A stretch of 64,000 bases of DNA from Prevotella disiens JCM 6334 = ATCC 29426 (lineage in GTDB: Bacteria > Bacteroidota > Bacteroidia > Bacteroidales > Bacteroidaceae), in the NCBI RefSeq assembly GCF_000613345.1, contig NZ_BAIS01000001.1, positions 1-64,000 of the forward strand, read 5' to 3'. This document shows positions 1 through 64,000 of the stretch, in pieces. The notes beneath the pieces were generated by a model. That model saw only the letters and a list, made by a program, of their open reading frames with translations. It did not search any database and had not been told where the DNA came from. The translations under genes and the position numbers were made by a program. Position 1 is the stretch's first letter; each line of letters opens with the position of its first letter.

Positions 1-123
1 TATATTAAAGAAAAATACCAACATCATCACAAAAAATGATTTGAATCAACCTAAAACCTAATTTGTTAGGCATTATTAAGATTTATGCTAAGGCATTTAT
101 TGCCAAGATTCAGTTTTATTTTG

Positions 124-131
124 TAATTTTG
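124..131 (+). promoter_or_regulatory. Bacteroidetes -7 box upstream of lon
   Basis: TAATTTTG matches the Bacteroidetes TAnnTTTG promoter box. It lies 28 bases before the chosen lon start and would be inside the coding region if the longer upstream reading frame were used, which argues for the downstream ATG. Confidence 0.55.
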
Positions 132-158
132 CACGTTAAAAGAAATAATGAAATTTTG

Positions 159-2621
159 ATGAAACAAAATAATTCGATACAAATGTTTGCTGACTACGAA
201 GGCGACCTTCCTGATTTTGATGTAAAAGTAGAAGGCGATGTGCCTGTATTTGTAACGCGCAACCTTGTGATGTTTCCAGGTGTTTTAATGCCTGTATTAG
301 TAGGACGTAAGGCAACTCTAAAGTTAGTAGAATTTTTAGAGAAACACCCTAACACAATTTTTGCAGTATTCAGTCAGAAAGACGGCAATGTTGATGACCC
401 TAAAGAGAAAGATTTATATCGTACTGGTATTTATGCACGCCTCGTTCGTGCTTTCGATATGCCAGGAAATACGCATGGAGAAAATAGAACGGCTATTCTT
501 CAAGGTTTGGGACGTTGTAAATTAGACAAGATAACCAAAAATTCTCCCTATATGATAGGGCTTACTCACGCTGATCCTGATGCACAAGCAGATTTGAATG
601 ACTATGAGTTTATAACTGCTGTCAATGATATGAAAATGACAGCAAAGGAGTATATTCAAGGTAGCGATGAAATTCCTGACGACTCACAGTTTGCACTTGA
701 CAACATAGCAAACCCTATTGTGTCAATCAATTATGTTTGTGCAAACATGCCTTTCAGCGTTGTCGACAAAATATATCTTCTCGAAGAAGAAACTTTGAAA
801 GACCGTTTGTTCAGGCTCATGAAGACGTTGAACAGAGAAATACAGTTTCAACACCTTCGTCAAAATATACGTTCAAAGACAAGAGAAGACTTGGACGAAC
901 AGCAAAGAGAATATTTCTTACACCAACAAATCAAGAACATTCAAGAGGAATTGGGCGACGGAGAATCAACTCCAGAGAGAAAAGAACTCTTAGACAAAGC
1001 GAAAAAGAAAAAGTGGACTGAGGATACGCAAAAGATTTTCCAAAAGGAATTTGACAAGTTGAACAATCTCAACCCACAAAGCCCTGATTATAGTGTGCAA
1101 ATCAACTATTTGCAGACCATGGTAAACCTTCCTTGGAATGAATTTACAAAGGACGATTTAGACCTCAAACGTGCCGAACGTGTCCTCAATAGCGACCACT
1201 ACGGCATGGAAAAAGTAAAGGAACGTATCCTTGAATACATGGCTGTCCTCAAATTGAAAGGCAGTTTGAAATCGCCTATCCTCTGTTTATACGGCCCTCC
1301 TGGAGTTGGAAAAACAAGTTTGGGCAAGAGCATTGCCGAATCAATGAAACGTAAATACGTTCGTATGTCGTTAGGTGGTCTGCACGACGAATCAGAAATT
1401 CGTGGTCATAGACGTACCTATATCGGTGCAATGCCTGGTAGAATTATCAAGAATATACAAAAGGCTGGTTCGTCAAACCCAGTGTTTATTCTCGATGAAA
1501 TCGACAAAGTAACTCAAAACACCATCAATGGCGACCCAGCTTCTGCCCTATTAGAAGTACTCGACCCAGAGCAAAACTTTGCTTTCCATGACAATTATTT
1601 GGACATGGACTACGACCTTTCAAAGGTGTTATTTGTGGCAACGGCAAACGATATAAACGCTATTCCAAAGCCATTGCTCGACCGTATGGAGTTAATCGAG
1701 GTTTCGGGCTACATAACTGAAGAGAAAGTAGAAATTGCAAAACGCCATTTGCTTCCAAAAGAACTATCAAACACAGGGTTGGACATCACACACCCTAAGT
1801 TTAAATTCACCAAAGCGGCGTTCGAAAAACTCATCGAAAGTTATACCCGTGAGAGCGGTGTGCGCCAATTGGAAAAGCAAATCAATAAGCTATTGCGCAA
1901 ATTAGCTTACAAGCAAGCCGTTGACAACGAATTAGCATACGAAAGTGTAGACCCAACAAAGTTGGAACAACTACTCGGCAACCCACCTTTCTATCGCGAC
2001 ATTTACCAAGGCAACGACTATGCAGGCGTGGTAACAGGATTGGCATGGACAAGTGTAGGAGGCGAAATTCTGTTTATCGAAACTTCATTATCAAAAGGAA
2101 AAGCTGGGAAGCTCACACTGACAGGTAACCTTGGAGATGTCATGAAGGAATCGGCAGTAATCGCGCTCGAATACGTTAAAGCACATATTGACAGACTAAA
2201 CGTGGATTATCGTATTTTCGACCAATGGAACATTCATATCCATGTGCCAGAAGGAGCAACACCAAAGGACGGACCTTCAGCAGGTATTACCATTGCAACG
2301 AGTATCGCTTCGGCACTGACTCAGCGCAAAGTTAGAAAGAATACTGCCATGACGGGCGAAATAACATTGCGTGGAAAAGTGCTTCCAGTAGGTGGTATCA
2401 AAGAAAAAATTCTTGCCGCTAAGCGTGCTGGAATCACCGATATTATAATGTGTAAGGACAATAAAAAGAATATCGAAGAAATTCCAGAGAAGTATCGCAA
2501 GGGAGTTGAGTTCCATTACGTTGAAAACATTCAAGAAGTATGGGATTTTGCTTTAACCGACCAAATGGTAAAAAATCCAATCGACTTTACCATCACAGAA
2601 GAAAACAATAAAAACAACTAA
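159..2621 (+). CDS. lon: ATP-dependent endopeptidase La (Lon)
   Basis: Cytosolic AAA+ serine protease that degrades misfolded and short-lived regulatory proteins. The order is an N-terminal LON substrate-binding domain (roughly residues 25-240), a coiled helical region, an AAA+ module with Walker A GPPGVGKT at residues 379-386, and a C-terminal protease domain. The catalytic dyad is visible as Ser707 in DGPSAG and Lys750 in GGIKEK, with the family's usual spacing of 43 residues. The ATG at 159 is preferred because a promoter box lies at 124-131; an open frame continues upstream to 63. At 820 residues it has normal length. It ends 3 bases before tgt, so the two are probably co-transcribed. Confidence 0.97.
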
Positions 2622-2624
2622 AGA

Positions 2625-3752
2625 ATGACATTTGAACTTCAATGCACTGACAATGCAAGCGATGCAAGAACAGGTATTATAACAACCGACCACGGACAAA
2701 TAAAGACACCTATCTTTATGCCCGTGGGAACGGCTGGCACCGTAAAAGGTGTACACTTTTCTGAATTAGTAGAACAGGTTAAAGCCCAAATCATTCTTGG
2801 CAACACCTATCATTTATACCTTCGCCCAGGATTAGAAGTACTCAAAGCAGCAGGCGGACTTCATAAATTTAATGGTTGGAACCGCCCTATTCTCACCGAT
2901 TCTGGTGGTTTTCAAGTATTTTCTTTGACAGGTATTCGCAAATTATCGGAAGAAGGTTGCCAATTCAGAAGCCATATTGACGGTTCAAAGCATATCTTTA
3001 CGCCTGAAAACGTTATGGATACGCAACGTGTAATCGGTGCCGATATTATTATGGCGTTCGACGAATGTCCTCCAGGCAACAGCGACTATGAGTATTCGAA
3101 GCGCAGTTTAGGGCTAACCCAACGTTGGTTAGACCGCTGTATCAAACGTTTCAACGAGACAGAACCACTCTATGGCTACAAGCAGAGCCTCTTCCCTATC
3201 GTTCAAGGTTGCACCTACAAAGATTTACGCACCGAAGCAGCTAAATTTGTAGCCGACAAGGGAGCTGACGGAAACGCCATTGGCGGTTTGGCAGTAGGCG
3301 AACCAACAGAGGTAATGTACGAAATGATTGAACATGTCAATGCCATTTTGCCAAAAGACAAACCTCGCTACCTCATGGGAGTTGGTACACCACAAAACAT
3401 TCTCGAAGGAATTGAACGTGGAGTTGATATGTTCGACTGCGTAATGCCTACCCGTAATGGTCGAAACGCAATGCTTTTCACCTACGAAGGTACCATGAAT
3501 ATGCGCAATAAAAAGTGGGAAAAAGACTTCTCGCCAGTCGATGCTGACGGCTGCGATATTGACGTCATCACGTCGAAAGCCTACCTTCACCACTTGTTTA
3601 AAGCAGGAGAATTGTTGGCAATGCAAATTGCAAGCATTCACAACATAGCGTTCTATTTGCGATTGGTTACCGATGCACGCAAGCACATAAAACAAGGCGA
3701 CTTTGTAACGTGGAAGGCTTCCATTATAGAAAAGTTAGGACGCAGACTGTAA
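2625..3752 (+). CDS. tgt: tRNA-guanine transglycosylase
   Basis: Exchanges guanine for the queuosine precursor preQ1 at the wobble position of tRNAs with GUN anticodons. DSGGFQ places the general acid/base at Asp92, and FDCVMPTRNGRN places the nucleophile at Asp271. It has full length at 375 residues. The zinc site of the E. coli enzyme (CxCxxC plus His) is mostly missing: before the SKAYLHHL segment only one of the three cysteines remains, although the later His in SIHN is kept. This looks like a lineage feature rather than damage, because the rest of the domain is intact. It sits between lon and lptG with short gaps, suggesting one transcript. Confidence 0.95.
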   Translation: MTFELQCTDNASDARTGIITTDHGQIKTPIFMPVGTAGTVKGVHFSELVEQVKAQIILGNTYHLYLRPGLEVLKAAGGLHKFNGWNRPILTDSGGFQVFSLTGIRKLSEEGCQFRSHIDGSKHIFTPENVMDTQRVIGADIIMAFDECPPGNSDYEYSKRSLGLTQRWLDRCIKRFNETEPLYGYKQSLFPIVQGCTYKDLRTEAAKFVADKGADGNAIGGLAVGEPTEVMYEMIEHVNAILPKDKPRYLMGVGTPQNILEGIERGVDMFDCVMPTRNGRNAMLFTYEGTMNMRNKKWEKDFSPVDADGCDIDVITSKAYLHHLFKAGELLAMQIASIHNIAFYLRLVTDARKHIKQGDFVTWKASIIEKLGRRL

Positions 3753-3760
3753 GACAAAAT

Positions 3761-4987
3761 ATGAAAGAGAAATTCGACAAATATAAAGCCATTGCAACCG
3801 ATAAACTGAAGTCCCTCCGTGGGCATCAGTTTCTTCAAACAGCAATGAATGTTTTGCGTTGGTTAGCTAATAACTTTCATCATTTACACCCAAAACATAT
3901 TGTCGGATTATTAGATTGGTACATCATAAAGAAATTTATTGGTACTTATATCTTCTCTATCGTTCTTATTATTTCCATTGCTATCGTCTTCGATTTCAAC
4001 GAAAACCTCTCAAAGTTTACACAGTATCATGCTCCTTGGCGTGCAATTATCTTTGATAACTATGCGAACTTCATTCCATATTACTCGAATCTTTTCTCGC
4101 CATTGTTTGTTTTCATTGCTGTCATCTTCTTTACATCAAAATTAGCTGGCGACTCCGAAATCATTTCAATGCTAGCAGCAGGCATTTCTTTCAACAGATT
4201 GATGCGCCCATACATGATTTCTTGCATTCTGATAGCGGGGGTTACTTACTATTTAAATAGCTCAGTTATTCCGCATGGCACAGTGATTCGCCAAAATTTC
4301 AATGCACTGTATCGTAATGATAAGAAGAATACAACGGGCGAAAATATACAATTAAAGGTTGCCAAGAACACCGTTGCGTACATTCAGCATTACGATAATA
4401 CATACAAGCGAGGTTATGGCTTCTCATTAGATAGGTTTGAAGGAAAAAAATTAGTAGACCATCTGACTGCAACTGAAATTCAATACGACACAATTGCTGA
4501 TTCAAAGTTTCATTGGAAAGTAACAAATTGGAAAATAAGGAAGTTAAAAGGTTTGAAAGAACACATCACAACAGGAGCAGAAATGGATACGGTTATCCTC
4601 ATGGAACCTACCGACCTTATCTATTTTGACGGTCAGCAAGAGGAATTTACATCGTCCCAACTATTAGATTACATATCCAAACAGACCAGTCGCGGCTCGA
4701 AAAATGTAATTCAATATGAAGTCGAATTTCACAAGAGAATAGCCATGTCGTTCTCTTCTTTCATACTTACTATCATAGGATTATCGCTTTCGTCACGTAA
4801 ACGCAAAGGCGGAATGGGTATGTATCTTGGTATTGGGTTGGCTTTAAGTGTCAGCTACATTTTATTGCAAGCCATTTCTTCCACCTTTGCCATTAATACA
4901 AATGCTTCACCAATGTTGGCAGCGTGGATTCCCAACATTATTTTTGCAGCAATAGCTTATTTTTGTTATCGTAAAGCACCAAATTAA
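3761..4987 (+). CDS. lptG: LptF/LptG family LPS export permease
   Basis: Inner-membrane permease of the LptB2FG ABC transporter that extracts lipopolysaccharide for the periplasmic Lpt bridge. The protein shows the YjgP/YjgQ layout: transmembrane segments near the N terminus starting around LLDWYIIKKF, a large periplasmic beta-jellyroll region in the middle, and three hydrophobic segments at the C terminus. The N-terminal extension before LDWYIIKKF (about 50 residues) is longer than usual, so a start at 3846 is also possible. The frame opens upstream inside tgt, but the ATG at 3761, just after the tgt stop, is the natural start. LptF versus LptG cannot be settled from this gene alone. Confidence 0.88.
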   Translation: MKEKFDKYKAIATDKLKSLRGHQFLQTAMNVLRWLANNFHHLHPKHIVGLLDWYIIKKFIGTYIFSIVLIISIAIVFDFNENLSKFTQYHAPWRAIIFDNYANFIPYYSNLFSPLFVFIAVIFFTSKLAGDSEIISMLAAGISFNRLMRPYMISCILIAGVTYYLNSSVIPHGTVIRQNFNALYRNDKKNTTGENIQLKVAKNTVAYIQHYDNTYKRGYGFSLDRFEGKKLVDHLTATEIQYDTIADSKFHWKVTNWKIRKLKGLKEHITTGAEMDTVILMEPTDLIYFDGQQEEFTSSQLLDYISKQTSRGSKNVIQYEVEFHKRIAMSFSSFILTIIGLSLSSRKRKGGMGMYLGIGLALSVSYILLQAISSTFAINTNASPMLAAWIPNIIFAAIAYFCYRKAPN

Positions 4988-5039
4988 TTAAAAAGAAAAT
5001 ATAAATAACCCTTTGTGAGAAGGGCAAAAACAATAAAAT

Positions 5040-6737
5040 ATGAATTTTGAAAGTTTAGATTTAAATGACGATATACTCGATGCACTCTATGATATGCGCT
5101 TCGAGAAATGCACACCCATCCAAGAAAATTGTATTCCTGAAATATTAAAAGGTAAAGATGTATTGGGTGTAGCACAAACAGGAACAGGAAAAACAGCTGC
5201 TTATCTATTGCCAGTCTTATCAAAATTGGCTGACGGAGGCTATCCAGAAGATGCAATTAACTGTTTGATAATGTCGCCAACCCGCGAGTTGGCACAACAA
5301 ATTGACCAAGCAATACAAGGCTTTTCATACTATCTTAATGGCGTTTCATGCGTGGCTGTCTATGGCGGAAACGATGGAAATCGTTACGACCAAGAATTAA
5401 AAAGCCTCTCATTGGGTGCCAACCTCGTCATCGCAACCCCTGGAAGATTCATTTCGCACATGTCATTGGGCAATGTAGACCTATCGAAAGTGAGTTTCTT
5501 TATACTTGATGAGGCTGACAGAATGTTGGATATGGGATTTTCGGAAGACATTATGACTATCCAAAAGAATCTCCCCAAAACGTGCCAAACCATTATGTTC
5601 TCGGCTACCATGCCAAAGAAAATTGAAGATTTAGCACAAACTTTGCTCACCAACCCATCAGTCATAAAACTCGCAGTAAGCAAACCTGCTGAAAAGATTC
5701 ATCAATTGGCATACGTTTGCCATGAAACCCAGAAAATGGGAATCATTAAAGACATTTTCAAAGCAGGCAATTTGCAACGTGTCATTATCTTCTCTGGTTC
5801 AAAACAAAAGGTAAAACAAATTGCTTTATCCCTCAATCAGAAGAAGATTAATTGTGGTCAAATGCACTCAGACTTAGCACAAGCCGAACGCGATGAGATG
5901 ATGTTCAAGTTTAAAAGCGGACAAATTGACGTGTTGGTAGCGACCGATATATTGGCTCGTGGCATTGATATTGACGATATTGCCATGGTTATTAACTACG
6001 ATGTGCCGCACGATGCCGAAGATTATGTACACAGAATTGGTCGTACAGCCCGTGCTGACCGCAAAGGTTCTGCTATTACTTTCGTTAATGAAGATGATAT
6101 TTACTATTTTCAACAGATAGAAAATTTCTTAGAAAAAGAAGTTGAGAAGGCTGAACTCCCAGAAGGGTTAGGCGAAGGACTTGACTATGTAAGTAGAAAT
6201 AAAGAACGCCGTAAAACTTCTGCCAAATCGCGCCGTAGAAAAGACCGCGACCAACAAAGTCATAAGGATAAGAAAGTACGCAATAACCGCAGAAACAATA
6301 ATCAGCCTACTGCTACCAATGAAACGAAAAAGCAAGATGTAAAGACTAAAAAGGTACAGGACGGAAAGAATGAACCTGCAAAAAGCTATAAAAAGAATAA
6401 TAATCGCAAGCAACGTCCTACCAATTTTAACGGAGAAGTTGTAGAAACGACTGATAAACAGACTCCTAAGAAAAGACAAAACAGAGTTCAAAAAGATAAC
6501 AAGGACTCTAAAACCGATAAAAAACAACCACAAACGGTTGCAGAAACCACTAATAATAAACCTAAAAAGAAGCGTCCAAAAAAGAAAAAGCAACCATCGT
6601 TTGAGGCAAATGATACGCAACGTAGTAGCAAATATGATATGAGCGAATACTTCCCAAAGCCGAAAAAAGAAGAAAGCAGACTTAAAAAACTCATCAAAAA
6701 GCCATTAAAATGGTTGAGTAATTTAGGAAAGAAATAA
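5040..6737 (+). CDS. DEAD-box ATP-dependent RNA helicase (RhlE-like)
   Basis: RNA helicase probably acting in ribosome assembly, RNA decay or cold adaptation. The RecA-like core (about residues 1-375) shows the Q motif, AQTGTGKT (motif I), PTRELA (Ia), TPGR (Ib), DEAD (II), SAT (III) and HRIGRTARA (VI). The remaining 190 residues form a low-complexity tail rich in Lys, Arg, Asn and Gln, as expected for an RNA-binding disordered tail. A fairly ordered segment ending SNLGKK closes the protein. The tail is close to typical of Bacteroidetes RhlE-like proteins, though long. A strong intrinsic terminator follows directly, so this is the end of the transcription unit. Confidence 0.93.
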   Translation: MNFESLDLNDDILDALYDMRFEKCTPIQENCIPEILKGKDVLGVAQTGTGKTAAYLLPVLSKLADGGYPEDAINCLIMSPTRELAQQIDQAIQGFSYYLNGVSCVAVYGGNDGNRYDQELKSLSLGANLVIATPGRFISHMSLGNVDLSKVSFFILDEADRMLDMGFSEDIMTIQKNLPKTCQTIMFSATMPKKIEDLAQTLLTNPSVIKLAVSKPAEKIHQLAYVCHETQKMGIIKDIFKAGNLQRVIIFSGSKQKVKQIALSLNQKKINCGQMHSDLAQAERDEMMFKFKSGQIDVLVATDILARGIDIDDIAMVINYDVPHDAEDYVHRIGRTARADRKGSAITFVNEDDIYYFQQIENFLEKEVEKAELPEGLGEGLDYVSRNKERRKTSAKSRRRKDRDQQSHKDKKVRNNRRNNNQPTATNETKKQDVKTKKVQDGKNEPAKSYKKNNNRKQRPTNFNGEVVETTDKQTPKKRQNRVQKDNKDSKTDKKQPQTVAETTNNKPKKKRPKKKKQPSFEANDTQRSSKYDMSEYFPKPKKEESRLKKLIKKPLKWLSNLGKK

Positions 6738-6754
6738 AAAACAAATCTCATTTA

Positions 6755-6809
6755 AAAAGCCTTACTCATTACCTTAAAAAGGTTTAACAATGAGTAAGGC
6801 TTTTCTTTT
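6755..6809 (+). terminator. Intrinsic terminator after the DEAD-box gene
   Basis: A perfect 16-bp inverted repeat (arms 6755-6770 and 6789-6804, left arm AAAAGCCTTACTCATT) is followed by CTTTTT. It lies 18 bases after the helicase stop codon. Confidence 0.9.
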
Positions 6810-6943
6810 TACCTAAATTTCTCGAGAAAGAGTGGCATCATAAGGCGAAATACAACTATTTCCCACTACTTACTTTTATTGATAAAAATGCAAAGCCCAC
6901 ACAGCTTTTCAATTTAATAGCGTTTTGAGGGATTTCGACATAT

Positions 6944-6981
6944 AAAAAGAGCTCACTACAAATTTTGTAATAAGCTCTTTT
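6944..6981 (-). terminator. Intrinsic terminator after the DUF4293 gene
   Basis: Arms AAAAAGAGCT (6944-6953) and AGCTCTTTT (6973-6981) form a stem. On the minus strand it is followed by a T run and lies just past the stop of the 6997-7449 gene. Between it and the helicase terminator (6810-6943) nothing else is recognisable. Confidence 0.75.
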
Positions 6982-6996
6982 CCAGATATTTTTCTT

Positions 6997-7449
6997 TTAT
7001 CTTATTCTATCAGCTGCTCTTACCAATGCCTCATCAGCCTTAATCGCTTGTCGTGATAAGAACAAGAGAATAAGCGAAACTAACGGTAAACATGCTGCAT
7101 AAGAAAAATGGAAAGTTATATCTTTCAACATTATTTGCGTCATTGCGATGTATGCACCATACCAAATAATGTTCAGAATCATGTAAAATCCACAACTTTT
7201 AATCTGTCGTTTCCTATTCTTATAGTCGAATATCGTGAATAAATGGCAAGGTAACGAAAGTAAAAGAATAGCAAACAATGGCCAAACTTTAAAATCTTTT
7301 GCTTCATTCGCCCCTTCTATCCACAAATTTGTCATGTTGCTTGGTGTTCCCATACCTTTGGATTCTAACCAACCAATTGGGAAGCAAAGACATAAGAGAA
7401 TAATGATGAATGATAAGAAAAGGAAAATTGTTTGTTTCCTCTGTATCAT
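6997..7449 (-). CDS. DUF4293 family membrane protein
   Basis: Small integral membrane protein of 150 residues with four hydrophobic segments (about residues 7-25, 55-75, 88-108 and 115-135) and charged termini. It starts MIQRKQTIFLF, a typical opening of the Bacteroidetes DUF4293 family. The start codon overlaps the end of rpoZ by 4 bases, so it is translated from the bamD-rpoZ transcript. The function is unknown. The conserved link with rpoZ and bamD suggests an envelope or growth-related housekeeping role, but that is inference. Confidence 0.85.
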   Translation of the reverse strand: MIQRKQTIFLFLSFIIILLCLCFPIGWLESKGMGTPSNMTNLWIEGANEAKDFKVWPLFAILLLSLPCHLFTIFDYKNRKRQIKSCGFYMILNIIWYGAYIAMTQIMLKDITFHFSYAACLPLVSLILLFLSRQAIKADEALVRAADRIR

Positions 7450-7793
7450 ATGTTATATTCTTCCTCTTCTACTCCGTCTTTAGATGGGTCGCGCCAATAA
7501 ATATTACCGTCCAAAAATTCTTGCGTTGCCAACAATACTGGTTTTGGAAGTTTCTCGTAATAACGGCTAATCTCTATTTGTTCACGATTTTCAAATACTT
7601 CCTCCAAAGAGTCGCTATAAGAAGCAAACTCTGCAAGTTTCTTACTGAGGTCTTGCTTAATCTCAATTGAAATTTGATTAGCACGTTTTGCGATGATAGC
7701 AACACTTTCGTAGATGTTGTTTGTTCCTTTCCAAAGTTCTACCACATCACGGGTCACTGTGTTTACAGGTGATTTTGACTTCTTGTAATCCAT
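7446..7793 (-). CDS. rpoZ: DNA-directed RNA polymerase omega subunit (Bacteroidetes type)
   Basis: Small RNA polymerase subunit that helps fold and recruit the beta' subunit. The 115-residue protein starts MDYKKSKSP and carries the Bacteroidetes omega pattern: a VELWKGTNNIYESVAIIAKRAN segment corresponding to the conserved N-terminal helix region, then an acidic C terminus. It lies between bamD and the DUF4293 gene, a gene order usual in this phylum, and is translated from the same minus-strand transcript. Omega proteins from this phylum are divergent, so it can be missed by models built on proteobacterial sequences. Confidence 0.88.
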   Translation of the reverse strand: MDYKKSKSPVNTVTRDVVELWKGTNNIYESVAIIAKRANQISIEIKQDLSKKLAEFASYSDSLEEVFENREQIEISRYYEKLPKPVLLATQEFLDGNIYWRDPSKDGVEEEEYNI

Positions 7794-7816
7794 TATATGT
7801 TTATATATTTAATATT

Positions 7817-8653
7817 CTATTTCTTATTTTTTGCCTCAAATTCTTTACATTTTTCAATGTATTTTTCAGCTGTTGCACGTTCTTTCGAATCAGGATACTC
7901 GTTGATAAAACCATAACATTCGTCTTCTGCATCTTGATAACGTTGCAATTTCTTTTCCTCAACACTCATTTGTGCTAATTCAAACTTACCTTTCATCACG
8001 AGAATTGCAAAATCTTCACGCAATGAAGAATAAGGGAAATCGTTTAAAGCACTTTGTGCTGTAATGATACAAGCCTCATAATTGTTGCCGCCATCGTTGC
8101 CGCAGTTGCCAAAATAAGAGCCAAGATTATAATATAACTTAGCATTCAAATATTCTTTGCGAATAAGTTTATCTTGCAAAGCAAAGAGTCTTTGTTGCGC
8201 TGTACTCTTCATTTTGCCATTAGGATACAAATCCAAATAATCTTGGAATGCGGCAATTGCAGCCACAGTAGGTGTTTGGTCTAAACGTGCTTCTGGTGTT
8301 CCTTCATACAGACTTTGTCCGATGTAAAACGAAGCCATTTCTGCGTATATTCCATGCGGATAAGTTTGAAAATATTTCTTGAAGGTTTCTGAAGCAGCTT
8401 CATAATCTCGCATGCCAAATTCCGACATTGCAAGCATATAAAGGCATTCTTCAGCGTTATCGGTACCTTTTTGTATGGTAACTACATCTTGTAATAATGG
8501 AATTGCAAAGGAGTATTTTCCGTTTGCGAAACACTCTTTTGCATATTCGTACTTGTAGGTGTAATCAGTACTTTTAAATACTTGGTTATATTCATGTGCG
8601 CAACTTGTAAAAAGTAATGTTGCAACAAATGTAATAAGAATATTCTTCTTCAT
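7817..8653 (-). CDS. bamD: Outer membrane protein assembly factor BamD
   Basis: Outer-membrane lipoprotein of the BAM complex that folds beta-barrel proteins. A lipoprotein signal peptide ends in a lipobox LLFTSC (Cys18 from the chosen start), followed by about five TPR-like helical repeats such as YEYAKECFANGKYSFAIPLL and YEAASETFKKYFQTYP. The start at 8653 (MKKNILITF) is chosen over an in-frame ATG at 8683 because a promoter box lies at 8671-8678 and because the signal peptide begins here. First gene of a bamD-rpoZ-DUF4293 transcript, divergent from uvrB. Confidence 0.92.
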   Translation of the reverse strand: MKKNILITFVATLLFTSCAHEYNQVFKSTDYTYKYEYAKECFANGKYSFAIPLLQDVVTIQKGTDNAEECLYMLAMSEFGMRDYEAASETFKKYFQTYPHGIYAEMASFYIGQSLYEGTPEARLDQTPTVAAIAAFQDYLDLYPNGKMKSTAQQRLFALQDKLIRKEYLNAKLYYNLGSYFGNCGNDGGNNYEACIITAQSALNDFPYSSLREDFAILVMKGKFELAQMSVEEKKLQRYQDAEDECYGFINEYPDSKERATAEKYIEKCKEFEAKNKK

Positions 8654-8670
8654 AAATTCACTTTGAATTG

Positions 8671-8678
8671 CAAAGTTA
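8671..8678 (-). promoter_or_regulatory. Promoter box for bamD-rpoZ
   Basis: CAAAGTTA on the plus strand reads TAACTTTG on the minus strand, matching TAnnTTTG, 18 bases before the bamD start. Confidence 0.6.
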
Positions 8679-8762
8679 CACATAATTCGTTAATTAAACA
8701 AAGCTACTATAGTATTTTTAGCAAAAAATAGTTTTTATAGTGATTTATCCGCTCTTTTTTCC

Positions 8763-8770
8763 TAACTTTG
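8763..8770 (+). promoter_or_regulatory. Promoter box for uvrB
   Basis: TAACTTTG matches TAnnTTTG and ends 10 bases before the uvrB ATG, so the mRNA leader would be only a few bases long. It is divergent from the bamD promoter. Confidence 0.6.
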
Positions 8771-8780
8771 TACATAGAAA

Positions 8781-10823
8781 ATGGAATTTGAATTAACATC
8801 GAAATATAAGCCAACAGGCGACCAACCAGAAGCAATTAGACAATTAACGGAAGGTATAGAACGTGGCGACAAAAGTCAAGTTCTTTTAGGCGTAACGGGG
8901 TCTGGCAAAACTTTTACAATGGCAAATGTTATTGCCAATGTAGGAAAGCCCACGCTCATTTTATCGCATAACAAGACTTTGGCAGCGCAATTGTATGAGG
9001 AAATGAAAGGATTTTTTCCTCATAATGCGGTAGAATATTACGTTTCATACTACGATTATTATCAGCCTGAGGCTTACATGCCCACCACCGACACTTATAT
9101 TGAAAAGGATTTGGCTATCAATGACGAAATTGACAAGCTCCGTCTTTCGGCTGTTTCTTCCTTATTATCAGGGCGAAAGGACGTTGTTGTCGTGTCTTCC
9201 GTATCGTGTCTTTATGGTATGGGCGGTCCTGTGGCGATGAAAGATAGTGTCATACGACTCAAAAAGGGGCAGATTATTGACCGAAACGAATTTTTAAGGC
9301 GGCTCATCAATGCGCTTTATGTTCGAAATGATATTGATTTGCAGCGTGGAAACTTCCGTGTAAAGGGCGATACGGTGGATATTGCCATGGCTTATAGTGA
9401 TAATATTTTGCGCATTACTTGGTGGGACGATGAAATTGATGCCATTGAAGAGGTTGATTCTGTTTCCTATCATCGTTTGGGTACATTTGAAGCATACGAG
9501 ATTTACCCTGCCAATCTTTTTGTTACAACGAAAGAACAAACCGAAGGTGCTATCCGACAAATACAAGACGACCTAAGATTGCAAATTGATTTCTTTAACG
9601 AAATTGGTGATAACATTAAAGCTCAACGCATTAAGGAACGTGTAGAATATGATATGGAAATGATAAAAGAGCTGGGACATTGCTCTGGAATCGAAAACTA
9701 TTCTCGCTATTTTGATGGTCGTGAAGCTGGTCAACGTCCCTATTGTTTGTTAGATTTCTTCCCAAGTGATAACCTCATAATGATTGATGAAAGTCATGTT
9801 AGTGTGCCACAAATATCTGCCATGTATGGTGGCGACCGTGCAAGAAAGAAAAATTTGGTAGAATTTGGTTTTCGTCTTCCCGCGGCTTTCGATAATCGTC
9901 CATTACGTTTTGAGGAATTTCATAGTCTTATCAACCAAATTATTTACGTTTCAGCTACCCCTGCAAACTTTGAATTAGAGGAGGCTGAAGGTGTTGTAGT
10001 AGAACAACTTATCCGCCCAACGGGGTTGCTTGACCCTGAAATAGAAGTACGTCCGTCTGAAAATCAGATTGACGACTTAATGGAAGAAATACTTATTCGT
10101 GCTGAAAAAGATGAGCGAGTACTTGTTACCACGCTGACAAAGCGTATGGCAGAGGAACTGACAGAGTATTTGCTGAACCATGAAGTGCGTACCACTTATA
10201 TCCATAGCGACGTAGCAAGTTTAGACCGTGTAAAGATTATAAACGACTTTCGCATAGGTATTTACGATGTATTGGTTGGAGTAAACCTTCTTCGTGAAGG
10301 ATTAGACTTACCCGAAGTTTCTTTGGTAGCGATTTTAGATGCTGACAAGGAAGGTTTTTTGCGCAGTCATAGAAGTTTAACACAGACGGCTGGACGTGCT
10401 GCACGCAATGTAAATGGACGTGTAATTATGTATGCCGACAAAATTACTGACAGCATGCAAAAGACGATTGACGAAACAGCACGCCGTCGTGAAAAGCAAT
10501 TAAAGTATAACGAAGAAAATCATATCACACCTACGCAAATTGTAAGAACTATCAAAGACACCTTGCCTTCGAGTGAAAATTCGGCTACGATTGTACCTAT
10601 CAATAAGGCTAAAGCACCGCAAGCTTACAGTGAACCAACATTTGAAACCAGCATAGTAGCCGACCCTATTGTGATGAAAATGACAAAAGCACAATTGGAA
10701 AAGAGCATTCAAAACACAACATTGCTCATGCAAGAGGCTGCTAAAAATCTTGATTTCTTACAAGCTGCACAATATCGTGATGAAATATTACGTTTGCAAG
10801 CTGAATTAGAAACAAAAGAATAA
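8781..10823 (+). CDS. uvrB: Excinuclease ABC subunit B
   Basis: Damage-verifying helicase-like subunit of nucleotide excision repair; it receives DNA from UvrA and recruits UvrC. Walker A GVTGSGKT is at residues 37-44. The beta-hairpin region contains YYVSYYDYYQPEAY, followed by the DESHVSVPQ Walker B region and helicase motif VI in HRSLTQTAGRAARN. The C-terminal UVR domain, which binds UvrC, is present around residues 645-680 (AAKNLDFLQAAQYRDEI). Length of 680 residues is normal. It is a single gene with its own promoter and is followed by a repeat array rather than a clear terminator. Confidence 0.98.
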   Translation: MEFELTSKYKPTGDQPEAIRQLTEGIERGDKSQVLLGVTGSGKTFTMANVIANVGKPTLILSHNKTLAAQLYEEMKGFFPHNAVEYYVSYYDYYQPEAYMPTTDTYIEKDLAINDEIDKLRLSAVSSLLSGRKDVVVVSSVSCLYGMGGPVAMKDSVIRLKKGQIIDRNEFLRRLINALYVRNDIDLQRGNFRVKGDTVDIAMAYSDNILRITWWDDEIDAIEEVDSVSYHRLGTFEAYEIYPANLFVTTKEQTEGAIRQIQDDLRLQIDFFNEIGDNIKAQRIKERVEYDMEMIKELGHCSGIENYSRYFDGREAGQRPYCLLDFFPSDNLIMIDESHVSVPQISAMYGGDRARKKNLVEFGFRLPAAFDNRPLRFEEFHSLINQIIYVSATPANFELEEAEGVVVEQLIRPTGLLDPEIEVRPSENQIDDLMEEILIRAEKDERVLVTTLTKRMAEELTEYLLNHEVRTTYIHSDVASLDRVKIINDFRIGIYDVLVGVNLLREGLDLPEVSLVAILDADKEGFLRSHRSLTQTAGRAARNVNGRVIMYADKITDSMQKTIDETARRREKQLKYNEENHITPTQIVRTIKDTLPSSENSATIVPINKAKAPQAYSEPTFETSIVADPIVMKMTKAQLEKSIQNTTLLMQEAAKNLDFLQAAQYRDEILRLQAELETKE

Positions 10824-10902
10824 GTCGGATAAAAGTAATATTTTTCTAACAAACATATTTTAGTAATTTATCTACAAAAAATCAAGCAAATTATTTTTTT
10901 TT

Positions 10903-10963
10903 CAAAAGAGCCTATTTTGGAGTGAAAAACATGCCCTTTTTCATCTCAAAACAATAGGTTTTA
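10903..10963. repeat. 22-bp-period intergenic repeat array A1 (3 units)
   Basis: Three 17-bp cores start at 10903, 10925 and 10947, exactly 22 bp apart, with 5-bp spacers. Unit 1 is CAAAAGAGCCTATTTTG and unit 3 is CAAAACAATAGGTTTTA. The array lies between uvrB and the promoter at 11031. The same core and period recur at four other places in this window. Confidence 0.8.
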
Positions 10964-11030
10964 TTTTTCCGACCTCATTGCCATAAACGTTAAAAGATTG
11001 GTAAAACATCTGTAATACTCTATTTTTTTG

Positions 11031-11038
11031 TACCTTTG
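11031..11038 (+). promoter_or_regulatory. Promoter box for the 11077 gene and porin
   Basis: TACCTTTG matches TAnnTTTG, 38 bases before the ATG at 11077. Confidence 0.6.
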
Positions 11039-11076
11039 TTCGGAAAATGTGTTAAGTAATTATTGAAATAAGAATT

Positions 11077-11316
11077 ATGACTGAAGAAATAAAAAATAGC
11101 AGCGCACGCCCCCCTCATCACAGACAACCGCTTCACAATAATAAAAGTGAACGTTCCATGATACGCCAAGTGCTAAATATCATTTTTATGATTGGTGCAA
11201 TCGTTGGACTTATCTTCTATTTTGCAATGGATAATCAGCAAACTGGTATCATCATTATTTTGGTATCAATGGTCTTTAAATTCGCAGAATCGGCTCTTCG
11301 ACTATTTCACAAATGA
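11077..11316 (+). CDS. Small hypothetical membrane protein
   Basis: 79-residue protein of no family I recognise. The first 28 residues are polar and basic with His/Pro (RPPHHRQPLHNN), followed by two hydrophobic segments (about residues 30-48 and 53-70) separated by MDNQQTG, consistent with a hairpin membrane protein with a cytoplasmic N terminus. The stop overlaps the start of the following porin gene by 4 bases (ATGA), so the two are translationally coupled, and a promoter box lies just upstream. The coupling suggests an envelope role but no function can be assigned. Confidence 0.7.
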   Translation: MTEEIKNSSARPPHHRQPLHNNKSERSMIRQVLNIIFMIGAIVGLIFYFAMDNQQTGIIIILVSMVFKFAESALRLFHK

Positions 11317-13663
11317 AAAGATACATCTCGCTCATTTTCACGTTATTAATATTTAGCACTACTACACAGGCACAAATAATAGATCCTTTTTCTGACGATG
11401 GAACTTTTGGTGCTAAGAAATTAGGTACAAATGGAAATTTTGGTCGCTCAGACTCTATCCAAAGTCAGCATAAAGAAATACCTCGTGGCATGAAAGTGTG
11501 GACGGTTGACGATAGATTTGGCGACAAAAAAGCTGTTGTACCAGATACTTTGTCAGAGTTATTCATGAATAGTATCTTCAATACAGGACTGCGAGGCGAA
11601 TATAATGCGTTAGGAAATTTAGGTTCACCACGCCAAAATCGTATTTTTATTGATAGAAAAAGTGGGGAGGAATTTATATTTATCAACCCCTACAATGGGT
11701 TTATTGTGGAGCCTTCTCAATTTCATTTCACTTCAACATTGTCGCCTATTACAAATCTTTCGTATAGCACAGCAGGCAATAGAACCAATGGCGAAGACCA
11801 ATTCAAAGCACTTTTTGCAGTAAATGCAGGCAAACGTTGGGGATTTGGCTTTAAATTCAACTATCTATATGGGCGTGGTTACTACACCAATCAAAATACC
11901 TCGCACATCAATTACTCTATTTGGGGTAGTTATACAGGAGAAAGGTATCAAGCACATTTATTATTTTCGCTCAATCATCAGAAGGTTGCAGAAAATGGAG
12001 GCATTACAAATGATGCCTATATCACCAATCCAGAAATCTTCAATGAGACATTTAGTACCAACGAAATTCCAATGACGCTGAATAAAAATTGGAATAGAAA
12101 CGACAACCAACACATCTTTTTCAATCATAAATATAGCCTCGGATTTTTCAGAAAAGTGCCTATGACAAAGGAAGAAATCGAAGCTAAAAAGTTTGCAATA
12201 AAGTCGGCTCAGTCGAAAAAAGAGGACGAAGCAAGACAAAAAGCAATGAAAAAAGCAGAGGAAAACGGAGAAGAATTTGATGAAGAGATGTTCAATAAAA
12301 ACATGAAGGCGCAAGGTCGTCCTGACGATGCGCATATTGTAGATAAAGTTGCCCCCAAAGAAAAAACTAAAAATACAGATATTCTCTACCCTAACGCACA
12401 AGAAACTGCTAAAAACGAAGCTGATGAGCAATGGGTAAAAGACGAATATGTGCCTGTAACGAGTTTCATTCATTCATTCAGATTTGATAACTATAGACGC
12501 ATTTATCAAGCATACGAAACTCCAGAGGGTTACTATTTGAATAATTATTACACCAATACCGCTACTGCAAACGATTCTATCTACGACCAGACAAAGCATT
12601 TTTCGCTAAAAAATACCTTTGCTATAGCATTGTTAGAAGGGTTTAACAAGTGGGCAAAAGCAGGGTTGAAAGCCTTTATTTCTCATGAATTGCGCCATTA
12701 CGAGTTACCTACACTACTTAATTCTACACCTCCAACAGCGACACCTCTATTTGGTGGTTACGAAAAAGTGAATAAAAATGATATTTCCATTGGTGGACAA
12801 CTTTTAAAAACCAATGGAAACACCTTACATTATAATATTACTGCCGAAACGTGGTTGGTAGGAAACAAGGCAGGACAACTGCATATTGACGGTAAAGCAG
12901 ATTTAAATTTCCCACTCTTTGGTGATACTGTTCAGTTGGCTGCAACTGCTTTTTTCCATCGTTCTAACCCATCTTATTACATGGAAAACTTCCATTCACG
13001 TCATTATTGGTGGGACAACACGCTCGAAAAGCAAATCCACTCGCGTATTTTGGGCGAACTCTCATGGCAGAAGACCAAGACAAAATTACGCATTGGCTAT
13101 GATATGTTGAAAAATTACACCTATTTTGGGGTACAAAACGATAGAACATTACAAGAAAAAAACTATCTCATCACCAAGCAACAAGTCAATGTTCGCCAAC
13201 ATTCAGATGCGATTAGTTTGCTAACATTACAACTCCAACAGGATTTACGCTTTGGTATTTTCAATTGGCAAAATGTATTAACATTCCAAAAGTCAAGCAA
13301 TGAAAATGTATTCCCTACCCCAACGCTCAACATTTACAGTAATTTCTTTATGCGATTTAAGATTGCTCGTGTGTTAGATTGTGATTTGGGTGTTGATGCA
13401 AGGTATTTTACAAAATACAATGCACCAGAATATATCCCAGGTATGGCGCATTTGGCATTCAAGAAAACGAAGCAAGTCGCACTAAAATAGGTAATTATCC
13501 TGTACTGAACGCTTATGCCAACTTCAATTTACAGCATACACGCTTCTTCATTATGATGTCGCATGTGAATAGTAGTAGCGGTGGTAACTACTTTTTTGTG
13601 CCACATTACCCTTTAAATGAGCGTATTATACGTTTCGGATTGAGTTGGAATTTCTTTAATTAA
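11313..13663 (+). pseudogene. Putative outer-membrane porin, frameshifted near the 3' end
   Basis: Beta-barrel outer-membrane protein of the Bacteroidetes putative-porin family. It has a signal peptide ending TTTQAQ, alternating aromatic strands throughout, and a long Lys/Glu-rich loop (about residues 285-385). The main frame stops at 13490, but a second frame from about 13449 to 13663 continues the same barrel and ends in GLSWNFFN, the expected C-terminal beta-signal. One base, probably a G, is missing around 13446-13449. Correcting it gives about 783 residues. The break is either a sequencing error or a very recent mutation, as no other decay is seen. Confidence 0.8.
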
Positions 13664-13685
13664 CAAGAAAGAAAACTGAAAAAGC

Positions 13686-14645
13686 ATGTCGGAAAAAGAA
13701 GATATACTATCGAAGATGGAGCAAAACGTTAAGACAAATTCGCTTAACGCATGGGTTCTCGCAGCTCGACCAAAGACACTTACTGGCGCAAGCGTACCTG
13801 TAATGATAGGTATTGCCTTTGCTTTTAAGGATTTAAGTTGGGAGAATTTTCAGATAATCCCTGCCCTATTGTGTGTTCTTTTTGCCTTTATCATGCAGAT
13901 AGATGCCAACTTTGTAAACGATTATTTTGATTGCTTGAAGGGCAACGATGATAGTGAAACACGTTTAGGGCCTCGCCGTGCATGCAGTGAAGGGTGGATT
14001 ACTTTACCTGCAATGCGCAAAGGATTAATCGCAACTACCCTACTTGCATGTATAAATGGACTACCTCTTATATATTATGGTGGCTGGGAAATGATTTTAA
14101 TAGGATTACTTTGCGTTGCTTTTTGCTTCCTTTACACCACAAAACTTTCTTATTTGGGCTTAGGCGACTTACTCGTACTTGTCTTTTTTGGCATTGTTCC
14201 CGTATGTCTTACCTATTATGTCATTCTGCCAAAGGGTTTGCAAACCATTACATGGCAGGTATTTGTTGCATCGCTTGCATCTGGTTTGGTAATTGATACC
14301 CTATTGGTTGTAAACAATTACCGCGACCGTGAGAACGACAAACAAGCCAATAAAAACACGCTTATCGTGAGAATTGGTGAAAAACGTGCCGAACAACTTT
14401 ATCATTGGTTAGGCTTTTTAGGTTTATTGCTCATGGATTCGGTTTTTATTTTTTCCTATTCAAGCATGAAAACATTAAGCCTCACTTTACTCTTCTTTTA
14501 TCTCTTCCTCCACCAAAAGGCATTCACGGAAATGAAAAGGATAAAGCACGGAAAAGAATTGAATAAAGTTTTAGGACTAACAGCACGCAATATGTTTGTT
14601 TTCGGACTATTAGCAACAATTGGAATACTCCTCATTAAGTTATAA
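13686..14645 (+). CDS. menA: 1,4-dihydroxy-2-naphthoate polyprenyltransferase
   Basis: Integral membrane prenyltransferase that attaches the polyprenyl chain to dihydroxynaphthoate in menaquinone synthesis. The UbiA-family metal-binding motifs are visible: NDYFDCLKGNDD after the second membrane segment and NNYRDRENDKQANK later, both with paired aspartates that hold Mg-diphosphate. About eight to nine hydrophobic segments are present and the length of 319 residues fits. It begins 22 bases after the porin gene and is followed 3 bases later by the HD hydrolase, so these form a run of co-oriented genes. Other menaquinone genes are not in this window. Confidence 0.93.
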   Translation: MSEKEDILSKMEQNVKTNSLNAWVLAARPKTLTGASVPVMIGIAFAFKDLSWENFQIIPALLCVLFAFIMQIDANFVNDYFDCLKGNDDSETRLGPRRACSEGWITLPAMRKGLIATTLLACINGLPLIYYGGWEMILIGLLCVAFCFLYTTKLSYLGLGDLLVLVFFGIVPVCLTYYVILPKGLQTITWQVFVASLASGLVIDTLLVVNNYRDRENDKQANKNTLIVRIGEKRAEQLYHWLGFLGLLLMDSVFIFSYSSMKTLSLTLLFFYLFLHQKAFTEMKRIKHGKELNKVLGLTARNMFVFGLLATIGILLIKL

Positions 14646-14648
14646 AAT

Positions 14649-15299
14649 ATGGATAACAGAGTAGATTTGGATTTAATGGAATTTGTAGAACAACAAATTC
14701 TACCACGATATAATGCTTTTGGACGTTCGCATGGCTTAGGTCATGTGCAGCGTGTCATAAAGAATGCTTTGGAACTTATACCCGCTACGGGAGCCGATAG
14801 TAACATGGTTTATGTGGCAGCAGCCTACCATGACCTCGGAATGGAGGGACCTCGTGCCATTCACCACATAACAAGTGGGAAAATTCTTACCGCTGATGCA
14901 CGACTAAAGAAATGGTTTTCGCCCGACCAAATCACCATTATGAAGGAAGCAGTGGAAGATCATAGAGCCAGCAGTTCGCGTGCCCCACGCAGTATTTATG
15001 GGAAAATAGTAGCCGAAGCCGACCGAGAATTAGACCCTGAAGTAGTCTTTGCGCGTACCGTCATGTTTGGTTTGGAAAACTATCCAGAGAAAAACGAGGA
15101 AGAACAATGGCAACGTTTCTATGAACATATCAAAGAAAAATATGGCAGAAGCGGGTATATTCGACTTTGGATTCCTAACTCTCCTAACGCAAAGAAGTTA
15201 GAATATATTCGTGAAATATTGACCCAACCAACAAAATTAAAAATAATATTCGACAAATTGTACAAAGACCTTTTTGAAACAGCAACAAAAAACAAGTAA
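14649..15299 (+). CDS. HD domain-containing phosphohydrolase
   Basis: Probable metal-dependent phosphohydrolase of 216 residues. The HD superfamily signature appears in order: His in SHGLGHVQRV, the HD pair in AAYHDLGMEG, and further His and Asp residues in VEDHRASSS and AEADRELD. The substrate cannot be predicted; members act on nucleotides or cyclic nucleotides. The gene starts 3 bases after menA and is followed after about 40 bases by guanine deaminase, so a nucleotide-related role is possible but is only inference from the neighbours. Confidence 0.85.
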   Translation: MDNRVDLDLMEFVEQQILPRYNAFGRSHGLGHVQRVIKNALELIPATGADSNMVYVAAAYHDLGMEGPRAIHHITSGKILTADARLKKWFSPDQITIMKEAVEDHRASSSRAPRSIYGKIVAEADRELDPEVVFARTVMFGLENYPEKNEEEQWQRFYEHIKEKYGRSGYIRLWIPNSPNAKKLEYIREILTQPTKLKIIFDKLYKDLFETATKNK

Positions 15300-15341
15300 T
15301 TTTAGACGCAACAAAAAAATAAAATATAAAGATTGATAATC

Positions 15342-15808
15342 ATGACAAACGAAGAATTAATGCGTAGAGCCATAGAACTCTCGGAAAACAGCGTAAGAAA
15401 TGGTGGTGGACCTTTTGGTGCTGTCATTGCCAAAGATGGAGAAATCATTGCCGAAGGAGCAACAGGGTAACCATAGACAACGACCCTACCGCCCATGCAG
15501 AAGTATGTACCATTCGCAAAGCATGCGAAAAATTAGGTACTTTCGACCTTAAAGGGTGCGTAATCTATACTTCATGCGAACCATGCCCAATGTGTTTTGG
15601 TGCAATTTATTGGGCGCATTTAGAAAAAATTTACTACGCTAACGACCGCAAAGACGCAGGAAAAATTGGTTTCGATGATGATTTTATTTATGAAGAAATC
15701 GCTATTGAACCACAATATCGCAAAAAGCCATCAGAAATTATCCTCCAAAACGAAGCGATTAACGCTTTTAAGATGTGGACGCTCAAGGACGACAAAAGCG
15801 AATATTAA
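15342..15808 (+). pseudogene. guaD: Guanine/cytidine deaminase family protein, frameshifted
   Basis: Zinc deaminase that probably converts guanine to xanthine. The first frame starts ATG at 15342 and reads through NGGGPFGAVIAKDG to EGATG and then a stop at 15470-15472. The next frame carries NDPTAHAEVCTIRKAC and EPCPMCFGAIYWAH, which hold the zinc ligands (HAE and PCxxC). Restoring one A in the run at about 15466 (GCAACAGG to GCAAACAGG) joins them into a normal protein of about 155 residues. All catalytic residues are intact, so a sequencing error is the simplest explanation. Guanine deaminase is favoured over other deaminases from its overall similarity to the family. Confidence 0.8.
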
Positions 15809-15860
15809 TTGCAAAAAGAACAATGTTATTGGTCGTTAGTGCGACTTAGACTAAAATTTA

Positions 15861-15914
15861 GTGGAAGTATTTTCTTATAAGTTGGTTAAACGAAAAGAAT
15901 TTACTTCCACTTTT
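15861..15914 (+). terminator. Probable terminator after the deaminase gene
   Basis: Arms GTGGAAGTA (15861-15869) and TACTTCCAC (15902-15910) are perfect complements with a long partly paired middle, followed by TTTT. The rest of 15809-16012 shows no gene. Confidence 0.55.
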
Positions 15915-16012
15915 GTATTTAATAATGGGCAACAATGTTCAAGTTTAAATTAATCAGAAAGAAATAAAACATAAAGAATAAAATCAATATAATCGGGTAA
16001 AAGTATCGTAAA

Positions 16013-16045
16013 AAGACCTCGATAGGAAATCCTAATCGAGGTCTT
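16013..16045 (-). terminator. Intrinsic terminator for the 16072 lipoprotein gene
   Basis: A stem of AAGACCTCGAT-AGG against CCTAATCGAGGTCTT (one bulged base) with a short T run on the minus strand, 27 bases past the lipoprotein stop. Confidence 0.7.
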
Positions 16046-16071
16046 CGTAGATTATAGTATTGAAGTTATTA

Positions 16072-16887
16072 TTATCTTGCTCTCAATCCACTTACAGCTT
16101 TTGCTTTGTGTGAAGCTGATTCGTTTACAGCAGCTTGACCAAAAACTTTACCAGCGTTTATATTTTCTAATTTGCGAGCCTTAATCATCTTGCCCTTTGC
16201 ACCACTTGTAGATTGGCGAGATAAGTCAATATAGAAAACATCGGTGGTATTGGTGCTAATGCCATAGCCAAAGAAAGTGTCATAGCCCTTTTCTTTTTCA
16301 TAACCTAAGTGGAAACCTTTATCAGGTGAAGAAGCATTCATTCTAAAAATAGTACCAGATTTATACTTAATATAGATGTCTCCATTTTTATCAACATACC
16401 ATGTAAAATCTAATGTCTGAGTACTTCCGTCGGCAGCGGTATCAACTTCTTGTCCATTGCCCCCTAATGAATTCTTAGACGATGCATATTGCCAGAATTT
16501 CATATTAGCATGAAAGGTTTGAGCTTCTCTCTGACCAGTTTTTCCATCAAATTCAATCGTCATATCACCAGCCCATTCGCCTGAAAGAACTTGAACTTCC
16601 TCCATGATAGGGTCACCTTTTTGGTTGTTATAACCAAAATTAATTTGATTCATAAAAGCATCAAATTCTGCAGCTGTGGCGTTTGGATAATAATGTACAA
16701 ACCAATTGTAAGCGGTGTCGTAATCTGTACCACCTGGATAAACATACCAATAATTATTGACAGCCTCAGTTACGAGATCATTGTAATAGTAATAATTTGA
16801 TATATCCTCGCGTTCACTGCAACTTTGGAACGCAAATGGCATTGCCAATAAGGTCAGAGCCATAAAATACTTAGCAATCTGTTTCAT
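16072..16887 (-). CDS. Hypothetical exported lipoprotein
   Basis: 271-residue protein that I cannot assign to a named family. It begins with a lipoprotein signal (MKQIAKYFMALTLLAMPFAF) and lipobox FQSC with Cys23, then an acidic SERED segment of the kind that promotes surface export of Bacteroidetes lipoproteins. A Tyr-rich N-terminal part (DISNYYYYNDLV) is followed by a region with alternating hydrophobic strands (GEWAGDMTIEF, LDFTWYVDKNGDIYIKY) that may be a lipocalin-like or beta-sandwich fold. The C terminus is basic and Ala/Lys-rich. It is a single gene with its own terminator. Confidence 0.75.
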   Translation of the reverse strand: MKQIAKYFMALTLLAMPFAFQSCSEREDISNYYYYNDLVTEAVNNYWYVYPGGTDYDTAYNWFVHYYPNATAAEFDAFMNQINFGYNNQKGDPIMEEVQVLSGEWAGDMTIEFDGKTGQREAQTFHANMKFWQYASSKNSLGGNGQEVDTAADGSTQTLDFTWYVDKNGDIYIKYKSGTIFRMNASSPDKGFHLGYEKEKGYDTFFGYGISTNTTDVFYIDLSRQSTSGAKGKMIKARKLENINAGKVFGQAAVNESASHKAKAVSGLRAR

Positions 16888-17054
16888 ATCTTTTATCTTT
16901 AATATTTTTTTATTTGTTGCAAAATTAGAAAATAGAAAGCACTTCTAAAATGTATTTTCTATATTTGGCAATAGGGAAATCCCTATAAAAATAAAGAGTC
17001 TAATATTTTAAGTCTTTTAAGAGAATAGAATTTGCATATTAAAAATTAAATGCG

Positions 17055-17062
17055 TATTTTTG
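17055..17062 (+). promoter_or_regulatory. Promoter box for glutathione peroxidase
   Basis: TATTTTTG matches TAnnTTTG, 42 bases before the gpx start. Confidence 0.55.
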
Positions 17063-17104
17063 CAATAAATACAAAATAGTCATTTAAAATAAAAAGATTA
17101 AAAG

Positions 17105-17659
17105 ATGAAAACAGTTTATGATTTCACTGTCAAGGACAGAAAAGGCGGTGATGTAAATTTAAAAGAGTTCGCTAACGAAGTACTATTAATTGTAAATACT
17201 GCCACTAAATGCGGTTTTACACCAACATACGAGCAACTTGAGGCAACTTACAAGAAGTATCATGCAAAAGGTTTTGAAGTGCTTGATTTCCCTTGCAACC
17301 AATTTAACAACCAAGCTCCTGGTACAGACGAAAGTATTCACGAGTTCTGCAAACTTACATACGGTACTGATTTCCCACGCTTTAAGAAGATTAAAGTAAA
17401 CGGCGAAGAGACAGAACCATTATACAAGTTCTTGAAAGAACAAAAAAGCTTTGCAGGTTGGGACGAAAGCCACAAACTAACACCAATTCTTGATAAAATT
17501 ATTTCAGAGCAAGACCCTAACTACAAGGAAAATGCTGAAATAAAATGGAACTTCACAAAATTCCTTATCAACAAGAAAGGACAAGTAGTTGCACGCTTCG
17601 AACCTACTGAAAAGATGGAAAACATCGAAAAGGAAATCGAAAAATTGCTCGCAGAATAA
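17105..17659 (+). CDS. Glutathione peroxidase family thiol peroxidase
   Basis: Reduces hydroperoxides, in bacteria of this type probably using thioredoxin rather than glutathione. The peroxidatic cysteine lies in NTATKCGFTPTYEQLEATY, the second cysteine region is DFPCNQFNNQAPG, and the Trp/Asn of the active site is in IKWNFTKFLI. The 184-residue length is normal and there is no signal peptide, so it is cytosolic. It is a single gene with its own promoter and a perfect 13-bp terminator. In anaerobes such as Prevotella it would serve in oxygen defence. Confidence 0.93.
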   Translation: MKTVYDFTVKDRKGGDVNLKEFANEVLLIVNTATKCGFTPTYEQLEATYKKYHAKGFEVLDFPCNQFNNQAPGTDESIHEFCKLTYGTDFPRFKKIKVNGEETEPLYKFLKEQKSFAGWDESHKLTPILDKIISEQDPNYKENAEIKWNFTKFLINKKGQVVARFEPTEKMENIEKEIEKLLAE

Positions 17660-17684
17660 GCAAATAGCAAATAAATAATTAAAG

Positions 17685-17732
17685 GAAAGTAGAATGGAAA
17701 GTCAATATGCCTTACCATTCTACTTTCTTTTT
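17685..17732 (+). terminator. Intrinsic terminator after gpx, overlapping the symporter stop
   Basis: Perfect 13-bp arms GAAAGTAGAATGG (17685-17697) and CCATTCTACTTTC (17715-17727) followed by TTTTT. The right arm contains the stop codon of the convergent symporter gene at 17720. Confidence 0.9.
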
Positions 17733-19141
17733 ATATTAGACAAGTATAACCCTGCAAAAGTAAGAATACCATTGAGCATCAATAGTTCATACCCAAACTT
17801 ATAATTCCATAGTTTCATGGACAAAGTATCGATTGCAAAGCATAATAATGGACTCGCAATGGCGATGTAAGGCACAAATTTATCATTCACCGAACGGCGT
17901 GTTAAAAGGCTGAAAGCAAACAATCCTAAAAGTGGACCATAGGTATAAGAACAAAGAATATAGACCGCATCTATTAAACTCGTTGAATTGAAAACTTTGA
18001 AAACAAGAATAAAAAGGATGAATACAACTGACATTGCGAAATGAATTCGCTTACGCAAAGTTTCATTTTTAGGTTGTTCACAAATATCAACACAAAAGCT
18101 TGTAGTCAAAGAAGTTAAAGCTGAGTCGGCTGTTGAAAAGCAAGCAGCCACTACTCCAATCGTAAACAACACTTCTACCCCACTGCCTAACATTCCACCA
18201 GCAACAGGTAATAACATCAATTCGTCAGGAGAAGCTGGTAAAGGAACATTCATTTTCGATAAATACATCATCAATAATATACCTAAAGACATGAAAAGAA
18301 GATTGACAGGAAGGAAAGCAAAGCCGTATGTACACATATCTTTTTGAGCATCGCGTAATGTTTTACAAGTCAAATTCTTTTGCATCATATCTTGGTCTAA
18401 CCCTGTCATTACCACAACAATGAAGACCCCACTAAGAAATTGCTTCCAAAAATTTTGCTTAGAAAACCAATCGTCCCAAACAAAGATAGTGGAATGACTA
18501 TCGGAAATTATCCGATTGAAAGTTTCAGAAATACTGAAATCCAATGCCGTCATCACATTATATATAATAAGGAGAAGGGCAAGGAACATGCAAATGGTTT
18601 GAAACGTATCTGTAAAAACCAAAGTCCGTATGCCGCCTTTGTAGGTATAAAGCCAAATAAGCAACACCATAGAAACCACCGTTATAGGGAAAGGAATATT
18701 AAAATCAGTAAGAACAAAACGCTGTAATATCATACAAACAACATAAAATTTAACGGCCGAACCCGTCAATTTCGATAAAAGAAAAAACGAAGCTCCTGTT
18801 TTATAACTTCTTATCCCCAATCGTTGTTTCAAATAAGTATAAATGGTTATAAGATTTAGCCGATAATAAATGGGCAAAAGTACAAAAGCGACCAAGATAT
18901 AACCAAAGATAAAACCTATACAAGTCTGCGCATAAGCCATATTTTGGTCTATCACCATTCCAGGAACACTTACAAAAGTTACACCCGAAATGCTGGCACC
19001 AATCATTCCAAAGGCAACAAGATACCAAGGCGACTGCTTATTAGCACGAAAAAACGACTCATTGTTACTCGACGAAGCTGTCATTTTACTGATGAATAAC
19101 AACAAGCTGAAATAAATCAATATAGTTCCTAAAATAATCAT
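17720..19141 (-). CDS. Sodium:solute symporter family protein
   Basis: Secondary transporter of 473 residues with about 13 hydrophobic segments, belonging to the SSS family that couples solute uptake to sodium. The N terminus has the family's FRANKQSPWYLVAFGMIGASISGVTF pattern, and MTGLDQDMMQKNL followed by a Ser/Thr-rich FSTADSALTSLTTSF segment corresponds to the conserved sodium-binding region. The substrate is not predictable; sialic acid, sugars and amino acids are all used by relatives. It is transcribed toward gpx and shares terminator sequence with it. No metabolic partner gene is adjacent. Confidence 0.88.
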   Translation of the reverse strand: MIILGTILIYFSLLLFISKMTASSSNNESFFRANKQSPWYLVAFGMIGASISGVTFVSVPGMVIDQNMAYAQTCIGFIFGYILVAFVLLPIYYRLNLITIYTYLKQRLGIRSYKTGASFFLLSKLTGSAVKFYVVCMILQRFVLTDFNIPFPITVVSMVLLIWLYTYKGGIRTLVFTDTFQTICMFLALLLIIYNVMTALDFSISETFNRIISDSHSTIFVWDDWFSKQNFWKQFLSGVFIVVVMTGLDQDMMQKNLTCKTLRDAQKDMCTYGFAFLPVNLLFMSLGILLMMYLSKMNVPLPASPDELMLLPVAGGMLGSGVEVLFTIGVVAACFSTADSALTSLTTSFCVDICEQPKNETLRKRIHFAMSVVFILFILVFKVFNSTSLIDAVYILCSYTYGPLLGLFAFSLLTRRSVNDKFVPYIAIASPLLCFAIDTLSMKLWNYKFGYELLMLNGILTFAGLYLSNIKRK

Positions 19142-19200
19142 ATTGCCGCAAAAAGTTGAAAATAACGTAATTCTTTGGGTTGTGTTTGATTTCTTTTATG

Positions 19201-19208
19201 TATCTTTG
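19201..19208 (+). promoter_or_regulatory. Orphan forward promoter box
   Basis: TATCTTTG matches TAnnTTTG on the plus strand with TTTG motifs upstream at 19174 and 19185. No plus-strand gene follows, only a short structured stretch ending in a hairpin and T run. Confidence 0.45.
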
Positions 19209-19212
19209 CTAT

Positions 19213-19345
19213 CACTTTATGATAAAATAATACGTTCCAATATTGAACGGATACTCACAATAAAAGAGAACAAAGAACAACCTATGCTATGACACACACT
19301 TGAAAGCCCGATAAAAGTTAATACTTTTGCGGGCTATTTTTATAC
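19213..19345 (+). ncRNA. Candidate small RNA between the symporter and coaW genes
   Basis: An intergenic transcript is suggested by a forward promoter box at 19201-19208, a small hairpin at 19233-19249 (CGTTC/GAACG), no open reading frame of any length, and an intrinsic terminator at 19305-19335 (AGCCCG...CGGGCT with inner AAAAGT/ACTTTT) followed by ATTTTTAT. The T run is better on the plus strand than on the minus strand. The hairpin could also serve as the coaW terminator on the minus strand, which would weaken the case. Confidence 0.35.
19305..19343. terminator. Bidirectional terminator hairpin
   Basis: AGCCCGATAAAAGT and ACTTTTGCGGGCT form a long stem with a TAAT loop. The T tract is on the plus strand. 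On the minus strand it lies just past the pantothenate kinase stop and may terminate that gene. Confidence 0.75.
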
Positions 19346-19360
19346 CTTTTAGTTGTAAAA

Positions 19361-20185
19361 TTATAGTTTGACACCCGATTGCAAGGCTGCTCCAATAGCA
19401 GTACAAAATTCAGAATATTTTGGTATAATGAATCGAACATCGTAAAGACGCTCCATCATTGGAAATAAGACCTTACATTGAGGAAGCAAGGTAAGGTTAC
19501 CTATCATGACAAAATCCTTAATACCACTATTCAAGGAACTCAAAATCGTAGCCGAACCAATTGATTGCAATACTAAGCAAATCAGACCTAATGCAATGTC
19601 TTCCCTACTTGCAGTTCCTTGAGCATTAGCAAAGAGAGAGGCTGTTGCATTCATTGGTAAACCAGGAAGTGGCTTTGAAGAAATATCACCAATCTGAAGA
19701 TTAATGCTACCAATATCGCCTTTCATGGCTAAATCGGATATTTGCTGAATATCATCAGTATTTAATAACAAACGAGAAAGACCATTTAAAGTTCCGCCAC
19801 CAATACCAATACCACCGATATGATGAATATCGTCGCCATCACACAACACTAACGAAGTACCAGTTCCCATTGAAACAACAATCATTCGGTCGCGTTGAGC
19901 TTCATAACGAGCCCCTAAACCATCAGCTAAAAACTCATCAGCTTTCTCAGTTGACAAACCATAAACAGGCTTATCAATATAGGCTGCGCCAACTCCTGTA
20001 ATCATAACTTTTTCAATATCATCTAATTCTATCTTGTTATCATACAGATATTTACCAAAAGCACCATAAAGAGATGTTACTGGGTCGGTAGCTTTAATAC
20101 GTAATGGTCTAACCACCTTTCCATCTCTTATTCCAACTATTTTAGTAGTAGAAATACCAACGTCAATTCCAATTGCAATTTTCAT
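19361..20185 (-). CDS. coaW: Type II pantothenate kinase
   Basis: Catalyses the first step of coenzyme A synthesis, ATP-dependent phosphorylation of pantothenate. The protein shows the Fumble/eukaryotic-like pantothenate kinase fold: an N-terminal phosphate loop GIDVGISTTKIVG, the VSMGTGTSL motif, and the glycine-rich IGGIGIGGGTLNGLSRLL segment. Length is 274 residues, close to the staphylococcal CoaW. It has its own promoter box and stands alone. Type II enzymes resist CoA feedback inhibition, which is family knowledge, not visible here. Confidence 0.88.
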   Translation of the reverse strand: MKIAIGIDVGISTTKIVGIRDGKVVRPLRIKATDPVTSLYGAFGKYLYDNKIELDDIEKVMITGVGAAYIDKPVYGLSTEKADEFLADGLGARYEAQRDRMIVVSMGTGTSLVLCDGDDIHHIGGIGIGGGTLNGLSRLLLNTDDIQQISDLAMKGDIGSINLQIGDISSKPLPGLPMNATASLFANAQGTASREDIALGLICLVLQSIGSATILSSLNSGIKDFVMIGNLTLLPQCKVLFPMMERLYDVRFIIPKYSEFCTAIGAALQSGVKL

Positions 20186-20211
20186 AATACCTTATCATAT
20201 AAAAGTATGGG

Positions 20212-20219
20212 CAAAGGTA
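20212..20219 (-). promoter_or_regulatory. Promoter box for coaW
   Basis: CAAAGGTA on the plus strand reads TACCTTTG on the minus strand, 26 bases before the coaW start. Confidence 0.6.
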
Positions 20220-20303
20220 CAAAAAAAGTAGATACATATTAAGTCAAACACAAAGATTTTGTAAAAAAAGCCAAAAACATTTCTGTATTTATCTGAAAAT
20301 GAG

Positions 20304-20311
20304 TATCTTTG
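20304..20311 (+). promoter_or_regulatory. Promoter box for the HU gene
   Basis: TATCTTTG matches TAnnTTTG, 55 bases before the HU start. Confidence 0.6.
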
Positions 20312-20366
20312 CACTCCGTTATGATGAGAGTAGGAATTCAAAGTATAATTATTAGATAAAAACAAA

Positions 20367-20645
20367 ATGACAAAAGCAGATATCATCAATGAGATTGCAT
20401 CTTCGACTGGCATTTCAAAAAAAGACGTGTCGGCAGTAGTAGAATCATTCATGGAAGCTATTAAAGACAGTCTGTTAAAAAGCAAGGAGAATGTTTATCT
20501 CCGTGGATTCGGTAGTTTTATCGTTAAACACCGTGCAGAGAAAACGGCAAGAAATATCTCTAAGAACACAACAATTACCATTCCTGCACATGATTTTCCA
20601 AGTTTCAAGCCTGCGAAAACATTCATTGAGGACATGAAAAAGTAA
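20367..20645 (+). CDS. HU/IHF family DNA-binding protein
   Basis: 92-residue nucleoid protein that bends DNA as a dimer. It starts MTKADIINEIASSTGISK, carries the family signature around YLRGFGSFIVKHRAEKTARN, and has the Pro of the intercalating arm in ITIPAHDFPSFKPAK. Residue spacing suits both HU and IHF-beta annotations, and the Bacteroidetes proteins are often named either way. The gene is followed closely by a 29-residue basic protein and then the RNase G leader, and they may share a transcript from the promoter at 20304. Confidence 0.92.
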   Translation: MTKADIINEIASSTGISKKDVSAVVESFMEAIKDSLLKSKENVYLRGFGSFIVKHRAEKTARNISKNTTITIPAHDFPSFKPAKTFIEDMKK

Positions 20646-20684
20646 GAATCAAAATAATATAAACAATTTAAACATTTAAAAGCT

Positions 20685-20774
20685 ATGCCAAACGGAAAGA
20701 AGAAAAAGGGACACAAAATGGCTACGCATAAGCGTAAGAAGAGATTAAGAAAGAATAGACATAAGAGCAAGTAA
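20685..20774 (+). CDS. 29-residue highly basic conserved small protein
   Basis: A short open frame, ATG at 20685 to TAA at 20774, encodes MPNGKKKKGHKMATHKRKKR plus nine more residues ending KNRHKSK. About half of the residues are Lys or Arg, and the only acidic charge is the C terminus. I recall near-identical small proteins in this position in other Bacteroidetes, between HU and RNase G, but could not check. The composition suggests an RNA- or ribosome-binding peptide; that is inference. It falls below usual gene-length cut-offs and is easy to miss. Confidence 0.8.
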   Translation: MPNGKKKKGHKMATHKRKKRLRKNRHKSK

Positions 20775-20876
20775 GCCCCAAGGGCAGAAAGACAAATATA
20801 GTCTATCAACAGACGGGGCATGTCATCGCATTCAACTCCTAACCCTAAGGGGGCGACGACACGTCTCGCTTTTTTT
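20775..20876 (+). promoter_or_regulatory. Structured leader / attenuator-like element before RNase G
   Basis: Between the basic-protein stop and rng, AGACG (20811-20815) pairs with CGTCT (20862-20866) and GTCATCGC (20822-20829) pairs with GCGACGAC (20853-20860, one mismatch), with CCC/GGG at the tip, followed by CGC and seven T residues (20870-20876). That is an intrinsic terminator shape. An upstream GCCCC (20775-20779) can instead pair with GGGGC (20815-20819), which shares a base with the terminator stem. The arrangement resembles an attenuator controlling rng, but could also be a plain terminator. Confidence 0.5.
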
Positions 20877-20912
20877 AAATAGGTACGTTAGTACTTATAA
20901 ACACAATAAGAA

Positions 20913-22484
20913 ATGACAAGCGAAATAATTATTGATGCCCAACCAAAAGAAATTTCGATTGCATTACTCGAAGATAAACGATTGGTGGAATACCAACGTG
21001 AACCAAGAGATGCTAATTTTTCGGTTGGAAATATCTACATTGCTAAAGTCAAAAAGCTAATGCCAGGTTTAAATGCCTGTTTCGTAGATGTAGGTTATGA
21101 GCGCGACGCATTTCTTCATTATTTAGACTTAGGAAGTCAGTTCAACTCCTTTGCAAAATATCTCAAGCAGGTACAAAGCGATAGGAAACGACTATTCCCA
21201 CTACAAAAGGCCAGCAAATTACCTATCTTACAGAAAGATAGCAGTATTCAGAACATATTAGAGGTTGGTCAAGAGGTAATGGTGCAAGTAGTAAAAGAGC
21301 CTATTTCAACCAAAGGTCCACGCCTTACTGGAGAAATTTCATTTGCAGGCCGCTACTTAGTTCTCATTCCTTTTGGGGATAAAGTAAACGTTTCAACAAA
21401 AATTAAAAGTGGAGAAGAGCGCGCCCGCCTAAAGCAACTCATACAAAGCATACGTCCAAAGAATTTTGGAGTAATTGTACGCACAGTAGCAGAGGGTAAA
21501 AGGGTTGCAGAACTCGATGCTGAGATGAAAGTACTATTCAATAGATGGAATGAAGCCATAACGAAAGTACAGAAAACTCAAGAAAGACCACAACTCATAT
21601 TTGAAGAGACAGGGCGTGCAGTAGGCATGCTTAGAGACCTTTTCAATCCTACCTACGAGAATATTTATGTGAACGACGAGGAAATTTGCACTGCCGTTAA
21701 AAGCTATGTTTCACTTATCGCCCCTGAAAAGGCAGACATAGTAAAGAAATATAATGGTAAACTGCCAATTTTCGACAACTTTGACGTAACGAAACAAATA
21801 AAATCAAGTTTCGGAAAAACAATTAATTATGGTCATGGTTGCTACATTATCGTTGAACATACAGAAGCTATGCACGTTGTTGATGTGAATAGTGGAAACA
21901 GAACAAAGGAGAAAGGACAGGAACAAAACGCACTTGACACCAACCTTGGCGCAGCTGATGAAATTGCTCGCCAGCTCCGTTTAAGAGATATGGGTGGTAT
22001 TATTGTTGTCGATTTCATAGACATGAACTTGGCGGAAGACCGTCAAATGCTCTATGAACGTATGTGCAAAGCGATGCAAAAAGACCGTGCTCGACACAAT
22101 ATTTTGCCTTTAAGCAAGTTTGGATTGATGCAAATAACTCGTCAAAGAGTACGCCCTGTTATGGACGTAGATGTTGCAGAAGAATGCCCAACATGCTTTG
22201 GAAGTGGGAAAATACGTTCAAGTTTATTATTTACAGACTTATTGGAACGTAAAATTGACCAACTCACCAACAAAATAGGCATTAATAAGTTCTATTTACA
22301 TGTACACCCATACGTAGCTGCTTATATTAACGAGGGATTTATATCACTCAAACGCAAGTGGCAAATGAAATATGGATTCGGTGTAAAGGTTGTTCCATCA
22401 CAAAAATTGGCATTCATGCAATATGAATTTTACGATAACAATCGCCAATTCATTGACATGAAGGATACCAACGATAAACTTTAG
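20913..22484 (+). CDS. rng: Ribonuclease E/G family endoribonuclease
   Basis: Endoribonuclease acting in rRNA maturation and mRNA turnover. An S1 RNA-binding domain spans about residues 37-130 with the family's insert of basic residues. The RNase H-like catalytic region shows VDVNSG and VVDFIDMN, which hold the catalytic aspartates, and the zinc-link pair CPTCFGSGK is near residue 430. Length of 523 residues fits RNase G rather than RNase E, since there is no long disordered tail. The long structured leader just upstream may regulate it, as RNase E autoregulates through its own leader in E. coli. Confidence 0.94.
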   Translation: MTSEIIIDAQPKEISIALLEDKRLVEYQREPRDANFSVGNIYIAKVKKLMPGLNACFVDVGYERDAFLHYLDLGSQFNSFAKYLKQVQSDRKRLFPLQKASKLPILQKDSSIQNILEVGQEVMVQVVKEPISTKGPRLTGEISFAGRYLVLIPFGDKVNVSTKIKSGEERARLKQLIQSIRPKNFGVIVRTVAEGKRVAELDAEMKVLFNRWNEAITKVQKTQERPQLIFEETGRAVGMLRDLFNPTYENIYVNDEEICTAVKSYVSLIAPEKADIVKKYNGKLPIFDNFDVTKQIKSSFGKTINYGHGCYIIVEHTEAMHVVDVNSGNRTKEKGQEQNALDTNLGAADEIARQLRLRDMGGIIVVDFIDMNLAEDRQMLYERMCKAMQKDRARHNILPLSKFGLMQITRQRVRPVMDVDVAEECPTCFGSGKIRSSLLFTDLLERKIDQLTNKIGINKFYLHVHPYVAAYINEGFISLKRKWQMKYGFGVKVVPSQKLAFMQYEFYDNNRQFIDMKDTNDKL

Positions 22485-22533
22485 ACGTTCATCGGGTAAA
22501 GAAAAAATAATGAAAGATTAATGTGGCTATTAT

Positions 22534-22572
22534 AAAAGAGGGTGTGTCAAAATCGACATTCCCTCTTTTTTA
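22534..22572 (+). terminator. Intrinsic terminator after rng
   Basis: AAAAGAGGG (22534-22542) pairs with CCCTCTTTT (22561-22569), with an inner GTC/GAC, followed by more T residues. It sits about 50 bases past the rng stop and just before the convergent phytase-like gene. Confidence 0.85.
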
Positions 22573-22603
22573 TCTTCCTCCCTATTTGGTAAAAAAACTT
22601 GAC

Positions 22604-23653
22604 TTATTGGTCAATAATAATTGTTCTGAACCAATCACGCAAAATACCGCCATATTGGTCTTGACTATCAGCACAAAGCAACAAAACTTGTGAACCATCT
22701 GTTAATTTAGGAGCAAGGCAAATTCCTTCATAATTAGCAAAATCTTGATGCAAAAGAGTTAATGATGTACGCCATTCTGTAAGCAAAACTTTATGAAGAT
22801 AAGGAGTACGTTCTGTCAATGGTGAGGTTTCATTTATTACTTTCGATATGGTAGGGTCTACGCAGTAGAGTTTATTTTTCACGAAAGAGCCTATTTTGGA
22901 AGGTGAGACATAAAGTTCCCGCTCTAAAACAATTAGTTTTCCATCGTCTAATGCTACCAAATCAGAAACTCCCATAGCGTAATTCATTGCTTTTTTTGCA
23001 ACCGTTCCTTTGTCCATTTGATAAGCATATTGGTTCAAAGGTTGTAAACTATCATTGAAAGATTGTAATCTTAAATGATTTTCAACTAACCTTTTGGGTT
23101 CAGTTTGTACACCATCGCAAGGCAAAGTAGATTCAGAAGTTGTCCAAAATAAATGAGTTTTTTGATTGTACGCTAGCGATTCAAATCCGTAATGACCTGT
23201 TGCTACATTAAATAGCATAGGGATTTTCAATTCATTACCAGTCATATTGCCAGCTAAATCGTATTCCTTTATTGTATTATCATGCTCTCTTGCAATGAAC
23301 AAAGTATTGCGATTAGGGTGAAAAGCAATCCCTTCTTCGTCTGCATTAGGTGTTTTTGACGAATAAAATCCTTCCGTTTTAATATTCAATATATCACCCG
23401 AAATGGAATCAATGTCTATTGTAAAAACGTAAAAACCGCTTTCTTTTGCTTTATCAGATACCACTGCATATCGATTTTGTCCTAACCACGTTAGTCCACT
23501 ATAATTGCCTTTCGGAACATTGGTCTTATAATAATGTTGCGAATGAATCTTTATCACCTTTGGAAAGCCTTTCCCAAATATCGGAAAAGCTACAAAAGCA
23601 AATAATAAAAGGAAAAGTATTTTCATAAAAGTCTTACTAAACAAACGTTTCAT
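22604..23653 (-). CDS. Esterase-like activity of phytase family protein
   Basis: Secreted or periplasmic protein of 349 residues, starting with a basic, hydrophobic signal peptide (MKRLFSKTFMKILFLLLFAFVAF). The body has repeated blade-like segments such as YSGLTWLGQNRYAVVSD, NADEEGIAFHPNRNTLFIARE and GFESLAYNQKTHLFWTTSES, consistent with the beta-propeller of the phytase-like esterase domain (PF13449). Substrate is unknown. The DNA for residues SKIGSF contains a 17-base match to unit 1 of repeat array A1. It is alone, downstream of gmd on the same strand but separated by a terminator. Confidence 0.8.
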   Translation of the reverse strand: MKRLFSKTFMKILFLLLFAFVAFPIFGKGFPKVIKIHSQHYYKTNVPKGNYSGLTWLGQNRYAVVSDKAKESGFYVFTIDIDSISGDILNIKTEGFYSSKTPNADEEGIAFHPNRNTLFIAREHDNTIKEYDLAGNMTGNELKIPMLFNVATGHYGFESLAYNQKTHLFWTTSESTLPCDGVQTEPKRLVENHLRLQSFNDSLQPLNQYAYQMDKGTVAKKAMNYAMGVSDLVALDDGKLIVLERELYVSPSKIGSFVKNKLYCVDPTISKVINETSPLTERTPYLHKVLLTEWRTSLTLLHQDFANYEGICLAPKLTDGSQVLLLCADSQDQYGGILRDWFRTIIIDQ

Positions 23654-23703
23654 ATCTGCAAAAATTAAAGTTCCATTCGCACTATAAAAATTAAAATCAA
23701 AAA

Positions 23704-23736
23704 CAGGTAATTTCTGTCTATTTCAGAAACTACCTG
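23704..23736 (-). terminator. Intrinsic terminator after gmd
   Basis: On the minus strand CAGGTAGTTTCTG pairs with CAGAAATTACCTG (one mismatch) and is followed by TTTTTG. It lies between the gmd stop and the phytase-like gene. Confidence 0.85.
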
Positions 23737-23761
23737 CTTATTTTTCCTATCAAAAAGTTGA

Positions 23762-24850
23762 TTATTCTGGTAATTGAGCCTTAAGATATAGTTTCTTAAC
23801 AAACTTCATATCGTGCTCAACCATTATTTTAACCAACTGCTCAAACGAAGTTTTTCTTGGATTCCAACCTAACTTAGTTTTTGCTTTTGTTGGGTCGCCA
23901 AGCAATTGTTCCACCTCTGCTGGACGGAAAAATTTAGGGTCTACTTCTACAAGAACAGCACCCGTGTCCTTGTTATAACCTTTTTCGTCAATACCTTCAC
24001 CCCTCCATTCAAGTTCGATGCCTACCTCTTTAAAAGCAGCTGTACAGAAAGCACGTACGGTGTACATTTCGCCCGTTGCAATAACAAAGTCATCAGGTTC
24101 CTCTTGCTGGAGAATTAACCACATACATTCTACATAATCTTTTGCATATCCCCAATCTCTTTGAGCACCAAGATTGCCCAAATAGAGTTTATCTTGCAAG
24201 CCTTGAGCAATGCGACAAGCCGCTAATGTAATCTTACGAGTTACGAAATTCTCGCCTCTTCGTTCACTCTCGTGATTAAAGAGAATACCATTGCAGCAAT
24301 ACATTCCGTACGACTCACGATAATTCTTCATTATCCAAAAGCCATAAAGTTTAGCTACTGAATATGGAGAACGTGGATAAAAAGGCGTAGTTTCCTTCTG
24401 TGGCACTTCTTCTTGCACTTTACCAAACAATTCAGAAGTAGATGCTTGATAAATTTTACATGACTTTTCTAATCCACAAATTCTTACAGCTTCCAACAAT
24501 CTAAGTACGCCCACTGCATCAGTATCAGCAGTATATTCAGGGACATCGAAACTTACTTTAACATGGCTTTGTGCTGCAAGATTGTATATTTCAGTAGGTT
24601 TTACTTCGCCAATGATTCTAATAAGTGATGAAGAATCGGTCATATCTGCCCAATGAAGATTGACCAATCTTTCCTTTTTCATATCGCGCACCCATTCGTC
24701 CAAATACAAATGTTCAATTCGTCCTGTGTTGAAAGATGAACTACGGCGTAGAAGTCCATGAACTTCATAGCCTTTTTCTATAAGGAACTCAGCCAAATAA
24801 CTACCGTCTTGACCTGTAATTCCTGTTATCAATGCTATTTTTTTACTCAT
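23762..24850 (-). CDS. gmd: GDP-mannose 4,6-dehydratase
   Basis: Converts GDP-mannose to GDP-4-keto-6-deoxymannose, the precursor of GDP-fucose, GDP-rhamnose and related sugars. It is an extended SDR enzyme: NADP-binding [14 protein letters not shown] at the N terminus, active-site YSVAK with the Ser/Thr upstream in QASTSELFG, and the conserved FVTRKIT. Length of 362 residues is normal. It lies 51 bases after manC on the same strand, so GDP-mannose supply and its conversion are in one operon. The usual partner GDP-fucose synthase (fcl) is not next to it. Confidence 0.96.
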
Positions 24851-24901
24851 CTATGTTTTACCTTTATCTAAGACACTGTATTATAAAGTTTGTATTTTAT
24901 T

Positions 24902-25969
24902 TTAATCGTTCTCTGAGAATTGCTTAATTCGCTGTTCTTCAGCTAATTTACAAACAAGCAACATGCCGTCTTTTTCTGCTACAATATAGCCCTCAAGTCC
25001 TTGAACCACTACTTTTTTCTCGTCAGTAGCATGCACAATACAATTTTTACTATCGTACATTTGAATATTCTTCCCAATTACGGCATTGCCATACAAATCG
25101 TGTTGAGTTTGTAAATGCAAAGAACCCCATGTGCCTAAGTCGCTCCAACCAAAATCGGCAGGGCAAACAAAGATTTCTTCAGCCTTTTCCATGATAGCAT
25201 AGTCTACTGAAATACTTTCACATTCAGGGTAAACCTCGTCTATTGTCTTTTGTTCTTCTGCTGTACCAAGTACATCTGCCACTCTATCAAAGATGCGTGC
25301 AATACCTGGTTGATAGATTCTAAAAGCATTTACGATAGTAGAAACATTCCAAAGGAAGATACCTGCATTCCAAAAAAAGTTTTTCATGCTGATATATTTC
25401 TCGGCAGTTTCCAAATCAGGCTTTTCTCTAAACTGGTCAACCCGATAGATTTCCTTATTTCGAACCGATGGAACTGTCAAATCAGCTTGTATATATCCGT
25501 AACCTGTTTCAGGTCTTGTTGGCTTCATACCCAATGTTACAACGGCGTCTGTTTCTGCTGTAAATTTCAAGCAATTATTTATAACGCGTCTAAACTCCTC
25601 TTGGTCGGTTACAATGTGGTCGCTTGGTGTAACAACGATGTTAGCTTTTGAGTCAGACTTTTTAATTCTCCAACTCACATAGGCAATACATGGAGCAGTA
25701 TTTCTTCTACATGGTTCGCTCAAAATATTTTCTTTTGGAATATCAGGCAATTGCTCATGTACCAATTCGCAATAATTTTCGTTGGTTACTACCCACACAT
25801 TCTTAGCCTCAATGATACCTTTAAAACGGTCGTAAGTAAGTTGCATCAAAGACTTTCCGACTCCAAGAACATCAATAAATTGTTTGGGTTTATCGGCAGT
25901 ACTCATTGGCCAGAACCTACTTCCAACTCCTCCAGCCATTATCACAAGATGGTTGTTTGTGTGCATCAT
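24902..25969 (-). CDS. manC: Mannose-1-phosphate guanylyltransferase
   Basis: Makes GDP-mannose from GTP and mannose-1-phosphate. The nucleotidyltransferase signature GGVGSRFWPMS followed by KPKQF is near residues 12-30, and the active-site segment FFWNAGIFLW lies in the middle. The 355-residue form has only the pyrophosphorylase and short beta-helix part, without a fused phosphomannose isomerase. The start MMHTNNHLVIM at 25969 is chosen because an upstream in-frame extension to 26098 runs through the promoter box at 26006. It is followed by gmd in the same direction. Confidence 0.94.
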   Translation of the reverse strand: MMHTNNHLVIMAGGVGSRFWPMSTADKPKQFIDVLGVGKSLMQLTYDRFKGIIEAKNVWVVTNENYCELVHEQLPDIPKENILSEPCRRNTAPCIAYVSWRIKKSDSKANIVVTPSDHIVTDQEEFRRVINNCLKFTAETDAVVTLGMKPTRPETGYGYIQADLTVPSVRNKEIYRVDQFREKPDLETAEKYISMKNFFWNAGIFLWNVSTIVNAFRIYQPGIARIFDRVADVLGTAEEQKTIDEVYPECESISVDYAIMEKAEEIFVCPADFGWSDLGTWGSLHLQTQHDLYGNAVIGKNIQMYDSKNCIVHATDEKKVVVQGLEGYIVAEKDGMLLVCKLAEEQRIKQFSEND

Positions 25970-26005
25970 AACTTTTTTGAATCTTACAATTAATAGATTT
26001 AGGTG

Positions 26006-26013
26006 CAAATATA
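26006..26013 (-). promoter_or_regulatory. Promoter box for manC-gmd
   Basis: CAAATATA on the plus strand reads TATATTTG on the minus strand, 36 bases before the chosen manC start. Confidence 0.55.
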
Positions 26014-26057
26014 CGAATAAAAAATTAAAAAAACAAGATATGCAATTATCTTTCTTT

Positions 26058-26387
26058 CTAATCAAATAAGGATAAACTTTGGTCTTTTGGTTTTTCAATA
26101 ATGGGATTTTCCTCCTCTTCGTCTATAAATTTTAACTTTAACTGCTTTACTTGCTGATTTGCAGGGTTAATATAGTAAACACCTTTCTTTACTTTTCCTA
26201 TCATAGGCTCGCTTCGACGGCTCATTTTTTGCAAGCATTGCAACACTTCGCTATGTACTTTTTCATAATCTAATGGTAAAAAAAACGAATTGTGCGTATT
26301 AAAAACATGACGTGAAATCTTATTGACTGACAATCCATTATCGCCAGCCTCTATTAAAATTAGAAGTATATCTTTCTCGAATCTCAT
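26058..26387 (-). CDS. Small hypothetical HTH-like protein
   Basis: 109-residue protein from MRFEKDILLILIEAGDNG. The N-terminal half has the look of a winged-helix or HTH domain (LSVNKISRHVFN), with a basic segment (KMSRRSEPMIGKVKKGVYYIN) as a possible wing, and an acidic C terminus (DEEEENPIIE). The family is not one I can name. An upstream in-frame ATG at 26414 falls inside a terminator hairpin, so the start at 26387 is preferred. Its start codon lies directly after the U tract of the preceding gene's terminator, so its transcription may depend on read-through. Confidence 0.65.
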   Translation of the reverse strand: MRFEKDILLILIEAGDNGLSVNKISRHVFNTHNSFFLPLDYEKVHSEVLQCLQKMSRRSEPMIGKVKKGVYYINPANQQVKQLKLKFIDEEEENPIIEKPKDQSLSLFD

Positions 26388-26425
26388 ATAAAAAAAGGAG
26401 TCCATATTATTCATATAGACTCCTT
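26388..26425 (-). terminator. Intrinsic terminator abutting the next start codon
   Basis: On the minus strand AAGGAGTC pairs with GACTCCTT (plus coordinates 26395-26402 and 26418-26425) with inner ATA/TAT, followed by a T run that ends next to the ATG at 26387. It lies just past the DUF2582 gene stop. Confidence 0.8.
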
Positions 26426-26444
26426 CTTATTTTTTAAAAATATT

Positions 26445-26739
26445 TTAAGCCAAGGCTATTTTATTGTCTTCATTTTGAATTTTTCCTTCTTTCAGGAGCC
26501 ACCCAATACCAAGATAAGCCTCTTCGGAGCTAATTTTTGCTATTTTTGCTATTTCAGACACAGAGAGTTGCTTTCCCCTCAGCGGCAAGTGTATTGTAAA
26601 CATCACCTGCTTTAAATCCTACATTTTCAGGACTTAAGTCTAAGACAATAGCCTTTTGCGCAGGTTTCTTTGTTGTTGTCCGTTTCGTTGCTTCTTTTGT
26701 AGCAACAGTTTTCTTTTCTACCATAACTTCTTTCATCAT
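26445..26739 (-). pseudogene. DUF2582 winged-helix protein, frameshifted
   Basis: Small protein with a Lys/Thr-rich N-terminal tail (KKTVATKEATKRTTTKKPAQ) and a C-terminal winged-helix domain. The annotated frame stops after 61 residues. A second frame continues with VSEIAKIAKISSEEAYLGIG and then WLLKEGKIQ to a stop at 26445, which matches the DUF2582 (PF10771) pattern. Removing one base from the CCCC run at 26575-26578 joins the frames and gives about 97 residues (GKQLSVSEIAK at the join). This is the one insertion among the frameshifts in this window, and it is at a homopolymer, as expected of a sequencing artefact. Confidence 0.72.
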
Positions 26740-26786
26740 TATTAATTTCTACTCGAGTAAAAATAACAAACTGCTATTAATATCTG

Positions 26787-26794
26787 CAAATATA
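26787..26794 (-). promoter_or_regulatory. Promoter box for the DUF2582 gene
   Basis: CAAATATA on the plus strand reads TATATTTG on the minus strand, 47 bases before the start at 26739. Confidence 0.5.
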
Positions 26795-26895
26795 CTTCAA
26801 ATATCTTGATGAAACTAATTTATAAATAAAAAAATGACAACTTCGCAAGCCTCAGGAAAGGGAAATGCCGTTTTTTTGATTTAAATCAATATTTA

Positions 26896-28655
26896 TTAGA
26901 CCTTTAAATCCAACTTTATTTGCAATTCGTCTAATTGCTTGTCAGCCAAATTAGATGGTGCATCAAGCATTACATCACGTCCACTATTATTCTTAGGAAA
27001 CGCTATCACGTCACGAATAGAATCCAAACCTGCCATAATGCTTACATAACGATCCAAACCAAAAGCAATACCTGCATGAGGAGGTGCGCCATAATGGAAA
27101 GCATTCATCAAGAAACCAAATTGCTCTTCGGCTTGTTGGCGTGTAAAACCAAGAACCTCAAACATTTTTTCTTGCAACTCGGTGTCATGAATACGGATAG
27201 AACCGCCACCAACTTCTATGCCATTGCAAACAAAGTCGTATGCCAAAGCACGCACTTGTTCAGGGTGAGTATCTAAGAGGTGCAAATCGTCTGGATTAGG
27301 CATTGTAAATGGGTGGTGAGTAGCCATTAATCTTTGTTCTTCATCGCTCCATTCAAACAATGGGAAATCAACTATCCAAAGGCACTTAAATACATTTTTA
27401 TCTCGCAACCCAAGCGATTGCCCATTTCTAAGCGTAAAGCGCACAACTGAACACGAGTTTTGTTCACATGGTCGCCCGAAAGAATCAACACTAAATCGCC
27501 ATTTTTAGCACCAGTTGTTTCTTTAACCTTCTGCAATTGCTCTTGTGTAAAGAACTTATCAATAGAGCTTTTTGCTTCTCCGTTTTCACCATACTTGATG
27601 TAAACCAAACCTTTTGCACCTACCTGTGGACGTTTTACGAAATCGGTTAATTCATTCAACTGCTTACGGCTATAGTCAGCGCAACCGGGAACAACAATAC
27701 CGCCAATGTAGTTGGCTTCGTTGAATACAGAGAAGTCGCTTGTACCCTTCAAGTCGTCCATCAATTCGACAAATTCCATGCCAAAACGTATATCAGGCTT
27801 ATCAGAACCATAGCGCTTCATTGCCTCTTGCCAAGTCATTTGTTCTAACTTTTCAGGCAATTCTACACCTCTTATTTCTTTAAACAAATGGCGTGACATA
27901 TCTTCAAAGACCTTCAATACATCTTCTTGATTTACAAAAGACATTTCGCAGTCTATTTGTGTAAACTCTGGTTGGCGGTCGGCACGCAAATCTTCATCAC
28001 GGAAACATTTTGCAATTTGGAAATAACGGTCGAAACCAGCAACCATTAACAACTGCTTCAATGTTTGCGGACTTTGTGGAAGTGCATAGAATTGGCCAGG
28101 ATTCATGCGTGAAGGCACAACAAAATCGCGTGCGCCCTCTGGCGTAGAACCTATAAGAATAGGTGTTTCAACTTCGATGAAATTCAAATTATCCAAGAAG
28201 TTGCGAATCAAAATCGTCATTCTGTGGCGCAACTCTAAATTGCTGCGTACCGCAGGACGACGCAAATCCAAATATCTGTATTTCATTCTAAGGTCGTCGC
28301 CACCGTCTGTATTGTCCTCAATAGTGAATGGAGGCGTTACCGAAGAACTTAAAACGTTCAATTCCTTTACAATGATTTCTATTTCGCCTGTTGGAATCTT
28401 GCTATTCTTGCTCTGTCGTTCGCTAACGATACCCTTAATTTGAATGCAGTATTCACGTCCGAGCTTGTTAGCCTCTTCGCAAAGACCAGCATCTTCAGCT
28501 TCATTGAACACTAATTGTGTTATGCCGTAACGGTCGCGTAAATCAACAAAGGTCATACCTCCCATTTTACGCGTACGTTGTACCCAACCAGCAAGTATAA
28601 CTTCCTTGCTCGCATCTGTTAAGCGAAGTTCTCCACAAGTTTTATTTCGATACAT
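26896..28655 (-). pseudogene. aspS: Aspartyl-tRNA synthetase, frameshifted in this assembly
   Basis: Class II aminoacyl-tRNA synthetase that charges tRNA-Asp. The first frame covers the OB-fold anticodon domain ([12 protein letters not shown]...), class II motif 1, the [11 protein letters not shown] region and motif 2 ([16 protein letters not shown]), plus the bacterial GAD insertion. It ends after GNRLG. The second frame continues [20 protein letters not shown] to motif 3 in [10 protein letters not shown] and the C-terminal end. Adding one A at about 27408 on the plus strand (a T in the gene) restores GNRLGLRDKN and a normal 586-residue protein. The gene is essential and is the only AspRS visible, so an error in the sequence is likely. 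Confidence 0.92.
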
Positions 28656-28683
28656 ATTTTTGCTTTTTTATTATTTCTAATTG

Positions 28684-28691
28684 CAAAGGTA
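28684..28691 (-). promoter_or_regulatory. Promoter box for aspS
   Basis: CAAAGGTA on the plus strand reads TACCTTTG on the minus strand, 28 bases before the aspS start. Confidence 0.6.
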
Positions 28692-28791
28692 CGAACTTTT
28701 AATGAAAACAGATAATAGAGTAATGAGAAAATACTGAAAATATGGGTAATAAATAAATATACATGTATCCATGTTCAACGCTATTGAATTT

Positions 28792-28852
28792 TAAAATAAT
28801 AGGTTTTGAACATCAAAATAAGCTATTTTAATGTTCAAAACAGCCTGTTTTA
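28792..28852. repeat. 22-bp-period intergenic repeat array A2 (3 units)
   Basis: Cores start at 28792, 28814 and 28836, exactly 22 bp apart: TAAAATAATAGGTTTTG, CAAAATAAGCTATTTTA and CAAAACAGCCTGTTTTA. The 340-base gap between the divergent aspS and MATE genes (28656-28995) otherwise holds the two promoter boxes and AT-rich sequence with no gene. Confidence 0.8.
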
Positions 28853-28940
28853 TATAAACTAATTATCTTCAGCTATTCTCAAAATATTTTTTTGCAATAT
28901 AATATTACCTTACACTTTGCACTTTCTCAGTATTTTTCAC

Positions 28941-28948
28941 TACTTTTG
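28941..28948 (+). promoter_or_regulatory. Promoter box for the MATE gene
   Basis: TACTTTTG matches TAnnTTTG, 47 bases before the start at 28996. Confidence 0.55.
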
Positions 28949-28995
28949 CAGTATATATAAGTAGGTGGAAGGCATTTCTCCATAAAATAATTTGA

Positions 28996-30366
28996 ATGGA
29001 TAATAAAAAAGCAACATTAGAACTTGGCACAAAACCAGTAGGAAAACTATTGGTACAATATGCCATGCCTGCTATCATAGCGATGGTAGCATCTTCGCTC
29101 TACAATATTATTGACCGAGTTTTCATTGGACAAGTAGTAGGTCCAATGGCTATATCGGGGCTTGCCATTACTTTCCCTTTTATGAATCTTGCCGCAGCTT
29201 TTGGTGCTGCTATCGGTGTGGGAGCCTCAACCACTATTAGTGTAAGATTAGGACAAAAGGATTATAAATCGGCAGAAAATATTTTAGGTAACACAATAAC
29301 CCTCAATATCATCATTGGATTGACCTTTGGCGGTATTTGTTTGTTATTTCTTGACCCTATTCTTAGATTTTTCGGAGCAAGCGAAGCTACAATTCCTTAT
29401 GCAAGAGATTTTATGCAGGTCATTTTAGCAGGTAATCTATTCTCTCACATGTACTTTAGCATGAATGCTGTACTGCGTGCAGCATCGAAACCAAAGAAGG
29501 CAATGTATGCAACTATCTTTACTGTTGCGATGAACATCTTGCTTGATGTCGTTTTCATACTTTGGTGGCATTGGGGTATCAAAGGTGCAGCTTTGGCAAC
29601 TATTATTTCGCAATTCTTAGCACTATGCTGGCAGATGAAAATCTTTGCTAATAAAAATGAATTATTGCATTTGGAACATGGAATCTATAAACTAAAAAGC
29701 AATTTAGTTAAGAATATCATTTCCATTGGCATTTCCCCATTCCTCATGAATACGTGTGCGTGTGTCATTGTTATATTCGTTAATACACAATTGGTTAAAT
29801 TTGGTGGAGATATGGCAGTGGGAGCATTTGGTATTGCTAATAGTATTGCTATGATTTTCGTCATGATTGTCTTCGGATTAAATCAAGGAATGCAACCTAT
29901 TGCGGGCTATAATTATGGTTCACAACAATACGAAAGAATGATGCGCATAGTGAAATTATCTATTATTAGTGCCACTTGCATCATGATAATTGGTTGGGCT
30001 TTAGCAATGTTTGCGCCTTATTATTGCGCGCGTATGTTTACCAAAGACCCTACGCTTATCAATGATTCTATCAAAGCCATACGCATTATGATGCTAATGT
30101 TCCCATTTATAGGAAGTCAAATTGTAATAACCAATTTCTTCCAATGTATTGGAAAAGTAAAAATTAGCATTTTCTTATCGCTTTCAAGACAGCTCTTTTT
30201 TCTTCTTCCCCTACTACTCATACTCCCAAACTTCTATGGAATAAATGGTGTTTGGGCAGCTATGCCAGCAAGCGACATTAGTTCTGTCGTGGTAGCAAAC
30301 ATTATACTATTTACGTTTATGAAGAAGTTTAACAAAGAAAAGACCCCAAAAGGGAAAACAAAATAA
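28996..30366 (+). CDS. MATE family efflux transporter
   Basis: Inner-membrane exporter of 456 residues with 12 predicted helices in two similar halves, driven by sodium or proton gradients and acting on cationic drugs or metabolites. The N-terminal VGKLLVQYAMPAIIAMVASSLYNIIDRVFIG pattern, starting near residue 16, and the mid-protein GLNQGMQPIAGYNYGS segment are typical of the MepA-like branch. The substrate is not predictable. It is followed 11 bases later by the cytidylate-kinase-like gene, so these and the YfcE gene probably form one transcript. Confidence 0.92.
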   Translation: MDNKKATLELGTKPVGKLLVQYAMPAIIAMVASSLYNIIDRVFIGQVVGPMAISGLAITFPFMNLAAAFGAAIGVGASTTISVRLGQKDYKSAENILGNTITLNIIIGLTFGGICLLFLDPILRFFGASEATIPYARDFMQVILAGNLFSHMYFSMNAVLRAASKPKKAMYATIFTVAMNILLDVVFILWWHWGIKGAALATIISQFLALCWQMKIFANKNELLHLEHGIYKLKSNLVKNIISIGISPFLMNTCACVIVIFVNTQLVKFGGDMAVGAFGIANSIAMIFVMIVFGLNQGMQPIAGYNYGSQQYERMMRIVKLSIISATCIMIIGWALAMFAPYYCARMFTKDPTLINDSIKAIRIMMLMFPFIGSQIVITNFFQCIGKVKISIFLSLSRQLFFLLPLLLILPNFYGINGVWAAMPASDISSVVVANIILFTFMKKFNKEKTPKGKTK

Positions 30367-30377
30367 AGTCAGTTATT

Positions 30378-31001
30378 ATGGAAAAGAAACTTATAATAAA
30401 TATAGGACGGCAACTTGGCAGTGGCGGACGATGCATAGGCAAAGCCTTAGCGGAAGAGTTTAATTGCCAATTCTACGACAAAGAAATTCTGAATTTGGCT
30501 GCTAAAGAGAGTGGATTCTCTGAAAAATTCTTTGAAGAGAACGACGAACAGAAAGGTTTTCTAAAGACTCATTTCCATGTTCATCTACCTATTTTGGGCA
30601 ATCACGACTTCTATAAGAACGATTTTTCGCAAGAAGGACTTTATCAATTCCAAAGTGATGTAATCAGAAAGCTTTCTGAAGAACATTCAAGGTGCGTATT
30701 TGTGGGTAGAACGGCTGACTATATATTGCGTAATAACCCCGATGCTATCAATATTTTCATTACAGCAAAAATTGATTTCAGAGCAAAAAATGTGAGCGAA
30801 CGCCGAGGTTGCTCTATTGAAGAAGCGATAAAATTCATTGAAAACAAAGAGCATGAACGCGCAAAATACTATAATTATTTTACGGGAAAGATGTGGGGAC
30901 ACGCTGAAAGTTACGACCTTTGCGTTGATGCAAGTATCTTAGGATTTGACGAGACAAAAGATTTCATCGCTTGTTTCATTCGGAAAAAATTGAAAGAATA
31001 G
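30378..31001 (+). CDS. Cytidylate kinase-like family protein
   Basis: 207-residue P-loop protein of the cytidylate kinase-like family (PF13189). The N terminus reads INIGRQLGSGGRCIGKALAE, a phosphate-binding loop of the CMP-kinase type, and the middle has FVGRTADYILR. It differs from canonical CMP kinase (Cmk), which carries its own, more conserved NMP-binding domain, so the true substrate is open. It is sandwiched between the MATE exporter and a YfcE-type phosphoesterase, with a 1-base gap to the latter. Confidence 0.82.
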   Translation: MEKKLIINIGRQLGSGGRCIGKALAEEFNCQFYDKEILNLAAKESGFSEKFFEENDEQKGFLKTHFHVHLPILGNHDFYKNDFSQEGLYQFQSDVIRKLSEEHSRCVFVGRTADYILRNNPDAINIFITAKIDFRAKNVSERRGCSIEEAIKFIENKEHERAKYYNYFTGKMWGHAESYDLCVDASILGFDETKDFIACFIRKKLKE

Positions 31002-31002
31002 A

Positions 31003-31502
31003 ATGAAAAAGATTGGTATCATTAGCGACACACACGCTTATTGGGACGAGAAATATGGGAAATATCTTGGCGAATGCGATGAAATATGGCATGCTGGCGA
31101 CATCGGTTCCATAGAGGTAGCCGATAAATTTGAAGCCTTAAAACCTTTATTTCGTGCTGTTCATGGCAATTGCGACGGCTATGATATAAGGCAACGCTAC
31201 CCCGAAATATTGCGATTTAAGTGTGAAGAAGTCGATGTTTTGCTAAAACATATTGGTGGATACCCTGGGAATTATGACTTTTCTATTAGAAATAAATTAT
31301 GCTATTCGCCACCAAATCTATTCGTAGACGGACACTCTCATATTCTAAAAGTTATGCCCGATAAATCATTAGGCTACTTCATATCAATCCGGGGGCAGCA
31401 GGCTTGCAAGGATTTCATAAGGAAAGAACCATTGTAAGAATTACTATCGAAGGCAATAAAATAAGCGATTGTGAAGTTATTACATTAGCTGGACGAAAAT
31501 AA
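31003..31502 (+). pseudogene. YfcE/MJ0936-type metallophosphoesterase, frameshifted
   Basis: Small calcineurin-like phosphodiesterase. Metal-binding motifs are present in order: SDTHAY, HAGDIGS, HGNCDG and the GHSH in VDGHSHILKV. The first frame stops at 31437 with an aberrant tail. A second frame continues LLHINPGAAGLQGFHKERT and ends in ITLAGRK at 31502, the normal end of the family. One base is missing at about 31372-31373 (between LG and LLHI). The corrected protein has about 167 residues. The catalytic part precedes the break, so loss of function is not certain even if the frameshift were real. Confidence 0.82.
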
Positions 31503-31514
31503 GAGTCTATAAAA

Positions 31515-31528
31515 TGTGAACTATCACA
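31515..31528. other. Short inverted repeat upstream of rfbB
   Basis: TGTGA and TCACA arms with a 4-base gap, 50 bases before rfbB. It resembles half of a CRP-type operator, but the spacing is 4 rather than 6, so this is a weak candidate regulator site. Confidence 0.3.
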
Positions 31529-31577
31529 CATCAATAAAAAACAAAAGAAATTATTCAAATCAAAATATCAATAACAA

Positions 31578-32726
31578 ATGAAAACTTATTTGGTAACTGG
31601 TGCAGCTGGATTTATCGGCGCTAACTACATTAAGTATCTACTTCACAAAAAATATGTGAACGAAGATATTAAGATTATCGTACTTGATGCACTAACGTAT
31701 GCTGGAAATCTTGGAACTATCAAAGAAGATATTGACGAAAAACGTTGCGTTTTCGTGAAAGGAGATATTCGAGATAAGGAACTAATTGATAAACTTTTTG
31801 CTGAAAACGACATCGATTATCTTGTGAATTTTGCAGCAGAAAGCCATGTAGACCGCTCTATCGAAGACCCACAATTGTTCTTAAATGTGAACATTCTCGG
31901 TACGCAAAACCTCATGGACGCTGCTCGCCGTGCATGGGTTACTGGCAAGGACGAAAAGGGATACCCTACATGGAAAGAAGGCAAACGTTATCATCAAGTA
32001 TCAACAGACGAGGTTTATGGCTCGCTCGGAGCAGAAGGTTATTTCACAGAAGATACACCTTTATGCCCTCATAGCCCATATTCAGCAAGTAAAACCAGTG
32101 CTGATATGTTCGTAATGGCTTATCATGACACCTACCACATGCCAATAAGTATCACACGATGCTCCAATAATTATGGTCCATACCACTTCCCAGAAAAGTT
32201 GATTCCATTAATCATCAACAATATTCTTGCTGGAAAACCACTCCCTGTCTATGGTGAAGGTCTAAACGTTCGCGACTGGTTGTATGTGGAAGACCATTGC
32301 AAAGCCATTGATATGGTGGTTCGTGAAGGTCGTGTGGGACAGGCTTACAACGTGGGAGGACACAACGAAATGAAGAATATCGACATTGTTAAGCTCACTA
32401 TCAAAACCATTCACGATATGATGGCTGAAGATAAAGAGCTTCGCAAGGTTCTGAAAAAGAAGGTTAAAGACGAGAATGGCGACATCGACATCTCGTGGAT
32501 CAACAACGATTTGATTACCCATGTAGCTGACCGACTCGGCCATGACGCACGTTACGCAATCGACCCTACAAAGATTAAGAACGAATTGGGTTGGTTCCCT
32601 GAAACAATGTTTGCTGAAGGCATCGTGAAAACCATAAAATGGAACCTTGAAAATCAAGCTTGGATAGAAGAAGTTACAAGCGGAGATTACCAAAAATATT
32701 ACGAAGAAATGTATGGAAATCGATAG
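31578..32726 (+). CDS. rfbB: dTDP-glucose 4,6-dehydratase
   Basis: Makes dTDP-4-keto-6-deoxyglucose, the branch point of dTDP-rhamnose and dTDP-amino-sugar routes. Extended SDR with NAD-binding GAAGFIGANYIKYL, active-site YSASK, and STDEVYG that carries the catalytic Asp and Glu. Length of 382 residues is somewhat long for the family because of insertions near residues 110-130 and 280-310 that are common in Bacteroidales. It is the first gene of a cassette that includes FdtA and a DegT-type aminotransferase. The upstream rfbA thymidylyltransferase is not nearby. Confidence 0.95.
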   Translation: MKTYLVTGAAGFIGANYIKYLLHKKYVNEDIKIIVLDALTYAGNLGTIKEDIDEKRCVFVKGDIRDKELIDKLFAENDIDYLVNFAAESHVDRSIEDPQLFLNVNILGTQNLMDAARRAWVTGKDEKGYPTWKEGKRYHQVSTDEVYGSLGAEGYFTEDTPLCPHSPYSASKTSADMFVMAYHDTYHMPISITRCSNNYGPYHFPEKLIPLIINNILAGKPLPVYGEGLNVRDWLYVEDHCKAIDMVVREGRVGQAYNVGGHNEMKNIDIVKLTIKTIHDMMAEDKELRKVLKKKVKDENGDIDISWINNDLITHVADRLGHDARYAIDPTKIKNELGWFPETMFAEGIVKTIKWNLENQAWIEEVTSGDYQKYYEEMYGNR

Positions 32727-32774
32727 GTTTTAATCATTTAAACTTATCAAGATACCAACTAAAACAAGCTAAAT

Positions 32775-32806
32775 TCGTACGTTCCCCTGATAAAAAGGAC
32801 GTACGA
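32775..32806 (+). other. Intercistronic hairpin with paired CGTACG elements
   Basis: TCGTACGT (32775-32782) and ACGTACGA (32799-32806) are perfect complements, each containing the palindrome CGTACG, with TCC/GGA inside. No T run follows, so it is not a typical terminator. It lies between rfbB and the ketoisomerase gene. Confidence 0.5.
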
Positions 32807-32829
32807 GTGTAGTTCATTATCTTACAAAT

Positions 32830-33243
32830 ATGACTAAAATAGGGAATTTAATTGAGCTACCCAAGCGATTAGACTATCGTGGAAACCTTACTTTTGTAGA
32901 AGGAGAAAAGAATATTCCTTTTCATATATCGCGTACGTATTGGGTTTATGATGTTCCTGGCGGACAAAATCGTGGTGGGCATTCGCATAAACACTGCCGA
33001 GAATTTATCATAGCTGCTAATGGTTCGTTCACCGTAACCCTCGACAATGGAAAAGAAAAGGAATCGTTTTTGCTCAATCACCCCTATCAAGGCTTGCTTG
33101 TAAATACGGATATATGGCGCACACTCGAAGATTTTTCGTCTGGAGCAGTCTGTTTGGTACTTGCCGAAGACCCTTTTGAAGAGGAAGACTACATCAGAGA
33201 TTACGATGAATATCTACAATTCATTGATAAAAAGAACGGATAA
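32830..33243 (+). CDS. FdtA/QdtA-type dTDP-sugar 3,4-ketoisomerase
   Basis: Cupin-fold enzyme of 137 residues that moves the keto group of dTDP-4-keto-6-deoxyglucose from C4 to C3. The conserved RGGHSHKHCREFIIAANGSF region has the catalytic histidines, and a Tyr/Trp-rich YWVYDVPGG precedes it. FdtA makes the galacto and QdtA the gluco product, and the two cannot be separated by eye. Its neighbours, rfbB before and an aminotransferase after, show the route leads to a dTDP-3-amino-3,6-dideoxyhexose such as dTDP-Fuc3N or dTDP-Qui3N. Confidence 0.87.
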   Translation: MTKIGNLIELPKRLDYRGNLTFVEGEKNIPFHISRTYWVYDVPGGQNRGGHSHKHCREFIIAANGSFTVTLDNGKEKESFLLNHPYQGLLVNTDIWRTLEDFSSGAVCLVLAEDPFEEEDYIRDYDEYLQFIDKKNG

Positions 33244-33279
33244 AGATAGTTTTCTACGTTCAATCATGGTATAAGAAGT

Positions 33280-33684
33280 ATGAAAAATAAATTTATTTCA
33301 AAGATTGATACATGGCTTTTAGCTGTATTAATCATTTGCTTTACCTCTGCCTTCATTGCAATAGCAATTAATTTTGATTGGCTTTCATTTACTATCTGTA
33401 CGCTAACAACGCTCCCTGCCCTACTTTTTTTATATCCTTGCCAATACAAAGTAAAAGGAACAACGCTGGATATACAATGTGGCGTAATTCATTGGAAAAG
33501 GGATATTATGAAAATAAAAACTATCCGCCCTACAAGAAATCCGCTCAGTTCACCTGCAATGTCGTTAGACAGATTAGAATTACAATTCAAAAATGGCGAA
33601 AAAATTATGATTTCGCCCAAAGACAAAGTAGGTTTCAAAGAACGAATGAAAAGCATTAATTCTGAAATCAATTTTGTTCCTTAA
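33280..33684 (+). CDS. PH domain-containing membrane protein (bPH_4 type)
   Basis: 134-residue protein with two hydrophobic segments near the N terminus (about residues 10-30 and 35-52) followed by a short globular domain. The segment IKTIRPTRNPLSSPAMSLDR is characteristic of the bacterial PH family bPH_4 (PF06713, formerly DUF1200). The function is unknown. It stands between the ketoisomerase and the acyltransferase of the sugar cassette, but whether it belongs to that pathway is unclear. It is followed by a repeat array. Confidence 0.78.
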   Translation: MKNKFISKIDTWLLAVLIICFTSAFIAIAINFDWLSFTICTLTTLPALLFLYPCQYKVKGTTLDIQCGVIHWKRDIMKIKTIRPTRNPLSSPAMSLDRLELQFKNGEKIMISPKDKVGFKERMKSINSEINFVP

Positions 33685-33686
33685 AA

Positions 33687-33769
33687 CAAAACAGTCTGTT
33701 TTAAGGTGCAAAACAATAGGTTTTGAAGTCCAAAACAGGCTGTTTTGAAATTCAAAAGAATATAGCCCA
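33687..33769. repeat. 22-bp-period intergenic repeat array A3 (4 units)
   Basis: Cores start at 33687, 33709, 33731 and 33753, exactly 22 bp apart. The third, CAAAACAGGCTGTTTTG, is a perfect palindrome around its centre base. The last unit is degenerate. The array sits inside a same-strand gene cluster, directly before the acyltransferase gene at 33803. Confidence 0.82.
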
Positions 33770-33802
33770 TAAATACAACCCTATATTTTAATTGTAAAAA
33801 CA

Positions 33803-34747
33803 ATGTTTGAAATAAAGCAATATAGTCTTGATGATGCTGAAAAATGGAATGAATTTATAGCCATTTCTAAGCAAGGAACGTTTCTTTTCCACCGCAATTA
33901 CATGGATTATCATGCCGATAGATTCCATGATTGCTCCTTTATAATAATGGAAAAGGGGCATATTTATGCTTTGTTTCCAGCCAATCGGAAAGACAATACA
34001 CTTTATTCGCATCAAGGATTAACCTACGGTGGACTTATAACCAGTGAGAAAGCAACAGCCGAAAAGGTATGTGCTATCTTTCAACAGATCAATATTTTAC
34101 TTAAAAATATGGGCATTGAACGTGTCATTTACAAAGCTATTCCATGGATTTACCACCGCTTTCCAGCCGAAGAAGACCTATATGCGCTTACAAATATATG
34201 CCACGCTCAACTCATCGGACGTGATATTTCGTCTACAATAATTCTCAATCGTCCCACTATTCCTTTTAATAAAGACCGCAGACACGGCGTTAGCAAGGCA
34301 AGAAGAAATAATATTATCGCAAAAGAAAGTGATAATTTAACTGAATTTTGGCAAATTCTTACAGACAATTTAGTCAACAAATATAATGTAAAACCCGTAC
34401 ATTCGCTTGCAGAAATAGAACTTTTAAAAGCAAAATTCCCTGAAAGAATACGCTTATTTATGGCATATAAGGAAGAAGAACCAGTTGGTGGAACAATATT
34501 ATACATTACTCCACAAGTCATTCATTCGCAATATATATCTGCTTCTCCAATAGGAAAGCAATGTGGGGCTATTGATTGCATATACAATCATATTTTGAAT
34601 GAAGTTTATACTGATAAACCTTACTACTTTGACTTTGGTAAAAGTACAGAAAATATGGGCAAATTCTTGAATACCTCGTTAATCTTTCAGAAAGAAGGAT
34701 TTGGCGGTCGTGGTGTTTGTTACGATACTTACGAATGGAAATTATAA
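33803..34747 (+). CDS. GNAT/FemAB-like acyltransferase
   Basis: 314-residue cytosolic protein with a two-lobed arrangement. The C-terminal lobe contains a FemAB/GNAT-like acetyltransferase pattern (acetyltransf_6 type), including RLFMAYKEEEPVGGTILY, then YFDFGKSTENMGKFLNTSLIF, a segment conserved in this family. Given the flanking ketoisomerase and aminotransferase it could acylate the amino group of the dTDP-3-amino sugar, but the usual enzyme there (FdtC) has a left-handed beta-helix fold, which this protein lacks. A role in peptidoglycan or glycan acylation is equally possible. Confidence 0.72.
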   Translation: MFEIKQYSLDDAEKWNEFIAISKQGTFLFHRNYMDYHADRFHDCSFIIMEKGHIYALFPANRKDNTLYSHQGLTYGGLITSEKATAEKVCAIFQQINILLKNMGIERVIYKAIPWIYHRFPAEEDLYALTNICHAQLIGRDISSTIILNRPTIPFNKDRRHGVSKARRNNIIAKESDNLTEFWQILTDNLVNKYNVKPVHSLAEIELLKAKFPERIRLFMAYKEEEPVGGTILYITPQVIHSQYISASPIGKQCGAIDCIYNHILNEVYTDKPYYFDFGKSTENMGKFLNTSLIFQKEGFGGRGVCYDTYEWKL

Positions 34748-34751
34748 AACT

Positions 34752-35847
34752 ATGATAGATTATTTGTCATTAAAACGCATCACAGCGATGCACGAAACCG
34801 AAATAAACAACGCTATTTCAGATGTTGTAGCCTCGGGTTGGTACCTCAATGGAAAAGCTATCGAAAATTTTGAAAAGGCTTATAGCAAATTTATTGGCAC
34901 AAAACATTGCGTAACTTGTGGCAACGGATTGGACGCTTTAAACCTTATTCTTCGTGCATACAAAGAGTTAGGGGTTTTGAACAATGGCGACGAAGTCATC
35001 GTACCAGCCAATACTTACATAGCAAGCATACTTTCCATTACTGAAAACAACCTTAAACCTGTCCTTGTTGAACCCAATTTTGAAACTTTAGAGATTGATG
35101 AAACACGCATAGAACAAGCCATTACGCCTCGTACTCGTGCCTTAATGTTGGTGCATTTGTATGGGAAATGTGCTTTCAGTAAGACTATATCAAAATTATG
35201 TAAGCAGCATAATATCAAATTAATAGAAGACAATGCTCAAGCACATGGTTGCTATTTTGAGAATAAACGCACAGGAAGTCTTGGCGATGCTGCTGCTCAT
35301 AGTTTCTATCCTGGGAAGAATTTGGGCGCATTGGGCGATGCTGGTGCAGTAACCACCAATGATTCAGACTTAGCAACCATTATTCGCACACTCGGAATTA
35401 TGGTTCAAGCCAAAAATATGTGTTCGATTATCAAGGAAAAAATAGTAGAATGGACGAAATACAAGCTGCTGTTCTTTCTGTAAAACTTAAATATTTAGAT
35501 GCCGATAATGCCAAAAGAAAAGAAATAGCCCACTATTTTGAAACGCATATCAATAACGAAAAAATTATCATACCAAAGAATTTAGGACGTGATAACGTTT
35601 ATCATATCTTCCCAATTCTATGCAATGAGCGTGAAAAACTACAAGCGTATTTAAAGGAAAATGATGTGCAAACCATGATACACTACCCATTCCACCCCAC
35701 AAACAAAAAGCATACAAGGAATGGAACACCCTTTCATACCCTATAACAGAACAAATCCATCGAGAAGAGCTTTCCATTCCTTGCAATCAAACAATATCTT
35801 TGAGTGATGCAAAGCTAATTACATCACTCTTAAATCAGTTTATTTAA
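34752..35847 (+). pseudogene. DegT/DnrJ-type sugar aminotransferase, two frameshifts
   Basis: PLP enzyme that adds an amino group at C3 of the keto sugar (FdtB/QdtB type). ATG at 34752; the catalytic Lys lies in HSFYPGKNLGALGDAGAV, and EDNAQAHG is also present. The first frame ends at 35483. A missing C at about 35393 shifts to RNYGSSQKYVFDYQGKNSRM, and a missing A at about 35689 shifts again to HYPIPPHKQKAYKEW and on to a stop at 35845-35847. Corrected length is about 365 residues, normal for the family. Two independent one-base losses in an otherwise conserved gene favour sequencing error. The stop overlaps the lutC stop on the opposite strand. Confidence 0.87.
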
Positions 35848-36419
35848 CCGATAATAATTATGGTTACACCACGAGCAGCTTGCGCTCCCATAACCAAAGC
35901 CTGTTCTATATCGGCAGTTTTACTTGGTCCTGAGATGAACGCACCAAACCCATAATCGGGCATTTCGATACGTTTGTAAGCCTCGTGCATATTGTTCACT
36001 ATATTTTTGCGGTCAAGCAGGATTACCAATTCTTCTGAAATAAAGCATACTATGCGCTCTTTCATAACTTGAGGCACCCATATACAACCATTTTCAGCCA
36101 CTCCTAATTCGCCTTGAACAATACCAACATCAGTACCATTTAGTTCGGCTGCCGATGCTATAGTATCTGGATTTTTGTCAGCTTTAATGCCTTTCACACT
36201 CGATGCAAACACCTTTGCTTCGGGATAAGCCGCCCTAATTATCTTGTTCAAATCTTCATTTGGCTTAGCTTCAATGACCTTTCCACCCACAGTTTTAGAT
36301 ATTTCAATAAATTGTTTTACGACATCATTGTAAACAATACCCTTAACTGGTGTTGCTGGCATATCAAATTGCTGAGTAGTAGCCTTGTGCAATTTGTCGA
36401 ATAATTGTTCTTTCTTCAT
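35844..36419 (-). CDS. lutC: LUD domain protein, lactate utilization protein C
   Basis: 191-residue LutC/YkgG family protein, the third component of the LutABC complex that oxidises L-lactate to pyruvate. The LUD domain shows FASSVKGIKADKNPDTIAS and GIVQGELGVAENGCIWVP, then CFISEELVILLDR and the glycine-rich GAFISGPSKTADIEQALVMG near the C terminus. It is the last gene of lutA-lutB-lutC on the minus strand. The stop codon shares the TTAA with the stop of the convergent aminotransferase gene. LutC has no Fe-S motif of its own. Confidence 0.92.
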   Translation of the reverse strand: MKKEQLFDKLHKATTQQFDMPATPVKGIVYNDVVKQFIEISKTVGGKVIEAKPNEDLNKIIRAAYPEAKVFASSVKGIKADKNPDTIASAAELNGTDVGIVQGELGVAENGCIWVPQVMKERIVCFISEELVILLDRKNIVNNMHEAYKRIEMPDYGFGAFISGPSKTADIEQALVMGAQAARGVTIIIIG

Positions 36420-36468
36420 TATAGTTCTTTCTTTTTATGATGCAACTAACCATATTGCATCGCTACAA

Positions 36469-37863
36469 CTATTTCTTCTTTTTCTCCTCTTCCAACTCTT
36501 TCATCGCTTGTCGATAAAGTTCGTGGAACGGTTTTTTAGGGAAATGTGGCATAGCATGCCCCGCACTCCATGGATTTAGCTTATTGTTCATTAGCATATT
36601 TGGAATGTAATTAGCCAAAGATGCTTGCTTTGTCATGGCATCATAGAGGGTATAATTGCCAAATACTTTGCTTAAAGTCTCTGCAATGTACTTCTTTTCC
36701 TTGTTTTCCGTACCGAAACTTTCAAGTTCTTGTCGCCAATTGTATATCTGACTCCCTGGATTTACCTTAGTAGGACACACATGGTCGCAACTTAAACAAA
36801 GTGAACAAGCCGAAACATTACCACTGTGTTTCTTTGGATTGCGTAACATTCCGAGATTCACACCAATAGGTCCTGGAATGAAATAGCTATACGAATAACC
36901 CATTGAACGGCGATAAACAGGGCAAGTATTCATACATGCGCCACAACGAATACATTTCGCAGTTTTCCAATGGGTTGGATTTGCTATAATATCGCTACGT
37001 CCGTTGTCTACCAAAATGACGTGCATCTTTCCGTCAGGACGTGCTTTTCCTATGTGCGAAGTATAAGTTATTGTAGGCTGCCCTGTTCCGCAACGACACA
37101 AAAGGCGTTGGAACACAGCGAGAGAGTCGTAATCTGGAATAACTTTATCGATGCCCATAGCCACAATATGCAACTTTGGAGCCGCCGTACTCATATCAGC
37201 ATTACCTTCATTTGTACACACTACGCAGTCGCCAGCAGATGCTACGCCGAAGTTACAACCCGTCATACCAGCATCAGCCTCTAAAAATTCTTCACGCAAA
37301 CTATAACGTGCGCATTGGGTGAGATAGGTTGGGTCGTGATTGCCTATTTCTTTTGAAATACCTTCTTCCTCAAAAAGTTCTCCAACTTCGTCCCTTGTCA
37401 AGTGGACAGCAGGCACTACAATATGAGAAGGCTTTAAGTTCATTAACTGCAAAATGCGTTCTCCTAAGTCGGTTTCCACCACATCGATACCTCTTTTAAT
37501 AAGGTAATCGTTCATTTCACACTCTTCTGTGAGCATTGATTTCGACTTTACAAGTTTCTGAACTTTATGAGTTTCTAATATGCCGTAGGCTATTTCGTTA
37601 AATTCTTGTGCATCTTTCGCCCAATGAACGATTGCTCCTTTCTTTTCCAAATTGGTTGCAAATTCGTCCAAATACTCAGCTAAGTGAGTCAAAGTATGTT
37701 CTTTTATCTGACTTGCGTGTTCTCTTAAATCTTCCCATTCGGGTAATAATCTTGCTTGTATATCACGTTTCTGACGAATGCCCCAGAAAGTTTGGTCGTG
37801 GCGAGTTATCCTTTCAGGATTTTCCAAAAATGCAGCAGCTTTCTTTGAATGACTTGTTGCCAT
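36469..37863 (-). CDS. lutB: Lactate utilization iron-sulfur protein LutB
   Basis: 464-residue component of LutABC. The N-terminal LUD-like domain is followed by a 4Fe-4S module with two cysteine clusters: CIRCGACMNTCPVYRR and CSLCLSCDHVCPTKVNPG. The C terminus ends in a Lys-rich EELEEEKKKK tail. A clear Shine-Dalgarno-like AAGGAGGAG sits about 7 bases before the start codon, which is unusual in this phylum. The gene lies between lutA and lutC, and the three are expected to act together in L-lactate oxidation using a quinone or ferredoxin acceptor, which is family knowledge. Confidence 0.94.
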   Translation of the reverse strand: MATSHSKKAAAFLENPERITRHDQTFWGIRQKRDIQARLLPEWEDLREHASQIKEHTLTHLAEYLDEFATNLEKKGAIVHWAKDAQEFNEIAYGILETHKVQKLVKSKSMLTEECEMNDYLIKRGIDVVETDLGERILQLMNLKPSHIVVPAVHLTRDEVGELFEEEGISKEIGNHDPTYLTQCARYSLREEFLEADAGMTGCNFGVASAGDCVVCTNEGNADMSTAAPKLHIVAMGIDKVIPDYDSLAVFQRLLCRCGTGQPTITYTSHIGKARPDGKMHVILVDNGRSDIIANPTHWKTAKCIRCGACMNTCPVYRRSMGYSYSYFIPGPIGVNLGMLRNPKKHSGNVSACSLCLSCDHVCPTKVNPGSQIYNWRQELESFGTENKEKKYIAETLSKVFGNYTLYDAMTKQASLANYIPNMLMNNKLNPWSAGHAMPHFPKKPFHELYRQAMKELEEEKKKK

Positions 37864-37884
37864 ATTCTTTCTCCTCCTTTTCTT

Positions 37885-38616
37885 TTATAAACCAGCAGCT
37901 AAAATTTCAGCTACGTGCATAAATTTCACATTATACTTTTTCTTTCCAGCCACTCCTTGCATGTGCATCAAGCAAGAAGAATCGGCCCCTGTTATGATTT
38001 CAGCACCTGTTGCAATATGACGCTGTACTTTATCATCGCCCATTCGGCTACTAACGGCAGGTTCTTCAATCCCAAACATACCGCCAAAGCCGCAACATTC
38101 ATCGGCACGGTCAGGTTCTTTCACAGTGATACCTTTCTTCAACTTGAGCAATTCTACGATTTTATTGAATGGTTCAACGTTTTCTTCCGTCGGAGCACTC
38201 AATCTTAACTCTCGGACACCATGACATGAATTGTGTACAGACACCACATGGTTAAATTCACCAGGCAATTCTTTCACTTTTAACACATCATATAAGAATT
38301 GTACCAGCTCCATTGTTTTCTCAGGAGTTGCACACTTGTGTTGATGAATTTGTGGGTGATTGACTTGTACAAAGGCAGCACACGATACACTTGGTGTTAC
38401 TACATAATCGTAATCCTTGAAAATATCTTCAAATTTCTCTACTAATTCGCCTGACATACGTTCAAAACCTCCATTAGCCATTGGCTGTCCGCAACATGTT
38501 TGTCGCTGTGGATACTCAACATTGAGTTTCAATTTGCGGAGAAGTCTGTAAGTTGCTACTCCTACTTCAGGATAAAGCGTATCCACGTAGCAGGGAATAA
38601 ATAATCCTACTCTCAT
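37885..38616 (-). CDS. lutA: Lactate utilization Fe-S oxidoreductase LutA
   Basis: 243-residue LutA/YkgE protein of the CCG-domain (GlpC/HdrB-like) family. Two cysteine-rich CCG regions are present: CCGQPMANGG after VEYPQRQ and ADECCGFGGMFG near the end, plus HNSCHG and LVEKF elements typical of the family. These hold an iron-sulfur centre of the heterodisulfide-reductase type. First gene of lutABC, with its own promoter box at 38651-38658, divergent from the EamA gene. It starts MRVGLFIPCYVDTLYP. Confidence 0.94.
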   Translation of the reverse strand: MRVGLFIPCYVDTLYPEVGVATYRLLRKLKLNVEYPQRQTCCGQPMANGGFERMSGELVEKFEDIFKDYDYVVTPSVSCAAFVQVNHPQIHQHKCATPEKTMELVQFLYDVLKVKELPGEFNHVVSVHNSCHGVRELRLSAPTEENVEPFNKIVELLKLKKGITVKEPDRADECCGFGGMFGIEEPAVSSRMGDDKVQRHIATGAEIITGADSSCLMHMQGVAGKKKYNVKFMHVAEILAAGL

Positions 38617-38650
38617 ATAAAATAGTTATAATCTTGTTCGTTTCTTTCTA

Positions 38651-38658
38651 CAAAAGTA
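38651..38658 (-). promoter_or_regulatory. Promoter box for lutABC
   Basis: CAAAAGTA on the plus strand reads TACTTTTG on the minus strand, 34 bases before the lutA start. Confidence 0.55.
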
Positions 38659-38868
38659 GATAATAAAAGGCAAAATAAAGAAAAAAAAGAGAGATGAAAT
38701 ATTGAATTTTGCATTTTTTTGCTAATCCTTTTAATTTAGATAATAAGTAAAACAAAACACGATTGTTCTAAATTCGTGTTATCAATCATCAAGTTTAGCG
38801 ACTTTTACACACGCCCTTATAACAACTTGTATACCAATAACTTACAAAAGCAACTTTCTTTTATTCAA

Positions 38869-38951
38869 TAAAAACGGCTCTTTTGCAGATTAAAATAGGC
38901 TCTTTTGAATGCCAAAACCGCCTATTTTGAAATTCAAAATAGGCGGTATTA
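38869..38951. repeat. 22-bp-period intergenic repeat array A4 (4 units)
   Basis: Cores start at 38869, 38891, 38913 and 38935, exactly 22 bp apart. The last two form a perfect 29-bp inverted repeat (38918-38946, arms CCGCCTATTTTGAA and its complement around one base). The 553-base gap between lutA and the EamA gene (38617-39169) otherwise contains the two promoter boxes and AT-rich sequence without a gene. Confidence 0.85.
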
Positions 38952-39130
38952 TTTTTCAATAAACTATAATTGTTCTATTTTTCCACTTAAAATAAATATA
39001 CAAAAAGAGGTACTATAAGGCTACAAAATATCATTTTTATTCCTAAATTTAAAGTTTGATATATATTATCTAATCATCTTGCAATTCCTATTATTATTGT
39101 ACTTTGCCTTTATTTTAAGCTATATTTTTG

Positions 39131-39138
39131 TACCTTTG
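39131..39138 (+). promoter_or_regulatory. Promoter box for the EamA permease gene
   Basis: TACCTTTG matches TAnnTTTG, 31 bases before the chosen start. It lies inside the longer reading frame that begins at 39128, which supports the downstream start. Confidence 0.6.
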
Positions 39139-39169
39139 TATTGATTTTCAAACACAGACTTACAAGAAT

Positions 39170-40108
39170 ATGAATAATAACACTCCCTTAAAAGCCCATT
39201 TAAGCATGTTGGGCGCAGAAGTAATATGGGGATTAATGTCGCCTATCGGGAAAGATGCTATGACACACGGTATCAGTGGAGTATCCATGGTATTCTTCCG
39301 AGTTTCGGGTGCAACCATTTTGTTTTGGCTCGCTGCCCTTTTTGCTAAAAAAGAACACGTTCCTTTTAAAGATGTATTCCTATTTGCAGCCGCAGCCCTC
39401 TTTGGTGTTACTTGCAATCAATGCTTATTTACTATCGGGTTGAGCTATACTTCGCCTGTCAATGCAAGCGTTATTACAACAAGTATGCCTATTTTTGCCA
39501 TGATTCTTGCCTTTTTCATACTGAAAGAACCTATTACTTTTAAGAAAGCATCAGGCGTTTTTATAGGTTGTACAGGGGCTATCATCTTAATTCTTACAAG
39601 TTTATCGGCAACAACAAGTAAGGTTGGCGATGTTCGGGGCGACCTTATGGTGTTGGGAGCGCAATTGAGTTTTGCTCTCTACCTTTCGCTTTTCAGCAAA
39701 TTAATCAAGCGTTATTCGGTCTTTACCATTAACAAATTTATGTTTATTTGGGCTACCATATACGTTTTTCCATTGGCTATTGGCGACTTAACAAGCATAG
39801 ATTATGCAGCAATCAGTCAGAAAACATGGTTGGAAGCAGGCTTTGTTGTCTTCTTCGGCACGTTTATTAGCTACCTCTTAATGATGAATGGGCAACGCAC
39901 TTTGCGCCCTACCATTGTCGGGGTTTACAACTATGTGCAACCCATTGTGGCTGTTACGGTTTCCGTACTCACGGGAATTGGTGCTTTCACTGTCTATCAA
40001 GGCATTGCCATTATTCTTGTCTTCAGCGGAGTATGGTTGGTTATTAAATCGAAATCACGCAAAGATATTGAGGTGGGTTCTCATGTTTGCGAAAAAGAAA
40101 AAATATAA
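39170..40108 (+). CDS. EamA/DMT family permease
   Basis: Inner-membrane transporter of the drug/metabolite superfamily with ten hydrophobic segments arranged as two EamA repeats (about residues 5-140 and 155-290). The start MNNNTPLKAHLSMLGAEVIWGL at 39170 is preferred over the longer frame because a promoter box lies at 39131. It ends in a basic cytosolic tail, KSKSRKDIEVGSHVCEK. The substrate is unknown; relatives export amino acids or nucleosides. It is followed by topB, which has its own promoter box. Confidence 0.85.
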   Translation: MNNNTPLKAHLSMLGAEVIWGLMSPIGKDAMTHGISGVSMVFFRVSGATILFWLAALFAKKEHVPFKDVFLFAAAALFGVTCNQCLFTIGLSYTSPVNASVITTSMPIFAMILAFFILKEPITFKKASGVFIGCTGAIILILTSLSATTSKVGDVRGDLMVLGAQLSFALYLSLFSKLIKRYSVFTINKFMFIWATIYVFPLAIGDLTSIDYAAISQKTWLEAGFVVFFGTFISYLLMMNGQRTLRPTIVGVYNYVQPIVAVTVSVLTGIGAFTVYQGIAIILVFSGVWLVIKSKSRKDIEVGSHVCEKEKI

Positions 40109-40109
40109 G

Positions 40110-40117
40110 TAACTTTG
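40110..40117 (+). promoter_or_regulatory. Promoter box for topB
   Basis: TAACTTTG matches TAnnTTTG immediately after the EamA gene stop, 17 bases before the topB start. Confidence 0.6.
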
Positions 40118-40134
40118 CAAAAAATAGGAATAAG

Positions 40135-41994
40135 ATGAAAGTTTGCATAGCCGAAAAGCCCAGTGTGGCACGCGATATAGCTCGAATAATTGGGGCAACC
40201 AGCTCCAAAAATGGATATTTGGAAGGAAATGGGTATCAAGTAACATGGACTTTCGGACATTTATGCGAACTAAAAGAGCCTAACGACTACGCCATTAATT
40301 GGAAGTATTGGAGTTTGGCAGCCCTGCCTATGGTGCCTCCACGCTTTGGTATAAAACTCATTGAGGACGAGGGAATTAAGAAGCAATTTGCCATTATCGA
40401 AAAATTGTATCAAGGCGCAGAAGAAATTATAAATTGTGGCGATGCTGGACAAGAGGGCGAGTTGATTCAACGTTGGGTAATGCAGAAAGCAAAGGTAAAA
40501 TGCCCTGTGAAGCGACTGTGGATTTCGTCGATGACAGACGAAGCCATTAAGCAAGGTTTTGAAAACTTGAAAGACCAAAAAGACTATGAACCGCTCTATT
40601 TAGCAGGACTTTCCCGTGCCATAGGCGACTGGCTTTTGGGCATGAACGCCACAAGATTGTACACCTTAAAGTATGGCAACAACAGGTATGGGCGTAACGC
40701 TCAAGTGTTGTCCATAGGTCGTGTGCAAACGCCAACATTGGCTTTGATTGTTGAACGACAAAGAGAAATTGATAATTTTAAACCTGAACCTTATTGGGTT
40801 TTGGCTACCATTTACCGCAATACACAATTTACGGCTACCAAAGGAAAGTTCACTTCAAAGGAAGAAGGGCAACAAGCCTTTACAACCATAGAGGGTAAAC
40901 CATTTGAAATAACGAGTGTTGCAAAGAAAAAGGGAACAGAACAACCCAAACAATTGTACGATTTAACTTCGCTGCAAGTAGATTGTAACAAGAAATTTGG
41001 CTACTCTGCCGAAATGACTTTGAACACTATTCAGAGTCTTTACGAGCGTAAATATACCACTTACCCTCGTGTTGATACGCAATATCTTACAGACGACGTT
41101 TACAGTCAGTGTCCGCAAATCATGAACGCCTTGTTTCAAACCGCTTTTGCAGGTAAAAAGCCATACGCCGATGTGGTAAAAAAATTGGGCGGAAAGCCAC
41201 TTTTGAAAAGTAAAAGAGTGTTCGACGCATCGAAAGTTACCGACCACCATGCCATAATTCCTACCCATGTTGTGCCACAAGGACTCTCTGATGCTGAACG
41301 AAACGTTTATGATTTGATTGCAAAACGTTTCATTTCAGTGTTTTATCCTGATTGTACTTTCTCTACAACCACTGTGTTGGGGAAGGTGGACAAGATAGAA
41401 TTTAAAACTTCGGGAAAGGAAATTATCGAAGCTGGCTGGCGTGAGGTGTACGAAAATCATGAGGAAAAAGACACAGAAGCCGAAGCCAACGATAAAAATG
41501 AGGCAAGCGAAAAAACACTACCAACATTCGTAAAAGGAGAAAGTGGGGCGCATGAACCTACATTAACCGAAAAACAAACCACGCCACCAAAGTATTATAC
41601 CGAAGCTACCCTACTCCGTGCTATGGAAACAGCGGGTAAATTAGTTGATAATGAAGAACTTCGTGCAGCTTTAAAGGAGAACGGAATAGGGCGACCATCG
41701 TCGCGTGCAGGCATCATTGAAACGTTATTCAAACGCCATTACATACGCCGACAAAGAAAAAACCTTGTGGCTACAGAAACAGGAATGGCACTCATTGACA
41801 CCATTCACGAGAAATTGCTCACATCGGCAGAGCTTACAGGCATTTGGGAGAAGAAGTTGCGCGATATAGAACATAGAAAATACGACGCAGGGCAGTTTAT
41901 CAATGAGCTAAAAGAGCAGATAACAAAAATTGTAAACGATGTGTTGGCAGACAATTCCAATCGGAAAATTGGGGAAACAACACCGCAAACATAA
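40135..41994 (+). CDS. topB: DNA topoisomerase III
   Basis: Type IA topoisomerase that decatenates DNA through single-strand passage. It shows the TOPRIM domain (MKVCIAEKPSVARDIA and CGDAGQEGELIQR), a conserved arginine in SIGRVQTPTL, and the active-site region YERKYTTYPRVDTQYLT with the catalytic Tyr. It ends at residue 619 with DVLADNSNRKIGETTPQT, so it lacks a C-terminal zinc-finger tail that I expect in some Bacteroidales TopB proteins. The start at 40135 is chosen because the frame upstream overlaps the EamA gene. The 50-base gap before porE shows no terminator. Confidence 0.94.
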   Translation: MKVCIAEKPSVARDIARIIGATSSKNGYLEGNGYQVTWTFGHLCELKEPNDYAINWKYWSLAALPMVPPRFGIKLIEDEGIKKQFAIIEKLYQGAEEIINCGDAGQEGELIQRWVMQKAKVKCPVKRLWISSMTDEAIKQGFENLKDQKDYEPLYLAGLSRAIGDWLLGMNATRLYTLKYGNNRYGRNAQVLSIGRVQTPTLALIVERQREIDNFKPEPYWVLATIYRNTQFTATKGKFTSKEEGQQAFTTIEGKPFEITSVAKKKGTEQPKQLYDLTSLQVDCNKKFGYSAEMTLNTIQSLYERKYTTYPRVDTQYLTDDVYSQCPQIMNALFQTAFAGKKPYADVVKKLGGKPLLKSKRVFDASKVTDHHAIIPTHVVPQGLSDAERNVYDLIAKRFISVFYPDCTFSTTTVLGKVDKIEFKTSGKEIIEAGWREVYENHEEKDTEAEANDKNEASEKTLPTFVKGESGAHEPTLTEKQTTPPKYYTEATLLRAMETAGKLVDNEELRAALKENGIGRPSSRAGIIETLFKRHYIRRQRKNLVATETGMALIDTIHEKLLTSAELTGIWEKKLRDIEHRKYDAGQFINELKEQITKIVNDVLADNSNRKIGETTPQT

Positions 41995-42039
41995 ACCAAA
42001 GCGGAGGCAATAATTTGTTTGCCCGTACGTTAATAAAAT

Positions 42040-44154
42040 ATGAATCAACGCCATTTCACATATTATAATAAAATAAAGCAAGTGGGAAATCAACTTAAAA
42101 AGCATGATTTCTGGTTTGTTTTAACCCTTGTTCTGCTCGTTAGTAGCTGCGGAATCGACCGAAATATTAAGAAAGGAGAGAAGTTTCTCGAAATTGGAGA
42201 ATACTTTGATGCTGCCGCACAGTTTAAGACAGCCTACCAAAAAACACCTGCAAAGGAGCGAGAACAGCGTGGAAAATTGGCTAAAAAAATGGCATTTTGT
42301 TACGACAGAATCAATCAATCGCAACGTGCTATAGCTGCTTACAGAAACGTAATACGCTATAAACAAGACGACAAAGAAACACACTTAAAGTTGGCTGAAA
42401 ACCTTATGAAGGTGGGAGCCTACCCTGATGCGGTTAAAGAATATACCATTGCGTTAGACTCTATGCCCGATAACGATATGGCAAAAGAGGGACTTTCGGC
42501 TGCCAATATAGCCCCTACTATCAAAGAACAGGGGTCGTATTATGAGGTAAGACGAATGGATAAATTCAATTCAAGACGGCAAGATTATTCGCCAATGTTC
42601 TATGGCGACCAATATAATGAACTTTATTTCACTTCGACACGCAACGATGCGCAAGGCGATGAGATAAGTGGCATAACAGGAACAAAGCCTGGCGACATCT
42701 TCGTCAGTGAGAAAGACGACAAAGGAAAGTGGGGTGCGCCACACACAATAGAGAGTGGATTGAACTCAATTGCCGATGAAGGAACGCCAGCTTTCTCGCC
42801 TGACGGACGTGAAATGTACATTACCCAATGCTTAACCGATGCCACCTATCCTCGATTTGCACAGATAGCAGTGAGCAGCAGAGCCGATGCGGCATGGGGA
42901 AAGCCTAAACCTTTGGAAATAAGTAGAGATACCTTGTCAAGCTATGCCCACCCTGCCCTATCGCCAGACGGCAATTGGCTCTACTTCGTTAGTGATATGC
43001 CTGGTGGAAAAGGAGGCTTGGATATATGGCGAGTTCGATTGATTGGTGGCACAACAGGGGGCGTTGAAAACCTCGGTGCGCCCATAAATACGGCAGGAAA
43101 TGAGATGTTTCCAACGTTCAGACCTAATGGCGATTTCTATTTTTCATCAGACGGTCATGGCGGATTGGGGGGCTTAGATGTCTTTATAGCAAAGGTGGGA
43201 AGCGATAAACGCTACCATATTGAGCACCCTGGATTTCCTTTAAATTCTGCTGGCGACGACTTCGGACTCACGTTTGAGGGCAAACACAACCGTGGTTTCT
43301 TCTCGTCTAATCGTGGAGATGCTCGTGGTTGGGACCATATTTATAGCTTTGAATTGCCTGAAATAATACAAACCATTAAAGGTTGGGTCTACGAAATGGA
43401 GGGATACGAGTTGCCCGCAGCGCAAGTTTTCTTAGTGGGCGACGACGGAACAAACCTAAAATTATCGGTAAAAGGCGATGGGTCGTTCGAGCAAGAAATA
43501 AAGCCTAACGTGAATTACATTCTCTTAGCAACGTGTCAAGGTTTCCTTAACCACAAAGAAGAGTTAAAGGTTGAGCCTGTAAAGGAAACGAAAGAATATA
43601 CTTTGCAATTCCCTTTGGCGAGCATTCGTGTACCTGTCATGATTGACAACATCTTCTACGATTTTGATAAAGCTACACTTCGACCAGAATCGGAGGCTGC
43701 ATTAGACAATCTTGTGAAACTTTTAAACGAAAATCCTAACGTTACCATAGAACTTTCGGCACACACCGACTACTTAGGACGGGCTGAATACAACAAGAAT
43801 TTGGCACAAAGAAGAGCCGATGCGGTGGTGGCTTACTTGATAAAGAAAGGTGTCTCAGCCGACCGTTTGTCGCCTGTTGGTTACGGAGAGGGTAAGCCTA
43901 AAACTATAAGAAAGAAAGTTGCAGAGAAATATCCATGGCTAAAAGAAGGTCAGGTGCTTACCGAAGAGTTTATAAAATCGTTGCCAAAAGACAAGCAAGA
44001 AATAGCCAACCAAATGAATAGGCGTACTGAATTTGTTGTTCTCCGCACCACTTACGGTATGTTTGACGAGAAAGGTAATCTTAAAAATCCGCCAAAACCA
44101 AAGGAAAAAGAAACCTTAGAGGACGACGGCGATGTTTATTTTGAGATTCAATAA
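42040..44154 (+). CDS. porE: Type IX secretion system protein PorE
   Basis: 704-residue cell-envelope protein. A lipoprotein signal with lipobox (LLVSSC, Cys37) is followed by TPR repeats (about 50-150), a beta-propeller with PD40/WD40-like motifs (FSPDGREMY, LSPDGNWLYF; about 180-450), a carboxypeptidase-regulatory-like beta-sandwich (about 450-530), and an OmpA-like peptidoglycan-binding domain (about 550-650; YDFDKATLRPESEAALD and LSAHTDYLGRAEYN). This four-part order matches PorE of Porphyromonas gingivalis, which anchors the type IX apparatus to peptidoglycan. Other type IX genes are elsewhere in the genome. Confidence 0.86.
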   Translation: MNQRHFTYYNKIKQVGNQLKKHDFWFVLTLVLLVSSCGIDRNIKKGEKFLEIGEYFDAAAQFKTAYQKTPAKEREQRGKLAKKMAFCYDRINQSQRAIAAYRNVIRYKQDDKETHLKLAENLMKVGAYPDAVKEYTIALDSMPDNDMAKEGLSAANIAPTIKEQGSYYEVRRMDKFNSRRQDYSPMFYGDQYNELYFTSTRNDAQGDEISGITGTKPGDIFVSEKDDKGKWGAPHTIESGLNSIADEGTPAFSPDGREMYITQCLTDATYPRFAQIAVSSRADAAWGKPKPLEISRDTLSSYAHPALSPDGNWLYFVSDMPGGKGGLDIWRVRLIGGTTGGVENLGAPINTAGNEMFPTFRPNGDFYFSSDGHGGLGGLDVFIAKVGSDKRYHIEHPGFPLNSAGDDFGLTFEGKHNRGFFSSNRGDARGWDHIYSFELPEIIQTIKGWVYEMEGYELPAAQVFLVGDDGTNLKLSVKGDGSFEQEIKPNVNYILLATCQGFLNHKEELKVEPVKETKEYTLQFPLASIRVPVMIDNIFYDFDKATLRPESEAALDNLVKLLNENPNVTIELSAHTDYLGRAEYNKNLAQRRADAVVAYLIKKGVSADRLSPVGYGEGKPKTIRKKVAEKYPWLKEGQVLTEEFIKSLPKDKQEIANQMNRRTEFVVLRTTYGMFDEKGNLKNPPKPKEKETLEDDGDVYFEIQ

Positions 44155-44178
44155 TGGCACGAAGAAAGCAAAATAGCT

Positions 44179-45539
44179 ATGGAAAGACATCAAGTTCAAG
44201 ACCAAAATGCAAAGACTTTTGACGACAATAAGTTGCCAAAAGCCTTTGTTGCATACACAAAAGAGTTATTTGGCGAAGAACGCTTCAATAAGTTTTTGTC
44301 GGGTTTGGGGCAGCCTTCGCCTGTTAGTATCCGCCTCAATCCGTTCAAATTGCCTGCCAATGCTACCATTAACGAGGCGTTAAAGCCACGCAAATACCAT
44401 GGTGCAAGGAGGGATTTTACCTTAACGAGCGACCCAACTTTACGTTCGACCCTTTGATACACGCTGGTGCATACTATGTTCAAGAGGCTTCTTCGATGTT
44501 TCTTGCCCATATTTTACGACAATTTGTTCATTTTCCTGTTGCATTGCTCGACCTTTGTGCTGCTCCAGGGGGCAAAACAACATGCGCAAGAACGGCTATT
44601 CCGTCAGAAAGTATTGTCTTTTCCAATGAGCCAATGGGCAAAAGGGCGCAAATTTTAGCCGAAAATGTACAAAAATTTGGACACCCTGACGTTGTTGTAA
44701 CCAATAATTATCCGATAGAATATAAGAAAACAAAACTCAAATTCGATGTGATTGTCGCTGATGTTCCATGCTCTGGCGAAGGAATGTTCCGCAAAGACGA
44801 ACAAGCAATGGCAGAATGGAGCGAGAAAAATGTAGCAAATTGTTGGCAATTACAGCGCAGTATCGTGGCTGATATATGGGACAATTTAAATCCTGGCGGA
44901 CTCCTTATTTACTCTACTTGCACGTTTAATGCGCATGAAAACGAGGAAAATATCGCATGGATTCTCAATGAATACAACGCTGAATTGTTGGAAGTAAAAA
45001 CGGAAAAGGATTGGAACATAATGGGGTCGCTCATCAATAATCCGTTAAAAGATAAAGATTCGTTCCCTGTTTACCGCTTTATTCCAGGATTTACAAAGGG
45101 CGAAGGCTTGTTTATGGCAGTGATAAAAAAGGCTGGAACAAACCCTAATTTGGCAGAAAAGCATACAATAAATGGCGAAAAATTGATTGGCGAAGCTAAG
45201 AAAAAGTTGTATATCATAGCCCATGGGGTAAAGGCTGGCACAACAAAGGGTAAGAATGTTGTCCCCGACCATAGTTTGGCTCTCATGATAAATGGAAAAA
45301 ACGATTTTCCAAAGATAGAAATCAACTATGAAACGGCTATAAAATATCTTAGAAGAGAGGCAATTACACTGGAAAGCAACGCTCCAAAAGGTATTGTTAC
45401 CCTTACTTTTAAAGGACTTGCCATAGGCTTTGCCAAAAATTTAGGCAACCGTGCCAACAATTTATACCCACAGGAGTGGCGCATAAAGAGTAGCCATTTG
45501 CCTGAAGAACAATCGATAATAAATAAAATACAGATATGA
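44179..45539 (+). pseudogene. RsmB/NOP family rRNA m5C methyltransferase, frameshifted
   Basis: SAM-dependent methyltransferase of the RsmB/NOP class. The N-terminal frame ends at 44457. The second frame reads WCKEGFYLNERPNFTFDPLI, then LDLCAAPGGKTT (SAM motif I), NEPMGKRAQILAENV, ADVPCSGEGMFRKD (motif IV with catalytic Cys) and LIYSTCTFNAHENEENI (motif VI with the second Cys), with an RsmF-like C-terminal domain. One base is missing near 44392-44395 (CGCAAATACC lacks one base). All motifs lie after the break, so full-length protein depends on the correction. The stop overlaps the thyA start by ATGA. Confidence 0.85.
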
Positions 45540-46330
45540 AACAATACCTTGACCTGCTCAATCGTATCATAACGGACGGTGTTCAGAAAGGCGACCGCAC
45601 TGGAACAGGAACATTATCAGTATTCGGTAACCAAATGAGATTTAATCTTCAAGAGGGTTTTCCATTGCTGACAACAAAGAAATTGCACCTAAAAAGCATC
45701 ATTTACGAATTACTTTGGTTTCTCAAAGGCGACACAAATGTGAAATATTTGCAGGAGCATGGTGTTAGAATTTGGAATGAATGGGCAGACGAAAATGGAG
45801 AACTTGGTCCTGTTTATGGGCATCAATGGCGTTCATGGCCTAACTATAAAGGAGGCACTATTGACCAAATTTCTGATGTAGTGGATATGATAAAGCACAA
45901 TCCAAACTCTCGTCGTATGCTCGTAACGGCTTGGAATCCAGCTGAAGTAGAGGATATGGCATTGCCACCTTGCCATTGTCTTTTCCAATTTTATGTGGCA
46001 AACAACAAACTTTCATTGCAATTGTATCAACGTTCGGCAGATACTTTCTTGGGAGTACCATTCAATATAGCCTCGTATGCACTCCTCTTGCAAATGATGG
46101 CACAAGCAACAGGACTTGAAGTGGGCGATTTTGTTTATACAACTGGCGATACCCACTTGTATTTGAACCATTTGGAACAAGCGAAACTGCAACTAACACG
46201 TGAGCCACGCCCATTGCCAAAGATGAAAATCAATCCGAATGTAAAAAGTATATTCGACTTTCAATACGAAGATTTTGAACTTATTGACTACAATCCGCAC
46301 CCTCATATTGCTGCGGAAGTGTCGGTTTAA
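45536..46330 (+). CDS. thyA: Thymidylate synthase
   Basis: Makes dTMP from dUMP using methylene-tetrahydrofolate. The 264-residue protein begins [31 protein letters not shown], has the catalytic Cys146 in [10 protein letters not shown], and shows [27 protein letters not shown] and the C-terminal DYNPHP segment. Length is normal. It starts with ATGA overlap with the methyltransferase gene and is followed 74 bases later by folA, which regenerates the tetrahydrofolate consumed here; FolD, later in the window, supplies the same cofactor pool. Confidence 0.98.
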
Positions 46331-46404
46331 AAAACTCGTAGAGTGGCATTCGTATTAAAAAAACACACTTGCAAAAATAAAAGGAAATAGGAAAGAAAAT
46401 AAAA

Positions 46405-46893
46405 ATGGAAATAAATATCATTGCAGCCGTTGCGAAAAATCGTGCAATAGGCTATCAAAACGATATGGTCTACTTCATTAAAGAAGACTTAAAACGATTT
46501 AAACAACTTACAACAGGACATACTGTTATCATGGGACGACGCACTTTCGAATCGCTTTCAAAGGGTGCTTTACCCAACAGACGCAATATTGTATTAAGCC
46601 AAACAAGTACAAATTTTCCTAATTGTGATGTTTTTACCTCACTCAACGAGGCGTTAAAACACATCGGAGCTAACGAAAAAGCATTTATTATGGGCGGTGC
46701 AAGCGTATATAAAGAAGGTTTGCAAATCGCAGACCGACTCTATTTAACTGAAATAGATGCTACCCCACCCCATGCTGATGTATTTTTCCCAGAATATAAT
46801 GATGGAACATGGGAAATAGAAAACAAGGAGGAACGTCCTAAAACAGACGATTCACCAGCCTATGCCTTTGTTGATTACGTTCGTAAAAAATAA
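46405..46893 (+). CDS. folA: Dihydrofolate reductase
   Basis: Reduces dihydrofolate to tetrahydrofolate. The 162-residue protein shows AAVAKNRAIGYQNDMVYF, the KEDLKRFKQLTTGHTVIMGRRT stretch with the catalytic acid and NADPH-binding residues, and GGASVYKEGLQIADRLYLTEID. Length is normal for bacterial DHFR. Placed after thyA as in many genomes. Its transcript is closed by a strong hairpin terminator shared with the convergent gene on the minus strand. Confidence 0.97.
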   Translation: MEINIIAAVAKNRAIGYQNDMVYFIKEDLKRFKQLTTGHTVIMGRRTFESLSKGALPNRRNIVLSQTSTNFPNCDVFTSLNEALKHIGANEKAFIMGGASVYKEGLQIADRLYLTEIDATPPHADVFFPEYNDGTWEIENKEERPKTDDSPAYAFVDYVRKK

Positions 46894-46914
46894 AAAGAAA
46901 AGTTGCAGACAATA

Positions 46915-46957
46915 AAAAATCACGATAAATACACTTATATTCATCGTGATTTTTTTA
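46915..46957. terminator. Bidirectional terminator between folA and the FadL-like gene
   Basis: AAAAATCACGAT (46915-46926) pairs with ATCGTGATTTTT (46943-46954), followed by more T residues. Works in both directions for the convergent genes. Confidence 0.9.
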
Positions 46958-46984
46958 TTATTTGAAAGCGTCCAACGCCTTAAT

Positions 46985-48595
46985 TCAGAACTTATAGCCC
47001 AACGTTAATAAGAGTTGGCTTCTGTTATTATCAATCTTTGTTGCAGTTGAAGTGTTTGAATAAGTCGTTTTAGTAGCCTTATCCACCACTGCCATGTTTG
47101 AGAACGGATAGAAATCGCCCTTTTGCGCACTATATTGATAAGCCAAATCTATATTCCAATTTTTTACTTGATAGCCCACACCAGCTGTGAAACGGTTAAT
47201 AGCGTCCCAATTTACAAAATCGGTTGTCGATTGATAATTCGTTCCGTAAGAAGGAACAGAAGGGTCTTTTTGCGCATTCTTATCATATTTTGAACTTACA
47301 TAGTTGTAACCTACACGCAAAGCAAAATTGCTAACTGGCTTATATTCAGCACCCAATTTCAATGTGCTAACCCCTTTTAAGGTTTGCTCCGTATGCTTGT
47401 TCATAGCATAGTCGGCAGTTGTTGTTTCCACTGCATCGCCGTAATAATCGTAATAAACGCCATTGTTCACACGAGTATTTATTGTTGAATGGTCTTCGTA
47501 CTCGTAGGTAAGTCCCAAAGCTAAGTAATTTCCAATGGTATGCCCCAATGAGAAGCCAAACTTCCATGGTGTCCAAATCTTAAATTCGTAAGAATTTGGC
47601 ACTTCGCCCCATGTATTCGTAGCATTTATGTTTGCATCGACATCAACACGGCTAACGTTTTCAGTACGCAAATCATACCATGTTGGAGTTTTTACATAGG
47701 CACCGAATCTAAATGGGGAGTCATAAATTGGACGAACGATAACACCTGCAGTAATATCAAATCCTGTACCTGTTATTGTTCTAATATCTTGTGATAAAAC
47801 ACCGCCCAAATTGTTAGCTAATTTTTCGTCATATTGGCTCTGACCATCGTAATGAACGTCTTTCAAACCAAAGGTTACACCAAGGTAAACCTTATCTTGA
47901 ATGTTGCCACTAATGTTGAAATCATAGTTGCCAATGTAGCCTGTGTTGGCTCTATCAAATATAAATTCATCAGCAAGATAGCTTTTATAAGTATTTTTGT
48001 GAGTAGCATCTGGAAGCAGAGTGTTAAAGTAAAGATAGTCTAATTGATTCCAAGTCCATGCTACATCGTTACTCCTACTATTCTGATAACCAATATTTTC
48101 TTTACCATTATTACGCACATCGAAACCACCTTGCGCATCGTTGCCAATCACATTCTTAATGAACGACTGATTGTTTTGTGAGCCATGTCCCAATTTATTC
48201 GATGCGTTAAGAATATAATCAAAATTCTTTCCTTTCGTATAGTTGAACCCAAAATTCATATTTGAGTTGTTACGAGCACGAGTTGAATAAACAAAACCTA
48301 TCTGATCGAAACTTGCATTGGTCTTTTTACCATCGGCGAATTCAATTCCTTTATGTTGCATCAACAAGCCACCGCTAACAGTTACTTGTGAACGGCGAAA
48401 CAAACCGATACCAGCAGGGTTACTTCCTATAGTAGAAATGTCGGCACCAAGAGCTTCCATAGCACCACCCATACCCACATAACGAGCAGTTCCATTAAGG
48501 TCGAAACCTGTCAGTTTCGCATTTTCGTATGTTTCCTGAGCTACTGCTGGCAACGATATTAAAGTTGCTGCCAACAAATAATAATGCATCTTCAT
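46985..48595 (-). CDS. OmpP1/FadL/TodX family outer membrane protein
   Basis: Outer-membrane beta-barrel of 536 residues. A signal peptide ends in LPAVAQE, then the family's early motif GFDLNGTARYVGMGGAMEAL with DISTIGSNPAGIGLFRRSQ. Long runs of alternating aromatic strands follow, and the C terminus is LLTLGYKF with the terminal Phe. It probably passes hydrophobic small molecules across the outer membrane. It lies 56 bases downstream of the Tyr/Gly-rich secreted protein gene on the same strand, so the two may share a transcript. Confidence 0.82.
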   Translation of the reverse strand: MKMHYYLLAATLISLPAVAQETYENAKLTGFDLNGTARYVGMGGAMEALGADISTIGSNPAGIGLFRRSQVTVSGGLLMQHKGIEFADGKKTNASFDQIGFVYSTRARNNSNMNFGFNYTKGKNFDYILNASNKLGHGSQNNQSFIKNVIGNDAQGGFDVRNNGKENIGYQNSRSNDVAWTWNQLDYLYFNTLLPDATHKNTYKSYLADEFIFDRANTGYIGNYDFNISGNIQDKVYLGVTFGLKDVHYDGQSQYDEKLANNLGGVLSQDIRTITGTGFDITAGVIVRPIYDSPFRFGAYVKTPTWYDLRTENVSRVDVDANINATNTWGEVPNSYEFKIWTPWKFGFSLGHTIGNYLALGLTYEYEDHSTINTRVNNGVYYDYYGDAVETTTADYAMNKHTEQTLKGVSTLKLGAEYKPVSNFALRVGYNYVSSKYDKNAQKDPSVPSYGTNYQSTTDFVNWDAINRFTAGVGYQVKNWNIDLAYQYSAQKGDFYPFSNMAVVDKATKTTYSNTSTATKIDNNRSQLLLTLGYKF

Positions 48596-48651
48596 AATTT
48601 ACAAATTTATTTAGACGTTTTTAATTTTCTATACTATTACTATCTAACGAT

Positions 48652-49692
48652 TTATCTATGTCCACCGAAGCTACCACCGCCCCCTCGTGAACCACCACCA
48701 AAGGAGCCACCGCCACTACGAGAACCTCCGCCGAAGCTACCACCACCGCTGCGTGAGCCACTACCAAAGGAACTTGAGTTGTAAGAACGTGTGTTACCTC
48801 TATCGTAGTTATTGAATTGACTTTGACGTTGTTGATTTCCAAAACGACTTTGTTGATTTCCAAAACGGCTATTTTGGTTTCCAAAACGACTATTATTGTA
48901 TGTATTTCGTGAATTGTAGTTCGAATTATTATTGCCGAATCGAGATGAACGTTGATTCATGTTACCAAACACGCGATTAGAGTTGTTGCGGTAGGTTTGA
49001 CCACTATAATTATTGTTTCTACCAAAATGGTTTCCAGTGCCAGTATGACCATTATAATAGCCGTAATAGCGATTTCCATAATAAGGGTAACCATAGCCGT
49101 AGTAAGGGTAACCATATCCATAATAAGGATAGCCCCAACCATAATTGTAACGCCATGGATTATACCAACCATAGTATCCTCCATAACCATAATAGCTACC
49201 CCAACCGTAATAACCGCGATACCCATAATGCCAAGGGTCGTAGAAATCGTCGTACCATGGATTCCAATAGCCAACAGAGGCGTAAACTCCTACTGCAGGA
49301 TAGCCATAGCCCCAATAGCCACGATAACCATAAAAGTCGTCGAAGCGCCCCATGCGGCGACTATAAGCAAAGTCGTCTGAATTGTTTTCGTAATAACGTT
49401 CGAATTGATAAATCGTATCTATTCGACTCATTCCGTCATTTGTACGATATTCTACAATATCGTTGCCCAAAGAATCACGACCTATTTTTTTATAGAAACC
49501 TTGCAAATTTGCACGACGATTGTAGTCGTAATCATTTTTCTCGATACCACTATAATAAGTTGGGCTATCATCTACTTGAACTTCAACATTCTTTACAGAC
49601 TGCTTAGATGGTATAAAATAAACATCATCTTGCGCCATCATTGAAAGAGGAAGTGCTGCTGCCATTAATGAAAATAGTATGAATCGTTTCAT
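48652..49692 (-). CDS. Secreted Tyr/Gly- and RFGN-repeat low-complexity protein
   Basis: 346-residue exported protein of no named family. Signal peptide MKRFILFSLMAAALPLSMMA is followed by a charged region (about 20-110), then a segment extremely rich in Tyr, Gly, Trp and Pro with repeats such as YPYYGYGYPYYG (about 110-205), then Asn/Arg/Phe repeats SRFGNQ (about 230-290), and finally GGGSRSGGGSFGG repeats to the end. The start at 49692 is chosen because a Shine-Dalgarno-like GGAGG (plus coordinates 49700-49704) precedes it and because a signal peptide begins there. The composition suggests a cohesive or phase-separating surface protein, which is inference. Confidence 0.8.
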   Translation of the reverse strand: MKRFILFSLMAAALPLSMMAQDDVYFIPSKQSVKNVEVQVDDSPTYYSGIEKNDYDYNRRANLQGFYKKIGRDSLGNDIVEYRTNDGMSRIDTIYQFERYYENNSDDFAYSRRMGRFDDFYGYRGYWGYGYPAVGVYASVGYWNPWYDDFYDPWHYGYRGYYGWGSYYGYGGYYGWYNPWRYNYGWGYPYYGYGYPYYGYGYPYYGNRYYGYYNGHTGTGNHFGRNNNYSGQTYRNNSNRVFGNMNQRSSRFGNNNSNYNSRNTYNNSRFGNQNSRFGNQQSRFGNQQRQSQFNNYDRGNTRSYNSSSFGSGSRSGGGSFGGGSRSGGGSFGGGSRGGGGSFGGHR

Positions 49693-49756
49693 GATTTTTA
49701 CCTCCATTTATTTGTTATGTATTTGTTATTCTTATTTTCCGTTTTTCTATCTGATG

Positions 49757-49764
49757 CAAAAATA
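49757..49764 (-). promoter_or_regulatory. Candidate promoter box for the Tyr/Gly-rich gene
   Basis: CAAAAATA on the plus strand reads TATTTTTG on the minus strand. A second candidate (TATATTTG) is at 49780-49787, and which is used is not clear. Confidence 0.45.
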
Positions 49765-49951
49765 CTACATCTGCTTGTGCAAATATACGGATTTTCCCTA
49801 ACTTAAGATAGGTTTTTCCCTAAATATTTATTTAAATAAAAAAAAATCGGATTTATTCAAAGGCGATTTTAACAGATATCGGAAGAAAAGGACAAGAGCC
49901 TCGCTTTTTACATATTCCGCTCTCTTTTAAAAAAAACAGGCTCTTTCCGAA

Positions 49952-50012
49952 AAAAGAGCCTGTTTCATGGTTCAAAAGAGCCTGTTTTATCGTTCAAAAG
50001 AGCCTATTTTTT
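49952..50012. repeat. 22-bp-period intergenic repeat array A5 (3 units plus an inverted copy)
   Basis: Cores start at 49952, 49974 and 49996, exactly 22 bp apart, e.g. CAAAAGAGCCTGTTTTA and CAAAAGAGCCTATTTTT. Just before it, AAACAGGCTCTTT is an inverted copy that pairs with the first unit to make a hairpin. The 397-base gap at 49693-50089 otherwise has promoter candidates and no gene. Confidence 0.85.
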
Positions 50013-50089
50013 AAGCAGCTTCGTGCGTTTTTTATATATCACTGAATAACAATGGTTTACAAAATATTTCTATTTCGCTTCGTTGCAAG

Positions 50090-50992
50090 TCAAATAGAAT
50101 CTTCTAATTGGTCAGACATATCAGCACTATTCGCATCATCAGACGATGTTCCAAATTCATCTAAAATGCCATTGATAGCAGAACCCACTACTCCTTTTAT
50201 TAAATCAGTTGTTGGGTCTATAATATTTTCTTTCAGTTCTTTTTGTACTTTCTGCTCAAGCTCTTGTTCAATATTCAGTTCCGCTGTCTTATAATATTTT
50301 TCGGAAGCCTCTTTTAGCTGTTCTTTGTTTACAGTAAACACGTGATTAAACACACCAAACGAAACGATTTTATCTTGATTATTGTAGTGAACCTTACCCA
50401 CCGAACAGATAACGTAATTATCAACGTGTATCAAATTGTCCACCGCAGCATCAATTACCTTACGAGTAAAAGCATTAGCTATCGTTTGAAAAGCCTTGGT
50501 TATCACATCACTATTCGTATTTTCACCTGCATCTTGAGCCGATTCAGTGATGGTTTGTGTAACCACATCTGACAAAGCCTCTTTGTGTTGGTCGGTATTT
50601 GGGCAAGTAAATATCATCAATGCAATGAGAAATGCGATTCCAATAAGTCCACCTATCAAACAACCTTGCATCGTTTTCGACTTCTTTTCAGGCTCATGAT
50701 AATAGGTTTTATCTGAAATAGTTTGCGCTTCAACGTACGGAATTTCTTCTATTGGTTTCCCATTTATAGTTGATTCTTGATTTAAAGTTTCAGTTTCATT
50801 AACAGGCTCTTTCATGTTTTCATTAGAGTTATCCATTAATATGCTTCTCAATTCTTCCACTTGCCATGCAGGAATCCACTCGTTTGAGTTAGAATCCATC
50901 ACCAAAGTTGTAGCCTCAATGCTACGTTCTGCAAGTTCCTTTAATGTATAAGGTCCTCGTTTTTCATTATTAATATTGATAAAATACTCCAT
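50090..50992 (-). CDS. GYF_2 domain membrane protein (DUF4339)
   Basis: 300-residue protein with an N-terminal GYF_2 module (about residues 1-50; NINNEKRGPYTLKELAER and a WIPAWQVEEL tail) as in DUF4339 proteins, a linker, one transmembrane segment near residue 118 (LIGGLIGIAFLIALMIFT) and a C-terminal region rich in Lys and Glu that is probably helical and extracytoplasmic. GYF_2 modules are thought to bind proline-rich peptides. Function unknown. It is a single gene on the minus strand without a clear partner. Confidence 0.8.
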   Translation of the reverse strand: MEYFININNEKRGPYTLKELAERSIEATTLVMDSNSNEWIPAWQVEELRSILMDNSNENMKEPVNETETLNQESTINGKPIEEIPYVEAQTISDKTYYHEPEKKSKTMQGCLIGGLIGIAFLIALMIFTCPNTDQHKEALSDVVTQTITESAQDAGENTNSDVITKAFQTIANAFTRKVIDAAVDNLIHVDNYVICSVGKVHYNNQDKIVSFGVFNHVFTVNKEQLKEASEKYYKTAELNIEQELEQKVQKELKENIIDPTTDLIKGVVGSAINGILDEFGTSSDDANSADMSDQLEDSI

Positions 50993-51210
50993 TTTTAAAG
51001 CTATTTTGCATATTTAATAACATTGAGTTGTCGCTTTCTGCAACACTCAAATCTATATTGACGATGCGAATTTATGAATTATTTCTGAACCGACAAAGTT
51101 TTCTCCCAACAATTAGAAAAATCAAAGAAAACTAAGGAAAGTTTTTACAATATTTAAAGACGAAACATAAAAAAGTTACCCAATTATTTGCGGTTTTTTA
51201 TGTAATTTAT

Positions 51211-51218
51211 TAACTTTG
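51211..51218 (+). promoter_or_regulatory. Promoter box for ffh
   Basis: TAACTTTG matches TAnnTTTG, 31 bases before the ffh start. Confidence 0.6.
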
Positions 51219-51249
51219 CAGTTATTTCGAAATAAGAAACTTTAATATA

Positions 51250-52593
51250 ATGTTTGAGAATTTAAGCGACCGTCTTGACCGCTCCTTTAAGATTTTAAAA
51301 GGCGAGGGAAAGATAACGGAAATAAATGTAGCGGAAACGCTCAAAGATGTTCGTAGGGCATTGTTAGATGCCGATGTCAACTACAAAGTAGCAAAATCGT
51401 TTACAGATACTGTAAAGCAGAAAGCTTTGGGTATGAACGTATTGACAGCGGTTAAGCCTGGCCAATTAATGGTAAAAATAGTTCACGATGAACTTGCCGA
51501 ATTAATGGGAGGCGAAACCGTAGGATTGACCCTTGAAAACAAGCCAGCAATCATCTTAATGAGTGGTTTGCAAGGTTCTGGTAAAACAACATTTACTGGA
51601 AAACTTGCAAATTTATTGAAGACTAAGGAACATAAAAAGCCGTTACTCGTTGCGTGCGATGTGTATCGCCCTGCGGCTATAGAACAATTAAAAGTTGTAG
51701 GCGAATCGGTAGGTGTTCCAGTTTATAGTGAACCTGAAAGCAAAGACGTAAATGCCATAGCAGAACACGCTATTAGGGAAGCAAAGGCAAACGGAAACGA
51801 CGTTGTTATCATCGATACTGCTGGTCGTTTGGCAGTAGACACAGAGATGATGAACGAAATTGAGAGTTTAAAAAACCATGTAAACCCTGATGAAGTGTTA
51901 TTCGTAGTTGATTCAATGACGGGTCAAGATGCGGTAAATACAGCAAAAGAGTTTAACGACCGACTCAATTTCGATGGTGTTGTCTTGACAAAACTTGATG
52001 GTGATACACGTGGTGGTGCAGCTCTTTCTATTCGTACAGTCGTAACCAAACCTATTAAGTTTATCGGTACGGGCGAAAAAATGGAAGCATTAGATGTATT
52101 CCACCCTAATCGCATGGCTGACAGAATCTTGGGCATGGGCGACGTAGTATCATTGGTTGAACGTGCGCAAGAACAATTTGACGAAGAAGAAGCTAAGAAA
52201 CTTCAAAAGAAGATTCAGAAAAACAAATTCGATTTCAATGATTTCTACAACCAAATTCAGCAAATCAAAAAAATGGGTAATCTCAAAGACCTTGCTGCAA
52301 TGATACCAGGTGTAGGAAAGGCAATACGTGATGTGGATATTGACGACAACGCTTTCAAGGGAATAGAAGCCATTATTCAGAGTATGACACCAAAGGAAAG
52401 AACAAATCCTGAAGTGTTAAACAACTCTCGCAAGCAACGCATTGCAAAAGGTTCTGGTACGAATATTCAAGAAGTAAACCGTCTTGTAAAACAATTCGAC
52501 CAAACCCGCAAGATGATGAAAATGGTAACAGGCTCGAAAATGGCTGGTATGATGGGCAAAATGAAAAATATGCCTGGAATGCCAAAAATATAA
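51250..52593 (+). CDS. ffh: Signal recognition particle protein Ffh
   Basis: GTPase that binds 4.5S RNA and signal sequences and targets ribosomes to FtsY at the membrane. The N domain is followed by the G domain with GLQGSGKTTFTGKLA (G1), DTAGR (G3) and TKLDGD (G4), then the Met-rich M domain from about residue 300 (KMMKMVTGSKMAGMMGKM near the end). Length of 447 residues is normal. It has its own promoter and is followed 31 bases later by folD. Confidence 0.97.
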   Translation: MFENLSDRLDRSFKILKGEGKITEINVAETLKDVRRALLDADVNYKVAKSFTDTVKQKALGMNVLTAVKPGQLMVKIVHDELAELMGGETVGLTLENKPAIILMSGLQGSGKTTFTGKLANLLKTKEHKKPLLVACDVYRPAAIEQLKVVGESVGVPVYSEPESKDVNAIAEHAIREAKANGNDVVIIDTAGRLAVDTEMMNEIESLKNHVNPDEVLFVVDSMTGQDAVNTAKEFNDRLNFDGVVLTKLDGDTRGGAALSIRTVVTKPIKFIGTGEKMEALDVFHPNRMADRILGMGDVVSLVERAQEQFDEEEAKKLQKKIQKNKFDFNDFYNQIQQIKKMGNLKDLAAMIPGVGKAIRDVDIDDNAFKGIEAIIQSMTPKERTNPEVLNNSRKQRIAKGSGTNIQEVNRLVKQFDQTRKMMKMVTGSKMAGMMGKMKNMPGMPKI

Positions 52594-52624
52594 TAACAAT
52601 ATTAAAACCTAAGACCGGAACCTT

Positions 52625-53509
52625 ATGGAATACAAATTAATTGACGGTAAAGCTACCGCAACAGCTATCAAAAAGGAAATTGCGGAAGAAGTAAAAAAAA
52701 TCGTTGAGAATGGTGGGAAACAACCACACCTCGCAGCAGTACTCGTAGGACACGATGGCGGCAGTGAAACTTATGTTAAAAATAAAGTTCTTGCTTGTGA
52801 GGCTTGCGGATTTAAATCTTCGCTCATTCGTTACGAATCTGATGTAACAGAAGAAGAATTGCTCGCATGTGTAGATAGATTGAACAAAGATGATGATGTC
52901 GATGGATTCATCATGCAATTGCCTTTACCAAAGCACATTGACGAACAAAAGATAATAATGGCAGTAGACTATCGCAAAGACGTTGACGGATTCCACCCTA
53001 TCAATGTTGGTCGCATGGCGATTGGCTTACCTTGCTTTATTTCAGCAACACCTTTAGGTATGCTCACTTTGCTTCAACACTACAATATCCCTACTTCAGG
53101 AAAGAAGTGTGTGATTTTAGGACGCAGCAATATCGTTGGTAAACCAATGGCACAATTGATGATGCAGAAGCACTTTGGAGATGCAACTGTTACTGTATGC
53201 CACTCACACTCAAAGACTTTAAAAGAAGAGTGCCGTGCTGCTGACATCATTATTGCAGCGATAGGTATGCCAGAATTTGTTACTGCCGATATGGTAAAAG
53301 AAGGCGCAGTCGTACTCGATGTAGGCACAACTCGTGTTCCTGATGCTTCTCGTCCAAGCGGTTTCCGTTTGTCAGGCGATGTTAAATTTGACGAAGTTGC
53401 ACCTAAGTGTTCTTATATTACCCCTGTCCCAGGTGGGGTTGGTCCAATGACAATTTGTTCATTGATGAAAAACACACTCGCAGCAGGCAAAAAAGAATAC
53501 TATAAATAA
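52625..53509 (+). CDS. folD: Bifunctional methylene-THF dehydrogenase/cyclohydrolase
   Basis: Interconverts methylene-, methenyl- and formyl-tetrahydrofolate. Catalytic YVKNK is at about residue 50. [37 protein letters not shown] with the NADP-binding loop, and [10 protein letters not shown] are in the expected order. Length is 294 residues. It follows ffh and ends at a perfect 13-bp intrinsic terminator. Works with ThyA, FolA and other one-carbon enzymes. Confidence 0.97.
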
Positions 53510-53523
53510 GGTAAAAATATAAT

Positions 53524-53559
53524 AAGGTAGGAGAAAGAACGATTTTCTCCTACCTTTTT
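53524..53559 (+). terminator. Intrinsic terminator after folD
   Basis: Perfect 13-bp arms AAGGTAGGAGAAA (53524-53536) and TTTCTCCTACCTT (53544-53556) followed by TTTC. Confidence 0.93.
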
Positions 53560-53592
53560 CAACATAAAACAAACGGACAAGAAAGGGGGAAT

Positions 53593-53793
53593 ATGACTGC
53601 GGAAGAATATTTCCAGCAAGGAAACGAATATAGGAAAAAAGGTGATTTAAGTAAAGCAATGAATTGTTACTTAGAAGCCATAGCACTCGAACCTGAGTCG
53701 CCAGCTTTAGAGGCAAAAAAAAATGTTGGAAGATGTATTCAACTTCTACAACAAGGACGCATACAATCCTTAAAATACAAAAACAATGAGTAA
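53593..53793 (+). CDS. Small TPR protein of the 2-oxoacid:ferredoxin oxidoreductase operon
   Basis: 66-residue protein with one TPR-like helix pair (AEEYFQQGNEYRKKGDLSKA and AMNCYLEAIALEPESPAL). It is the first gene of the Vor operon and its stop overlaps the ferredoxin start. A purine-rich AAAGGGGG precedes the start. Small TPR genes in this place are common in Bacteroidetes; the protein might help assemble the Fe-S complex, but this is inference. Confidence 0.78.
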   Translation: MTAEEYFQQGNEYRKKGDLSKAMNCYLEAIALEPESPALEAKKNVGRCIQLLQQGRIQSLKYKNNE

Positions 53794-54019
53794 GATGAAA
53801 GGAGCAATTGTCGTTAATACAGATAGATGTAAGGGTTGCCAACTGTGTAAGGTAGCATGCCCGAAAAACGTAATAGACATAGCTCAAAAGAAAGTAAATG
53901 CCCACGGATACCCATTCGTAGAGCCTGCCAACGCAGAACTTTGTATTGGTTGTGCTGCTTGTGCTATGGTCTGTCCAGACGGCTGCATTACGGTTTATAG
54001 AAAAAAAGTGGAGGAATAA
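53786..54019 (+). CDS. 4Fe-4S ferredoxin subunit of 2-oxoacid oxidoreductase
   Basis: 77-residue double-cluster ferredoxin with CKGCQLCKVACPKNV and CIGCAACAMVCPDGC, giving two 4Fe-4S clusters. It serves as the electron-carrying subunit of the adjacent oxidoreductase. Overlaps the TPR gene by 8 bases and is followed 4 bases later by the alpha subunit. The start codon may alternatively be the ATG at 53795. Confidence 0.92.
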   Translation: MSKMKGAIVVNTDRCKGCQLCKVACPKNVIDIAQKKVNAHGYPFVEPANAELCIGCAACAMVCPDGCITVYRKKVEE

Positions 54020-54023
54020 CAAA

Positions 54024-55109
54024 ATGGCAGAACAAGAAATTAAATTGATGAAAGGCAACGAAGCCATAGCTCATGCTGCCATAAGATGTGGTACTGATGG
54101 ATATTTTGGTTATCCGATTACACCACAAAGTGAAATTATTGAAACATTAGCGCAACTGAAGCCATGGGAAACCACAGGAATGGTTGTACTACAAGCCGAG
54201 AGCGAAACAGCCTCAATTAATATGATTTATGGTGGGGCTGGCGCAGGAAAACGTGTACTAACATCGTCTTCGTCGCCAGGTATTGCACTAATGCAAGAAG
54301 GTATTAGCTACATGGCAGGCGCTGAATTACCAGGAGTTTTCATTAACGTACAACGTGGAGGACCTGGATTAGGTACTATTCAACCAAGCCAAAGCGATTA
54401 TTTTCAAGCTACAAGAGGAGGAGGTAATGGTGATTACAATGTTATCGTATTAGCACCTAACTCTGTTCAAGAAATGGCAGACTTTGTTGATATTGCCTTT
54501 GAATTAGCTTTTAAATATCGCAACCCCGCAATGATACTTTCAGATGGTGTCATCGGACAAATGATGGAGAAGGTTGTTTTGCCACCAATGAAACCTCGAC
54601 GTACAGAAGAGGAAATTGAAAAGGAATGCCCATGGGCTACAACAGGGCGAAAAGGTGGTCGTGAACCTAATATTATAACATCGCTTGAATTGCAATCAGA
54701 AGTGATGGAACAACGAAATTTGCATTTACAAGAAAAATACAAGCAAATTCAAGAAACAGAAACAAGATACGAAGCATTGCAATGTGAAGACGCCGATTAC
54801 ATAATCGTTAGCTTTGGAAGTGCCGCACGTATTGGAGAAAAAGCCATTACATTAGCAAGAGAAGAAGGAATAAAGGTTGGTCTTTTCCGACCAATCACGC
54901 TTTGGCCTTTCCCTAACAAAGAATTGGTAAAATTAGCACAAGGCAAAAAAGGTATTTTGGTAAGCGAAATCAACGCAGGGCAAATGGTACAAGACGTACG
55001 ATTAGCTATTAATGGAGCGGTAACAGTAGAACATTTTGGAAGATTAGGTGGCATTGTCCCTGACCCAGAAGAAATTGTTAATTCGTTAAAGCAAAAATTT
55101 ATAAAATAG
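54024..55109 (+). CDS. vorB: 3-methyl-2-oxobutanoate/2-oxoacid:ferredoxin oxidoreductase alpha subunit
   Basis: Alpha subunit of the thiamine-diphosphate 2-oxoacid:ferredoxin oxidoreductase that oxidises branched-chain 2-oxoacids or 2-oxoglutarate to acyl-CoA. It begins MAEQEIKLMKGNEAIAHAAIRCG and has GYPITPQSEII, the glycine-rich INVQRGGPGLGT and a transketolase-like C-terminal part. Length is 361 residues. The start at 54024 follows a Shine-Dalgarno GGAGG nine bases upstream and lies 4 bases after the ferredoxin. The frame opens further upstream inside that gene, and is rejected. Whether it is Vor or Kor cannot be decided from one sequence. Confidence 0.92.
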   Translation: MAEQEIKLMKGNEAIAHAAIRCGTDGYFGYPITPQSEIIETLAQLKPWETTGMVVLQAESETASINMIYGGAGAGKRVLTSSSSPGIALMQEGISYMAGAELPGVFINVQRGGPGLGTIQPSQSDYFQATRGGGNGDYNVIVLAPNSVQEMADFVDIAFELAFKYRNPAMILSDGVIGQMMEKVVLPPMKPRRTEEEIEKECPWATTGRKGGREPNIITSLELQSEVMEQRNLHLQEKYKQIQETETRYEALQCEDADYIIVSFGSAARIGEKAITLAREEGIKVGLFRPITLWPFPNKELVKLAQGKKGILVSEINAGQMVQDVRLAINGAVTVEHFGRLGGIVPDPEEIVNSLKQKFIK

Positions 55110-55126
55110 AAATGGAGGATTGCCTT

Positions 55127-55897
55127 ATGGCAGCAAATGATATAATTTCACCAGAAAATCTGGTGTACGCAAAACCCAAACTAATGAACGACACAACCAT
55201 GCACTATTGTCCAGGTTGTTCGCATGGTGTCGTGCATAAACTCGTTGCAGAAGTGATTGCCGATATGGGTATGGAAGACAAAACGATAGGCGTCAGTCCT
55301 GTCGGCTGTGCTGTTTTCGCTTATCGATATTTGGATATTGATTGGCAAGAAGCAGCTCACGGACGTGCACCAGCAGTAGCAACAGGTATAAAGCGTTTAT
55401 GGCCTGACAAACTTGTATTTACATATCAAGGAGATGGCGATTTGGCTTGTATCGGTACAGCTGAGACCATTCACGCACTCAATAGAGGAGAAAATATTAC
55501 CATTATTTTCATAAACAACGCAATCTATGGTATGACAGGAGGACAAATGGCACCAACAACATTATTGGGGCAGAAAACGGCAACGTGTCCTTTTGGACGT
55601 AATCCTGAAATTCATGGCTATCCGCTTAATATGACCGACTTGGCAAGTAGATTAGAAGGAACTTGCTATGTTACACGACAAAGCGTTGATACAGTTGCCT
55701 CTATCACAAAAGCGAAAAAAGCAATACGCAAAGCATTTGATGCTAATATGCAAGGAAAAGGCAGTGCTTTAATAGAAATTGTAGCAACTTGCAACAGTGG
55801 TTGGAAACTTACACCAGCACAAGCCAACGAATGGATGCGTGAAAATATGTTCCCACATTATGAAAAGGGAGACTTAAAAGATACAACGGGAATATAA
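55127..55897 (+). CDS. vorA: 2-oxoacid:ferredoxin oxidoreductase beta subunit (TPP-binding)
   Basis: Beta subunit binding thiamine diphosphate. HYCPGCSHGVVHKLVAE carries conserved cysteines, and GDGDLACIGTAETIHALNRG then FINNAIYGMTGGQMAPTT contain the TPP/Mg motif (GDG...N). Length is 256 residues from the chosen start. The start at 55127 (MAANDIISPEN) is preferred over 55112 because GGAGG lies at 55114-55118 with a good spacing to it and would otherwise be inside the gene. It follows the alpha subunit and precedes the gamma subunit. Confidence 0.92.
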   Translation: MAANDIISPENLVYAKPKLMNDTTMHYCPGCSHGVVHKLVAEVIADMGMEDKTIGVSPVGCAVFAYRYLDIDWQEAAHGRAPAVATGIKRLWPDKLVFTYQGDGDLACIGTAETIHALNRGENITIIFINNAIYGMTGGQMAPTTLLGQKTATCPFGRNPEIHGYPLNMTDLASRLEGTCYVTRQSVDTVASITKAKKAIRKAFDANMQGKGSALIEIVATCNSGWKLTPAQANEWMRENMFPHYEKGDLKDTTGI

Positions 55898-55915
55898 AAC
55901 GAAAGGAACTTACAG

Positions 55916-56470
55916 ATGAATACAGAAATAATAATAAGCGGTTTTGGCGGACAAGGTGTCCTTTCAATGGGAAAAATTCTTGCCTATTCGGGATTGATGG
56001 AAAATAAAGAGGTAACATGGATGCCTGCATACGGACCAGAGCAGCGTGGTGGAACAGCTAACGTAACGGTCATTATAAGCGATGAACGCATCTCATCACC
56101 AATTCTTAGCAAGTACGATGTAGCTATTGTGCTGAACCAACCATCACTTGAAAAATTTGAGCCAAAAGTAAAAACGGGTGGAATCTTGATATATGACGGA
56201 TTTGGAATAATTAATCCGCCTACACGTTCAGATATAAAGACTTATAGAATAGATGCAATGAACAAAGCTGCAGAAATGAAAAATTCGAAAGTTTTCAATA
56301 TGATTGTACTTGGCGGATTACTTAAAGTTTGTCCAATTGTAAGTCTTGACGGACTCCAAAAAGCACTGTATAAAACCCTTCCTGAACGCCATCATGGCAT
56401 GATTCCACTAAATATAGAAGCTGTGGAAATTGGAAAAAATATTATCACAGAAACAAAAAGAACACTTTAA
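55916..56470 (+). CDS. 2-oxoacid:ferredoxin oxidoreductase gamma subunit
   Basis: 184-residue gamma subunit with the family's opening ISGFGGQGVLSMGKILAYSG and MPAYGPEQRGGTANVTVIIS. It couples substrate turnover to CoA use within the complex. It follows the beta subunit and has an AAGGA purine tract before the start. A strong terminator follows, so it is the last gene of the operon. Confidence 0.92.
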   Translation: MNTEIIISGFGGQGVLSMGKILAYSGLMENKEVTWMPAYGPEQRGGTANVTVIISDERISSPILSKYDVAIVLNQPSLEKFEPKVKTGGILIYDGFGIINPPTRSDIKTYRIDAMNKAAEMKNSKVFNMIVLGGLLKVCPIVSLDGLQKALYKTLPERHHGMIPLNIEAVEIGKNIITETKRTL

Positions 56471-56486
56471 CTCTCTAATTTTGTTA

Positions 56487-56538
56487 AGGAGGCTTTCAGC
56501 AGTGATGCTATGAAGCCTCCTGTTTGTTGTTCTTTTTT
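56487..56538 (+). terminator. Intrinsic terminator after the Vor operon
   Basis: AGGAGGCTTTC (56487-56497) pairs with GAAGCCTCCT (56512-56521), followed downstream by a T run at 56532-56539. Confidence 0.75.
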
Positions 56539-56667
56539 TAACACTAAAAATGTTTATTCGTACAGATTTTATCACAATCAAAGGGTAAAAAAGGCACAAA
56601 ACACCCTCGATATGGCAGTTTTGTACATTTTTCTTTAAAAAAATTTGGTCATTTGCGTAATTTTTTA

Positions 56668-56675
56668 TTACTTTG
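56668..56675 (+). promoter_or_regulatory. Promoter box for ompA
   Basis: TTACTTTG, one base off TAnnTTTG, lies 50 bases before the start at 56726. Confidence 0.45.
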
Positions 56676-56725
56676 CAGTACTAAATATAGGTAATTATTT
56701 TTTAAGTATTAATAAATTCAGAGAA

Positions 56726-57760
56726 ATGAAAAAGTTAGGTTTATTGTTAGCTGCCGCTACTATGGCAGTTTCAGTATCAGCACAAACTGTTGCAGAAAGC
56801 AAAACTTTCGACAACATTTATGTAGGTATTAATGGTGGTGTTGCAACAAAGACAACAGGACACAAGTGGTTGAGCGACCTCAACCCTAACGCAGGTCTTC
56901 GCATCGGTCGTTATTTTACACCAGTATTTGGTTTGGCTATTGAAAGCAATGCATACTTCTCAAACAAGCCATACGAATCTTTTGGAACAGCAGTTCGCTT
57001 CATCAACACTTCTTTGCTCGGTACAATTAACTTGAGCAATTGGTTTGGTGGTTACAAAGGTACTCCACGTAATTTCGAAGTAAGCGCAATCTATGGCATT
57101 GGTTGGGGTCACACTTTCAACAACAAAGGTTTTAAGAATTTGAATGTAGCAACATCTAAGGCTGGTCTTGACTTTGCTTTCAACTTTGGTTCTGACAAGC
57201 AATGGCAAGTATATGTTGAACCTTCTATTACGTATGCATTGAATGGTGATGGCTACGAAGGAATGGAATACAACATTAACAAATCAATGGTTCAATTGAA
57301 TGCAGGTATCGTTTACAAGTTCAAGAACTCTAATGGTTCACACAACTTCACAATCGTTACTCCACGCGACCAAGCTGAAATTGATGCACTTAACGCACAA
57401 ATCAACGAACTCCGTAACCGCAAGCCAGAAGTTATCACTAAGGAAGTTATCAAGGAAGTTCCAGCTGTTAAGGAATTCACAGTTTCTGACCTCGTATTCG
57501 TAACATTCGCTCAAGCTAAGTATAACCTTACAAACGAAGCTAAGGCTGCTCTTGACAATGTTAAGGAAGGTAGCCACGTACAAATCGTTGGTACAGCATC
57601 TCCAGAAGGTAACGCAGCATTCAACCAAACATTGTCTGAAAACCGTGCTAAGGTTGTTGCAGAATACCTCTCAGGTCGTGGCGTAATCGTTGACGAAGCT
57701 ACAGGTAAGGGTGTACAAGGTACAACTTCTAATCGTCTTGCAGTAGTTTACGTTAAGTAA
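56726..57760 (+). CDS. OmpA family outer membrane protein
   Basis: 344-residue outer-membrane protein. A signal peptide MKKLGLLLAAATMAVSVSAQ is followed by an eight-stranded beta-barrel (about residues 25-210), a coiled linker with NAQINELRNRKPEVITKEV, and an OmpA-like peptidoglycan-binding domain at the end (SENRAKVVAEYLSGRG). The start at 56726 is preferred over the longer frame from 56645, which would include the promoter and have no signal peptide. Likely abundant, given favourable codons and a strong terminator. Confidence 0.9.
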   Translation: MKKLGLLLAAATMAVSVSAQTVAESKTFDNIYVGINGGVATKTTGHKWLSDLNPNAGLRIGRYFTPVFGLAIESNAYFSNKPYESFGTAVRFINTSLLGTINLSNWFGGYKGTPRNFEVSAIYGIGWGHTFNNKGFKNLNVATSKAGLDFAFNFGSDKQWQVYVEPSITYALNGDGYEGMEYNINKSMVQLNAGIVYKFKNSNGSHNFTIVTPRDQAEIDALNAQINELRNRKPEVITKEVIKEVPAVKEFTVSDLVFVTFAQAKYNLTNEAKAALDNVKEGSHVQIVGTASPEGNAAFNQTLSENRAKVVAEYLSGRGVIVDEATGKGVQGTTSNRLAVVYVK

Positions 57761-57802
57761 ATAACAGCAAAAGAGTAATTTAAAATTACGATAAATAATA
57801 TT

Positions 57803-57831
57803 CCTCGGTACGAAAGTGCCGAGGATTTTTT
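57803..57831 (+). terminator. Intrinsic terminator after ompA
   Basis: CCTCGGTAC (57803-57811) pairs with GTGCCGAGG (57816-57824) over a GAAA loop, one G-T pair, followed by ATTTTTT. Confidence 0.93.
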
Positions 57832-57848
57832 GTTTAGAATTTATTATT

Positions 57849-58622
57849 ATGGGCAAACTTCCAAATATTGGGAAATATCCTTTTAGGGCAGAACCCTTTA
57901 GATGCGACTTCACGAAGCATCTTTTTATAGGAAATTTAGGAAATGACCTTCTGAATACAGCAGACTTTCATAGCAACGATAGAGGTTATGGCGTAATTTT
58001 TCTACAAAGCATTCATAAAACGTGGGTGCTAAGTAGATTAGCAATTGAATTAGAAAAAGTCCCTTACATATACGAAAAATTTAATATTGAAACTTGGGTT
58101 GATAGCGTTATGCGATTTTTCACAAGTCGCAATTTCAAAATTTCAAATGATGAAGGAACTATTTTTGGCTATGGGAAAAGTATTTGGGCAATGATAGATA
58201 CTGACTCCCGACAACCTATTGATATATTAGAGATAAATAATGGAGTTATTTCTCAATATCTTGAAAAGGATTATTTTAATCCCATAGAGAAACTTTCTCG
58301 AGTAAAAATAAGCGAAAACTTACAATTAGTAAAAACTTTAGAACCCAAATTTTGCGATATTGATATCAACGGGCATGTAAATTCCATAAAATATATCGAG
58401 CATATATTCGACTTATTTCCACTCAAAATATTTCAGACAAAACGTGTAAAACGTTTAGAGATAGCTTATATCACAGAATCGCACATTGGTGAAGTTCTTC
58501 ATTTCTATACCGATAAAGCGATAGAAACAGAGCAAAACGAAACAGCTATTCGTATTACCAAAGATTCAGAAGTAGGAGAAATAGAAGTTTGTAGGTCAAA
58601 AGTTGTATTTTGTGGAATATAA
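57849..58622 (+). CDS. Acyl-ACP thioesterase
   Basis: 257-residue enzyme that releases free fatty acids from acyl-carrier protein, of the FatA/B-like family found in bacteria. It has two hot-dog domains. The NTADFHSNDRGYG and VLSRLAIELEKVP segments, and the catalytic-region patterns FCDIDINGHVNSIKYIEH (Asp/Asn/His) and RLEIAYITES are visible. The start at 57849 is chosen because an in-frame ATG at 57816 lies inside the ompA terminator hairpin. It is followed by transketolase, which has its own promoter. Confidence 0.85.
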   Translation: MGKLPNIGKYPFRAEPFRCDFTKHLFIGNLGNDLLNTADFHSNDRGYGVIFLQSIHKTWVLSRLAIELEKVPYIYEKFNIETWVDSVMRFFTSRNFKISNDEGTIFGYGKSIWAMIDTDSRQPIDILEINNGVISQYLEKDYFNPIEKLSRVKISENLQLVKTLEPKFCDIDINGHVNSIKYIEHIFDLFPLKIFQTKRVKRLEIAYITESHIGEVLHFYTDKAIETEQNETAIRITKDSEVGEIEVCRSKVVFCGI

Positions 58623-58673
58623 AAAGATTGACAAAAATTACTCCTTTTATTTTGCGCTATCCAAAGAATTTAT

Positions 58674-58681
58674 TATATTTG
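58674..58681 (+). promoter_or_regulatory. Promoter box for tkt
   Basis: TATATTTG matches TAnnTTTG, 36 bases before the tkt start. Confidence 0.6.
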
Positions 58682-58717
58682 CAAATAGAATAAACATATA
58701 TTATTAATCTAAATTTT

Positions 58718-60733
58718 ATGAACGACAACAAAGTTATGAACCGCGCAGCGGACAACATTAGAATCCTTGCTGCCTCCATGGTAGAAAAAGCTAAATCAGG
58801 TCACCCTGGTGGAGCGATGGGTGGAGCAGATTTTATTAATGTCCTTTTCTCAGAATATTTAATATTCGACCCAGCACAACCAAAATGGGCGGGACGCGAT
58901 AGGTTCTTTCTTGACCCTGGACACATGTCGCCAATGTTGTATTCAGCATTAGCCTTACAAGGAAAATTTACAATAGACGAATTAAAGGATTTCCGTCAAT
59001 GGGGTTCCCCTACTCCTGGACATCCTGAAAGAGATATCGAAAGAGGTATTGAAAATACTTCTGGTCCTTTAGGACAAGGACATAGCTTCGCTGCTGGAGC
59101 AGCTGTTGCAGAGAAATTCCTCGAAGCACGCTTAGGCAAAGAGGTTATGCAACACAAAATTTACGCCTATATTTCAGATGGTGGTATCCAAGAAGAAATC
59201 TCTCAAGGCGTTGGTCGCATTGCTGGAAATTTAGGTCTTAACAACCTTATCATGTTCTACGACTCTAACGACATTCAGCTTTCAACAGAGTGTGGAGTGG
59301 TCATGAACGAAGATACAGCGGCTAAATATAAAGCATGGGGTTGGAATGTTCTTACTTGCAATGGTAATGATGTTGATGAAATCCGTAAAGCATTAGATGA
59401 AGCCCTCACTGAAAAGGAACGTCCTACCCTTATTATAGGTAAAACCATTATGGGTAAGGGTGCGTTGCAAGAAGATGGTTCAAGCTACGAGCATAGCATT
59501 AAAACTCACGGAGCGCCTTTAGGTGGCAACGCTTATGCGAATACAATAAAGAATTTAGGTGGCGACCTGGACAATCCATTCAAAGTTTTCCCAGAAGTGG
59601 CAGAACTCTATGCTAAACGCTTAAAAGAATTGGAAGGAATCGTTGCTAAACGCCATGCTGAAGAAGACGCTTGGGCGAAAGCTAACCCTAAAAAGGCAAA
59701 ATTATATCAAGAATGGTTCAGCGAAAAAGCGCCAAAAATTGATTGGAGCGCAGTAAATCAAAAGGCCGACTCAGCAACTCGTGCTGCGAGTGCAACTTGT
59801 TTAGGCGTTTTAGCCGAGCAAGTTCCAAACATGATATGTTCTTCTGCCGACCTTTCTAATTCAGATAAGACCGATGGTTTCTTAAAGAAGACAAAGAGTA
59901 TCGTTCGTGGCGATTTCTCTGGTGCATTCTTCCAAGCTGGTGTAAGCGAATTAACCATGGCTTGTATGTGCATTGGTATGATGCTTCACGGCGGAGTTGT
60001 TACCGCAATGGGAACATTCTTCGTTTTCTCTGACTACATGAAACCTGCTGTTCGCCTTGCTGCATTGATGCAAGTTCCAGTTAAATTCATTTGGAGCCAT
60101 GATGCTTTCCGTGTTGGTGAAGATGGTCCTACACACGAGCCAGTAGAGCAAGAAGCACAAATTCGCTTAATGGAGAAACTTCAAAACCACGCTGGTAAAG
60201 ATTCTGTACGTGTATTCCGCCCTGCTGATGCTGAAGAAACAACTATTTGTTGGCAAATGGCAATGGAAAACATTGATACACCAACAGCAATGATTTTGTC
60301 TCGCCAAAATGTAACCAACCTTACCGCAGGTACTAAATACGAAGAAGCGCACAAGGGAGCTTACATCGTAGCAGGTTCTGACGAAAATTATGATGTTATC
60401 ATGGTGGCAAGCGGTTCAGAAGTTTCAACATGTATTGCTGGAGCCGAACTTTTAAAAGCTGAAGGAATAAAAGTTAGAATTGTTAGCACACCTTCTGAAG
60501 GCTTATTCCGCACTCAATCGGCTGAATATCAAGAGAGCATACTCCCAAAGAATGCCAAAATATTTGGTCTAACCGCTGGTTTGCCTATTACACTTCAAGG
60601 TTTAGTAGGCGCAAATGGTACTGTATTTGGTTTGAATAGCTTTGGTTTTTCAGCTCCATACAAGGTACTTGACGAGAAACTGGGCTTTACCGCTCAGAAT
60701 GTATATGAACAAGTTAAAGCATTTTTAGCATAA
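58718..60733 (+). CDS. tkt: Transketolase
   Basis: TPP enzyme of the non-oxidative pentose phosphate pathway that moves two-carbon units between sugar phosphates. Single chain of 671 residues: the TPP-binding domain contains GHPGGAMGGADF, GPLGQGHSFAAG and SDGGIQEEISQGVGRIAG; the pyrimidine domain has the conserved SADLSNSDKTDGFL and SHDAFRVGEDGPTHEP segments; and a C-terminal domain follows. It has its own promoter and is followed by a strong hairpin and then rpiB, which supplies ribose-5-phosphate, so the two genes work in the same pathway. Confidence 0.98.
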   Translation: MNDNKVMNRAADNIRILAASMVEKAKSGHPGGAMGGADFINVLFSEYLIFDPAQPKWAGRDRFFLDPGHMSPMLYSALALQGKFTIDELKDFRQWGSPTPGHPERDIERGIENTSGPLGQGHSFAAGAAVAEKFLEARLGKEVMQHKIYAYISDGGIQEEISQGVGRIAGNLGLNNLIMFYDSNDIQLSTECGVVMNEDTAAKYKAWGWNVLTCNGNDVDEIRKALDEALTEKERPTLIIGKTIMGKGALQEDGSSYEHSIKTHGAPLGGNAYANTIKNLGGDLDNPFKVFPEVAELYAKRLKELEGIVAKRHAEEDAWAKANPKKAKLYQEWFSEKAPKIDWSAVNQKADSATRAASATCLGVLAEQVPNMICSSADLSNSDKTDGFLKKTKSIVRGDFSGAFFQAGVSELTMACMCIGMMLHGGVVTAMGTFFVFSDYMKPAVRLAALMQVPVKFIWSHDAFRVGEDGPTHEPVEQEAQIRLMEKLQNHAGKDSVRVFRPADAEETTICWQMAMENIDTPTAMILSRQNVTNLTAGTKYEEAHKGAYIVAGSDENYDVIMVASGSEVSTCIAGAELLKAEGIKVRIVSTPSEGLFRTQSAEYQESILPKNAKIFGLTAGLPITLQGLVGANGTVFGLNSFGFSAPYKVLDEKLGFTAQNVYEQVKAFLA

Positions 60734-60743
60734 TTAATAACCA

Positions 60744-60772
60744 AGCCTCACAGGCATTACGCCTGTGGGGCT
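60744..60772 (+). terminator. Hairpin between tkt and rpiB
   Basis: AGCCTCACAGGC (60744-60755) pairs with GCCTGTGGGGCT (60761-60772) over a five-base loop, with one T-G pair. Only a short T-rich stretch follows, so it may be a weak terminator or mRNA-stabilising hairpin. Confidence 0.65.
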
Positions 60773-60790
60773 CTTTAATACTTTACGCTT

Positions 60791-61234
60791 ATGGAAATTA
60801 AAACAGTAGGTATTGCCTGCGACCACGCTGGCTACCCATTAAAGCAGTTTGTTATTCAGTATCTCGAAGAACATAAGCTCCCTTATAAGGACTTTGGTTG
60901 CAACAGTGATTTAAGTTGTGATTACCCTGATTATGCACACCCACTGGCAGAAGCTGTCGAAAAGAATGAAGTTTACCCTGCTATCGCTATCTGTGGAAGT
61001 GGCGAAGGTATGGCTATTACCCTCAATAAACACCAAGCAGTTAGAGCAGGATTGGCATGGAACAAAGAAGTTGCACAACTTATTCGCCAACACAACGATG
61101 CTAATGTTCTTGTAATGCCAGGACGTTTTGTAGATAATAAGACTGCAAAGGATATTATGGACGCATTCTTTAAGGCTTCATTTGAAGGTGGTCGTCATGA
61201 ACGTCGCGTTCAGAAGATTGCTATTGAGAAATAA
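60791..61234 (+). CDS. rpiB: Ribose 5-phosphate isomerase B
   Basis: Interconverts ribose-5-phosphate and ribulose-5-phosphate. The 147-residue RpiB/LacA/LacB-family protein has CDHAGYPLKQFV, then CGSGEGMAITLNKHQAVRAGLA with the catalytic Cys and anion-binding residues, and PGRFVDNKTAKDIMDAF. Length is normal. Directly downstream of transketolase in the pentose phosphate pathway, separated by a hairpin. No RpiA is visible in the window. Confidence 0.96.
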   Translation: MEIKTVGIACDHAGYPLKQFVIQYLEEHKLPYKDFGCNSDLSCDYPDYAHPLAEAVEKNEVYPAIAICGSGEGMAITLNKHQAVRAGLAWNKEVAQLIRQHNDANVLVMPGRFVDNKTAKDIMDAFFKASFEGGRHERRVQKIAIEK

Positions 61235-61313
61235 TTTTGCCTCCTTTGAATATCAAAAACTAAAATCAAGTAAGTAACTTTTCTATTTTCGTTTCTGATG
61301 TTCACAACATAAA

Positions 61314-61347
61314 AAAAAGGCTTTCTCCTAAAAGAAAGTCTTTTTTT
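61314..61347. terminator. Bidirectional terminator between rpiB and pyk
   Basis: AAGGCTTTCT and AGAAAGTCTTT form a stem flanked by A and T runs, between the convergent rpiB and pyruvate kinase genes. Confidence 0.8.
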
Positions 61348-61415
61348 ATATTGCCTTATTTACTCAATTCGACAAATCATTCTTATAAAAGATTTGTCTT
61401 AATCGTAAAGTTTTA

Positions 61416-62879
61416 CTATTTTTCTTCTACATTTTCATTTTCCACATCACGCAAATGGAACTTGTAAGTATCTGCAAAAACTGCACTTACAGTATTTATT
61501 TCCAAGAAAGAAGTGCCACCTTCTTTGCCTCTCATACCTGAAAGATAAGCTATTTTATCGGTTGATTTTATAAAACCACGTTGGCGCAACATGCGCAAAG
61601 CAGCGGTAAATAATTCATGCTTTGATTTGTGCTGTTGCTGATAAATCGGGATTAATCCATAACTCAAGTTTAACCAACGTTGCAATTTTTCATGATAGCA
61701 GATTGCAAGTACAGGGTTAGGACCACGGAATGCTGCCAAATTTCTTGCAGTTTTACCCGTATCACCATCGGTTATAATGCCCTTAACACCCAATTGTTCA
61801 GTTGCTTCAATTGCACTCTTCGCTAAAAATTCACGTTGTCCCATTTCTGAGTTCAAAGGAATATCAATAAAACCGTCTCTATGCGCATCTTTTTCAGCAC
61901 GTTCAGCAATTTTTGCCATTGTGCGACACGCTTCAATAGGATATTTTCCACTTGCAGTTTCACCACTCAACATCAAAGCGTCCGTGTAACTATAAATTGC
62001 ATTTGCAATATCGGCAACCTCAGCACGAGTTGGTCGTGGGTTGTTAATCATTGTATGCAACATTTGGGTTGCGACAATTACAGGCTTGCGTTTGGCGATA
62101 CATTTACGGATAATTCTGCGTTGGATACCTGGGATTTTTTCAATAGGAACCTCAATACCCAAATCGCCACGAGCAATCATAATACCATAAGAAGCATCAA
62201 TAATTTCTTCAATGTTATCAACACCCTCTTGGTTTTCAATTTTTGAAATAATCTTTATATCCGAATGATGTGCATCGAGAATATCTTGTACCGCCTTAAC
62301 ATCTGCGGCAGAGCGAACAAAAGAGTGGGCAATGAAGTCAATATCAAGTTCGATTGCAAGCTCAATATTCTTTTTATCCTTTTCGGTTAATGCAGGCAAA
62401 TCAATGTGAGCACCAGGAACATTTACACTTTTATGCGCCCCTAACTCTCCGTCATTGGTTACCTTTGTCAATAACATAGGACCTTCACTCTCAAAGACTT
62501 CCATATCCAAAGCCCCATCATCAAACAAAAGATGATTGCCAATTTTTATATCTTTTGCAATATCTTTATATGAAAGATTGACCATTTCACGAGTAGTTTC
62601 CACATCTGGGCGACCAAATATTTTCACGACATCACCAGCTTTATATTTTATAGGCTCAGCTACCGCTGTTGTACGAATTTCTGGACCTTTCGTATCGATG
62701 AGCAAAGCAATATGTGGCGACACTGCTCGCGTATTTTTTACTACTTTTCTTATCCCCTCTTCCGTGGCGTGTGCAGTATTCATGCGCACAACATTCATTC
62801 CTGAAAAAAACAGTGAGCGAAGAAAATCTACTTCACATCTAAAATCACTGATAGAACATACAATCTTAGTTTGCTTCAT
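61416..62879 (-). CDS. pyk: Pyruvate kinase
   Basis: Final glycolytic enzyme that makes pyruvate and ATP from phosphoenolpyruvate. The N terminus has the family's KIVCSISDFRC opening and MNVVRMNTAHA. The substrate and metal sites are in DTKGPEIRT, SKIENQEGVDNIEEI, IMIARGDLGIEVP and SGETASGKYPIEA. The 487-residue length includes a C-terminal allosteric domain with a rather long tail. It is convergent with rpiB and starts 20 bases after a small zinc-ribbon gene on the same strand. Confidence 0.96.
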   Translation of the reverse strand: MKQTKIVCSISDFRCEVDFLRSLFFSGMNVVRMNTAHATEEGIRKVVKNTRAVSPHIALLIDTKGPEIRTTAVAEPIKYKAGDVVKIFGRPDVETTREMVNLSYKDIAKDIKIGNHLLFDDGALDMEVFESEGPMLLTKVTNDGELGAHKSVNVPGAHIDLPALTEKDKKNIELAIELDIDFIAHSFVRSAADVKAVQDILDAHHSDIKIISKIENQEGVDNIEEIIDASYGIMIARGDLGIEVPIEKIPGIQRRIIRKCIAKRKPVIVATQMLHTMINNPRPTRAEVADIANAIYSYTDALMLSGETASGKYPIEACRTMAKIAERAEKDAHRDGFIDIPLNSEMGQREFLAKSAIEATEQLGVKGIITDGDTGKTARNLAAFRGPNPVLAICYHEKLQRWLNLSYGLIPIYQQQHKSKHELFTAALRMLRQRGFIKSTDKIAYLSGMRGKEGGTSFLEINTVSAVFADTYKFHLRDVENENVEEK

Positions 62880-62899
62880 TATCTTTTGCTATTAAATTT

Positions 62900-63196
62900 T
62901 TAATTTGACATTGCCTTAAAGACAATATATAATATTGTGGACAATAGGATTATAATTCCAACAAAAATGAGAAAACCTATCACCATTTTCCTACCAAACT
63001 GATTCCCATGCACCGCTTTTTGTGGTTTCACTTTCTGCGCAGGTTCACTATTTTCAGTAGACATTAATGGCGCAGCAACGATATTTTCTTTCCCACAAAA
63101 CGGACATTGACATTTTACTGTTTTTCCGTTTTCTGCCTGAACACCAAATCGTTGCGAACAATATTTGCAGTTTATCTGAAAGTATTGTATTCCCAT
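62900..63196 (-). CDS. Small zinc-ribbon membrane protein
   Basis: 98-residue protein with a zinc-ribbon N terminus (CKYCSQRFGV...CQCPFCGKEN), a disordered linker with Lys/Gln and Pro, and a C-terminal transmembrane helix (MVIGFLIFVGIIILLSTIL). The layout is like the next protein but shorter. It lies between pyk and that protein, and the gap on the upstream side is only 3 bases, so it is in the same transcript. No function can be assigned. Confidence 0.75.
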   Translation of the reverse strand: MGIQYFQINCKYCSQRFGVQAENGKTVKCQCPFCGKENIVAAPLMSTENSEPAQKVKPQKAVHGNQFGRKMVIGFLIFVGIIILLSTILYIVFKAMSN

Positions 63197-63199
63197 TTT

Positions 63200-63979
63200 T
63201 TATCTTACATTATCAATTAATAATCGTCCTCCGAATTGTTTAATTCTTATAAGGCGTTGCTCTGTTTCACCATTTTGCGATAATCTGACTTTATACCAAT
63301 CGTCCTCGTAATGAGAAACACGCAAATTGCGCAGCAACTCCTCCGAATTTTCCAAACCCGATAGTGTGCCGAAGAATCCCCACCATGCTGTTTGCTTATC
63401 CAAATCGTAGGCATTTTCATCATTACCATAGATTAATCGGCGGCAATTATCGGTTAAATATTGCTCATATTGGGTAACATCAGCGCCCGAAAGTACGGCA
63501 TTTTCATAAAACGATTTCACAAAGTTACTAACTTTTTCCCACCGTTTTTCTTGCAATTTTTCTGCTGCAACTTTCTCAGCAACTTGTTTTCTTACCTGTT
63601 CAACTGAATCTCTATGATGCTGACGTTCAAGACGTTCTGTTTCTTGAACGTTTTGTCTGTACCAATAAAAAGCCATAAATCCTAAGCCATGCAAGGCTAC
63701 AACCAGTATAATAAATAAGATTTTCAGCCCTTTTCCACGTTTCTTTTTAGGAACTTGGCGCAGTGTTTCTCCATTTTCTCGTACATGATTGTTAGCTTTT
63801 TTCTTCACGTTTTCAGGCACCGCTTCTATTATATCCCCTTTCGGCTTCACCTGTTCCTTTGGAATAAGAATAGCGAGTTTCTGCCCACAATGTGGACAAA
63901 CAGAAGCAGTCTTCAGTACATTGTCTACTGTAATTCTAAACTTCCCACCGCATTTCTTACAAGTTACTTGATAGAGCAT
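63200..63979 (-). CDS. Zinc-ribbon membrane protein
   Basis: 259-residue protein beginning MLYQVTCKKCGGKFRITV with CKKC...CPHC zinc-ribbon cysteines, a basic linker (VPKKKRGKGLK), a transmembrane helix (ILFIILVVALHGLGFMAFYWY), a coiled-coil Glu/Arg region (QHHRDSVEQVRKQVAEKVAAEKLQ), and a C-terminal domain with ENAVLSGADVTQYEQYL. It precedes the smaller zinc-ribbon gene. Function is unknown; zinc ribbon plus coiled coil suggests nucleic acid or protein binding at the membrane, which is inference. Confidence 0.72.
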   Translation of the reverse strand: MLYQVTCKKCGGKFRITVDNVLKTASVCPHCGQKLAILIPKEQVKPKGDIIEAVPENVKKKANNHVRENGETLRQVPKKKRGKGLKILFIILVVALHGLGFMAFYWYRQNVQETERLERQHHRDSVEQVRKQVAEKVAAEKLQEKRWEKVSNFVKSFYENAVLSGADVTQYEQYLTDNCRRLIYGNDENAYDLDKQTAWWGFFGTLSGLENSEELLRNLRVSHYEDDWYKVRLSQNGETEQRLIRIKQFGGRLLIDNVR

Positions 63980-64000
63980 TCTTTATTTTTCTGCAAATTT

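Follow-up and report, generated by a model that had tools for sequence, protein, structure and literature searches.

A predicted disordered low-complexity protein encoded beside a FadL-type barrel gene in Prevotella disiens: a candidate two-gene module of Bacteroidota

What might a secreted protein built largely of short repeats be doing next to a gene for an outer-membrane protein? The question is raised by a locus in a window of 64,000 nucleotides, the whole stretch of Prevotella disiens DNA that was analysed, in which a first-pass annotation had described three stacked low-complexity tracts recalling proteins that phase-separate or form sticky fibres. The tracts are real, each of them corresponding to a tandem array in the DNA (Table 1). 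The residues G, S, Y, N, R, P and W together make up 0.664 of the protein, as compared to a mean of 0.303 (s.d. 0.030, maximum 0.399) for the 45 other non-overlapping open reading frames (ORFs) of at least 150 aa in the window. The best explanation, to which we give about an even chance, is that the gene encodes an intrinsically disordered partner of a FadL-type barrel encoded just downstream, and that the two genes form a module widespread in Bacteroidota. The protein is therefore referred to below as the partner.

Table 1. Features of the partner and barrel genes in the window.
Feature	Position in window	Strand	Basis
FadL-type outer-membrane barrel (predicted), 536 aa	46985..48595	(-)	PorV_fam below cut-off, A2 searches, AlphaFold2 model, Foldseek
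Intergenic gap of putative operon, 56 bp	48596..48651	(-)	ORF coordinates
Partner, secreted low-complexity protein, 346 aa	48652..49692	(-)	ORF list
Probable signal peptide, residues 1-21 (MKRFILF...MMAQ)	49630..49692	(-)	Sequence reading, alignment A1, model helix
Conserved N-terminal segment, residues 22-118: DDVYF..., YNRR, predicted hairpin (YKKIGRDSLGNDIVEY), DDFAYSRRMGRF	49339..49629	(-)	A1, model
Tyr/Trp/Gly/Pro-rich region, residues 119-220	49033..49338	(-)	Sequence, A1
YGYPYYG array, three units (GYPYYGYGYPYYGYGYPYYG)	49076-49145	(-)	DNA tandem array, 21 bp x3.3
SRFGNQ repeats x3	48825..48891	(-)	DNA tandem array, 21 bp x3.2
GGGSFGGGSR repeats and basic C-terminal end	48655..48773	(-)	DNA tandem array 48662-48773, 33 bp x3.4

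The start of the partner was taken as the MKRF at 49692, the ORF listing beginning at an in-frame ATG at 49707. As judged by eye, its hydrophobic N-terminus, which ends in MMAQ followed by DD, fits a signal peptide and is consistent with the secretion claimed earlier. A similar AQ/(D)DD junction is present in most Prevotella rows of our 36-row partner profile (A1), and a helix at residues 2-19 of the partner model lies within the same stretch. In the segment that follows, Y25 is invariant among the 36 rows and D22, D23, Y57, N58 and R116 are each kept in at least 90% of them, while the strands of the predicted hairpin span residues 67-72 and 78-83. Lengths of the tracts differ among the relatives and the order of the regions is kept. 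The protein terminates in GGHR, and many relatives in GGRR. Apart from the signal helix and the small hairpin the model is of low confidence (mean pLDDT 46, pTM 0.19), and the partner is predicted to be disordered. The protein has an aromatic, Arg, Gly and Ser make-up, and composition of this kind is associated with phase separation. No family in Pfam or NCBIfam matched the window partner at E<=1, and 28 diverse relatives gave a single match in each collection, namely an unrelated-looking Pfam family at E 0.003 and an NCBIfam model at E 0.0095.

Repeats of this kind could be unconstrained junk. For four close same-genus pairs, three of them drawn among the same three genes, dN/dS after residue 120 is 0.074, 0.129, 0.099 and 0.126, as compared to 0.025-0.064 in the N-terminal part; a fifth pair (L011-L050), with dS about 2, was left out of the range. 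Judged by these ratios purifying selection acts on the low-complexity half, less tightly than on the N-terminal part, and values of 0.07-0.13 rule out the junk explanation.

A1 detects the partner in 131 of the 151 Bacteroidaceae genomes searched, covering 19 of 22 genera, and across Bacteroidales in 51 of 198. All of the first 40 partner loci (40/40) encode a relative of the same barrel just downstream, and the following 42 give 40 more; in the two exceptions the locus or contig ends too early. The distance between the two genes has a median of 46 bp over 178 pairs. A protein type so widespread in Bacteroidota does not bear out the earlier description of the combination as unusual in a bacterial protein.

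The association was also approached from the opposite direction, by searching with the barrel alone (A2, an alignment of 11 rows; E<=1e-10). A barrel match is present in 195 of the 198 Bacteroidales genomes and, for Bacteroidia, in 181 of 197; most genomes have just one. Because A1 finds the partner in 51 of the 198 Bacteroidales genomes as compared to 195 for the barrel, and because one genome (G083) is negative with A1 and positive (1.1e-62) with A3, a 28-row partner profile to which its gene supplied a row, A1 undercounts. At the barrel-reached loci of Bacteroidia, a low-complexity ORF lies upstream on the same strand in 111 of 115, the ORF being at least 120 aa long, at most 600 bp upstream and with G+S+Y+N+R+P+W of at least 0.50. 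The 115 loci are L083-L198 without L148, which is the barrel body of G260, and include the window's own locus, L083; L148 and L199-L201 were left out of the counts. Sampling took 20 previously unfetched Bacteroidales matches at even steps, a further 19 hand-picked barrels and a set of mostly weak matches within Bacteroidia; the matches taken outside that class, treated below, are mostly near full length. The 111 ORFs comprise 99 distinct proteins, whose lowest composition is 0.504, and 12 already counted at other loci. Among the four remaining loci, the partner of L162 is present by profile match, and no partner adjoins the barrel in L130, L180 and L197, the genomes of which carry an A1 match on a different contig (G256, for L130) or an unlinked A3 match (G458 and G452, for L180 and L197). 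This spread across Bacteroidaceae, Bacteroidales and Bacteroidia genomes rules out a Prevotella oddity.

In the phylum at large, 136 of 198 genomes have a barrel match (E<=1e-5) and the other 62 have none at this threshold; the module is thus not present in every member. Outside Bacteroidia, 18 of 20 Bacteroidota loci encode a low-complexity lipoprotein starting with CYT on the strand of the barrel within the approximately 3.5 kb fetched upstream, 14 of the 18 with a mature start of CYTQL or CYTQF. It is not directly adjacent to the barrel in five loci (L203, L204, L207, L210, L221), and two loci (L209, L218) have no CYT lipoprotein in the fetched upstream stretch. Identity to the window protein across classes is 21-32%, and homology of the tail therefore rests more on position, architecture and composition than on alignment. 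In L203 (at 747-1376), L204 and L207 the gene next to the barrel encodes a second small lipoprotein, carrying CxxCH (CKSCH, CGSCH, CAQCH), and separates the CYT lipoprotein gene from that of the barrel.

The relatives share a basic end. Among 178 distinct partner ORFs, one of which is wrong (L035, a mis-picked ORF of composition 0.23), 161 end in K or R, and at least two K or R occur in the last four residues of 154; the corresponding counts are 14 of 45 for ORFs of the window and 19 of 80 for ORFs from the loci. The median net charge over the last 100 residues of the partners is +11. Of the 80 control ORFs of L031-L040, 2 reach a composition of 0.45, one of them being the barrel of L031.

When place is ignored and whole genomes are searched with A3 (E<=0.001), a match is present in 136 of 197 Bacteroidia genomes. 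Of the 117 genomes listed in both searches, 106 have their best match no more than 2.5 kb from the barrel; after removal of the eight genomes that supplied A3 rows the figure is 98 of 109. In the other 11 of the 117 the best match lies away from the barrel; one of these (G442) has a second match beside the barrel, and in another (G430) the barrel lies 480 bases from the contig start. In all four members of family f153 listed with a partner match (G422, G458, G487, G538) the best one is unlinked, which would fit a splitting of the pair within this lineage.

The partner was detected in 135 of 181 barrel-bearing and in 1 of 16 barrel-less Bacteroidia genomes (Fisher P 7e-8, or 1.4e-7 without the eight A3-contributing genomes), the sole barrel-less match (G468) being a 201-aa non-repetitive protein. 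With the barrel-less genomes also collapsed to nine families and the barrel-bearing ones left uncollapsed, P is 2.8e-4. This test is limited because A3 finds only 136 of the 197 genomes and because 7 of the 16 barrel-less genomes belong to one family. Rechecking of 19 barrel-less genomes revealed one (G238) with a partner running into a contig end, while weak matches in four others (G468, G545, G569, G496) turned out to be other proteins. By these counts, partner and barrel tend to be absent together.

The downstream gene had been described earlier as an outer-membrane gene, which agrees with our modelling. The AlphaFold2 model, generated from the 11 rows of A2, three of them cut short, is a beta-barrel (mean pLDDT 69.9, pTM 0.71). 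The best 27 PDB chains in a Foldseek search are BamG, FadL, a FadL homologue, TodX, TbuX or CymD (E 1.5e-13 to 5.3e-9, TM 0.36-0.62, rmsd 8-12), the top three being the BamG chains of Flavobacterium johnsoniae, Bacteroides thetaiotaomicron and Porphyromonas gingivalis, followed by FadL and TodX. A FadL-type fold is thus predicted for the window barrel. In sequence searches, phmmer gave 0 matches in the PDB at E<=1 and no Pfam family matched the window barrel at E<=0.01, and 3 of the 11 alignment rows match PF03349 (Toluene_X).

Two named members of the fold class were considered and rejected as identities for the barrel. BamG is excluded by the lack of PDB matches and by a paralogue in the same genome (L200) that is itself BamG (1.3e-89 to 9hiv_F) and that aligns to the barrel alignment with an hhalign probability of 22.7. 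PorV is excluded since the barrel scores 36.7 bits against the PorV_fam cut-off of 90 and the genome has its own PorV elsewhere (L199; 9.2e-84 to 6h3i_F), to which the barrel shows a remote relation (hhalign probability 95.7 over 119 columns). As far as these comparisons go, the window barrel is a paralogue separate from the PorV and the BamG of the genome.

The relation to PorV, weak by PorV_fam score and seen as a remote one by hhalign, would suit an accessory of type 9 secretion in which the barrel acts as a PorV-like shuttle with the low-complexity protein as cargo. We regard this as very improbable. The partner is present in 28 of 39 SprA-less Bacteroidaceae genomes (a count by subtraction; 14 of 20 among the genomes listed), and the sorting-domain models of the type 9 system in NCBIfam gave no match to it at E<=1; type 9 export is therefore unlikely. 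Together with the separate true PorV of the genome, these results rule out a type 9 cargo or a PorV partner. SprA-bearing genomes do carry the partner more often (103 of 112; P 0.004), an association that may well be a detection bias of the undercounting A1 profile.

On which side of the outer membrane would the partner then reside? A crude lipobox pattern is present in 62 of 146 full-length relatives, at least four of these hits appearing spurious (L066, L073, L076, L088) and two relatives having been missed (L074, L113). The mark for export to the surface is reported to be at least two acidic residues in the six positions after the Cys (PMC12578637). None of the 62 lipobox relatives has two (none in 51, one in 11), and the same holds for the 18 CYT lipoproteins (none in 16, one in 2); these lipoproteins are therefore predicted to face the periplasm. 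The window protein has a signal peptide only; it lacks a lipobox, as do the Bacteroidaceae forms inspected, and since this Prevotella form has no lipid anchor its periplasmic placement rests on its relatives. The surface location proposed in the first-pass annotation is accordingly disfavoured for the lipidated relatives, and the unanchored Prevotella protein may itself lie on either side.

Several known systems offer comparison, BamG-BamH being the nearest worked case. In B. thetaiotaomicron, the N-terminus of the lipoprotein BamH is reported to be wedged into the BamG barrel, and bamG2-bamH2 is described as a putative operon (PMC12578637); BamG-BamH is reported as universally conserved across Bacteroidota (PMC12611786). 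The likeness lies in a FadL-type barrel with a dedicated lipoprotein partner, and in the structural matches given above. However, BamH is described as a folded surface lipoprotein, whereas the window partner is predicted to be disordered and is of low complexity, no acidic export signal is present in its lipidated relatives, and the BamG of this genome is encoded elsewhere. PorV belongs to the FadL-type family as well, with profile similarity to the window barrel detectable, but it too has its match elsewhere in the genome and the partner occurs without SprA. FadL, TodX and TbuX share the fold class; the window barrel differs in having no Pfam match at the threshold given and in its low-complexity neighbour. 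A further parallel in gene arrangement, known here by description and not by sequence, may be Fjoh_4940-Fjoh_4941 of F. johnsoniae, a lipoprotein gene near that of a FadL homologue, whose products are reported to rise 2.6- and 5.6-fold on TamL depletion and which the authors suggest to be functionally linked (PMC12045153). The titles and abstract openings of the papers listed by our literature searches show no description of the partner-barrel pair, and searches on low-complexity envelope proteins of Bacteroidota gave no lead.

The kinship of the barrel with FadL, TbuX and TodX, and the aromatic-rich middle region of the partner, would also accommodate uptake of a hydrophobic ligand, with the barrel importing a lipid or aromatic compound and the tail serving as its periplasmic acceptor. 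This seems improbable to us, as presence in 195 of 198 Bacteroidales genomes suggests a housekeeping role over one tied to a single nutrient.

Our preferred reading, a disordered partner of the barrel, starts from the pairing of the two genes, their order, strand and spread, their tendency to joint absence, the predicted disorder and the purifying selection, all read from sequence. Export would follow the Sec route, and many lineages would lipidate the partner and hold it at the periplasmic side of the outer membrane. By analogy to BamG-BamH, its conserved N-terminal segment (DDxYY/F and later motifs, or CYTQL/F in other classes) may dock on the barrel. The tail, which is aromatic, rich in Gly/Ser and often in Arg, and basic at its end, would then form a flexible multivalent layer under the barrel or threaded through it. 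Such a layer could tether or gate the barrel, perhaps through contacts with peptidoglycan, with lipid phosphates or with further proteins of the envelope. Placement of the docked tail on the periplasmic face is favoured because the lipidated relatives lack the acidic signal. The conserved adjacency can stem from co-regulation alone.

Two related possibilities give the tail a more specific function. In the first, it would phase-separate at the mouth of the barrel, on either side of the membrane, and form a selective sticky layer. Aromatic and Arg residues on Gly/Ser spacers, and a composition kept while tract lengths vary, point in this direction, but some relatives contain little Arg (0.02 in L091, 0.01 in L156), and the missing surface-export signal argues against the cell exterior. 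CsgF, which partners the CsgG channel, provides a precedent. It is described as a secreted, phase-separating protein that regulates an outer-membrane secretion step, modulating the secretion of curli subunits (PMC10133297); the comparison is one of function and not of sequence, and curli subunits are involved in its case. We consider such a condensate unlikely for the window partner.

In the second, the disordered segment would run through the lumen of the barrel and sense or seal it. A long disordered segment with a linked barrel gene suits this arrangement, and RcsF threads the porins of E. coli. A BamP linker is likewise reported inside the BamA barrel of F. johnsoniae, but FadL-type barrels are described in the same report as carrying their own N-terminal tail through the pore (PMC12611786), and we consider a threaded plug quite unlikely.

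A bolder reading, which we put forward as possible but rather doubtful, is that in most Bacteroidota the disordered, aromatic and basic tail of the protein or lipoprotein forms either a condensate or a threaded brush at its dedicated FadL-type barrel, in housekeeping organisation of the outer membrane alongside the BAM extension BamG/BamH. A pair so widely kept, with a selected low-complexity tail, should have a basic role in the Bacteroidota outer membrane. Through this pair, conserved disorder in the bacterial envelope can be put to the test, and the partner provides a handle on a FadL-type barrel without an assigned role.

The surroundings of the pair in the window provide some minor observations. 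Adjoining the barrel, positions 45536-46893 presumably encode thymidylate-synthase-like and dihydrofolate-reductase-like proteins; neither gene was found in L031-L040, and L197 has a thymidylate-synthase-like ORF close to its barrel. Farther on, the overlapping ORFs 44179-44457 and 44454-45539 are seemingly one gene split by a frameshift, which we take to resemble RNA methyltransferases of the NOL1/NOP2/Sun type, and 42040-44154 encodes a 704-aa protein with an OmpA-like C-terminus, presumably similar to PorE-type envelope proteins. On the other side, between the partner gene and a GYF-domain gene, a 22-bp unit (AAAAGAGCCTGTTTTATCGTTC) is repeated 2.7 times at 49952-50010. An inverted copy is read in the sequence just ahead of it (AACAGGCTCTTT...AAAAGAGCCTGTT), and the repeat looks like stacked terminators.
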